Source of the DNA: a virus
IMG/VR virus record: IMGVR_UViG_3300044627_000932
Span: 1-33,642 of that record
DNA length: 33,642 nt
Direction: 5' to 3' (one strand)
In this document: piece by piece, positions 1 to 33,642 of the stretch
Position numbering within the stretch: the first letter of the stretch is position 1
Layout of the letters: every line of letters begins with the position of its first letter
Notes under the pieces: model-generated
Told to the model about the DNA's origin: nothing
What the model saw: the letters and a program-made list of their open reading frames with translations, nothing else
The model's database searches: none
Made by a program: the position numbers and the translations under genes

Positions 1-140
1 GTTACAGCAGTCGCTTTACTTTGCGGTATGCTAGACATGAAAGGAGTGTCTGTAGGCGATATGTTATAGATAATATCTGAAAGATCTTCTCTAAGTCCAA
101 TCGCATCGTACTTTGTAAATGTGCCTGATACTATAGCCAT
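1..140 (-). CDS. Major capsid protein, N-terminal fragment
   Basis: The first 46 codons of a gene that runs off the left edge. The start ATG follows an AAGGA-like ribosome site. The visible residues contain SGTFTKYDAIGLREDLSD and the phrase SPTDTPFMSSIP, which is the typical opening of the SU10-type/DUF5309 major capsid family (family recognition from memory). It forms the icosahedral shell. Its position directly after a scaffold-like gene and in the same direction as portal and terminase supports this. The remainder of the gene is not in the window. Confidence 0.85.
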   Translation of the reverse strand, partial: MAIVSGTFTKYDAIGLREDLSDIIYNISPTDTPFMSSIPQSKATAV

Positions 141-151
141 TTTTTTTCCTT

Positions 152-1237
152 TTATTTTTTGTTAGTTATAATGTCATAAAAGATACTTGCGGCATCTTTG
201 ACATTGCCTGTCTTTTTGAGACGACCTAACTTTTCCTTACGTCTTTGGAAGTTCATATCATTGCTGTCTTTTTTCACACCTGAAGATAAAAACTTACCTG
301 GCTTAGATGCTTGCGCAGCTGAAACAGGTTTGACATTCTTAACGTTACGATACTTTAAAGCATCATTAACTAACATAACAATTCTATGGTCATAGATTTG
401 TCCAATCTCAGCATCTTTAAATCCATAAGAATTTAAAAAATTTCTTAAATTGTTTTTAGTTGTACTAGCTTTTTGAGCATCATTAAATTCTGGCATTTTT
501 TCTGCCAAGATTCTTTGCTGCTCTTGTACATAACTGCTTAGTTGTCTTTGTTGTTCTTGTTGTAGCTTATTAGCAGCTTCCATCATCTTCTCTTTTTTAA
601 GGCGAATTTGACGTTCTACTTTTGTAGCTTCAACAGGATCTTCTTCATACAATTTATTCAGATCAACATTGTTGATTTCTGAATTTAATTGCTGTTGTGT
701 AAAAGCAAGTATTTGATTTAATTCCGTAATACGTTTGGAATAGTCTTGCCTTTGTTGCTCCGTTTCAGACTGGAATTGCTTTTTTTCAAAAGATAATTCT
801 TCTGTCTTTCTACGGTAGTCAGCATCTCTGGAATAACCTTTTTTTAATTCATCTAAGGTAACCTTTAATTCTTGACCTGCTACTTTTACAGTAAAGGTGG
901 AATCAGGTTCTTTCTGAATATCTTCTGTTTGTTCTTGAGATACGTCAGTTTCAGAAACATCACTAGTCTCTTGTTCTGTTTCTGTTTGCGTTTCATCTGT
1001 AACCTCAGGTTGATCTGATTCAGATTCCTGGTTTATTGGTTCTTCAGAAACGACTTGTTCTTGTTTTTGAACTGGAGCTTCTTGCTCAAATTCATTTCTA
1101 GCTTCTGGTTTTACAACCTCAGCTTTTTTTTCGTTAATCTTTCCAGTTTGCGGATTAAGCAATCCTGTAATTGATTTCGCAGCTATCTGCAAATCAGACG
1201 CAGCTCCCTTAACAGGGTTGGCTTTTAACTCTGACAT
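152..1237 (-). CDS. Capsid scaffolding protein (putative)
   Basis: A 361-residue, strongly acidic and Gln/Glu-rich protein. Residues about 40-115 are a low-complexity Glu/Gln/Thr tract, about 140-260 are predicted coiled coil rich in Q, E and K, and the C-terminus (about 300-361) is basic, as is usual for scaffolds that bind the capsid protein through a basic tail. It lies between portal and capsid genes, the standard scaffold position. A clear AAAAGGAG site 6 nt before ATG fixes the start. No protease motif is visible. The role rests on composition and position rather than sequence family, so it is an inference. Confidence 0.75.
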   Translation of the reverse strand: MSELKANPVKGAASDLQIAAKSITGLLNPQTGKINEKKAEVVKPEARNEFEQEAPVQKQEQVVSEEPINQESESDQPEVTDETQTETEQETSDVSETDVSQEQTEDIQKEPDSTFTVKVAGQELKVTLDELKKGYSRDADYRRKTEELSFEKKQFQSETEQQRQDYSKRITELNQILAFTQQQLNSEINNVDLNKLYEEDPVEATKVERQIRLKKEKMMEAANKLQQEQQRQLSSYVQEQQRILAEKMPEFNDAQKASTTKNNLRNFLNSYGFKDAEIGQIYDHRIVMLVNDALKYRNVKNVKPVSAAQASKPGKFLSSGVKKDSNDMNFQRRKEKLGRLKKTGNVKDAASIFYDIITNKK

Positions 1238-1260
1238 ATTGTCTCCTTTTAGTTGAAGTT

Positions 1261-1274
1261 CCGCTATAAAGCGG
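1261..1274. other. Small hairpin in the scaffold leader
   Basis: CCGCT and AGCGG form a perfect 5-bp GC-rich stem with an ATAA loop. It lies in the 60-nt leader before the scaffold start and upstream of its ribosome site. No T-run follows on either strand, so it does not look like a terminator. It could be an RNA processing or stability element between the 97-aa gene and the scaffold gene. The function is unknown. Confidence 0.4.
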
Positions 1275-1297
1275 TTGACCTATCCTAATTTTTATTA

Positions 1298-1591
1298 TTA
1301 GAATTCTTTTTTTTCTATGGATGCTCTGAAATCTTCTAATTGTTTTTTAGCAAGTTTTCCAGTTTCCATAATCTCAATAAAATGATGTTCAACTTTTTGA
1401 ACTATCTGAAATGCTAGCCATAATTTTTCTCTAGCATCTTGTTCATTAACACCTGTGTTTAATAAACTTTGAGAATATAATTTCTTTAAAGTTTCAATTG
1501 CTTCTACAAATATTGGTTCTTGTAAAACCAACTTTGCTTTTTCCGATCTACTAACTTCCGATTGGAGTTTCGCTTGATCCTGTTGTTGCAT
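1298..1591 (-). CDS. Hypothetical protein between portal and scaffold
   Basis: A 97-residue, helix-rich charged protein that begins inside the last 41 nt of the portal gene, so the two are translationally coupled. The first 20 residues are Gln/Ser/Lys-rich, followed by a helical stretch. There is no signal peptide or membrane segment. I recognise no family. The location between portal and scaffold suggests a head-assembly accessory role, which is positional inference only. Confidence 0.7.
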   Translation of the reverse strand: MQQQDQAKLQSEVSRSEKAKLVLQEPIFVEAIETLKKLYSQSLLNTGVNEQDAREKLWLAFQIVQKVEHHFIEIMETGKLAKKQLEDFRASIEKKEF

Positions 1592-3719
1592 TTAATTCCT
1601 GTACCTGTTGTCCAAATTCTTGTGTTGCTTTTTGAGCTGCTGTTAAATTTTTAGAAGCATTATTTAATCTAGCTTTTGTTAAATTAACTTCTCCTTGTAA
1701 TTTTGCAACGTCAATCTGTGTATTATACTTTAACTCTAATTCTTTCATTTTTGTTTGAAAGTCAAGCTGCATTTTTGAACTATTTAGTTGTAATTCTTTA
1801 AATTGTAATTCTAAGTCAGCTTGTTTTCTCTTGTTTTCACTATCTATTCTAGTGAATTCAATCTTTTCAATAGGCGTTAAAGCAGGTGCTTGCGGCGGTT
1901 GAACATACTGCATACCAACATCTGGGTTAACAAAGTAATTCTCTGTGTTTTTAAGACCAGCATTTTCAATCATTTTAGATAACGTATTATAAATATTTTT
2001 TAAAGTTACCATTGGATATTCTTTATTACCTTGCAAAGTAAATGCTTGTAATTGTTTTTCAAGAATACTGTTTAAAATAACTAATTGTTGTTCTTTAGAA
2101 CCAGAACCTAATCCAACTACAATATTAATATTATATTTATCTTTCCATTCAGTTGGTCTTACTGGAATAAATACATTATTTAATTGTACTAATCTTTCTA
2201 CTTCTTGGTATTTAACTGTTAATTCAAAAATCTTTTCAAATAATTCTTTAACACCAGTCTCTGCAAATATTCTAGCAATCAACTCCATACGCATTTGTGT
2301 TTGCGTCATTAGAGTATTAATTCCTGTTGCAGTTTTATTTAAACTATCAGCGTCTAATCCTTGTGCGTATCTTGTAACACCAGTTCTTGTTTCTCTAACT
2401 GTGTCTAAGTATTCAAGTAATGGAAATGCTTGAGCAGAAATTGTTTGGTTCTGCATTGGTAACATAACTTGAGAAGGCGGTTGTTTTGTTCTTACAACTC
2501 CACCTGGTCTAGCCGTAAGTAAATCATCAAGATTTACCATTCCATCCATAATCGCAATACGATTATTATTTGTTAGATACATATTGTCTAACAACTGTCT
2601 TAAAACTGTAGATTTAATTAATTGAATATCTTGTACTAATTCTGAAACTGATCTGCCATAAAATCTGTGTGGCATTGGTATTGGAGTTAATGAACAAAAA
2701 GGAATTGAATCAACTTCAACGTTATCTAATATTGCATCAGAAGTATCTCCAACAACTGTAATCTTTCTTAATTCTGCAAGACCATCTCCATCAAAATCTA
2801 ATCTTACATAACATTCAAAAACGTCAATTGCATCTGTTGAAGAATCTGGAGAAGATGTAAATGGATATTCGTCTATATCAGAATATCTAGTTAATTTTTC
2901 AGAGTTAAAAATAATTTCTTGTGAGTGTGGTAATGTAGCTATGATGTCTTTATCATAACCCATTTGAATTAATTCAGTTCTTGTCTTAGTAGTTCTATGC
3001 GCTACAAAATTTGAATCTTGTATTGTCTTAGCATTTCTTTGTATTAAAAATTCTTCTGGTGGTACGTTTTCAATTTTAACTCTACCTTCGTCAGAACTTC
3101 TTCTTATTCTAAGGTTATGTTTCTTTGGTCTTGGTAAATTTAATACTTGACCTTGTTGAGCTGCTATTGCTTCTAATGCTTTAATTTGTTCGTCTTGAGA
3201 CTCATCTTCTTCTTCTGAGTGTTCTATAACCTCAACGTTTTCATCATTAATAATAGATTGGTAAGAATCTTCATTTAGATCTTGATATGTTTCATGTTCA
3301 TATTTTTTGCTTTCATCCCAATAAACTTTGACAATACCATTCTTTTCTAAAAGCGCATCTTTGAACCAACTATATAAAATTGTAAAACCTGGATTATCTT
3401 TATTAAAAATATAATTAATATAATTTGTAGCTTGGTCAGCAAGAGCAACATCTTCTGCTTTGACTGGTTCGCAAACAACAGTTCTATCTGATGCTGTAAA
3501 AATTCTAAGAAGATTTGGAAGTATAGTTTCAATAGTGTCAGCAACGTCAGTAGATACAACTTGAGAACGACCATCTATTTCAGTACCTAGTTTTTCTCCT
3601 AAATAATATTCAACTGATTTTTTTCTTTGTTCAGATAATTGTCCACCCAAATAACCTAGTGATGAATTTATTTCTGTACTGATAATATTCTTTATTTCTG
3701 TATCTGTTAATTTTGCCAT
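1551..3719 (-). CDS. Portal protein
   Basis: 722 residues, the right size for a podovirus-type portal, which forms the dodecameric vertex for DNA entry and exit. The N-terminal part has STDVADTIETILPNLLRIF, then a long central domain with FYGRSVSELVQDIQLIKST and LTARPGGVVRTK, features I associate with portals of SU10- and pelagiphage-type viruses. The C-terminal 120 residues form a Gln/Lys/Leu coiled coil (about 590-700), as in the barrel region of P22-like portals. It follows TerL and a small gene in the same operon. An acidic insertion at about 155-185 is unusual but harmless. Confidence 0.88.
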   Translation of the reverse strand: MAKLTDTEIKNIISTEINSSLGYLGGQLSEQRKKSVEYYLGEKLGTEIDGRSQVVSTDVADTIETILPNLLRIFTASDRTVVCEPVKAEDVALADQATNYINYIFNKDNPGFTILYSWFKDALLEKNGIVKVYWDESKKYEHETYQDLNEDSYQSIINDENVEVIEHSEEEDESQDEQIKALEAIAAQQGQVLNLPRPKKHNLRIRRSSDEGRVKIENVPPEEFLIQRNAKTIQDSNFVAHRTTKTRTELIQMGYDKDIIATLPHSQEIIFNSEKLTRYSDIDEYPFTSSPDSSTDAIDVFECYVRLDFDGDGLAELRKITVVGDTSDAILDNVEVDSIPFCSLTPIPMPHRFYGRSVSELVQDIQLIKSTVLRQLLDNMYLTNNNRIAIMDGMVNLDDLLTARPGGVVRTKQPPSQVMLPMQNQTISAQAFPLLEYLDTVRETRTGVTRYAQGLDADSLNKTATGINTLMTQTQMRMELIARIFAETGVKELFEKIFELTVKYQEVERLVQLNNVFIPVRPTEWKDKYNINIVVGLGSGSKEQQLVILNSILEKQLQAFTLQGNKEYPMVTLKNIYNTLSKMIENAGLKNTENYFVNPDVGMQYVQPPQAPALTPIEKIEFTRIDSENKRKQADLELQFKELQLNSSKMQLDFQTKMKELELKYNTQIDVAKLQGEVNLTKARLNNASKNLTAAQKATQEFGQQVQELNATTGSSETPIGS

Positions 3720-3720
3720 A

Positions 3721-3957
3721 TTAATTTATTGACTTAAAATATTTAGAAAAGAACTCTGATTTATTTTTATTATTTAAAACTAAATCTCCACCTTTTTCGC
3801 CTATAGGTATATCTCTAAAATATAATTCTTTAGGTTCAGGGTATAATCCTTCTTCAATTAATTTTTTTTCTCTCTCACTTAAGAAATCTTTTAGCTCATC
3901 TTGAACTTCAATATAAGAGCTTGGGTCTCTGTCTTTAGTTGATTTCATATTAAACAA
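3721..3957 (-). CDS. Hypothetical small protein between TerL and portal
   Basis: A 78-residue charged protein that overlaps the end of the TerL gene by 8 nt and ends one base before the portal start, so it is tightly coupled within the packaging operon. It contains the motif LYFRDIPIGEKGGDLVLN and no membrane segment or cysteines. I recognise no named family. Confidence 0.65.
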   Translation of the reverse strand: MFNMKSTKDRDPSSYIEVQDELKDFLSEREKKLIEEGLYPEPKELYFRDIPIGEKGGDLVLNNKNKSEFFSKYFKSIN

Positions 3958-5218
3958 TATAGTTCGTATTTACTTCTATCTTTTTTTTCCAATTTGTCAT
4001 CTCAATTCCGTAGCCAACTATTCCTGTTCTTAAAGCATCGGCGGCATGGCTTGCAAAATTGTGTATGGGTCTATTCCTAAAACATTGGTTTAAGTCGTCC
4101 CATTTTTTCTGATATGACTTTAAACATTCCATACCATAATGGCATTTGTTTTTGTCAAACCAACAGGTAGGTAGAGCTTTTCTTACTGCTTCAATCCCAT
4201 CTTCTAAAGATAGTTTAGGCGCAACCTCAAATGCTATACCTAATTCTAATGCAGTTTCCAACCTTGATTTACCATAAGCTCCTAATTCTCTAACCTTAAT
4301 ATCATGTGGAGCAATATGTCTTGAATACTTATAACCTTTGTTATCAATAATATTTGCGTAGTGGTCTAATCCTTCGCCAGCGTTTTCGTAAAAATCTATT
4401 AATCTTATTTCGCCTTTGTGTCTTTGGGCAAACCAAATAACAGTAGAATCATTCATTCCTAAATCCCACCATGTTTCAACCGGTAGTTCTTTGTCGTATA
4501 AATTATCTATAACCCTACCATTCTTTTCGGCATCCTCAATAATAGATCCGTAATAAGAACCTGTTATTGCTGCTTGAAAAGAACACTCAAACTCTTGGTC
4601 AAACAAGTCATCTGACATAATTGACTTTGCTGCCTTTAACTCATCATCATCTAGTATCTTTGTTTCAGATGCTTTGTGTAATGATGAATACCAACCTTCT
4701 GTCTTTTGGGCGTATTGGTATAATTCAAAAAAATAATTTTTACCTTTTGGCGTTCCAATAAAAACGCACCATCCTTTCCTATCTGCCAAAGATGGTCTTA
4801 TGATTTCAGGAAATAGGTTTGGGGCAATACTTTGTGTTTCATCTAAAATACAACCGTCTAAAAATATACCTCTTAGAGCTTGGTCATTTTCAGCGCCAAG
4901 AATTGTAATCCTTGCACCATTTGGAAAGTCAGCTCTTAATTCTGATTCGTTAAACTTAACTCCTGGAATTTTACCACCAAAGGTTTTGATGTAATCCCAA
5001 GCTGTTGCCTTACCTTGTTTAAAAGTTGGAGAGATAAATGCGTACCTAGAATTTGGCTTCTTGGTGTACATCGCATCTCTAATCATGTGATTAATACACA
5101 TCACAGTCTTACCAGCTCTTCGGTGCAAGACCAATACGGAGAATCGGTGCTTAGAGATTTTATCATGCAAAAATTTTTGCAATTCTCTTGGCTTGTATGG
5201 AATCTCAAATACTGGCAT
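3950..5218 (-). CDS. terL: Terminase large subunit (ATPase/nuclease)
   Basis: 422 residues. The packaging motor pumps DNA into the prohead and cuts it. The ATPase domain has Walker A LHRRAGKT (residues 31-38), Walker B ILDE (124-127, D126/E127) and coupling motif GTPKGKN (155-161). The nuclease domain shows its metal-binding acids in WWDLGMNDST (D252), APHD (D306) and HAADALR (D394). Length and motif order are complete. It lies downstream of TerS and upstream of the portal gene. The start ATG has no strong ribosome site and is preceded by a G6/T4 tract. Confidence 0.95.
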   Translation of the reverse strand: MPVFEIPYKPRELQKFLHDKISKHRFSVLVLHRRAGKTVMCINHMIRDAMYTKKPNSRYAFISPTFKQGKATAWDYIKTFGGKIPGVKFNESELRADFPNGARITILGAENDQALRGIFLDGCILDETQSIAPNLFPEIIRPSLADRKGWCVFIGTPKGKNYFFELYQYAQKTEGWYSSLHKASETKILDDDELKAAKSIMSDDLFDQEFECSFQAAITGSYYGSIIEDAEKNGRVIDNLYDKELPVETWWDLGMNDSTVIWFAQRHKGEIRLIDFYENAGEGLDHYANIIDNKGYKYSRHIAPHDIKVRELGAYGKSRLETALELGIAFEVAPKLSLEDGIEAVRKALPTCWFDKNKCHYGMECLKSYQKKWDDLNQCFRNRPIHNFASHAADALRTGIVGYGIEMTNWKKKIEVNTNYIV

Positions 5219-5241
5219 TTTTAAATAAAACCCCCCTATCC

Positions 5242-5415
5242 TTAATGGACAGTCATGGGTTTAGCAACTGGTATCTTATCTAGTTCTAGTTCTTCTGTAA
5301 TGTGTTGGCTAAAGCACCAAGCATCTTCGTAATCTTCAAATCCATTGAACATAACTATTACTGAATTAGTCATATCGTCAACCATTACTAGAGCTTTGTA
5401 TTTAGGGTTTTTCAT
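5242..5415 (-). CDS. Hypothetical small protein between TerS and TerL
   Basis: A 57-residue protein beginning MKNPKYKALVMVDD and containing GFEDYEDAWCFSQH, a compact alpha/beta pattern seen in small conserved phage proteins without a name. I chose the ATG at 5413-5415. The frame stays open upstream to a TTG at 5553, but that extension is Arg-rich, unlike the rest, and crosses a G7 tract, so I consider it non-coding. The protein ends 23 nt before the TerL start. Confidence 0.6.
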   Translation of the reverse strand: MKNPKYKALVMVDDMTNSVIVMFNGFEDYEDAWCFSQHITEELELDKIPVAKPMTVH

Positions 5416-5782
5416 TTGGGTTTTTGTAGTTTGTATGTGTGTACCTTCTAACGTTATATTGACGACGCCAGATTTTGCTTTGGGGTATGGTCTAAACAAA
5501 ACCCCCCCTATTTGCCTTGTAAAACGTATGAAACGCCTGCTTGCCTGGCGCAATACAACCTATGCTGCATTTCCGATAATTGTTTGTTATCACCAGTTTT
5601 AGACAATAGCTTGTCAACAGCGCAGTAATTCTATCGTAGGTTGCTAATGATAATTCTGGGTTATCAATAGTAATAATGTTTTTAGCTTATAGGTTGCATG
5701 TGCAACGTTGTGTCTGAACTTTGCAATTATCCTACAAACAAATCAATAAAATCAACAGCTTTAATTAAAAAACAACTAATAA
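5416..5782. other. Mostly non-coding stretch between TerS and TerL region
   Basis: About 370 nt with no convincing gene. It holds a perfect 6-bp dyad GTTGCATGTGCAAC (5693-5706), three copies of an AGGTTG word (two on plus near 5637 and 5692, one on minus near 5558) and a G7 tract on the minus strand (5502-5508). One minus-strand micro-ORF (5508-5570, 20 residues from ATG, 32 from a TTG at 5606) reads plausibly but has no ribosome site. As the gap between the terminase genes, it is a reasonable place for the packaging initiation site (pac or cos); this is inference. Confidence 0.4.
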
Positions 5783-6211
5783 TTAATCTTGCCACTTAAT
5801 GATTATTGGGTCTTTATTATTACCAGAAAGACTTAAATTATCCTTTTTAGCATATACTTTTGAAGCTATTCTCTCACTCTTCCATTTCGCCAAATCTAAA
5901 TATGCTTTGATTAAATGTGTTTGGGCTAAGTCCGGTCTCAAGTTCTTGTCTGTTTCGTTCTGCGATTTATTAATACTTTTATTTATATACTCTTCAGCAT
6001 TAGCTAAAAGATATTCGCAACCGTCTTGCTTGGCTTGTGTATATTTCTCTCTTCGTTCTGGGTATTTGTTTATCCATTGTCTAAAACATTCCCAAGTTGG
6101 TCGCTCTGGTCTCTCTTTAGTGTTTAGCACTTCTCTGATAGATTGACCTTCTGCCAGCTCCTGACATATTTGGTCAAATAATATTTCTGTGTATTTTGTT
6201 TTATTAGCCAT
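5783..6211 (-). CDS. terS: Terminase small subunit
   Basis: 142 residues. TerS binds the packaging site and hands DNA to TerL. The N-terminal part is a helix-turn-helix of the usual kind: LFDQICQELAEGQSIREVL, then TWECFRQWINKYPERREKY with a tryptophan-rich recognition helix. Middle helices (about 60-110) would form the oligomer, with LAKWKSERIASKVYAKK near the end, the typical TerS closing motif (WxxxxxxPKxYG-like). It is the first gene of the leftward packaging operon, 121 nt from a divergent rightward operon. The start has an AGGAACAT sequence upstream. Confidence 0.88.
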   Translation of the reverse strand: MANKTKYTEILFDQICQELAEGQSIREVLNTKERPERPTWECFRQWINKYPERREKYTQAKQDGCEYLLANAEEYINKSINKSQNETDKNLRPDLAQTHLIKAYLDLAKWKSERIASKVYAKKDNLSLSGNNKDPIIIKWQD

Positions 6212-6258
6212 GTTTATGTTCCTATTATGTTCCTGTTGATAAGTATATTAAAATAATG

Positions 6259-6315
6259 TGTTTAAGTGTATTGACAGTCTATTTACAATATGATTTACTC
6301 CGAATCACTTAAACA
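6259..6315. repeat. 10-bp inverted repeat flanking the rightward promoter
   Basis: TGTTTAAGTG (6259-6268) and CACTTAAACA (6306-6315) are perfect reverse complements, 37 nt apart. They sit just outside the promoter elements of the 6333 operon, one on each side. The spacing between arm centres is 47 bp, between four and five helical turns. This looks like a pair of operator half-sites or a looping operator; no binding protein is assigned. Confidence 0.6.
6271..6299 (+). promoter_or_regulatory. Promoter for the rightward small-gene operon
   Basis: TTGACA (6271-6276) is a perfect -35 hexamer. A weak -10 TTTACT (6294-6299) lies 17 nt on. A better -10 match, TATGAT (6290-6295), has only about 13 nt spacing. 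The element TTGACAGTC followed 21 nt later by CGAATCAC is shared with the leftward promoter near 11412. The transcript would begin about 25 nt before the start codon of the 160-aa gene. Host sigma-70 use is likely because no phage RNA polymerase gene is seen. Confidence 0.6.
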
Positions 6316-6332
6316 ATAACTACGGAGATAAA

Positions 6333-6815
6333 ATGAAAAAAACAATATCTTTACCTAAAATTGATTTTAACAATATAGGTAAGAAAATAAATGCAGTTGA
6401 CTTAGAAATAAGTTTTGAAAACGGTTGTTTTGCTGCAAGCGGTACAGTTTGGAATAATATTAAATCTGATTGTATTGCAGCAGGTCAAATGCTTGGAGAA
6501 ATTTCAAAATTTTATCCAAACAATAAACTTGTTAAAAAAATAGTAAGTATTTGGAGTCAATACCATTTAAACGATTTAACTCCAGGTTCTCCTAAACAAA
6601 TGGCTTATTTAAAATCATTATCTAAACCATCTGACGCAGAGTTTTACACTTGGGAGTGTGAACAGCTTAAAAAGGTTGATTTGTTAATTGATAAATCTTT
6701 TTTTCATAACAACGAACCTTATAAATACGGTTCAGCTTGGTTAAAAACTGAAATACCTGAAAATGTTCAGCAAGAAATATTTTCAATTATAAATGAAAAT
6801 AAACAAGCAGCTTAA
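6333..6815 (+). CDS. Conserved phage protein of unknown function (early)
   Basis: 160 residues. The ribosome site CGGAGAT precedes ATG by 6 nt. The middle contains IVSIWSQYHLNDLTPGSPKQMAYL and the end YGSAWLKTEIP, a pattern (HLNDL-x-G-x-P-Q ... YG-x-WL-x-x-x-IP) that I recognise as a widespread unnamed family of phage proteins. There is no signal peptide. It is the first gene of a rightward operon under a sigma-70-like promoter, so probably early expressed. The function is unknown. Confidence 0.75.
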   Translation: MKKTISLPKIDFNNIGKKINAVDLEISFENGCFAASGTVWNNIKSDCIAAGQMLGEISKFYPNNKLVKKIVSIWSQYHLNDLTPGSPKQMAYLKSLSKPSDAEFYTWECEQLKKVDLLIDKSFFHNNEPYKYGSAWLKTEIPENVQQEIFSIINENKQAA

Positions 6816-6837
6816 CAATTAACCGGAGATATAAACA

Positions 6838-6990
6838 ATGTACTTAACAACTAAAGAATATAAGAAAGCTAAAAAACAAAAATACAAGTTTAAAAAGTTA
6901 ACCGACTTAGGATTTAAGAAGCTGCCAACTGATGACGGCTTTGTAATGTTTGAGTTAAATCCTGCAACACTTAACAAAGGTAATAAATAA
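6838..6990 (+). CDS. Microprotein, basic (50 aa)
   Basis: Fifty residues beginning MYLTTKEYKKAKKQKYKFKK, with a lysine-rich first half. The ribosome site CCGGAGAT matches that of the preceding gene, 7-8 nt before ATG, so translation is well supported. The stop is immediately followed by the ATG of the next microprotein. Unknown function; a nucleic-acid-binding role is possible from charge alone. Confidence 0.65.
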   Translation: MYLTTKEYKKAKKQKYKFKKLTDLGFKKLPTDDGFVMFELNPATLNKGNK

Positions 6991-7146
6991 ATGATTGAAG
7001 CTGTAAAATGTAATGATTGTCAATTTATTGGCGAAGAGGATAACTTAGAAATATTAAAAGACAATACAGAATATTTTAAAGGGTGTCCAAATTGTAAAAC
7101 AGACTCATACTTAATTGATGTTGAAACAATCAAGGAGCTAAACTAA
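6991..7146 (+). CDS. Zinc-ribbon microprotein (51 aa)
   Basis: Fifty-one residues with two CxxC knuckles: CNDC (residues 7-10) and CPNC (32-35), the spacing of a small zinc ribbon. The start abuts the upstream stop, and the stop TAA overlaps the next ATG (TAATG). A structural zinc-binding protein, perhaps an adaptor of host transcription or replication; no family assigned. Confidence 0.68.
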   Translation: MIEAVKCNDCQFIGEEDNLEILKDNTEYFKGCPNCKTDSYLIDVETIKELN

Positions 7147-7256
7147 TGAACGAAGATCTTAAACAATGCTTGCTTGCAATAGGTGTTATTGCTGCTGCAT
7201 ATTCTTCTATGTATTTATTTTATTATGTAAGTAAATATTTAGACCTTATTAACTAA
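7146..7256 (+). CDS. Single-helix membrane microprotein (36 aa)
   Basis: Thirty-six residues that start within the previous stop codon (TAATG overlap). After a short polar N-terminus comes a hydrophobic helix (about residues 8-29: LLAIGVIAAAYSSMYLFYYV) and a short polar tail. Inner-membrane location expected. Unknown function. Confidence 0.55.
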   Translation: MNEDLKQCLLAIGVIAAAYSSMYLFYYVSKYLDLIN

Positions 7257-7265
7257 CATATTAAA

Positions 7266-7349
7266 ATGGATAATGGTTCACCGGCGATAGCTTTAATAAT
7301 ATTTGGTATTAATGTTTTAATATTATTAATTTATTATTTAACTATCTAA
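7266..7349 (+). CDS. Single-helix membrane microprotein (27 aa)
   Basis: Twenty-seven residues, nearly all hydrophobic after MDNGSP. It begins 9 nt after the preceding stop and has no strong ribosome site, so translation may rely on coupling. It ends the rightward operon just before a strong stem-loop. Tentative. Confidence 0.4.
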   Translation: MDNGSPAIALIIFGINVLILLIYYLTI

Positions 7350-7541
7350 TCTCATCAAGTGGAGTATCGGATAACAATGTATATGGAGAGCAACACTCCA
7401 CTTGAAACCTTAATTTAATCTATATGTTTAGGGGATAAAAAGAGAGATTTAAGATTAAGATTATATTGAATATAGAAATACCAATACTATCAGATTTCTG
7501 TACCTAAAATGTTCTTTTTGTCAATCAATAAAAAATAAATA
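7350..7541. other. Convergent intergenic region with a strong stem-loop
   Basis: The gap lies between the end of the rightward operon and the end of the leftward 142-aa gene. It contains TCAAGTGGAGT (7355-7365) and ACTCCACTTGA (7395-7405), a perfect 11-bp inverted repeat with a 29-nt loop. There is no T-run after the stem, so a simple intrinsic terminator is not evident. The rest is AT-rich with no gene. Confidence 0.6.
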
Positions 7542-7970
7542 TTAGTTGCCAGGCGATACTAAACTTTGATAACCTACTCTGTTCACTAAATTGCAAGCAT
7601 CAAATAGAGCTAGTCTATACCTATATTTCAATTGGTTATAAGTTAAATCTAAATACATTCTATTAAGTTTATTAATGCTTAATCTCTCCGGAAAGTTCCT
7701 TAAAGATAATAACTCCCTATTCTCCTTATCTAATTTTAGTAAAGTAAAGATTACTAATTCATATATTGATAGCTGCTTAGGCGTTGCTTTAAGGTTCTTA
7801 TTTTTCTTATCATAATATCCCCAATCTTTACTATCATAATGGACTGTTCCTATTATCTTGAACATAGAAGGTGATCTATTATTTTTAACACCAGGTATTA
7901 TCTTCTCAACGAATGAAGCTGTGCTTAGGTAGTTATCAAATTCATCTATTGTTATAGGAGTGTTAATCAT
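7542..7970 (-). CDS. Hypothetical protein, C-terminal helix-turn-helix-like
   Basis: 142 residues, soluble, charged. The C-terminal part (LSINKLNRMYLDLTYNQLKYRYRLALFDAC, cut here by mention of key residues only: Leu-Thr-Tyr-Asn turn then Arg/Tyr-rich helix) has the look of a sigma-like or DUF6362-like helix-turn-helix, a weak comparison made from memory. It is the last gene of the leftward replication-region operon, 283 nt beyond the winged-helix gene across the candidate origin. A regulator is possible; not certain. Confidence 0.6.
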   Translation of the reverse strand: MINTPITIDEFDNYLSTASFVEKIIPGVKNNRSPSMFKIIGTVHYDSKDWGYYDKKNKNLKATPKQLSIYELVIFTLLKLDKENRELLSLRNFPERLSINKLNRMYLDLTYNQLKYRYRLALFDACNLVNRVGYQSLVSPGN

Positions 7971-8110
7971 TTTTTGGCGCAGCAGTTCCCTTGTATCATG
8001 GCTAAATAGTACCTACCATATCTTGATATAAATACAATTGGTCTAGCAGTTATCCCCCCTTTAATAAACAAACAATAATCTCAGGAGAGCTAGCTATACT
8101 TTAGTCTGAT

Positions 8111-8148
8111 TGCTTATGCTTATATAAGCATATAAGCATATATAAGCA
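8111..8148. repeat. Five 7-bp iterons TGCTTAT/ATAAGCA
   Basis: Two copies of TGCTTAT (8111-8117 and 8117-8123) are followed by three of the complement ATAAGCA (8124-8130, 8132-8138, 8142-8148). The second and third form a 14-bp palindrome. Direct copies are spaced 8 and 10 bp. This is likely a multi-site protein-binding array. Confidence 0.7.
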
Positions 8149-8208
8149 TATATACTTAAATATACTAATAAGATTATATATAGGTATATATATATAGGTA
8201 TATATAAT

Positions 8209-8252
8209 GTCCAAATTTTGGACTACCCCTGTTCAATTTTTGGACTACCCCC
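8209..8252. repeat. Two tandem 22-bp repeats with internal dyad
   Basis: Two adjacent 22-bp units (8209-8230 and 8231-8252) share TTTTGGACTACCCC and match at about 18 positions. The left half of the first unit is a perfect 7-bp dyad around one T (GTCCAAA-T-TTTGGAC); in the second unit the left arm is degenerate. The array ends in a C7 tract that abuts the stop codon of the winged-helix gene. Iteron-like. Confidence 0.7.
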
Positions 8253-8253
8253 C

Positions 8254-8649
8254 CTAAATAATATTGATAACGTTAGCTGATTTAGATGTATGCTTTTTAG
8301 TAGATTTCTTTTTAATACCTACCTTAATAAACTTACGGAACTGATTATTACGCTTAATAGACTCCTGGCGTTTTGATTTATCCAATGTGTAAGTTGATGT
8401 CTGTTCTAAATGGGTCTTAAATCTTGCAACGTACCCCAAATTTTGCAAGCGATCCAAATACTTGATGATTGTACCCCTAGACTTAATCCCTGTACGTTCT
8501 TGTAGGTATTTAAGCGATACCCTAATACCTCTTGGAGCATGCTCAAACGACTTTAAGATAACGTAGATAATCTTCTCATGGGAATTGAGTTCAAAAGAAT
8601 CTAATATATCTTTAGTTATCTTCTCAAATTTAATTGTTATCGGTTTCAT
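8254..8649 (-). CDS. Winged-helix replication-type protein (putative)
   Basis: 131 residues. Residues about 20-90 form a winged helix-turn-helix (LNSHEKIIYVILKSF, then YLQERTGIKSRGTIIKYL as the HTH, then NLGYVARF as the wing), similar to the N-terminal DNA-binding domain of phage replication initiators and HTH_36 proteins. The C-terminal 40 residues are lysine-rich and probably bind DNA nonspecifically. It overlaps the DnaA-domain gene by 4 nt (ATGA), so the pair is co-translated, and it ends exactly at the iterons. A role as the origin-binding partner is inferred from position. Confidence 0.65.
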   Translation of the reverse strand: MKPITIKFEKITKDILDSFELNSHEKIIYVILKSFEHAPRGIRVSLKYLQERTGIKSRGTIIKYLDRLQNLGYVARFKTHLEQTSTYTLDKSKRQESIKRNNQFRKFIKVGIKKKSTKKHTSKSANVINII

Positions 8650-9161
8650 TTCTGTACTTTAAAATCGGCTTCAAGTTCTAATTTTAATTTACTAAAACTA
8701 TTCCATATCTCAAAGTAAGGAAACCACAGTCCATTTTTTTGGGCTTTGCAACTAATATGATGAATGATTGTAGTGTGGTCTCTGCCTGCCAAAATTTCCC
8801 CAATGTTATGCAACGAATAAGGAGTTAGTTCTTTTAATAAATTTATAGCAACACTTCTTGCAATAACTAAATGCCTATCCCTTTTATCTGACAACATTAA
8901 ATTAATATCAACCCCAAAATGATTTGCACTTCTGTAAAGAATAGCATCTATGATTGGACTAACTTTTGTTATCTTAACATTGCGCTTCCTAGAAAAATCC
9001 ATAGCTTTGTAATTGCCAATGTGCTGCAATGCCAAACGATAACCTGTTTTAAATCCTGCTTTAAAAAAATTAGAATCAGATGCATCTAACTTCTGATACA
9101 TAGTAGGTTGGATTAAACTTCTAATTTCCTTACGCCATACATTTTCTGGTTTTGGTCTCAT
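8646..9161 (-). CDS. Phage DnaA domain IV (origin-binding) protein
   Basis: 171 residues. Residues about 66-140 match the DnaA C-terminal DNA-binding domain: the basic-loop pattern DKRDRHLVIARSVAINLLKE (92-111), then SLHNIGEILAGRDHTTIIHH with the diagnostic RDHTT (127-131) that reads the DnaA box. The first 60 residues do not resemble DnaA domain I, and no AAA+ ATPase (Walker) motif exists, so this is domain IV alone with a new N-terminus. It could bind origin boxes, compete with host DnaA or recruit the host replisome. It is coupled to the winged-helix gene. A TTATCCCCA box lies at its own start. Confidence 0.85.
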   Translation of the reverse strand: MRPKPENVWRKEIRSLIQPTMYQKLDASDSNFFKAGFKTGYRLALQHIGNYKAMDFSRKRNVKITKVSPIIDAILYRSANHFGVDINLMLSDKRDRHLVIARSVAINLLKELTPYSLHNIGEILAGRDHTTIIHHISCKAQKNGLWFPYFEIWNSFSKLKLELEADFKVQK

Positions 9162-9165
9162 TGTT

Positions 9166-9174
9166 TTATCCCCA
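9166..9174. promoter_or_regulatory. DnaA-box-like site upstream of the DnaA-domain gene
   Basis: TTATCCCCA differs from the consensus DnaA box TTATCCACA at one position. It lies 5 nt upstream of the start codon of the DnaA-domain gene. A second, weaker copy TTATCCCCC is in the candidate origin (8050-8058). It may mediate autoregulation; a 9-mer with one mismatch can also occur by chance. Confidence 0.35.
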
Positions 9175-9182
9175 TCGTTAAG

Positions 9183-9350
9183 TTAAAACTTTCTTTTCTT
9201 CATGTAAAAATCTTGATTTTTTTGTCTCTGCTTTCTTATCACAGCTTCCTTTAAACATCTTATACAATAATCCTTGCCGTCAAATTCAACCTCTGCCTGG
9301 AATACACAATCACAGCATAATGGAAACTCATTGTTTTTATTTTCCATCAT
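9183..9350 (-). CDS. Zinc-ribbon microprotein (55 aa)
   Basis: Fifty-five residues (54 if the second of two adjacent ATGs is used). Cysteine pairs CCDC (C12/C15) and CIRC (C29/C32) give a CxxC-13-CxxC zinc knuckle, followed by a basic helix with many Lys, Arg and Gln. The start overlaps the stop of the upstream 81-aa gene (ATGA), and it precedes the DnaA-domain gene. Unknown function; probably a small nucleic-acid or protein adaptor. Confidence 0.68.
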   Translation of the reverse strand: MMENKNNEFPLCCDCVFQAEVEFDGKDYCIRCLKEAVIRKQRQKNQDFYMKKRKF

Positions 9351-9592
9351 TTTAAATACTCACTAATAATTTCTGAAGATAATAGTTTAATAATCTTTCT
9401 GTATTCTTCTGTGTCTAATAAATCATACACAGCTAAACGCTGTATCAATGTAAGTTCATCTACTTTAAATTTAAAAACTTCTAAGTTAATCAGCTTCTCT
9501 CTCAATGCTTTAGTAGCAACAGGATCAATCCTTGCCATGTCCAATGCTTCATTGAGCGTCATTTTAAACTGCTTTTCTTGTTTCACAGGCAT
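9347..9592 (-). CDS. Hypothetical helical protein (81 aa)
   Basis: 81 residues, mostly helical, no cysteines or membrane segment; MTLNEALDMARIDP begins the more conserved-looking part. The start at 9592 overlaps the upstream gene by 29 nt; an internal ATG at 9562, 1 nt after the upstream stop, would give 71 residues and no overlap and is equally likely. I recognise no family. Confidence 0.6.
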   Translation of the reverse strand: MPVKQEKQFKMTLNEALDMARIDPVATKALREKLINLEVFKFKVDELTLIQRLAVYDLLDTEEYRKIIKLLSSEIISEYLK

Positions 9593-9776
9593 ATAATAAT
9601 ACTTCTTGGTTTCTAAAAAATGTTCCTTGTTGTTTATTACCTTTGTAATTTCTAACTGTTCTTGAATAAGTTAAGTTATCAAACAACCTATCGCATTGAT
9701 AAGCAGAGTTATCATTATAAAAATCAAACGTCATAATGTTTCCGTTCATCAATAAAATAGTTAAAACTAATTTCAT
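9564..9776 (-). CDS. Small exported or membrane-anchored protein (70 aa)
   Basis: 70 residues. MKLVLTILLMNGNIMTF is a short hydrophobic N-terminus that could act as a weak signal or anchor; the rest is polar with two cysteines (C28, C65), possibly a disulfide. Its ATG overlaps the stop of the preceding membrane microprotein (ATGA). No family recognised. Confidence 0.55.
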   Translation of the reverse strand: MKLVLTILLMNGNIMTFDFYNDNSAYQCDRLFDNLTYSRTVRNYKGNKQQGTFFRNQEVLLYACETRKAV

Positions 9777-9940
9777 CCTAATATCAAAATCAAAATAAGA
9801 ATAAAAACAATTGAGATAAACTTTAGTCTTGTTTTATTAAGACGCTTATCTTCAGCATACGTTTTTTTCTCATTAATTTTTTGCATATTAAAATCAGATA
9901 TAATTTTGTGTTGTTGTTTATAATAAGCGTTTATGTCCAT
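9773..9940 (-). CDS. Tail-anchored membrane microprotein (55 aa)
   Basis: Fifty-five residues: a charged, helical N-terminus of about 40 residues (MDINAYYKQQHKIISDFN ...) followed by a C-terminal run of Ile/Leu/Phe (residues about 41-54, FISIVFILILILIL). It would sit as a C-terminally anchored membrane protein with a cytoplasmic helix. The stop overlaps the next start. Unknown function. Confidence 0.58.
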   Translation of the reverse strand: MDINAYYKQQHKIISDFNMQKINEKKTYAEDKRLNKTRLKFISIVFILILILILG

Positions 9941-9946
9941 AAGAGT

Positions 9947-10021
9947 CTATAAAAATATTACAACAAACAAACAGAATGAAATGATTGCTGTGTATAATAT
10001 TACTTTGTTTGTAAGTGTCAT
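9947..10021 (-). CDS. Membrane microprotein (24 aa)
   Basis: Twenty-four residues, one hydrophobic helix after MTLTNK. The start lies 1 nt after the stop of the methyltransferase-like gene and the stop 6 nt before the next gene, so it fills the operon gap neatly. Too short for certainty, but the tight spacing on both sides supports translation. Confidence 0.4.
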   Translation of the reverse strand: MTLTNKVILYTAIISFCLFVVIFL

Positions 10022-10022
10022 G

Positions 10023-10628
10023 TTATTTATTTGCTTCATAAAAAGCATTAGCAAATCCTTGAGGTGTCATTGATCTAACCTTTGCTCTTTCGTTGGGTTT
10101 CATTGCAAAACTTTTGTAATGAATTTCTGACATTCGTTTTCCATTTATAGTGATAAACTTTGGTTCAACTGGATTTTTAATTGGAATATTAAACTCACCC
10201 CATAAACAAGTTTTTTTTGTGTAAGGATCTCCATAATCACAAGGGTTAAATATATGTTTTGGCTTCCCAACATAATGAACTAATCTTCCAACTGGATTTT
10301 CCATTACCCAAAATTTTGGTTTATGTGCAAAGACAATTCTGAAAACAGAATCAATAATTGATAACCCTTCTTGTAATGGTTTTAATCCTTTGTCTTTCCA
10401 CCATCTAGCACCACTACCTGCAAAATGAGTACAAGGTGGAGCTGCAAGTATTCCATAAATTTGTTCTTTAAATTTTTTTAACATTCTAATATCACCATCA
10501 AAATTCACCCCCCCCCCCACAGTATTCCATTCATTGTAATCTATGATACGAACATCATAACCATTATCTTTATAAGGTTTAGACCATGAACCTGTGCCGC
10601 CGCATAAATCTAAAATAATTTTTTTCAT
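10023..10628 (-). CDS. Cytosine-C5-methyltransferase-like protein with G11 tract
   Basis: 201 residues. Motif I (SAM binding) is LDLCGGTGSWS (residues 6-16), motif IV is the catalytic AAPPCTHF (Pro-Pro-Cys) and motif VI is ENPVGRL (ENP instead of the usual ENV). This is the compact phage form of C5 cytosine methyltransferase; the target-recognition part is short, so whether it modifies DNA and at which site cannot be read. Codons for residues 37-41 (Val-Gly-Gly-Gly-Val) form an 11-G tract. One G lost gives TGA at once; one G gained gives TGA three codons later. It overlaps the upstream 85-aa gene by 4 nt. Confidence 0.78.
   Translation of the reverse strand: MKKIILDLCGGTGSWSKPYKDNGYDVRIIDYNEWNTVGGGVNFDGDIRMLKKFKEQIYGILAAPPCTHFAGSGARWWKDKGLKPLQEGLSIIDSVFRIVFAHKPKFWVMENPVGRLVHYVGKPKHIFNPCDYGDPYTKKTCLWGEFNIPIKNPVEPKFITINGKRMSEIHYKSFAMKPNERAKVRSMTPQGFANAFYEANK
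10508..10518 (-). repeat. G11 homopolymer tract inside the methyltransferase-like gene
   Basis: Eleven C on plus, eleven G on the coding strand, in DNA that is very AT-rich. The tract lies between motifs I and IV, early in the protein, where indels abolish the catalytic part. This is the classical layout of a slipped-strand phase-variation tract; a sequencing miscount is the alternative. Confidence 0.85.
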
Positions 10629-10882
10629 ATTACTGTAATTGATTTGATTGCAGCTGTCGGAATTGCGACTACGTCAGCGTAATCTATGGAGTGATCCTTG
10701 TTATAACTCCAAGAACTAAATATCTTTACTGTGTTTCTACTTTTAGAAAATAAAAAACCAACTGAAACACACTCAGCTAAAGTATGATTTAAAACTTCTG
10801 CTTCTGTTAACCAAGCGCCGTCAGCATTACAAATATCCATCCAACAAATCTCTACTCTTTGGTAATTAAATTTTTTATCCAT
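10625..10882 (-). CDS. Conserved small phage protein (85 aa)
   Basis: 85 residues. The pattern AECVSVGFLFSKSRNTVKIF followed by an aspartate-rich stretch and VVAIPTAAIKSI is common in small conserved phage proteins that I have seen only as hypothetical. No signal peptide. It overlaps both neighbours by a few bases (ATGA type), so it is part of the leftward operon. Confidence 0.65.
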   Translation of the reverse strand: MDKKFNYQRVEICWMDICNADGAWLTEAEVLNHTLAECVSVGFLFSKSRNTVKIFSSWSYNKDHSIDYADVVAIPTAAIKSITVI

Positions 10883-11372
10883 TGAAAATATTTTCTATTG
10901 AAATTAAGTTTGCCATTGGTACAGAATAAACTTTGGGTCTATCAGTATAACCAAAGTCAGTTAAGTATTCTTTATTACCAATAACATCGCTTGAGTTAAC
11001 ATAACCAACCACCTCAAATATTGGACAACGATCAATGACTAATATGTATGTTTCATTTGCAGAACTATCTTGTCTTATGATTAAAAAGTTTTCATTCTTA
11101 GGTATCTGGCAACGAACCTGAACTCTTTGATTATTAAAATATAAATCAGCACCCCTAAAATTATTAACATGATAATTAAAATGTACTTTTAAAACTTTTG
11201 CAACAGCAAGTTCAGCAAGTGTACCTGACATAGACTTTGCAACCTTGTCGCCAAAGCTACCTTTATAACTATGACCCCAATTAATATTCTGTCTCATGCT
11301 TTCAGTAATGCGAAGCAACGCTGTATAACCAGCTGCAAGTATTTCGTATTCGTCTAATTTAATTTGAATCAT
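10875..11372 (-). CDS. Possible degenerate PD-(D/E)XK-fold protein
   Basis: 165 residues. The order of elements recalls the PD-(D/E)XK fold: an early helix SGTLAELAVAKVLK with Glu, then RGADLYFNNQRVQVRC, where GADL gives the acid and V-Q-V-R stands where (D/E)-x-K would be. With Gln and Arg replacing the catalytic acid and lysine, it may be inactive or a binding protein. It is the first gene of the leftward operon after the divergent promoter region. The fold assignment is weak. Confidence 0.55.
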   Translation of the reverse strand: MIQIKLDEYEILAAGYTALLRITESMRQNINWGHSYKGSFGDKVAKSMSGTLAELAVAKVLKVHFNYHVNNFRGADLYFNNQRVQVRCQIPKNENFLIIRQDSSANETYILVIDRCPIFEVVGYVNSSDVIGNKEYLTDFGYTDRPKVYSVPMANLISIENIFNG

Positions 11373-11546
11373 TGTGATTCGTTTTATTAATTCTATTTGT
11401 TTTGACTGTCAATAATTTATCAACACAAACAACTCTAGGTTTTATATATAATTATATGCTATTGAATTATATATCTTATTTGTTGTGTATAAATTAATTG
11501 ATTATAGTATTGCAATAAAGTGTAAATAGTAATACTGATTCGGAAC
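11373..11546. promoter_or_regulatory. Divergent promoter/operator region
   Basis: 174 nt between the leftward replication operon and the rightward recombination operon. Leftward: TTGACA (minus, 11412-11407), inside a perfect dyad TTGAC-T-GTCAA (11402-11412), and CGAATCAC just before the start codon. Rightward: AT-rich sequence ending TTGCAATAAAGTG ... TAATACTGATTCGGAAC before the 11547 ATG. In the middle is a perfect 10-bp inverted repeat, ATATATAATT (11444-11453) and AATTATATAT (11465-11474). Rightward -35/-10 elements are not clear. Confidence 0.55.
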
Positions 11547-12431
11547 ATGAACGATCTTAGAATTACTGATCCAGCTTATAAAGCATTTGGTTTAGAATAC
11601 GCTAGTGTCTCACAAAATAAATTACCAGAAGATAAAAGATTTTTTAATTATATAGTTCTTACTCCACAAGAAAGAATGAACATGCCTAAGCGTTCTCACT
11701 TTACTATGGGAAACATTGTTCATAACGCAGTTCAAAAAATTCTTTGCAAAAAAGAAACATTAAAAGATGTTATCTTTAATAAAGAGAAATCATTATTCAA
11801 ATCATTAAAAGCAGAAAAACCAATAGACGAAAAAGATAAAGCCAAAAGATATTACATGGCTAAGAATTTTAAATTAACATTAAAGCAATTTCAAACAGCA
11901 ATAGAGAGTCTGCCAAAACAAGATTGGAATTTTGAAACTGAGTATGCAACATGGATAGATGGAATAGGAACTTACTTCAAAATGTTTATAGATTTAGAGG
12001 GGCAAGATTACATTGTAGATTTAAAAAATATATTTGGTTCAGTAATTAAAACTAAAAAAGGTTATTCATATACTAAGAGAGCAGTACCTCAACAACCCTT
12101 CCATAGCGATTGTATGCAAATGGCAGCTTATAGTTTTGCAACAGGCGGTAAGAAACCTGTGCTTATTTATTCTAATCACTTTGAACATAAAGTATTTAGC
12201 GAAAACAATTGTGATGATTTAAAACCTGAGAACTTAAAACATTATTTAGATGAGTTGGTTATGTATCAACAAATATGGGAACAGAAATTAAAGTTAGCCA
12301 ATGGAGATCCTTATGCTTTAGCTAGACTTATTAAACCAGATTTTTCAGACATAAGAAAAAAGCAAGACTTCTTTTGGAATGATGTACCTGAAGAATATAT
12401 AACTAGATTTTTAAATTATTATAAAAAATGA
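11547..12431 (+). CDS. PD-(D/E)XK exonuclease (RecE/Cas4-like)
   Basis: 294 residues. Nuclease motifs in order: MGNIVHNAV (G-x-x-x-H, H59), FETEYATWIDG (about 129-139), FKMFIDLEGQDYIVDLKN with D149 and D158-x-K160 as the metal site, and the late QMAAY (Q191...Y195) typical of RecB/Cas4/lambda-exonuclease families. It resects DNA ends so that an annealing protein can pair them. It is the first gene of the rightward operon that also carries the annealing candidate. The start has no strong ribosome site. Confidence 0.85.
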   Translation: MNDLRITDPAYKAFGLEYASVSQNKLPEDKRFFNYIVLTPQERMNMPKRSHFTMGNIVHNAVQKILCKKETLKDVIFNKEKSLFKSLKAEKPIDEKDKAKRYYMAKNFKLTLKQFQTAIESLPKQDWNFETEYATWIDGIGTYFKMFIDLEGQDYIVDLKNIFGSVIKTKKGYSYTKRAVPQQPFHSDCMQMAAYSFATGGKKPVLIYSNHFEHKVFSENNCDDLKPENLKHYLDELVMYQQIWEQKLKLANGDPYALARLIKPDFSDIRKKQDFFWNDVPEEYITRFLNYYKK

Positions 12432-12514
12432 ACAGCAATAGATTTGAAATATTTATTATAGCTATGCTTGCATTGGTTGCAGTTGAAACTATTAGACACT
12501 TATTTGGGATATGA
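12428..12514 (+). CDS. Membrane microprotein (28 aa)
   Basis: Twenty-eight residues with one hydrophobic helix (about 7-20: EIFIIAMLALVAVE) and a short polar end. The ATG overlaps the exonuclease stop (ATGA) and the stop overlaps the next possible ATG at 12511 (ATGA), a double coupling that supports translation. Function unknown. Confidence 0.5.
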   Translation: MNSNRFEIFIIAMLALVAVETIRHLFGI

Positions 12515-12543
12515 AAACGATTAACAATAACAAAGGAGAAAAA

Positions 12544-13182
12544 ATGGAGAGCATAAACCTGATAGATGCTATCAAGGAATTTAGTGAAAACACCAAAGAC
12601 AGTTTCATTAATATTCAAGGTAGAAAATATCTTAAAGTAGTTGATAGACTAAACTTTGTAAGACAGAAGTTTGGGGAGAGACTATGCGTTAAGACAACAA
12701 CAACATACCCAGATGGTATGGCAATGTTTCAAACGGAAATCTTTTTAGATGGAAAGTTAATTGGAACTGGACACTCTAAACAAACAGTAAAGAAAGATAA
12801 AGAATTTGAGAAGATAGAATCAGTATCTATTGGTAGAGCTTTAGGTATATCAGGATTTGCTGGATCAGAACTAGCAACCTTTGAAGAGATGAATGATTTT
12901 GTTAAATCAAATCCAATACAAAATTTTAGTAACACTTATGTCCAATCTAAGTCTCAATCTACAGATGAATCTAGAGACGACATAATTACTAAGATACAAG
13001 ATGCAGAAAAATTTTCAACAACACCTGGAATATTAGAAAAGAACTTGCAACAAATTTGGTCGCAGTATTCTGAGAAGCTAGGTTTTATGCAAGTTGAAGA
13101 TCAAGACTTCTACAATGCAATACTACAAGCTAGAAAAAAAGCAGAACAAACAGTTAGAACAAGGAGTAACAATGGCAGATAA
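12544..13182 (+). CDS. Rad52/ERF-like single-strand annealing protein (candidate)
   Basis: 212 residues from the ATG at 12544, chosen because AAAGGAG lies 5 nt upstream; an in-frame ATG at 12511 would add 11 residues and is possible through coupling. The N-terminal domain (1-130) has YLKVVDRLNFVRQKFGERL, then a beta-rich part and EKIESVSIGRALGISGFAGS, a pattern (S-x-G-R-A-L-G-x-x-G) like that of ERF/Rad52-type annealing proteins. The C-terminal third is low-complexity and helical. Position beside the exonuclease supports a two-gene recombination system. Confidence 0.6.
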   Translation: MESINLIDAIKEFSENTKDSFINIQGRKYLKVVDRLNFVRQKFGERLCVKTTTTYPDGMAMFQTEIFLDGKLIGTGHSKQTVKKDKEFEKIESVSIGRALGISGFAGSELATFEEMNDFVKSNPIQNFSNTYVQSKSQSTDESRDDIITKIQDAEKFSTTPGILEKNLQQIWSQYSEKLGFMQVEDQDFYNAILQARKKAEQTVRTRSNNGR

Positions 13183-13393
13183 CAAATATGATAATACACT
13201 TTCTCTATGGAAAAATGCAAAGCGTAGAGAAGGTAAGCAAGACCCTCAATACACAGGCAGCGGAATGATTGAAGGAAAAAAATGGTCTATCTCTGGTTGG
13301 ATTAACACAGCTAAGAAGAATGAGAAAGCACCGGACATTTCTATTAAAGTGAATCCGTTTAAAGAGTCAACAAAAGATAAGATGCCGTTTTAA
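13172..13393 (+). CDS. Small DUF736-like/ssDNA-binding-type protein
   Basis: 73 residues. The start at 13172 is fixed by AAGGAG 5 nt upstream; it overlaps the previous gene by 11 nt. SLWKNAKRREGKQDPQYTGS and KKWSISGWINTAKK recall the small phage family with pattern LWKN-x-K...P-x-x-x-G...G...W-x-x-x-W-x-x (DUF736-like), thought of as OB-fold or ssDNA-associated. A role beside the annealing protein is plausible; family match from memory. Confidence 0.5.
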   Translation: MADNKYDNTLSLWKNAKRREGKQDPQYTGSGMIEGKKWSISGWINTAKKNEKAPDISIKVNPFKESTKDKMPF

Positions 13394-13396
13394 TTT

Positions 13397-13696
13397 ATGA
13401 GCGATAATATTAATCCAGAACATTATAAGAATAAATCTATAGAGACTATTCATGCTATCTGCTCTCAGTTAACTGAGGTAGAAATGATTGGTTATCTTAG
13501 AGCTTCTATAATGAAATACATTATGCGTTTCGGCACAAAGAATGGACTTACATTAGAGAAGTCAATTGAAGATGCTAAGAAATGCAAATGGTTTATGGAT
13601 CAATTATTATTAGAATTAGAGTCTATTAAGAAATCAGGTAGTGATTCTTATAAACATTCTAACGTTCATAGTTTATTTCCAAAGGATAAAAAATGA
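13397..13696 (+). CDS. DUF3310 family protein
   Basis: 99 residues. NPEHYKN near the start, then LTEVEMIGYLRASIMKYIMRFGTKNG and AKKCKWFMDQLLLEL match DUF3310 (pattern NP-x-HY...ETID..L-x-x-x-x-x-x-G-[YF]-L-x-x-x-x-x-KY-x-x-R...KA-x-W), sometimes annotated as SaV-like nucleotide-kinase-type. Function in phage unproven. It overlaps the next gene by 4 nt. Confidence 0.8.
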   Translation: MSDNINPEHYKNKSIETIHAICSQLTEVEMIGYLRASIMKYIMRFGTKNGLTLEKSIEDAKKCKWFMDQLLLELESIKKSGSDSYKHSNVHSLFPKDKK

Positions 13697-13989
13697 ATAA
13701 AAAGAATGGCAAAGACTATATCTTCTTAAGTAAAGTCAAGGCGGATGTATTAAACTACATAGCTAACTTTGTTAAAGAGAAAAATTATTCTCCCACTTTA
13801 ATAGAGATTGGCAATCGCTTTGGCTTTACTAGAAGTAGATCCAATGCAATCGTAAATGATTTGGCTAGAGCTAATCTATTATCTAAGGATGTAAGATACC
13901 CTCAAAGAAAGATTAAGTTAAGTCATCAACAACTAACGAAGATAACTTCTTTGAAGGTTAATGAAATATATCCGGTAAATGAAATTTGA
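13693..13989 (+). CDS. LexA-type winged-helix DNA-binding protein
   Basis: 98 residues. Residues about 15-65 follow the LexA N-terminal domain: VLNYIANFVKEKNYSPTLIE (pattern VL-x-x-I-x-x-F-x-x-x-x-x-YSPT), then IGNRFGFTRSRSNAIVNDLARANLL as helix-turn-helix. No LexA protease domain follows, so it is a stand-alone DNA binder. It could be the regulator acting on the dyads of the divergent promoter. It overlaps DUF3310 by 4 nt (ATGA). Confidence 0.7.
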   Translation: MNKKNGKDYIFLSKVKADVLNYIANFVKEKNYSPTLIEIGNRFGFTRSRSNAIVNDLARANLLSKDVRYPQRKIKLSHQQLTKITSLKVNEIYPVNEI

Positions 13990-14167
13990 AAAAACATATT
14001 TTTACGAATTCAATGCAAAGTTTAAAGAGATTTTTGATGATGTGGAAGTTGCTGCAAAGTCAGAAAAACCTAGTGAATTAAAAAGCATGGACATTACGAA
14101 CATACGCTTTTTAAGATCTAGTATTAAACAAGTAAAGGAAAAAGAAAAAGATGGAAAAAATCCATGA
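13979..14167 (+). CDS. Hypothetical protein (62 aa)
   Basis: Sixty-two residues, charged, helical, overlapping the end of the winged-helix gene by 11 nt and the next gene by 17 nt. No family, cysteines or membrane segment. Supported mainly by operon packing. Confidence 0.5.
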   Translation: MKFEKTYFYEFNAKFKEIFDDVEVAAKSEKPSELKSMDITNIRFLRSSIKQVKEKEKDGKNP

Positions 14168-14324
14168 TCCTAAACAACAAGTCAAGATAGAAAAGCGTTA
14201 TTATACTCTACTTGAAAAAGAAAAGAAGTTAGAAGAAGAAGCGCTTAAAGTTGCAGAGAAGAAAAGAAAAGCTGCATACGAACTTGGTATGAAGGATTTA
14301 GAGTTTGAAGATATAGCCAGTTAA
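14151..14324 (+). CDS. Hypothetical coiled-coil protein (57 aa)
   Basis: Fifty-seven residues rich in Lys and Glu. Residues about 12-45 form a helix of K/E-rich heptads, so a coiled coil is likely. It starts inside the preceding gene in another frame. Unknown function. Confidence 0.5.
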   Translation: MEKIHDPKQQVKIEKRYYTLLEKEKKLEEEALKVAEKKRKAAYELGMKDLEFEDIAS

Positions 14325-14375
14325 AGAATAATTGGTATGTGTACTGCAGGTTGTGAAACAACTAAGGAGAGAGAC

Positions 14376-14468
14376 ATGACTAAAAAGAAAGAGATAACAG
14401 GTTACTACGGATATTACGATAGTAAGAAGAAGCGCAGAGTGCTAAAAGTATTGTATAAAAAAATTTAA
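14376..14468 (+). CDS. Basic microprotein (30 aa)
   Basis: Thirty residues beginning MTKKKEITGYYGYYD, very basic and tyrosine-rich. AAGGAG lies about 7 nt upstream of this ATG, a strong site. An in-frame ATG at 14337 would add 13 residues (MCTAGC...) but lacks a site. Last gene of the rightward operon. Confidence 0.5.
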   Translation: MTKKKEITGYYGYYDSKKKRRVLKVLYKKI

Positions 14469-14510
14469 TTATTAAAGAATTCAATTGGAGAAATAGACTG
14501 CCAAATGAAT

Positions 14511-14525
14511 ATTGACTATGTCAAT
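14511..14525. repeat. Dyad ATTGAC-TAT-GTCAAT
   Basis: Perfect 6-bp arms around three bases in the convergent gap. Its half-site TTGAC/GTCAA is the same as in the dyad TTGAC-T-GTCAA of the leftward promoter (11402-11412). Either an operator or a small hairpin. Confidence 0.45.
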
Positions 14526-14564
14526 TTTGAAAGTGTCTATATTTGTTTTTATCTAGCGTAGAAG

Positions 14565-14595
14565 TATAGGGGGTTTTTCGTTGAGACTCCCTATA
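14565..14595. terminator. Putative bidirectional terminator hairpin
   Basis: TATAGGGGGT (14565-14574) pairs with ACTCCCTATA (14586-14595) over ten positions including one G-U, with an 11-nt loop. It lies between the end of the rightward operon (14468) and the end of the leftward block (14601), where a terminator is needed in both directions. AT-rich sequence follows on plus but no clean T-run. Confidence 0.6.
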
Positions 14596-14600
14596 TTAAA

Positions 14601-14849
14601 TTAGTTTGCAAAAGTCTTTGCGTAATTAGGTTTCTTATTTCTTCTTGATCTTCTTTCAGCTACAATCTTTCTTTGAATAGCAGAACGTTTTTCAGATTCA
14701 CTCATACCACTAAGAACAGATTGAGGTACACACTTAGGATATTTTCTACCTGAACCTTTTTGTCTACCACAAGGTTGATACATTCCATTCTTTTTAGAAC
14801 GTATATCTACCCAGTTTTGTTTAAACCATTTATCTAAACCGTTAGCCAT
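14601..14849 (-). CDS. Small basic phage protein with KWF...CGRQKGSGRKYPKCVP motif
   Basis: 82 residues, strongly basic. LDKWFKQNWVDI, then QPCGRQKGSGRKYPKCVPQS, is a conserved pattern I have seen in many marine phage proteins annotated as hypothetical. Two cysteines flank the Gly/Lys-rich loop. DNA binding is possible. Starts in TAATG overlap with the EF-hand microprotein. Confidence 0.7.
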   Translation of the reverse strand: MANGLDKWFKQNWVDIRSKKNGMYQPCGRQKGSGRKYPKCVPQSVLSGMSESEKRSAIQRKIVAERRSRRNKKPNYAKTFAN

Positions 14850-14974
14850 TATTTCTTTTTAATTATACCTCTGCCAATAAGAACATCTTTAAATGTAGTT
14901 TTACCATCTTTGTTTAAATCTGGAAAACCTTTTTTATTTTTCTTATTTTTTTTACCGAAAAAATCTTTTCTCAT
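14849..14974 (-). CDS. EF-hand-like microprotein (41 aa)
   Basis: Forty-one residues. After a lysine-rich N-terminus comes DLNKDGKTTFKDVL, an EF-hand-type or dockerin-type calcium loop (Asp-x-Asn-x-Asp-Gly-x-x-Thr-x-x-Asp), then GRGIIKKK. Overlaps both neighbours (ATGA and TAATG). Ca2+ binding is inferred; single loops occur in other marine phage microproteins. Confidence 0.65.
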   Translation of the reverse strand: MRKDFFGKKNKKNKKGFPDLNKDGKTTFKDVLIGRGIIKKK

Positions 14975-15129
14975 TTCATAACCTTTCTGTAGCCACCACC
15001 TTTTTTCTTATAAGTCTTTACAAGATAAGCATTAGCGTATGCGCTTGGATATACTTTAAATTTTCTTTTAGTTAATGCTTTAATTCTTGCATATAACTTT
15101 GGGTCTGTTGGTCTGTTGACTGTTGCCAT
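14971..15129 (-). CDS. DUF5872-like basic protein (52 aa)
   Basis: Fifty-two residues with RPTDPKLYARIKALTKRKFK and YPSAYANAYLVKTYKKKGGG, resembling DUF5872 (DP-x-L-x-x-x-x-K...YPSA-x-A-x-x-x-x-x-YK-x-x-GGG-Y). Overlaps the flanking genes by 1 and 4 nt. Unknown role. Confidence 0.65.
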   Translation of the reverse strand: MATVNRPTDPKLYARIKALTKRKFKVYPSAYANAYLVKTYKKKGGGYRKVMK

Positions 15130-15254
15130 TATTTTTTTACTCCCTTAATTATACCTTTGTTAAACGAAGCATAGAATACAGAAGTTCCTCTCTTCTTACC
15201 ATAATTCTTTTGCATCTCTTTCATTATCTTAGTTCCTTTTTTACTTAGTGGCAT
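15129..15254 (-). CDS. Basic microprotein MPLSKKG...YGKK (41 aa)
   Basis: Forty-one residues beginning MPLSKKGTKIMKEMQKNYGK and ending GIIKGVKK, a small basic family frequently found in phages under no name. Translation supported by TAATG overlap with the next gene and 2-nt spacing from the previous. Confidence 0.65.
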   Translation of the reverse strand: MPLSKKGTKIMKEMQKNYGKKRGTSVFYASFNKGIIKGVKK

Positions 15255-15256
15255 AG

Positions 15257-15907
15257 TTATTCCTTTGTATTATAAAATTGACTATCATCATTTTCAGTTC
15301 TCCAACCGTCAGTCTCTACGCTTGGATAGTCCATATTAGTTTTATAATCTGGAATATTATCTTTAACAGTAAAGTTTGGAAGATTAAATAAAATTCTGTT
15401 ATTGGGCATTAACGCAAAGTTTCCGCACCATAAATCATCATTAGCTATCTCTAAAACATGATGATGCTTATGTTCTGGTGATATTTCTGAATAGGTAGTG
15501 TTTAATAAATTAATATCTGGTTGACAGTAATCTATTGAGAATTCGTAATTAGCTTTATGCAATTGATTATTTCTATCTAAGAACTTACATTGAGAAGTGG
15601 CTAACGCATTGTATTCAACAACACCTGCGTAATAAGATAGGCAATCCCAATAAGCTAAATCTTTTAATTGTAAATCTTTAACTTGAGTTCTTTTATATCC
15701 GTCTGCAAAGAAAGCATGTATAGGAAGTCTTGCATAGTTAGCGCCATTAGGCAGCATAATATTAAACAAAGGAGTTCTACCTTCTAAAGTAGTAATAGAA
15801 TGTATTAAACAATCCTCTTCTTCTCCTATATGTTTTTCTTTATTATATAGAAACTCTAGTCTGATCTTTGCTTTCCAAACTGGAATGTTGTGATTTAAAA
15901 ACGCCAT
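15257..15907 (-). CDS. Conserved phage protein of unknown function (216 aa)
   Basis: 216 residues, mixed alpha/beta, with several aromatic-rich segments: LPIHAFFADGYKRTQVKDLQ, then DLAYWDCLSYYAGVVEYNAL, and late ANDDLWCGNFALMPNNRILF. I recognise this last pattern from marine phage hypothetical proteins but not a function. No signal peptide. Overlaps the upstream 67-aa gene by 65 nt, more than usual; the true start could lie downstream. Confidence 0.65.
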   Translation of the reverse strand: MAFLNHNIPVWKAKIRLEFLYNKEKHIGEEEDCLIHSITTLEGRTPLFNIMLPNGANYARLPIHAFFADGYKRTQVKDLQLKDLAYWDCLSYYAGVVEYNALATSQCKFLDRNNQLHKANYEFSIDYCQPDINLLNTTYSEISPEHKHHHVLEIANDDLWCGNFALMPNNRILFNLPNFTVKDNIPDYKTNMDYPSVETDGWRTENDDSQFYNTKE

Positions 15908-16046
15908 CGTTATATTCTTTCTCCATGCAATTTACATGCTGACATTTTCTATCTGCGTAGATAACAAATGAATCTGTATTAATAATTTCAATAGCGCAAG
16001 ATTTACAAAATCCTACATGCTGTAGTCTGAATTTTTTTTTAGTCAT
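15843..16046 (-). CDS. Small cysteine-rich (zinc-binding) protein
   Basis: 67 residues with CKSC (C14, C17) and C35 ... C40 plus His37, a likely zinc site, followed by a polar tail. The start overlaps the preceding stop (TAATG). Its last 65 nt overlap the next gene in another frame. Unknown function. Confidence 0.55.
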   Translation of the reverse strand: MTKKKFRLQHVGFCKSCAIEIINTDSFVIYADRKCQHVNCMEKEYNDGVFKSQHSSLESKDQTRVSI

Positions 16047-16171
16047 TACTTATTAGATTTAATTTGGTCTTTTAATTTTTTTATTAATTTCTCTAAAACA
16101 TCAGTACGTTTTTTTAACTTATATATTATAACTTCAAGATCGTTTGTTCCTCTGTTCTTCAGATCAATCAT
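16046..16171 (-). CDS. Helical microprotein (41 aa)
   Basis: Forty-one residues: a short N-terminus MIDLKNRGTNDLEVII then a Lys/Leu/Ile heptad-like helix, probably a small coiled coil. Starts 2 nt after the DUF6321-like stop and ends in TAATG overlap with the next gene. Confidence 0.55.
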   Translation of the reverse strand: MIDLKNRGTNDLEVIIYKLKKRTDVLEKLIKKLKDQIKSNK

Positions 16172-16173
16172 TC

Positions 16174-16419
16174 TTACCAATTTTTGCAAGACCAATATCT
16201 AGCTGTAAATTTATCTTTAGCAGTATCGCAATTATGTCTAGCTCTAAAAGACTTACGTCTTGCAGCTATAAATTTTTTAATCTTCATCTCAGGATCACCA
16301 TACCTAACTATCTTAACTTGGTTACCCTTCTTTGCAAGAACAGCAAACTTCTTTCTTTCGCCTGGAGTTCTCTTCTGTTTATTATATCCGGAGAATCTTT
16401 CTCCTCTATAGACAACCAT
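16174..16419 (-). CDS. DUF6321-like basic protein
   Basis: 81 residues with YRGERFSGYNKQKRTP, then KKFAVLAKKGNQVKIVRYGD and RRKSFRARHNCD, ending TARYWSCKNW. This matches the DUF6321 pattern (GYNKPKRTP...HAVLAKEG...IRFG...RRKSFKARH...AYWA-x-K-x-x-W) known from cyanophages and pelagiphages. Function unknown. Shares one base with the upstream stop. Confidence 0.8.
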   Translation of the reverse strand: MVVYRGERFSGYNKQKRTPGERKKFAVLAKKGNQVKIVRYGDPEMKIKKFIAARRKSFRARHNCDTAKDKFTARYWSCKNW

Positions 16420-16655
16420 TATCTAGCTAGTGGGTTAGATGAGCTTGCTCTAAGTTCTTTCATTTGAACTTTAAGTAATTCAATTTCTTTTTGTGCAATG
16501 GCTAAGTCTTGTTTAATCTGACCAGCTTTAGCAGGATCAATGCTATCAATCTTTGACATAATCTCTCCATACTTAATAAAGCCACCACCAATAGTACCAA
16601 TGATTGCAACTGTTGCTATAATTTCCTTTAAATTATTCTTAACTTTATCTATCAT
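16419..16655 (-). CDS. Membrane-anchored coiled-coil protein (78 aa)
   Basis: 78 residues: basic N-terminus, a hydrophobic helix (about 11-30: EIIATVAIIGTIGGGFIKYG) and a coiled coil (about 45-70). The layout is that of an i-spanin or of a holin-associated protein. Being at the end of the lysis block, a spanin-like role is plausible but unproven; no partner lipoprotein is visible. Confidence 0.55.
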   Translation of the reverse strand: MIDKVKNNLKEIIATVAIIGTIGGGFIKYGEIMSKIDSIDPAKAGQIKQDLAIAQKEIELLKVQMKELRASSSNPLAR

Positions 16656-16656
16656 A

Positions 16657-18129
16657 TTAACCTTTTGTTTTTCTTAATTGTTCTAATTGGATAATAATAT
16701 CATCCTCTTCATCTTGTATTTGTTTTAACATATTTTGTCTAGCAACCAATGGATCTTTGCTTATGTAATCGTTTAGATTAACATTAACATATATAGGTTT
16801 TTGTTCTAATTGTAATTGCATAAAGAAATTAGGATTAGGAACTCCCACCATTTGTCTTTGCTGATAAAAAGGTTTAGATTCATACGCACTTAAACTAGGT
16901 TGATTAACTTTTAATGCGTCAATTTTTATCTCTTGTACTGATTTTACTTTTACTTCTGCTATCTTTACTTCCGTTCCTACTTTATTATCTGTTAGTTTTG
17001 TTTTTACTTCTTGTTGTGTACTTGTTGCAACAGGTTTTTCTTCGCTTACTGAAGTCTTAGCAGACTTATCTTCTGAACTAGAAACAGTAGTATTTTCTTT
17101 AGCTGTGGGTAACTCTTCTTTTGTAGATTTTTGTTCTTTGATTGACTCTTCTTTGTTCTGTGTTTGTTCTTTATTAACCTCTTTAGGTTGCTCTGTGGAT
17201 TGTTTTGGTTGTTCAATCTGTTGCTCTATAATCTTTTTTTCTTCAGGTGGTGCTTGAATAATAAAAGGTGTTGGATCTCCAACAAACTCTTTAATCATTA
17301 CTGGTTCTTGAATAGGTGCTATTGATGTAGGAACAATAGATAAGTTAGTATTTTGTAATGTTGTTAATGCAGCTTGTGTTGAAGTATCTAATGGACAAGT
17401 TGATGGAATATTTTGCCAACAATAAGTTATTTCAGTTGTAGTTACTAATTCAGAAGTAGTTTGAGTATTAATTTTATTATAAGAGACACTAATGTTTGGA
17501 GAAGCTACATCATACCCACTATAATTTGATGATGCAGAAGTAAAATCAAATCTTAATTTTCCTGCGTATGTATTATTGTTTGCATTAATTATTATGTTAT
17601 CTAATGGAATGTAAGTATATCCAGCTATGTTACCAGCGCTATTTCCACTTGCTGTATTGCTAGACAAAAATCTATTTTGAGTAATTGTTTCACCATTAGT
17701 TAAGTTCATTACTGATTGAGATATTGTTAAAGTCTTTTGATTATTAAACCAACTATCTACATAAGCAGAAGCAGATTGTGTAAATCCTAAATTCTGTTCA
17801 GCTTTAGTTATTCCAACAGAAGTATAAGGAGATGTAGTTTCGGCATAAGAACTAGCACCTTTGCCTGTAAGATAATTACAACCAAGATCACTAGAACCAC
17901 CAGATATATTTGTTCCAGTCCAATTAGATGAGCAGAAGTTTTGATTAATTAATAAATTTCCTGTGTTGTAAGGAAGTATTGTAGTTGTAGTTGTATCAAC
18001 TTGAGTAATTGTTATTTTTGTTGAATCACCAACTTGTGGAGTGTTTGGAGTTATCTGAACGTTTATGATTTGAGAGTATAAAACTACAGAATTAATAAGC
18101 CAAATAATAAAGGTATAAAATATAACCAT
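16657..18129 (-). CDS. Large exported protein with beta-rich and Glu/Lys-rich domains
   Basis: About 490 residues from the ATG at 18129 (a TTG at 18153 would add 8). The N-terminal segment MVIFYTFIIWLINSVVLYSQ is a signal peptide or anchor. Residues about 20-260 are a Ser/Thr/Asn-rich beta domain with GNLLINQNFCSSNW, a lectin-like or phage surface-protein pattern, and about 290-410 is a Glu/Lys/Gln/Pro spacer like a periplasm-spanning TonB linker; the end has a short helix. Envelope location is likely. It may act in lysis or as a decoy; function unknown. Confidence 0.65.
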   Translation of the reverse strand: MVIFYTFIIWLINSVVLYSQIINVQITPNTPQVGDSTKITITQVDTTTTTILPYNTGNLLINQNFCSSNWTGTNISGGSSDLGCNYLTGKGASSYAETTSPYTSVGITKAEQNLGFTQSASAYVDSWFNNQKTLTISQSVMNLTNGETITQNRFLSSNTASGNSAGNIAGYTYIPLDNIIINANNNTYAGKLRFDFTSASSNYSGYDVASPNISVSYNKINTQTTSELVTTTEITYCWQNIPSTCPLDTSTQAALTTLQNTNLSIVPTSIAPIQEPVMIKEFVGDPTPFIIQAPPEEKKIIEQQIEQPKQSTEQPKEVNKEQTQNKEESIKEQKSTKEELPTAKENTTVSSSEDKSAKTSVSEEKPVATSTQQEVKTKLTDNKVGTEVKIAEVKVKSVQEIKIDALKVNQPSLSAYESKPFYQQRQMVGVPNPNFFMQLQLEQKPIYVNVNLNDYISKDPLVARQNMLKQIQDEEDDIIIQLEQLRKTKG

Positions 18130-18169
18130 GAATTTTCTTTTGCTTCGTACCAAGCGTCTATTTCGTTAA

Positions 18170-18781
18170 CTACTTTTTTTCGGTTAAAGACTCCTGCTTT
18201 TTTGTTTCTTCAATTACTTTTAGTTTTTCAATATATAAATTATAATCTGGTCTTAGCTTGTCATACTTCAACCATTGTGCTGTTGCGTCAGCACCGATCT
18301 TACCTTCAAATGGACATGGTGTTCCTGAGTTCTCCATAGCATGGAATACTCTTGCGTCTTGGCAAAGAATAGAAACAGAAGCTACTTTCATTCCAAGATC
18401 ATTTAATACTTTTGCTAGTTTAATTCTTTCGCAATTCTCATCTCTAGTATAACTTCCACCAGATATTCCTACTCCGAATGTTGACACTCCACCACTATAT
18501 CCGACAACGCATAAGTCTTGTGAGAAGGCAGACATTGCTGGTGCTGTTGCAGTTGCAGCAACTCTAGTGTCTCCTGAATAGGCGTTAGAGGTAGAATTAG
18601 TTGTTGTAGTAGAATTAGATGAAGAACCTGATTCAAACGTTGAATTAGAGGTGCTAGTATAGCCACCAGTAATAGAAGTATTACTACCAGAAGCATTGTT
18701 CTGAGTAGTTGTTTGAGACGATGCACTAATGATTAAGCATAGTATTAAAACTATAGTTGTTGGTATAATGTTCTTTCTCAT
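18170..18781 (-). CDS. Exported protein with Ser/Thr-rich stalk (0-frame product)
   Basis: 203 residues. MRKNIIPTTIVLILCLIISASSQ is a cleavable signal peptide (motif positions 1-23). Residues about 24-85 form a Ser/Thr/Asn/Gly stalk, and about 90-180 hold a cysteine-containing domain with DLCVVGYSG, NCERIKLAKVLNDLGMKVAS, ILCQDARVFHAMENSGTPCP. This family is common in marine phages next to lysis genes. The gene ends GAA AAA AAG TAG; a -1 shift on A AAA AAG adds 29 codons (see the frameshift product). Confidence 0.72.
   Translation of the reverse strand: MRKNIIPTTIVLILCLIISASSQTTTQNNASGSNTSITGGYTSTSNSTFESGSSSNSTTTTNSTSNAYSGDTRVAATATAPAMSAFSQDLCVVGYSGGVSTFGVGISGGSYTRDENCERIKLAKVLNDLGMKVASVSILCQDARVFHAMENSGTPCPFEGKIGADATAQWLKYDKLRPDYNLYIEKLKVIEETKKQESLTEKK
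18173..18179 (-). promoter_or_regulatory. Slippery heptamer A AAA AAG before the stop codon
   Basis: Zero-frame codons GAA AAA AAG TAG hold the strongest known bacterial -1 slippery heptamer directly before the stop. AGGAG (minus strand, 18195-18191) lies 11 nt upstream, close to the 10-nt spacing of the stimulating Shine-Dalgarno in dnaX. A downstream GCTT/AAGC stem is weak. Confidence 0.6.
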
Positions 18782-18782
18782 T

Positions 18783-18908
18783 TTATTTTTTATAACCTTT
18801 TTTCTTAATTACTTTTTTAAATCTTATAACTCTTTTGTATCTTAGAGGTTCATGTGGGAATGTGATATATTCTTTTAAAAAGTTATTTATCTTCTTAAAT
18901 ATATTCAT
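18783..18908 (-). CDS. Basic microprotein in the lysis block (41 aa)
   Basis: Forty-one residues beginning MNIFKKINNFLKEYITFPHE, with a Lys/Arg-rich C-terminal half. The ATG overlaps the holin stop (two adjacent ATGs, the first at 18911). It ends 1 nt before the exported gene. Unknown function; may be amphipathic. Confidence 0.55.
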   Translation of the reverse strand: MNIFKKINNFLKEYITFPHEPLRYKRVIRFKKVIKKKGYKK

Positions 18909-19324
18909 CATTCTTTATTAGGTTGTTTATTGGCTAATGTTCTAGCTATGCTTTCACCTGATCTACCAACAACATAACCGCCTAAACCTATTTGTAATAA
19001 AGTCCAAACATCTCCTGGTAAATCAAATCCAACAACTAAACCTGTAATCATTTTAATTATTGGTGCAAAGATATAATTGAATACTAAAACAAATATTAAA
19101 ACGTACATTAATAATGGTCTCCAAGAACTTGCAAACCAACCAGCTTTAGCTTCTGCTTCTACTATTCTAGCAGCTGCTTGTAACTCTTGCGTACTTGATT
19201 GTAACAACTGTTGATTAAGTTGTGCTTTTAATTTTTCTTGTAAGTCTTTATCAGGAATAGATTTTTCAATCGTACTGAATAGTATTTTTGCTAATGGTGC
19301 TATTGCACCTAGTGCTGGTAACAT
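18908..19324 (-). CDS. 3TM holin (GTA_holin_3TM-like)
   Basis: 138 residues from the ATG at 19324; the frame is open upstream to 19378 but that part overlaps the lysozyme end. MLPALGAIAPLAKILFS, a helical middle with EAEAKAGWFASSWRPLLMYV and a pair of hydrophobic helices around residues 77-110, and DVWTLLQIGLGGYVVGRS at the end. The EAKAG...WRP pattern is that of PF11351 holins (name from memory). It would release the lysozyme by making inner-membrane holes. Confidence 0.72.
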   Translation of the reverse strand: MLPALGAIAPLAKILFSTIEKSIPDKDLQEKLKAQLNQQLLQSSTQELQAAARIVEAEAKAGWFASSWRPLLMYVLIFVLVFNYIFAPIIKMITGLVVGFDLPGDVWTLLQIGLGGYVVGRSGESIARTLANKQPNKE

Positions 19325-19340
19325 ATTTTTATCTAGTTGG

Positions 19341-19772
19341 TTATGCGCAAGAACGCATGAGATCTGATAATTCCTCACAGCGCTTTGGCGTTTGAACTCT
19401 CCATTGAGAGTCTAACATTTGTTCTGCTGCTTCATTATAGTCTTTTTTTCGTAATGCTTCAAACATTTTTTTAAACTTAGAAACCCCACCAATACCTAAT
19501 TGAAATACCATTTCTACTATGATTTCTCTTGCAGCATCACAAATATCAATGCCTTCTAATAATTGTTCTGCATTATAAGCAGATCTATTAAAGTCTTTAT
19601 CAAATAAATTTTCTAATAAAGATTTATCATATTGAATACCTTCTTCAAAATCATCATCTTCAGTTAATAAATGACCATAACCTATTGTGGCTTTGCCTAA
19701 TGAATCTAAATAAACAGTATTTCTAAACCCTTCATGTTTTTTAATTCTATCTTTTACTGCTTGGTAATCCAT
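19341..19772 (-). CDS. T4-type lysozyme (endolysin, GH24)
   Basis: 143 residues from the ATG at 19772. IKKHEGFRNTVYLDSLGKAT and IGYGHLL give the catalytic triad of T4 lysozyme: E14, D23, T29. The rest is helical, in agreement with the family length (about 150-165). The frame is open upstream to 19877, but that part (CIMDYQ...) has no family match and overlaps the resolvase gene. It cleaves the peptidoglycan at the end of infection. Confidence 0.9.
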   Translation of the reverse strand: MDYQAVKDRIKKHEGFRNTVYLDSLGKATIGYGHLLTEDDDFEEGIQYDKSLLENLFDKDFNRSAYNAEQLLEGIDICDAAREIIVEMVFQLGIGGVSKFKKMFEALRKKDYNEAAEQMLDSQWRVQTPKRCEELSDLMRSCA

Positions 19773-19802
19773 AATACATTTACAATTATTTAATAAGACA
19801 CA

Positions 19803-19822
19803 ACCTATATCATTGTATAGGT
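19803..19822. repeat. 7-bp hairpin between nuclease and lysozyme genes
   Basis: ACCTATA and TATAGGT flank TCATTG, a perfect 7-bp stem with 6-nt loop. On the minus strand it follows the resolvase stop and precedes the lysozyme start, and may act as an attenuator or RNA-end stabiliser. No T-run adjacent. Confidence 0.45.
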
Positions 19823-19833
19823 AATTAATGCAC

Positions 19834-20319
19834 TTACTTGATACTATCCATCTTCTCTTTGTTATTAAAGACATCAATTAAATCTTTAAATGATTTAAAA
19901 CATTTTTGTTCTTTTCTTTTTTTTCTATATTTATTTTGTTCAACTGTAAGTTTATTTTCTTTTACTAAATTTTTATTATGTTCTAAATCTTTTAAAATAT
20001 TTTTTTGATCCATAACCATTAGTTCAACACCAAGTTGTTTCTGCTTTTCATTTGGGGATCTGTGAATATTATGATTGTTTTTTTTACGATATGATTTTGT
20101 TTTAACATCTATTAATCTTACTGTACCATTTGGTTTAATTGCAACCAAGTCAAAGATACATTGTGGGTCAATTGACTTTGCAACCATATATCCTTGTTTG
20201 ACAAGAGAACAAATAGCTTCATATTCTGATATAGCACCTATTGCACTTTTGCTTAATTGCTTAACACTCTTACTATGAGATCTGCTAATGCCCCTATACT
20301 TAGTGTAACGACTAACCAT
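19834..20319 (-). CDS. Holliday-junction-resolvase-like PD-(D/E)XK nuclease
   Basis: 161 residues. GAISEYEAICSLVKQGYMVA gives the first acid (E32/E34), then CIFDLVAIKPNGTVRLIDVK gives D57 and D71-x-K73, the PD-(D/E)XK metal site seen in small resolvase-type nucleases. The C-terminal half is Lys/Asn-rich and helical. It would cut branched DNA before packaging. It sits in the lysis block and overlaps the upstream XhlA-like gene by 67 nt, an unusually large overlap. Confidence 0.75.
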   Translation of the reverse strand: MVSRYTKYRGISRSHSKSVKQLSKSAIGAISEYEAICSLVKQGYMVAKSIDPQCIFDLVAIKPNGTVRLIDVKTKSYRKKNNHNIHRSPNEKQKQLGVELMVMDQKNILKDLEHNKNLVKENKLTVEQNKYRKKRKEQKCFKSFKDLIDVFNNKEKMDSIK

Positions 20320-20462
20320 AACACCTTATATATAGTATTGATCTTATCTTCAATGTGTTTTAAGTGATTATTCATTAATAAGTCAATCTTTTGATCTACT
20401 AGCTTAATCTTTCCGTTCAATATGAGTATCTGTTCGTTGTTTTTTTGTGATTGGCTTGACAT
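20253..20462 (-). CDS. XhlA-like small holin/hemolysin protein
   Basis: 69 residues. A soluble coiled part with IDLLMNNHLKHIEDKINTI is followed by a C-terminal hydrophobic helix VLWLVVTLSIGALADLIVRV. This layout (helix, HIE-D-KI, TM) resembles the XhlA family of phage-like lysis accessory proteins. It may aid holin function. Start 1 nt before the internal virion gene stop. Confidence 0.6.
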   Translation of the reverse strand: MSSQSQKNNEQILILNGKIKLVDQKIDLLMNNHLKHIEDKINTIYKVLWLVVTLSIGALADLIVRVLSN

Positions 20463-20463
20463 G

Positions 20464-23400
20464 TTATTTTACTTTTTTTAACTCCTTTAAAAGATTATCA
20501 ATATAATCTATACCAATTACTTCATCTAAGATTTTTCTAGTATCTTTATCTAAAGCATTTATTTTTAATTGCATAAGATATGGAGCAAGACTTGTGTCTT
20601 TTTGCATTTCTTCTTTTGCTTCTTTTTTAAATTTTTCTAATGATTTTTTAACTATTAAACTTTTAAAACTTTCACTCATATTTTGATATTGAGGAGTTGA
20701 AACAATATTAGATAATCCAAAACCAATAGATACAGCTAACTTATCTTTATAAGCTCTGTCTAACTCAGGTATCTTTGTTGATTTATATATTTCTCTGTAA
20801 TCAAAACCTAATCTATCTAATTCTTTTTCTGCAGGATTTTTAGGTGGAATAAAAGCCAATCCTGTAACTTGAGTTAATAATGGATCTTCTTTATAAACTG
20901 GTGCTGCTCTTGGTATTCCATTTGCATCTATAATGTAAGATGTTGGAGAAGTTAATGTTGGTAAATTAGAACCTGGAAATCTTCTTGCAAATGCACCTGT
21001 AAATTCTGATCCACCTGTTTCTTTAACCGCTCTAGCTTCAGGAAAGAACTGGGCATAAACATCAGTAAAGTTTTGGAAGGGAGTTAAATAACTTGCAGCA
21101 GTTTCTCCTAATAATTTTTGCACTCCATTTACAATAGATCCTTTATCTAACTTTGGATCTGTAAAATAATTAATTAAAGAATCAACTAAATAAACTCCTG
21201 TTGTTCCTCTTATTCCAAACAATACAGAAGCAATACCTTTAACATCTAAATTTCTTAATGTTCCTTCTTGGTATCTTTTAATAACATCTCCTAAAAATAA
21301 ATAAGAAGCAAATGGGTTAAATGGTCTTACATCAACTGTTCGTTCACCAACTTTAAATTCATACCATTTTTCTCCGGCATAAGATTGATTACGCAAAGCA
21401 TAAGCAGCTAATATCATTCCTGTTCCAAGAGTTGCTTTACTTAATACAGATGTATTTCCTCTTGATAGTTCTGCTCTTGCTCCTTTGCTAAGGAAACTTA
21501 ATATTCCAAGTGGACTGTAATCATATTGAAACTTAACTGCGTTCATTAAGAATCTAGGAAATGGAATTATATTTGTAAGAAGAAATGGAGCTGAGTTAAT
21601 AACATCAATAAATTTTGCAGCAAATCTATCAAAGCCACCTTTACTAGCATTGAAATCTTTTGCAAAAGTTGTTTCTAATGCTTTATCTATAGCAACAGTA
21701 ATTTCAGATGGTCTTAATAAATTTAATTCACCGTCTTTTGTTAACTGTTCTAATGTTTTATTTTTATAAACTTTACCATTAGCTTTCACAGCTTCATCTA
21801 ATCTTGCTAAAAATACAGCTCTTCTAGTTATATATTCTTGAGTTTTATTAACTATGTTTAATAAATCAACACCACCCTCAACTCTATTTAGTATTCCTTT
21901 TTTATTTGCAAGACCTGATGCACTTTTAACGTCAGAAGCATAGTTTAAAAACAATCTATCTTTTTCTTTTGGAAAGTTTTCAAATATTTTATTAGTTAAC
22001 GTTTTAATTTCTTTATGAATTTTTGGATTCCATTGAGTAAAGTTATTAGTTAATCCTTGAAAATGACTTAATGGACTAACAGCACTTTTATCAAATTGTA
22101 TTTTGTCTTTTACAAATGGTCTTATTGCTTGTTGTAAAGCCAAGTCTAATCCTGCTTGTACTGTTTCTAATCCAACTCTTGCACTTTGAGATAGATAGTT
22201 ACGAACAGATGTAGATAATCTTGTAACTAACAAACCTCTACGAATGTTATCTAATCTTTTTAAAACTCCTAATGTTCCAGCTCCAGTATCAAAAGCACCA
22301 GTTGGATCTAATCTTTGTTTATATGCTTTTGCTAATTGTGAAAAAGCATTTAATTCTTTAGCAGACTGTCTTACACTTGGATAAATATAAGATGTAAATT
22401 CTTCAGGTGTAATTTTATTATTTTCAGCAATACGACTTATAATAGTTGGAACATCATATTTACCAGACTGCCATAACTCTTGAATTTGTAATGAGATTGG
22501 TTTCTTTTTTTCTAAGATAATGTTTTCTTCTTGAAAAAATTTAAGCGCAGCATCAGTAATCTTTTTTGTTGTCTCAATTGGTAATGCTGGGTTTCTTTGT
22601 AATGAAGAAGATGGTTCAATTTTAGGTATCTCTATTTTAGGTATTGCTTGTGCAGTAGTTTCAATGATTGGAATTTCTGCTTTAGGCAATTCAATTTTAG
22701 GAACTTCTGCTTTTGGTATTTCTATTTTAATCTCAGGAATACCTTCTGCAATCTTTTCATTAGTAGATTTTATTTCATCTAATATTTGAGTTCTCTTAGT
22801 AACATTACCTGGTTGAAATGAATCTCCAATAATAACATCATTGTTTTCTTTAATTAATTTTATTTCATCATCAAAAACTCTATTAACATTTTGAATAACT
22901 TCTTTTCTATTCTCTGCACTTTCTTTTGCATAATTAATAATACTGTCAAATTCTTTTCCTGTCTTTTCGCTTTTAAGAAAACCTTCTTTTTTAGGAACTG
23001 GTTTAAATCCTGCTGATCTACCCATGATTTCCATTAGACCAACGTTAATATCTCTTGTTAGTCTTTCTCCAACTCCACTTGGTTCATTACCAGTAACTTT
23101 ATAAATTGTATTAAGAGTATCTCCTGCAAGACCAGAAGCAATCATTCCAAGAGATGTACCTGTTCTAACAGCTGCGTCTATAGTTTCTGAACCTCTGTCA
23201 AATAAATAATTATTAACCTTACCTAATAAGCTGTTGTTTGGATCTCCAAGCAACCATCTTAATTTTTCTTTATTTTCTTGAGTAACTCCAAGATCTTCTT
23301 TCCAAACTTCTTTTAATTGATTAATTGTTATTGAAGAAGATGGAGTATCAGCAAAAGGATCTTTAATTACTGTTGTTGGTTGATCTCCTTTTTTCTTACC

Positions 23401-23535
23401 AGCAATAATATCTGCATTACTTAAATTACCAAATGCTTTGTCTAAAGCAGTTTTTTCTTCAATTGGTTTTTCAAATGGATCAATAATATTGATAGAACCC
23501 TTTTGTTCAAAAGGATCTATAATTTGCGTAGCCAT
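20464..23535 (-). CDS. Large internal virion/ejection protein
   Basis: 1023 residues. It opens with two IIDPFE repeats (residues about 5-20), followed by a helical region, a Pro/Lys/Glu repeat zone (about 265-315, IPKIEIPKIE-like), a long helical middle with hydrophobic segments about 640-760 and a charged C-terminus. I see no lysozyme or transglycosylase signature. Size, position between fibre-side genes and the lysis block, and composition fit the large core/ejection proteins of podoviruses that enter the host with DNA. The assignment rests on context. Confidence 0.65.
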   Translation of the reverse strand: MATQIIDPFEQKGSINIIDPFEKPIEEKTALDKAFGNLSNADIIAGKKKGDQPTTVIKDPFADTPSSSITINQLKEVWKEDLGVTQENKEKLRWLLGDPNNSLLGKVNNYLFDRGSETIDAAVRTGTSLGMIASGLAGDTLNTIYKVTGNEPSGVGERLTRDINVGLMEIMGRSAGFKPVPKKEGFLKSEKTGKEFDSIINYAKESAENRKEVIQNVNRVFDDEIKLIKENNDVIIGDSFQPGNVTKRTQILDEIKSTNEKIAEGIPEIKIEIPKAEVPKIELPKAEIPIIETTAQAIPKIEIPKIEPSSSLQRNPALPIETTKKITDAALKFFQEENIILEKKKPISLQIQELWQSGKYDVPTIISRIAENNKITPEEFTSYIYPSVRQSAKELNAFSQLAKAYKQRLDPTGAFDTGAGTLGVLKRLDNIRRGLLVTRLSTSVRNYLSQSARVGLETVQAGLDLALQQAIRPFVKDKIQFDKSAVSPLSHFQGLTNNFTQWNPKIHKEIKTLTNKIFENFPKEKDRLFLNYASDVKSASGLANKKGILNRVEGGVDLLNIVNKTQEYITRRAVFLARLDEAVKANGKVYKNKTLEQLTKDGELNLLRPSEITVAIDKALETTFAKDFNASKGGFDRFAAKFIDVINSAPFLLTNIIPFPRFLMNAVKFQYDYSPLGILSFLSKGARAELSRGNTSVLSKATLGTGMILAAYALRNQSYAGEKWYEFKVGERTVDVRPFNPFASYLFLGDVIKRYQEGTLRNLDVKGIASVLFGIRGTTGVYLVDSLINYFTDPKLDKGSIVNGVQKLLGETAASYLTPFQNFTDVYAQFFPEARAVKETGGSEFTGAFARRFPGSNLPTLTSPTSYIIDANGIPRAAPVYKEDPLLTQVTGLAFIPPKNPAEKELDRLGFDYREIYKSTKIPELDRAYKDKLAVSIGFGLSNIVSTPQYQNMSESFKSLIVKKSLEKFKKEAKEEMQKDTSLAPYLMQLKINALDKDTRKILDEVIGIDYIDNLLKELKKVK

Positions 23536-23546
23536 AATAATTATCT

Positions 23547-24308
23547 TTATTTATTTGGAAATTTTTTTTTTATCTCTTGTATTAAAAGTTCATCAGAAAC
23601 ATTTGGATTTGCTTCTTTATATTTCTTAAATATATCACTTGATTTAATATCAACAGGAGCTGCTGGTGCTGTCGTTACTTTTTGTTTCTGTGCATAATCA
23701 GCTAAATTTCCACCAGACATAGTAAGTAGTTGAGAAATAATATCTTGATTTCCTGCTATTTCTTTATTGTATAAATCTTGGTCAACTTTAGATAATTTTC
23801 CAAGCGCTTCTTTAAATTCAGTTGGACTTAAACCTTGTAATTTCTGAGCAACTTTTAATGCTTCACCACTAATCGTTGGAGTTTTAGGAGTTAATAATAA
23901 TTTCATTGTTTCTCTTGGAAACGCTTTGAATAATGGTTTGTATTGTTCAGGAACTTGACTACCAAATTCATCAATTGCTTTTTGTTGTTCTTGTTCTTTA
24001 GTAAAACTTCTTACAGATGAAGATACTTTTAATCCTTCAATAAAAGATGGTAATGCAGCTTCACCAATACTTTGACCCTTCATACCAGCTGATATTAAAC
24101 CTAATCCTGTTAATGCTTCTGGGCTACCAAGTAATCCCATTAAACTTAAAGTATTATTTGTCTTTCTATCAGAACCTAATAATGATTGATTTTTTACTCC
24201 CATGTCTTGCCCTAATCCCATTTCTGAATCTGCTTGTTCATTTGAACTAAGTTGGTCATTAATTCCGTAACCATAATATTTCTTTAATAATTCTGTTAGA
24301 CTGTCCAT
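23547..24308 (-). CDS. Internal virion protein candidate (253 aa)
   Basis: 253 residues, mainly helical, Gln/Leu/Lys-rich, without signal peptide. Segments LLKKYYGYGINDQLSSNEQ and GLGLISAGMKGQSIGEAALP indicate amphipathic character. It starts in TAATG overlap with the upstream 251-aa gene and lies in the ejection gene block. Role is inferred. Confidence 0.6.
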   Translation of the reverse strand: MDSLTELLKKYYGYGINDQLSSNEQADSEMGLGQDMGVKNQSLLGSDRKTNNTLSLMGLLGSPEALTGLGLISAGMKGQSIGEAALPSFIEGLKVSSSVRSFTKEQEQQKAIDEFGSQVPEQYKPLFKAFPRETMKLLLTPKTPTISGEALKVAQKLQGLSPTEFKEALGKLSKVDQDLYNKEIAGNQDIISQLLTMSGGNLADYAQKQKVTTAPAAPVDIKSSDIFKKYKEANPNVSDELLIQEIKKKFPNK

Positions 24309-25063
24309 TATATTAATCCTTGTTGTTGTAAATAGTTTGAGTAAATGCCTGCTGTTCTTGGTTGTTGTGTTCCTAATAATCCTTGTGGATATAAAATATT
24401 ATTTATATTTTGTTTAGAAGAATTGTAAGCATTAAAAATACTTCTTCCTGTACCATACTGTGGAACATTACTTGCTGGTACATTCATATCAACACCAGGA
24501 ACTTGAGGTTGTTGAGTTGCTGCTCCGCCTAATAAAACTGCTTGACCCAAAGTTTTAGCTATATCAGCAGGTGTCTTTGGAATAAATGAACTAACAAAAT
24601 CTGTTGATGGAAATAAACCTTGAACATTGCTTGCTAGAGAACCTGAAAAAGGATTAAAAGCACCACCTAAACCAAGTACTCCTTGACTTGCAACTGGTAC
24701 AGCTCCTTCTGCTATTGCAGCAGCACTTAATTCTGGAATACTTCCAAATAAATATTGACTAAATGATGGTGAACTAGAATATAATGCTGCGGCTTCTGCT
24801 CCTGGTATATAACCTAAACTTCCTGCAGCTGCTATATCTGCTCCTAATATTCCTGCTCCGCCAGCTTCTATTCCTGCTCCATAAAATAATTCTGGTGCTA
24901 AATAAGGTGCTGCAAATATTCCAGCAATTAATGCAAGCTCTGGATTATCAGCAACTGTTTCAACAACATCACCAGCTATATCAGCAACACCGCCGACTAC
25001 ATCGCCAACGACATCCGCTGCACCACCGACTACATCACCGATTGCATCAACAACTCCACCCAT
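24308..25063 (-). CDS. Ala/Gly-rich internal virion protein candidate (251 aa)
   Basis: 251 residues. The first 35 residues form a repetitive Val/Gly/Asp segment (GDVVGG-A repeated), then a hydrophobic Ala/Gly-rich stretch about 40-130 (ALIAGIFAAPYLAPEL) with potential membrane insertion, then a Pro/Gln-rich part. Such proteins form the periplasm-spanning ejection conduit in podoviruses; inference from composition. Confidence 0.6.
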   Translation of the reverse strand: MGGVVDAIGDVVGGAADVVGDVVGGVADIAGDVVETVADNPELALIAGIFAAPYLAPELFYGAGIEAGGAGILGADIAAAGSLGYIPGAEAAALYSSSPSFSQYLFGSIPELSAAAIAEGAVPVASQGVLGLGGAFNPFSGSLASNVQGLFPSTDFVSSFIPKTPADIAKTLGQAVLLGGAATQQPQVPGVDMNVPASNVPQYGTGRSIFNAYNSSKQNINNILYPQGLLGTQQPRTAGIYSNYLQQQGLI

Positions 25064-25064
25064 A

Positions 25065-25802
25065 TTATAATAATCCTAATAATCCTAAACCAAGTCCACC
25101 AAATCCACCATAAGCAGCTCCTTGTCCAGCTGATAGTCCACTAAATATACTTGGTAAAACTTGTGAACCAACTAATGCTCCACCCAATCCTAATGTTAAT
25201 GGGTTAGATTGAGATTGTGTATCTCTAGTTTGTGTAGGTAATCCTGAAGCTATTGGAGTAACAAGACCAGCATACTGTTGTAATGCTTGAAAAGGTGCTT
25301 GTTGATACTCTCTTTGTAATTGTTCTAACTGTTGTCCAGTTGTAAATAAACTTGGAGTTCTTTGAGCAATATCTAATTGTCTTTGTCTCTCTTGTCCATA
25401 TTCTTGGAACGCAAAAGGTAAAGCTCTTTGAGCTACAATATCTGCAACTTGTTGTTGAGACATAGGAGAACCTGGAGTTCTTCCTGCTCCTGAAAATTGT
25501 TGCGCAACTGTACCATACGCTTCTTGTCCAGCTCTTTGAATGATTGGAGATAAAAATGGATTAGTATATTGACCAGCTAATGTTCCTGCTAATTGTTGTG
25601 CAGCTGATGTTCCTAATGATTCTTGAATTCCTAAACCAGTTAATGTTTGTTGTGATGGGGGAACGTAAGATGATGCTCCGCCTTGTTGATATAAATATCC
25701 TGCGTTTGCTAAAATTTGATTTAATGCTGGTTGAGCTGGAGCATAAGGAGTTACTGTACTTACTGTAGTTCCTGATCCACCGCCGCCGCCTAGAAATGAC
25801 AT
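25065..25802 (-). CDS. Gln/Gly-rich virion protein candidate (245 aa)
   Basis: 245 residues beginning MSFLGGGGGSGTTVS, with a long Gln-rich helical middle (about 90-190) and ending in a Gly/Leu/Ala-rich tail (GGFGGLGLGLLGLL). This resembles small internal core proteins of podoviruses. Starts 1 nt before the 146-aa gene stop. Function inferred from position. Confidence 0.6.
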   Translation of the reverse strand: MSFLGGGGGSGTTVSTVTPYAPAQPALNQILANAGYLYQQGGASSYVPPSQQTLTGLGIQESLGTSAAQQLAGTLAGQYTNPFLSPIIQRAGQEAYGTVAQQFSGAGRTPGSPMSQQQVADIVAQRALPFAFQEYGQERQRQLDIAQRTPSLFTTGQQLEQLQREYQQAPFQALQQYAGLVTPIASGLPTQTRDTQSQSNPLTLGLGGALVGSQVLPSIFSGLSAGQGAAYGGFGGLGLGLLGLL

Positions 25803-25803
25803 A

Positions 25804-26244
25804 TTATTTTTCCTCTGTTTTTAAGTTTTTCTCTAACACTACATGGGTTCTATAGTATTTATGTTTATCAAGAATCTTTTGCCAACCTGGTCTTGCAATT
25901 AATTCCATGCAATCGCATCCTTGATCTATAGCAAAATTTTCTATCTTTACAATTAAATCTTGCCATTGCTGTCTATTCTTACCTGTAACCATAGGCAAAT
26001 GTAAGACTTTTTTAATGCTTCTTTGTATGATTTGTGAGAGAACAAGTCCATTAAATTGTTCATCTACATTAGGTTTTTTCTCATCCCAAATAATCCAAAG
26101 CTGTAACTTACCGTCTTTAATTAAATCTTTGTAATGGTCAGTATGGTGATGACTGCCAGAATATATTAAAGCATTTCTAATATACTCTTTAACTAAAATC
26201 CAAACTGATTCTGTTTTCTCTTTTGGTATTCTAATAACATCCAT
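25804..26244 (-). CDS. GNAT-fold-like virion protein
   Basis: 146 residues. The end CMELIARPGWQKILDKHKYYRTHVVLEK matches the usual closing of GNAT-like phage proteins (key residues R-P-G-W, K-Y-Y, H-V-V-L-E). The acetyl-CoA loop (R/Q-x-x-G-x-G/A) is not seen, so catalysis is doubtful. T7 gp13-type internal proteins are described as GNAT-like, which agrees with its place beside the ejection genes. Confidence 0.55.
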   Translation of the reverse strand: MDVIRIPKEKTESVWILVKEYIRNALIYSGSHHHTDHYKDLIKDGKLQLWIIWDEKKPNVDEQFNGLVLSQIIQRSIKKVLHLPMVTGKNRQQWQDLIVKIENFAIDQGCDCMELIARPGWQKILDKHKYYRTHVVLEKNLKTEEK

Positions 26245-26567
26245 TAGAAATTAATTTCTAAAACTGATATTACTCCAGTAACTGTATTAGCAGTTGCTGC
26301 CTGAATCTTTATTAAATCACCAGCTTCTAAAACTATACTACCTTTAGCAAAGTTATCAGTAGATCTAGCTGCCATTGTTATATGAGCTATTTCATACTCA
26401 GTAGTTGCAGATGTATCAGTAACATAAACTTGAACGTTAACGTTACCAGATTCATTTGTTAACTGAATTGTTTTAACTATTGCAGTTGTATTTGCAGGGA
26501 CAGTATAAATAAGAGTTTTGTTTGTAGTAGTTAAATCTACAAAATAACTTTTATATCTATTAGCCAT
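26244..26567 (-). CDS. Small beta-sandwich virion protein, copy A
   Basis: 107 residues, all beta: TTTNKTLIYTVPANTTAIVK, then NVNVQVYVTD, LEAGDLIKIQAATANTV. It resembles the 108-aa protein at 29788-30114 in length and strand pattern (YTVPA.../ITASAVNADVYI..., GD-x-LKI). The two copies bracket the fibre cassettes. Likely a fibre or baseplate decoration protein. Function inferred. Confidence 0.6.
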   Translation of the reverse strand: MANRYKSYFVDLTTTNKTLIYTVPANTTAIVKTIQLTNESGNVNVQVYVTDTSATTEYEIAHITMAARSTDNFAKGSIVLEAGDLIKIQAATANTVTGVISVLEINF

Positions 26568-26702
26568 TTACTTTTTATTGAAATACTTTTTAACATCCTC
26601 AACCCATTCTTCAAAGAACTTAACAGAATCAGCATATAACTTTTCAGTTGATTCTTTAACTTCTTTATAAGAAGGAATTTTAAACGGATTAAAATTAAAC
26701 AT
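26568..26702 (-). CDS. Small helical protein (44 aa)
   Basis: Forty-four residues, MFNFNPFKIPSYKEVKESTE then an acidic/aromatic helix ending YFNKK, phasin-like in composition. AAGGAG 6 nt upstream supports the start. It fills the gap after the 107-aa fibre chaperone-like gene. Unknown function. Confidence 0.5.
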   Translation of the reverse strand: MFNFNPFKIPSYKEVKESTEKLYADSVKFFEEWVEDVKKYFNKK

Positions 26703-26712
26703 AGTGTTCTCC

Positions 26713-26763
26713 TTATATTGGTTTGTTAATAAATTCTAGTTCTTCGTTAGTGTAAGGTATCAT
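26713..26763 (-). CDS. Possible 16-aa peptide
   Basis: Sixteen codons from an ATG preceded by AAGGAAT, ending 10 nt before the next gene start. The peptide is acidic (MIPYTNEELEFINKPI). It may only be a leader that couples translation. Low support. Confidence 0.25.
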   Translation of the reverse strand: MIPYTNEELEFINKPI

Positions 26764-26764
26764 A

Positions 26765-27088
26765 TTATTCCTTAGGATATTTAGCTTTAACTGCTAGACA
26801 ATCATTAATATATTTTTGTATTTGTGCGTCATCACCTTTAACAATACCATCTAGGTATTCTTTAAAGTCAGGATATTCGTTTGCTCTATTTGCTTTAACT
26901 AGGTTTAATCTTTCAACTTCATTAGCTTGTGCTTCAAAAGCATCTAATTGTGCCATTGTAGGTTTAGGAATATCAAGATTCCATTCTTTAATGTAAGCAC
27001 CATTACCATCATCTTGAAGTTTAACTTCATTTAAGAAATCTACTTTTTTGTTTGTGTATAGTTTTATTTTAGTTGAAAGTTGTGTCAT
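26765..27088 (-). CDS. Tail fibre assembly chaperone-like protein, third pair
   Basis: 107 residues. The C-terminal half has ANEYPDFKEYLDGIVKGDDAQIQ and VKAKYPKE, the same pattern as the 99-aa gene at 27952-28251 (YPSIQEQLD ... INAVKQKYPK). This YP-x-x-x-x-LD ... KYP pattern is known in fibre-chaperone proteins of marine phages. It directly follows the fibre-tip gene 27091-27951. Confidence 0.65.
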   Translation of the reverse strand: MTQLSTKIKLYTNKKVDFLNEVKLQDDGNGAYIKEWNLDIPKPTMAQLDAFEAQANEVERLNLVKANRANEYPDFKEYLDGIVKGDDAQIQKYINDCLAVKAKYPKE

Positions 27089-27090
27089 AA

Positions 27091-27951
27091 TTATTCTATT
27101 AGTTTAAATCCATAAAAAAATGTAGAACCATCAGATTGAACAGTTCTACTAGCTCCTCTACCATGAAAAAAAAATACTTCAATATAATCTGTTGCTACTA
27201 AATCTAAAATAGTTGTTTGTTGCAATGAACCATCACTAGAACCTAAATCATTATAGGTATAATTAATACCACTTCCATTTTTATATAATCTAAGATAACT
27301 TGTTGAACCAGCATCCGATATACCAACTTGTGTTCCTATTAAATATTTTCCACCTTGACCAGAAGGTACAGTAAATCTGTAATTTGTTGAATTATCATAA
27401 GCAGAAGCTGTATCAAAATCCTCATCATTAAATTGTATTTTTGTATATGTTGCATTAGGAATACTTTGACCAGTTGTTCCTCTTCTAACTTTAAAATTTG
27501 GAGTATTAGTTCCACCAATACCAGATACAAAATTAGTTCTAGTCATTTTTCTTAATGCACTAGCACTATCGTCATAGATTAAAACACTATCTCCACCAGC
27601 AATAGAAGTTTCTGCTGTTGCACCAGTAATTAAATTAGAAGTTACTTTTGCAAAACCTACTGTTGCATCGCTAGGAGTACCTATATTTAATACATCACCT
27701 AATACTAAAATAAAATCTATTGAATCTGCAGATGTTAAAGCATCTGAGAATACTATTGTTGAACCTGATATTGTATAAGCTGAAGTTGGCGATTGAATAA
27801 CACCATTTAAAGATACGATACAGTTGTTTGCAGTTTGTGGAAAATACGCAACTCCACCATTTAATAAATTGTATGTAGCTGTAGCCGATGTTGTAATAGC
27901 ATCTAGCTTTACAAAATTTCCTACAACTGGTTGTTTGCCGATATAAGCCAT
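27091..27951 (-). CDS. Fibre-tip protein with C1q/TNF-like C-terminal domain, third pair
   Basis: 286 residues. The N-terminus MAYIGKQPVVGNFVKLDAI is a phage-fibre attachment-type motif with beta strands (NNCIVSLNGVIQSPTSAYTI); the C-terminal 130 residues (FKVRRGTTGQSIPNATYTKI, YRFTVPSGQGGKYLIGTQVG, FFYGFKLIE) follow the C1q/TNF-like jelly-roll pattern of receptor-binding domains. Followed 2 nt later by a chaperone-like gene. Confidence 0.7.
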   Translation of the reverse strand: MAYIGKQPVVGNFVKLDAITTSATATYNLLNGGVAYFPQTANNCIVSLNGVIQSPTSAYTISGSTIVFSDALTSADSIDFILVLGDVLNIGTPSDATVGFAKVTSNLITGATAETSIAGGDSVLIYDDSASALRKMTRTNFVSGIGGTNTPNFKVRRGTTGQSIPNATYTKIQFNDEDFDTASAYDNSTNYRFTVPSGQGGKYLIGTQVGISDAGSTSYLRLYKNGSGINYTYNDLGSSDGSLQQTTILDLVATDYIEVFFFHGRGASRTVQSDGSTFFYGFKLIE

Positions 27952-28251
27952 CTATTTTGGATATTTCTGTTTAACTGCATTAATGGCTTGTTGCCATTTA
28001 TTAGTGCCATTAATCTTATCCCAATACTGCATATCTAATTGCTCTTGTATTGATGGATAGTCTTTGGCTCTATCTCTTTGGTATTGATTAGAATTATATT
28101 CTGTAATTAGTTCTTGTTGCTTAGCTAGTATTTCATTTGCAGGAATTGGTGTAGTTCCATTTTCCCAAACTAAAGTATTAATATCATCAGCAGATATAGA
28201 AACTTGTGCTGTTGGATTTATTGCTAGTATTGATTTAATTATTGTTGTCAT
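27952..28251 (-). CDS. Tail fibre assembly chaperone-like protein, second pair
   Basis: 99 residues ending RDRAKDYPSIQEQLDMQYWD and WQQAINAVKQKYPK, a pattern seen in cyanophage and pelagiphage proteins near fibres (YPSI-x-(E/D)QLD...AW-x-x-x-I-x-AVK-x-KYP). Located between two fibre-tip genes, 1 nt from the upstream one. Chaperone role is inferred from position and family pattern. Confidence 0.65.
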   Translation of the reverse strand: MTTIIKSILAINPTAQVSISADDINTLVWENGTTPIPANEILAKQQELITEYNSNQYQRDRAKDYPSIQEQLDMQYWDKINGTNKWQQAINAVKQKYPK

Positions 28252-28252
28252 G

Positions 28253-28765
28253 TTATCCTGCTATTTCAAATGCTGTTAAAGATGATCTTTCTCCTCTATT
28301 AATAGAAGTAGTTCCAGAACTTTGTGATCTTGCATATACTTGATATGTTAAAGCTGAAGTGCTACTTGGACTGTCTAAATAATTTATTGCTATATTCATA
28401 ATAGTATCTCCTGTTCCATTTTGAATTTTAACTAAACCATCAGCAGTACCAAGATTTGTTGCATCTCTATAAATTGTATAAGTAGAATCATAACCAGAAG
28501 AATTGTTAGATCCTGAAAAATTAGCTATTAAAAAAACTTTATTACTTGCTGATGATGGAGTAATAGAAACAGACAATGTATTTGAAGCTGTAACAAAACT
28601 TGTTGATGTTGTAGTTCTGTTAGTAGTGTCAGTAGCAGTAATTACTTGCAATACTTTACCTACACCAGTTAGTTTAGTTCCAGCTATAGCAGCACTAGCA
28701 TTAATATCGGCATTAACTATTGTGCCATCAGTTATTCCTAGTGATTGTATTCTTGTTAGTGGCAT
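28253..28765 (-). CDS. Fibre-tip protein, second pair (170 aa)
   Basis: 170 residues. The N-terminal motif DGTIVNADINASAAIAGTKL is shared almost word for word with the gene at 29154-29774, so they come from one ancestor or exchange parts. The C-terminal part (VLQVITATDTTNRTTTSTSF, LSVSITPSSASNKVFLIANF) is a common marine phage fibre-tip domain, probably a jelly roll. Followed at once by the 99-aa chaperone-like gene. Confidence 0.7.
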   Translation of the reverse strand: MPLTRIQSLGITDGTIVNADINASAAIAGTKLTGVGKVLQVITATDTTNRTTTSTSFVTASNTLSVSITPSSASNKVFLIANFSGSNNSSGYDSTYTIYRDATNLGTADGLVKIQNGTGDTIMNIAINYLDSPSSTSALTYQVYARSQSSGTTSINRGERSSLTAFEIAG

Positions 28766-28837
28766 TATTAAATTCCTTTTATAATTTTATTGTTAGTCTT
28801 TACAAGTAATTTAATAATGAAGTCTAGCGACAGCATA

Positions 28838-29152
28838 CTATTTCCCCAGTATTGAGTTAATCTCAGCATCATTCAAACCTAATGCTTTAAGTTTGTTTAG
28901 TGCTGATTGTTTGTTAGCAAGTTCTGTAGCAATCTTTTGTTCATGTTCATTTTGTAATTGAGTAATTCTATTTTCTAATTCTTGTTTAGTAGGTTTAATT
29001 GCACCTTCTTTAATAACAATAGTATGTTCCCAGCACATTCTTTGATCGTTAGGAATTTTATCTCCATTATCATCATGCGTTCTCCAACCATACCAGTTAG
29101 GAGTATCTAAATTAAAACTATGTAATGCTTCTTGTAACCAATCTCTATTCAT
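28838..29152 (-). CDS. Coiled-coil/chaperone-like protein, first pair
   Basis: 104 residues. MNRDWLQEALHSFNLDTPNW, a WGWR-type N-terminal half with HTIVIKEGAI, then a coiled coil (KQELENRITQLQNEHEQKIA) and a final ALGLNDAEINSILGK. It lies 1 nt after the fibre gene 29154-29774, in the same place as the two chaperone-like genes downstream, though its sequence differs. The WYGWRTHDD part suggests fibre-associated function; unsure. Confidence 0.55.
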   Translation of the reverse strand: MNRDWLQEALHSFNLDTPNWYGWRTHDDNGDKIPNDQRMCWEHTIVIKEGAIKPTKQELENRITQLQNEHEQKIATELANKQSALNKLKALGLNDAEINSILGK

Positions 29153-29153
29153 T

Positions 29154-29774
29154 TTATGTATCTCCTAGTCTAATAAATGATGCGTAAGTTCTATTAATAG
29201 TAGTAGTGCCTTCATAAGTAACAGAGCCAGATGCTGCTATATTAAATTCAACTTTAATATTTGTAGTATTTGTAACATCTAATAAAAATGAACCAGATAA
29301 TTGAGCATAAGCATCTTGAGCATAAATCCCACCAAAAGATTCTGTTGCTGTGCTAAAATTTGAGCCACCATCTGTAGATACCATTATATAAATTCCAACA
29401 TATAATCTTGCTCCAGAAGTACCAGTAACAAAAGAATTAATATTTACTAAATAAATTCCAGTTGAAGGAAAACTAAATCTACCAGAACTTTCTGTCATAC
29501 CTGTTCCTATTATTCCAGGTGAATCAGTATCTATTCTTTCCCAATTTGCTGTTATTACCCCACTGCTTCCAACTAAATTTGTATTTATTCTCCATTGATC
29601 TGCTTCTGTAATTCCAAATGAACCAGATAATTTAGTAGATACAATAGCCGCACTTGCATTAATGTCTGCATTAACAATAGTACCATCTACAATCTTTGCA
29701 GATGTTATAATACCATCAGCTATATCCGCAGAAGTTAAAGGTACTGCAGAAGGTTTATTTCCTATAAAAGGCAT
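29154..29774 (-). CDS. Fibre-tip protein with C1q-like domain, first pair
   Basis: 206 residues. The N-terminus MPFIGNKPSAVPLTSADIAD and IVDGTIVNADINASAAIVST form a repeated-ladder stalk shared with 28253-28765; the C-terminal 120 residues (RFSFPSTGIYLVNINSFVTG, GARLYVGIYIMVSTDGGSNF, TYASFIRLGDT) match the C1q/TNF-like jelly roll. Probably binds a host surface structure. Start 13 nt after the small beta protein. Confidence 0.72.
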   Translation of the reverse strand: MPFIGNKPSAVPLTSADIADGIITSAKIVDGTIVNADINASAAIVSTKLSGSFGITEADQWRINTNLVGSSGVITANWERIDTDSPGIIGTGMTESSGRFSFPSTGIYLVNINSFVTGTSGARLYVGIYIMVSTDGGSNFSTATESFGGIYAQDAYAQLSGSFLLDVTNTTNIKVEFNIAASGSVTYEGTTTINRTYASFIRLGDT

Positions 29775-29787
29775 AATTAATTTCCTA

Positions 29788-30114
29788 TTATGAACTTATA
29801 TCATCAACTACAGAAACCCAAACGTCTAATGATGAAGCTGTGTCTGAAATTATTTTAAGTGCATCTCCAGATTGCATAACAAACTTAGCACCACCATCTA
29901 AAACTTGTAATGATGAACCTGCTGGGATTGGAGCTGACTTTACTAAATAAATATCGTTAGAACCATCGTTAATATAAACATCTGCATTAACCGCAGAAGC
30001 TGTAATATTAGCAACTGATATTCCTACAACTGTATCGTATGAGTTAGCTGTGAAAGATGTAACAGCAGATGTGCCTACGTTATTGTTTGTGTATCTTCTA
30101 AAATTTTGTGCCAT
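29788..30114 (-). CDS. Small beta-sandwich virion protein, copy B
   Basis: 108 residues, beta-rich: FRRYTNNNVGTSAVTSFTAN, ITASAVNADVYINDGSNDIY, PIPAGSSLQVLDGGAKFVMQ, SGDALKIISD. Length and strand order are close to the 107-aa protein at 26244-26567. Located just after the large tail fibre gene. Probably a fibre or tail accessory. Confidence 0.6.
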   Translation of the reverse strand: MAQNFRRYTNNNVGTSAVTSFTANSYDTVVGISVANITASAVNADVYINDGSNDIYLVKSAPIPAGSSLQVLDGGAKFVMQSGDALKIISDTASSLDVWVSVVDDISS

Positions 30115-30142
30115 ATTTTATTTCCTATTATATTATTTGTTA

Positions 30143-31849
30143 CTATAAAGCAATTGACATAGCAATCGCAAAACCATTACTTGCTTTACTATCTATTTGA
30201 GTTTGAATAGCTGAAGTTACACCATTCAAATAACCAAATTCTGTATTATCTACTGTACCTGTTCCAATCTTAGTTGCAGCTATTGAATTAACTGCAAGTG
30301 ATATTGTACCAGAAGAAGTTATTGGACTTCCTGTTACTGTAAATTCTGAAGATCCTGAATCAGCTACTGCTACAGATGTTACTGTACCACCTGAGCTTGG
30401 GAATACTTGTGTATATGAAATAGAACTAGAACCAAGTGTAGCACTTGTGTCTGTAGTACATAAAAATAAATCATCAGCATGAGTAGTACCTTCTGATACT
30501 AAAATTAACTGTCCAGCAATTTCTGATATTATATCAAATTCTGTATCTCTTGAAGCAGCTCCTGAAGCTACAACAATATATAAACCATTTTGAGATGCAG
30601 TAGATTGATCTTTTAATAAAACTCTATTTCCTGTTACTAATGTAACACCATCTAAAGTATCACCATTTTCTAATCCTGTAGAAATATTAACATTTGCAGT
30701 AGAAGCAACTCTAGCAATAACTCTTGTTCTAAGACCAGTAACTAAATTATCAACATAATTTTTAGTAGCAGCTTCAGAAGAAGATGACGGATCACCTAAT
30801 CCTGTAATTGTTCCACCAGTTAAAGCTACGTTGTTAGCATTTTGAGTTGCTATAGTTCCTAATCCTAATGTTGTTCTTTGAGTAGATGCATCAGCATCAT
30901 CAAGTAATGCTTTACCAGCAGTTGTTAAATCAAATACTGCAGCTGTTCCTGATCCTGTAAATTGAATACCTTTGTCAGCGGCAGAAGTTAATCCAGCGAT
31001 TGCTGCAAGTTCAGCATCATATGCTTGTACGTTTGTACCAATAGCTAAACCTAAATTAGTTCTAGCAGTAGATGTAGAAGATACATCAGATAAATTATTT
31101 GAAGCTGTAAGTTTAGTTCCAAGTTGCGTTTGAATAGCACTTGTTACTCCTGATACATAACCTAGTTCAGTATCTGTAACTGTTGATACAGCAATCTTTC
31201 CAGATGAATTAGATATAGCAGCTCTACTAGCAGTTAAGTCAGAAGTTACTACGGTTGTAGCAGCACCTGTTATTGTAGCTTGTTTAGCATCTATTTGTGT
31301 TTGTATTGCAGATGTAACTCCATCAAGATATGAAAATTCTAAATTAGATACTGCACCACCGCCAATTTTAGTTGCGTCAATTGCAGCTGCTGCTGCGACT
31401 TTAGCATTAGTAATAACTAGTTCTGGTATTGAATCTCCAGTTTTAGATAATGCAGCAACATAAATAACTACTGCTTCGTTAGCTAATGAACCACTATCCC
31501 ATGTTACTGTTACAGTTGTATTAGTTGAAAATGTAGTTGCACTTATTGTTCCATAGATAGTTCCTGGAGTTGTAGCTATTGCTTTAACTCTACGACCTAC
31601 ATGATAAAAACTTGTAACATCTACACCAGCTACTGTGAATGAAGTTGCTGAAGCATAAGTAATAGTAAATCCATTATCTCCATCTCCATAAATAACCCAT
31701 TGAGAATCGTTATACCATTCTCTAATTTCTGCAGCTAATCCTCTAAAAGCATTATTAATATTAGAAGGTAACATTCCTTCTGCAACACTAATTGAACCTA
31801 TTGTAGTATTACTTGATGCTGTTGTGCTGTAATCTTTAATTCCTGCCAT
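30143..31849 (-). CDS. Large tail fibre protein
   Basis: 568 residues. The N-terminal part (MAGIKDYSTTASSNTTIGSI, NINNAFRGLAAEIREWYNDS) resembles the tail-attachment domain of pelagiphage/cyanophage fibres. Three copies of the heptad-like phrase GVTSAIQTQ(I/L) (in YLDGVTSAIQTQIDAK, YVSGVTSAIQTQLG, YLNGVTSAIQTQIDSK) are spread along it, with Thr/Ala/Ser-rich beta or coiled stalk between. It forms the trimeric fibre stalk. It ends without a clear jelly roll, so the tips may come from the genes that follow. Confidence 0.8.
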   Translation of the reverse strand: MAGIKDYSTTASSNTTIGSISVAEGMLPSNINNAFRGLAAEIREWYNDSQWVIYGDGDNGFTITYASATSFTVAGVDVTSFYHVGRRVKAIATTPGTIYGTISATTFSTNTTVTVTWDSGSLANEAVVIYVAALSKTGDSIPELVITNAKVAAAAAIDATKIGGGAVSNLEFSYLDGVTSAIQTQIDAKQATITGAATTVVTSDLTASRAAISNSSGKIAVSTVTDTELGYVSGVTSAIQTQLGTKLTASNNLSDVSSTSTARTNLGLAIGTNVQAYDAELAAIAGLTSAADKGIQFTGSGTAAVFDLTTAGKALLDDADASTQRTTLGLGTIATQNANNVALTGGTITGLGDPSSSSEAATKNYVDNLVTGLRTRVIARVASTANVNISTGLENGDTLDGVTLVTGNRVLLKDQSTASQNGLYIVVASGAASRDTEFDIISEIAGQLILVSEGTTHADDLFLCTTDTSATLGSSSISYTQVFPSSGGTVTSVAVADSGSSEFTVTGSPITSSGTISLAVNSIAATKIGTGTVDNTEFGYLNGVTSAIQTQIDSKASNGFAIAMSIAL

Positions 31850-31850
31850 A

Positions 31851-32006
31851 TTAATCTCCTATGAACCATGAGAAAACTTTATCGTTTTCTGTATTGAATT
31901 TGTTTATATATGTATTTACCGCTTCTTCAAGTTGTCTTTGAAAGTATTCTTGCGTCTCAAATGAATACCTAACATTATCTATATCTTTTTCAACAACTTC
32001 TACCAT
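31851..32006 (-). CDS. Small helical protein between tail genes (51 aa)
   Basis: Fifty-one residues beginning MVEVVEKDIDNVRYSFETQE, acidic, helical, with FQRQLEEAVNTYINKF. The start overlaps the tail gene stop (TAATG) and the stop lies 1 nt before the fibre gene ATG, so it is well packed. Unknown function; perhaps a fibre-attachment adaptor. Confidence 0.6.
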   Translation of the reverse strand: MVEVVEKDIDNVRYSFETQEYFQRQLEEAVNTYINKFNTENDKVFSWFIGD

Positions 32007-33642
32007 TATCTATATCCTGCTCTACTTGCTACAAGATCTATACCTTGAGCATGATTCCAATTTGTTCCTGATGCTATCTTAACATTAGCTCTAACATATC
32101 TTCCTGATTGTCTTACAGGATTAATACCACTATTGGTCATAGTAGAACTTGAAGATTCTGTTTCTGTATCTGCAAGACGTTCTCTTGTTTTAACCGTAAC
32201 TGTTGCTGTCGCATCTACAATGGGTCTAACACCAGTAATATTTGCTCTTGTTCCTGGAAATACTTCTTGCTCTGATGTTTCTATTTCAAATTCTAATTGA
32301 TTACCAGAAAAGATTGCTGCTTTATAATCATTAGTAATACCACCTAAATATAACTGTCCACCAGACCAGAAATCTGAGTCTAATGCAATATTAATATCTT
32401 CTAAGTTTTGAGATATAATATCCATTAATTCAACAGTATAAGCTCCAACAAATTGTGAAAATATTTGGCTAGCATTAGCTTCTGCTAAAGACCATTTTTG
32501 AGTTGCGTAATTATAAATTAAAATTCTATCACAAATACCAGTTGTGTTATTTGTATTGTTTGCAGATGGGTATAACCACATCGCTAATTGATTAAATGGA
32601 TCAACAGCTGCAACTATTCTATCTGTAAATGCTTTATTTAAATTACCGTCAAAAAATCTATTAACTTTTTCAGCGCCGATTGCTATAATGTTATCTCCGT
32701 CTATTTGATAAAATCCATCATCAGCATAAAAGAATACTCTTCTATTATCTTGACAAATAGTTTTTCCATAAACTGCACCTCTGTTTGGAGAGATAACTGA
32801 TAATCTAAATACAGTTGCTCCACCTACAAAGTCCATACGAATAATTTGGTTTTGTCTAAATACATAACCAATTTCGCCTGATGTAATTCCAACAACTCTT
32901 CCACCTGATCCTGGTAAATCTTGAAAGTCTGCTGATTTTGAACCTTCTGTCCAAGTTGAAATATCATTTATTCCAGACCATTGAATTCTATTTGTTGCTC
33001 CGGATATATTTCCTGTAACTAAAAAATCTCTAATAACTCCTGATACTCTAAATAATGGTGGACTTCCGTCTGTAGCAATAGTTGATAAATTTGCAAAGTT
33101 TGTTGATGTTCCCATTAAATAATATTGAGGGGCATTAACTCCATTGCTTGCTATAACGTAATTTCCAAATTGTGTGAATGTAATAAAATCTGTGTTAGTA
33201 CCTGATAAAGGAGTACCACCAGTAAAGTTTGTAGTTGTTAATCTTACGGTATCAGTAGAAACAGTTGTTAAATTATCTCTGCCTACAGCACCTCTTGTTA
33301 CTGTAACGACTGCACCAACTACAGTTGCAGAAAAATCTGCATGAGCATCAATAGTATTTTTTAAATTTGTAGCTGTAGTATTATTATCTGTTTGAACTTG
33401 AAATTCTAATGCACCAGGAGAACCAAGAGTAGAAGTAAATACTACTGACGTTCCATTATTTTTAGTTAAAGTAATTGTTTTGCCAGCAGTTATATTTGCA
33501 TAATCAGAAACTGTAATTGTGCAAGTTGCGAATGAATTGTTTAAAAGAAATCCTGATGCGCCTACATCAGTAAATGCACCTGAGGTTAATTGGTAAATAG
33601 TATCGTTAGTTGCAATAAAATTAAAAACAGTATTAGTATTGT
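32006..33642 (-). CDS. Tail/packaged-DNA stabilisation-like protein (5' end outside the window)
   Basis: An open frame of 545 codons that runs off the right edge; an ATG at 33115 gives only a part, since the frame continues upstream with a coherent beta-rich sequence. The part near 33300-33580 holds an inserted Ig-like domain (ITLTKNNGTSVVFTS ... ATVVGAVVTVTRGAVG). The central part has FRVSGVIRDFLVTGNISGAT, WSGINDISTW, VFFYADDGFYQIDGDN, then IPIG-like residues IAIGAEKVNRFF, a pattern I associate with P22 gp10-like tail stabilisation proteins. The role is at the head-tail junction. The N-terminus is missing. Confidence 0.72.
   Translation of the reverse strand, partial: NTNTVFNFIATNDTIYQLTSGAFTDVGASGFLLNNSFATCTITVSDYANITAGKTITLTKNNGTSVVFTSTLGSPGALEFQVQTDNNTTATNLKNTIDAHADFSATVVGAVVTVTRGAVGRDNLTTVSTDTVRLTTTNFTGGTPLSGTNTDFITFTQFGNYVIASNGVNAPQYYLMGTSTNFANLSTIATDGSPPLFRVSGVIRDFLVTGNISGATNRIQWSGINDISTWTEGSKSADFQDLPGSGGRVVGITSGEIGYVFRQNQIIRMDFVGGATVFRLSVISPNRGAVYGKTICQDNRRVFFYADDGFYQIDGDNIIAIGAEKVNRFFDGNLNKAFTDRIVAAVDPFNQLAMWLYPSANNTNNTTGICDRILIYNYATQKWSLAEANASQIFSQFVGAYTVELMDIISQNLEDINIALDSDFWSGGQLYLGGITNDYKAAIFSGNQLEFEIETSEQEVFPGTRANITGVRPIVDATATVTVKTRERLADTETESSSSTMTNSGINPVRQSGRYVRANVKIASGTNWNHAQGIDLVASRAGYR

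Follow-up and report, generated by a model that had tools for sequence, protein, structure and literature searches.

The stretch of viral DNA that we analysed (the window, 33,642 nucleotides) carries on its minus strand a gene for a predicted exported protein, followed by a large and a small gene of the same orientation (Table 1). The protein is laid out as an N-terminal signal-like hydrophobic helix, a low-complexity stretch, a conserved core containing cysteines (C91, C117, C140 and C156 are among its invariant residues) and a charged C-terminal helix. An earlier note on this sequence had reported that the gene ends GAA AAA AAG TAG, placing A_AAA_AAG directly before the stop, with AGGAG 11 nt upstream and a 29-codon -1 frame with a hydrophobic end, and each of these was confirmed at the coordinates of Table 1. 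The extension begins with the G of AAG, which is read a second time. Ahead of the hydrophobic stretch the -1 frame contains no ATG, GTG or TTG, in agreement with the claim that the extension has no start codon of its own. The same note had called the end of the extension a clear membrane helix; its hydrophobicity held up, but the run has just 14 residues, which is short for a complete transmembrane helix. The hydrophobic stretches of the tails measured 12-17 residues.

Table 1. Features at the exported-protein locus of the window
Feature	Position	Strand	Description
Third gene of the conserved trio	16419..16655	-	78 aa, N-terminal TM segment and coiled coil
Next gene	16657..18129	-	490-aa predicted exported protein; conserved neighbour
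-1 extension VVNEIDAWYEAKENSWLYFIPLLFGLLIL	18084..18173	-	29 codons (18173-18087) and stop TAG (18086-18084)
Hydrophobic C-terminal tail WLYFIPLLFGLLIL	18087..18128	-	Putative membrane anchor; in-frame counterparts in L019-L022 and HTVC115P
Zero-frame gene	18170..18781	-	203-aa predicted exported protein; ORF and pelagiphage isolate homologues
Zero-frame stop TAG	18170..18172	-	TAG or TAA in relatives
Slippery heptamer A_AAA_AAG (A7 run)	18173..18179	-	Abuts the zero-frame stop
AGGAG, SD-like candidate stimulator	18191..18195	-	11 nt before the heptamer; in 18/18 clade members
Second in-frame A_AAA_AAG (ACA AAA AAG)	18197..18203	-	Upstream of the first

The duplex of AGGAG with the anti-Shine-Dalgarno (anti-SD) sequence has an energy of -6.9 kcal/mol, which is equalled by 2% of synonymous variants, and the 33.6 kb window contains a single AGGAG-N9-12-AAAAAAG arrangement where 0.10 would be expected by chance. 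A7 alone is frequent, with about 20 T7 runs on the plus strand; the run is therefore unremarkable within the window alone and the significance of the site comes from comparison. The second heptamer upstream has no SD-like element at the stimulating spacing, and in some members of the clade the -1 frame is closed by a stop codon between this heptamer and the zero-frame stop, which leaves the 18173 site as the only universal one. No clear hairpin was found downstream of the window site (-4.0 kcal/mol, z -0.17), which by its predicted makeup is a dnaX-like site minus the hairpin. The dnaX-like reading of the earlier note stood for the heptamer and the SD spacing, in the window and in relatives; the downstream hairpin is missing from the window and present in the phage Mosig. 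A stable hairpin 4-10 nt downstream is part of dnaX, but not of every known site. Elsewhere in the window an A10 run (23562-23571, minus strand) lies in the ORF 23547-24308, just ahead of the stop codon of this gene, which is the one upstream of the 1023-aa ORF. Upstream of that stop the -1 frame is not open, and no fusion is therefore predicted.

Slip sites and tails among the relatives

Relatives were collected from scans of viral contigs and genome contigs and from protein searches of phage records, resulting in 206 distinct homologous loci (junctions). At 69 of the 206 the -1 frame encodes a hydrophobic C-terminal tail. This count includes five loci (L402, L423, L430, L432 and L458) added on inspection despite start codons in the zone and excludes L505, which passes the hydrophobicity rule, yet has its tail in frame. 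Among the tailed loci of the first set, none has a -1-frame start codon ahead of the hydrophobic part, and a few contain one within that part. At the remaining loci the tail is in frame (L019-L022 and most of the HTVC115P branch) or there is no tail, and tail-less relatives are many. HTVC023P and HTVC202P have no tail and carry a separate small membrane ORF that starts at an ATGA overlap. In the record of L530 (MW202481) the homologue is unannotated, its place being taken by annotations of short antisense ORFs and of the next gene.

Slip site and tail were closely associated. A_AAA_AA[A/G] in the zero frame lies within the -1-open stretch at 66 of the 69 tailed loci, and the three with a -1 tail and no heptamer (L079, L354 and L479) belong to one subclade. 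The window heptamer is kept in all 18 members of its clade and in the separate clade L026/L161-L163. When the first set of relatives was clustered at 80% identity, the heptamer was present in the last 45 nt of 18/18 tailed vs 2/21 untailed clusters (Fisher P = 3e-9; the clusters are related by descent and cluster-level P values overstate their independence). A null of synonymous codons expects the heptamer in 7.2 of the 18 tailed clusters, and 18 was reached in 0 of 100,000 draws. Codon choice pointed the same way: KKK was written AAA AAA AAA in 12/20 cases near the site vs 7/137 elsewhere in the loci (P = 1e-8), and KK stood in the A_AAA_AA[A/G] context in 30/47 vs 252/1403 (P = 1e-11). These preferences are synonymous choices, so protein composition cannot account for the A-runs. 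Together the counts strongly suggest that the runs are preserved at the synonymous level as selected slip sites. The homologue comparison proposed in the earlier note found heptamer, SD-like element and tail conserved together in relatives.

The earlier note had offered a miscount in the A7 run as the alternative, and had named homologues with an in-frame tail as a sign of a simple indel, in which an ordinary anchored gene is broken by one extra A or the A's are miscounted. Such homologues do exist, including L019-L022 at about 84% identity. However, the window's clade and others preserve the stop together with A7 and SD, which a sequencing indel does not explain. The A7-G-stop junction occurs in 18 clade members with distinct sequences from separate assemblies, it is repeated in L026/L161-L163 at about 71% identity, and the A7-G site (GAA AAA AAG) is also found in the cultured isolate Mosig. 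The -1 frame moreover remains open through substitutions and through a 6-nt indel in the L026 clade. An error in the A count is unlikely given this recurrence; a sequencing indel was rejected on the same ground, and we regard the indel reading overall as extremely improbable.

The -1 tail and neighbouring reading frames

The -1 tail could instead be a by-product that arises when the T-rich codons for the next gene's signal peptide are read in the wrong frame. In the window the tail overlaps these codons (ATG 18129) in another frame, and in many relatives it overlaps small MD..NPYDF ORFs; the hydrophobicity of the tail in the window and the MD-type relatives is therefore partly shared with another gene. 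However, in three clades (L026/L161-L163; L048/L052/L053/L075/L089/L093; L049/L050/L068) the -1 ORF stops 0-23 nt short of the next large gene, and there the -1 frame gave pN/pS of 0.44, 0.27 and 0.37, respectively, while the other frames hold stops. Six independent pairs pooled gave a modest but consistent pN/pS of 0.47 (P = 0.007). These ratios indicate that the tail is under purifying selection in the three non-overlapping clades, which rules out overlap with the next gene as a general explanation. The slip sites that appear to be selected at the synonymous level and the tails found in frame in L019-L022 and HTVC115P also argue against it. We consider a by-product highly unlikely overall and retain it for L079, L354 and L479, where it may explain the tail.

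The position of the -1 ORF also bears on the possibility that slippage is mainly a coupling device that brings ribosomes to the start of the next gene, the tail being secondary. The short gaps before the ATG of the next large gene in the clades without overlap would fit such a device. It does not require a conserved hydrophobic tail or the in-frame tails elsewhere, and in the window the -1 ORF ends 43 nt beyond the next gene's ATG, making coupling as the main function quite unlikely.

In L044, L056, L059, L061, L065 and others an ORF of 37-42 aa (MD..T...IIWS...NPYDF/NPYNF) lies right after the zero-frame stop. It shares sequence with the -1 tail, read in a second frame, and with the beginning of the large exported gene, read in a third; all three frames are apparently used over a short stretch.

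Where the tail is in frame it can be compared directly with the -1 tails. The in-frame peptide INQWYEAKDNSSSGLPFILLLLGLLVL of L019-L022 matches IDAWYEAKENSWLYFIPLLFGLLIL in the -1 frame of the window, and across this frame change the two tails gave pN/pS of 0.33-0.56. The in-frame end of HTVC115P (...NIIPMVITALAFGVAF) resembles the -1 tail of Mosig (...WITIPLMLFFGVAF), whose predicted extension is INKLWITIPLMLFFGVAF.

In a core tree of 58 rows, which has few columns and many weak forks, loci in the -1 state occur in both halves of a split with full support. The most parsimonious count of frame states on this tree is 8 changes, and the starred branches force at least 4. Within the HTVC115P branch, L402, L423, L430, L432 and L458 combine an A9 run with a -1 tail. 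The run is separated from the stop by 19-109 nt, leaving the exact slip point less clear. The tails of L402 and L423 share an acidic linker (EDEYDxTDDYAEEHP) that is conserved and precedes the position where the next gene probably starts; ahead of that position pN/pS was 0.29. L019-L022 have an A10 run at about 97-88 nt from the stop codon, on the 5' side of their in-frame tail, and a -1 shift on this run would terminate after one codon. The same two forms would result, the anchored one in the zero frame, with the frames exchanged in the manner of E. coli dnaX. A slip site like this A10 is absent from most in-frame members of the HTVC115P branch.

Slip signals and proposed products

By published criteria an SD-like stimulator lies 6-17 nt before the heptamer, and A_AAA_AAG is among the most shift-prone heptamers in E. 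coli (PMC4066793). At short-run (A6-A7) sites we found an SD-like element in the window clade, the L026 clade, L047, Mosig, L056 and L066, against a background of 11%. In Mosig, a cultured Pelagibacter phage, the heptamer and SD are joined by a 6-bp hairpin, CCGGTG-GAGAA-CACCGG, which lies six bases past the heptamer there and in L047. The hairpin has an energy of -11.2 kcal/mol in Mosig (z -4.08, matched by 0/200 shuffles) and -10.6 kcal/mol in L047. With SD, A_AAA_AAG and hairpin, both have the complete three-part dnaX signal. Most other tailed clusters have A9-A10 runs, mostly without an SD.

These longer runs raise the possibility of transcriptional slippage, in which RNA polymerase adds an A within the run and part of the mRNA encodes the anchored form. 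Thermus dnaX uses a run of A9 length for this purpose (PMC3711429), most tailed clusters have runs of such length, and the protein outcome would be identical, making RNA-polymerase slippage as likely as ribosomal slippage in the A9-A10 clades. In contrast, the window, the L026 clade, L047 and Mosig have only A7, and the window run is shorter than the minimum of 8-9 A for a transcriptional slippage gene. The dnaX-spaced SD-like elements and the Mosig hairpin act on ribosomes and count against transcriptional slippage at the A7 sites. As an account of the family as a whole we regard it as fairly unlikely. A dnaX-type site would have AAG decoded in the host solely by tRNA-Lys(UUU); in one incomplete alphaproteobacterial single-cell genome with a distant homologue, which is not a proven host, tRNA-Lys(UUU) was found twice and CUU was not found.

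Ribosomal slippage at the window site would proceed as follows. Most ribosomes would terminate at TAG, producing the 203-aa protein, which its signal peptide would direct across the inner membrane. A minority would slip back one base on A_AAA_AAG, aided by pairing of AGGAG with 16S rRNA, bypass the stop and append 29 residues, and the hydrophobic tail would hold this product in the membrane. Read in two ways, one gene would thus supply a soluble protein and a tail-anchored version of it. Throughout the family this pair could be produced through A7 and an SD, supplemented by a hairpin in Mosig, or through A9-A10 runs, on which slippage of RNA polymerase may have the same outcome.

The site, its conservation, the selection at the synonymous level and on the tail and the in-frame counterparts are read directly from the sequences; from these we infer slippage, its rate, insertion into the membrane and a role. 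That programmed -1 slippage yields a soluble exported protein together with a tail-anchored form is in our judgement highly likely. The earlier note, which had proposed this free and C-terminally anchored pair, identified the site correctly and very probably also its use, given that relatives keep the slippery site together with the SD-like element and the tail and that in-frame tails exist. With less confidence, and on balance in favour, we suggest that a dedicated slippage switch, re-invented repeatedly in a widespread marine phage family, sets the free:anchored ratio of one envelope protein, and that its slip mechanism turns over between A7 with SD (and hairpin) and A9-A10, the frames being swapped in L019-L022.

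Neighbouring genes and known systems

A holin (GTA_holin_3TM) and a lysozyme lie immediately upstream in the window, and the earlier note had placed the gene in a lysis block. This adjacency is correct for the window but did not hold as conserved context: the lysis genes are limited to the window-type group and some close relatives, and the constant neighbours family-wide are the large exported protein and the small TM/coiled-coil protein. An identity as a lysis protein was rejected for this reason. Between the holin and the exported gene there is a basic 42-aa ORF (18783-18911, minus strand), kept in the window-type group and L019-L022. Searches of Pfam found no family, and the only strong PHROG match was to 20531, which has no assigned function. 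An AlphaFold2 model from 36 sequences had a pLDDT of 55.7; its low-E Foldseek matches were only unnamed or uncharacterised phage proteins and no structural relative was found in the PDB. We propose that the three conserved genes may encode a three-protein envelope module, in which the anchored form would tether the smaller share of the protein to the inner membrane.

The phages are related to those of SAR11 bacteria, hosts that are among the most abundant in the ocean, and the system is testable in the cultured isolate Mosig. Few bacterial frameshift sites are strongly supported by comparison, and the family offers a natural series in which one recoding outcome is apparently retained while the slip signal changes. 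A limited search, with most subscription journals outside it, found no published phage case of a frameshift deciding membrane anchoring.

Features of u-spanins are an N-terminal lipobox and a C-terminal TM segment. Like u-spanins such as phage T1 gp11, the anchored form would combine an export signal at its N-terminus with a TM segment at its C-terminus, and in the window its gene is close to lysis genes. However, inspection of the window protein found no lipobox (MRKNIIPTTIVLILCLIISASSQ, in which Leu precedes Cys), there is no family match and the conserved neighbours are not lysis genes, leaving u-spanin membership unsupported. The tail assembly chaperones of the lambda G/GT type likewise have a conserved -1 frameshift that gives a C-terminally extended minority product; their slip sequences differ and the gene is unrelated to one with an export signal and a membrane tail.

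The closest likeness in signal is to E. coli dnaX (tau/gamma), which shares the in-frame A_AAA_AAG and an SD-like element about 10 nt upstream; its stem-loop about 6 nt downstream is also present in Mosig, with no clear one in the window. Unlike in dnaX, the shifted product of the phage gene would be the longer one and gain a hydrophobic tail. The A9 run of Thermus dnaX, a site of transcriptional slippage, resembles the A9-A10 runs of most tailed clusters, where this mechanism would be a candidate; gene and outcome differ. In outcome the likeness is to the Ebola virus glycoprotein, where transcriptional slippage gives a soluble vs a transmembrane form (PMC5009743). In both, slippage would decide between a soluble and a membrane-anchored form of one exported protein, although protein and host are unrelated and slippage in the phage A7 clades is likely ribosomal.
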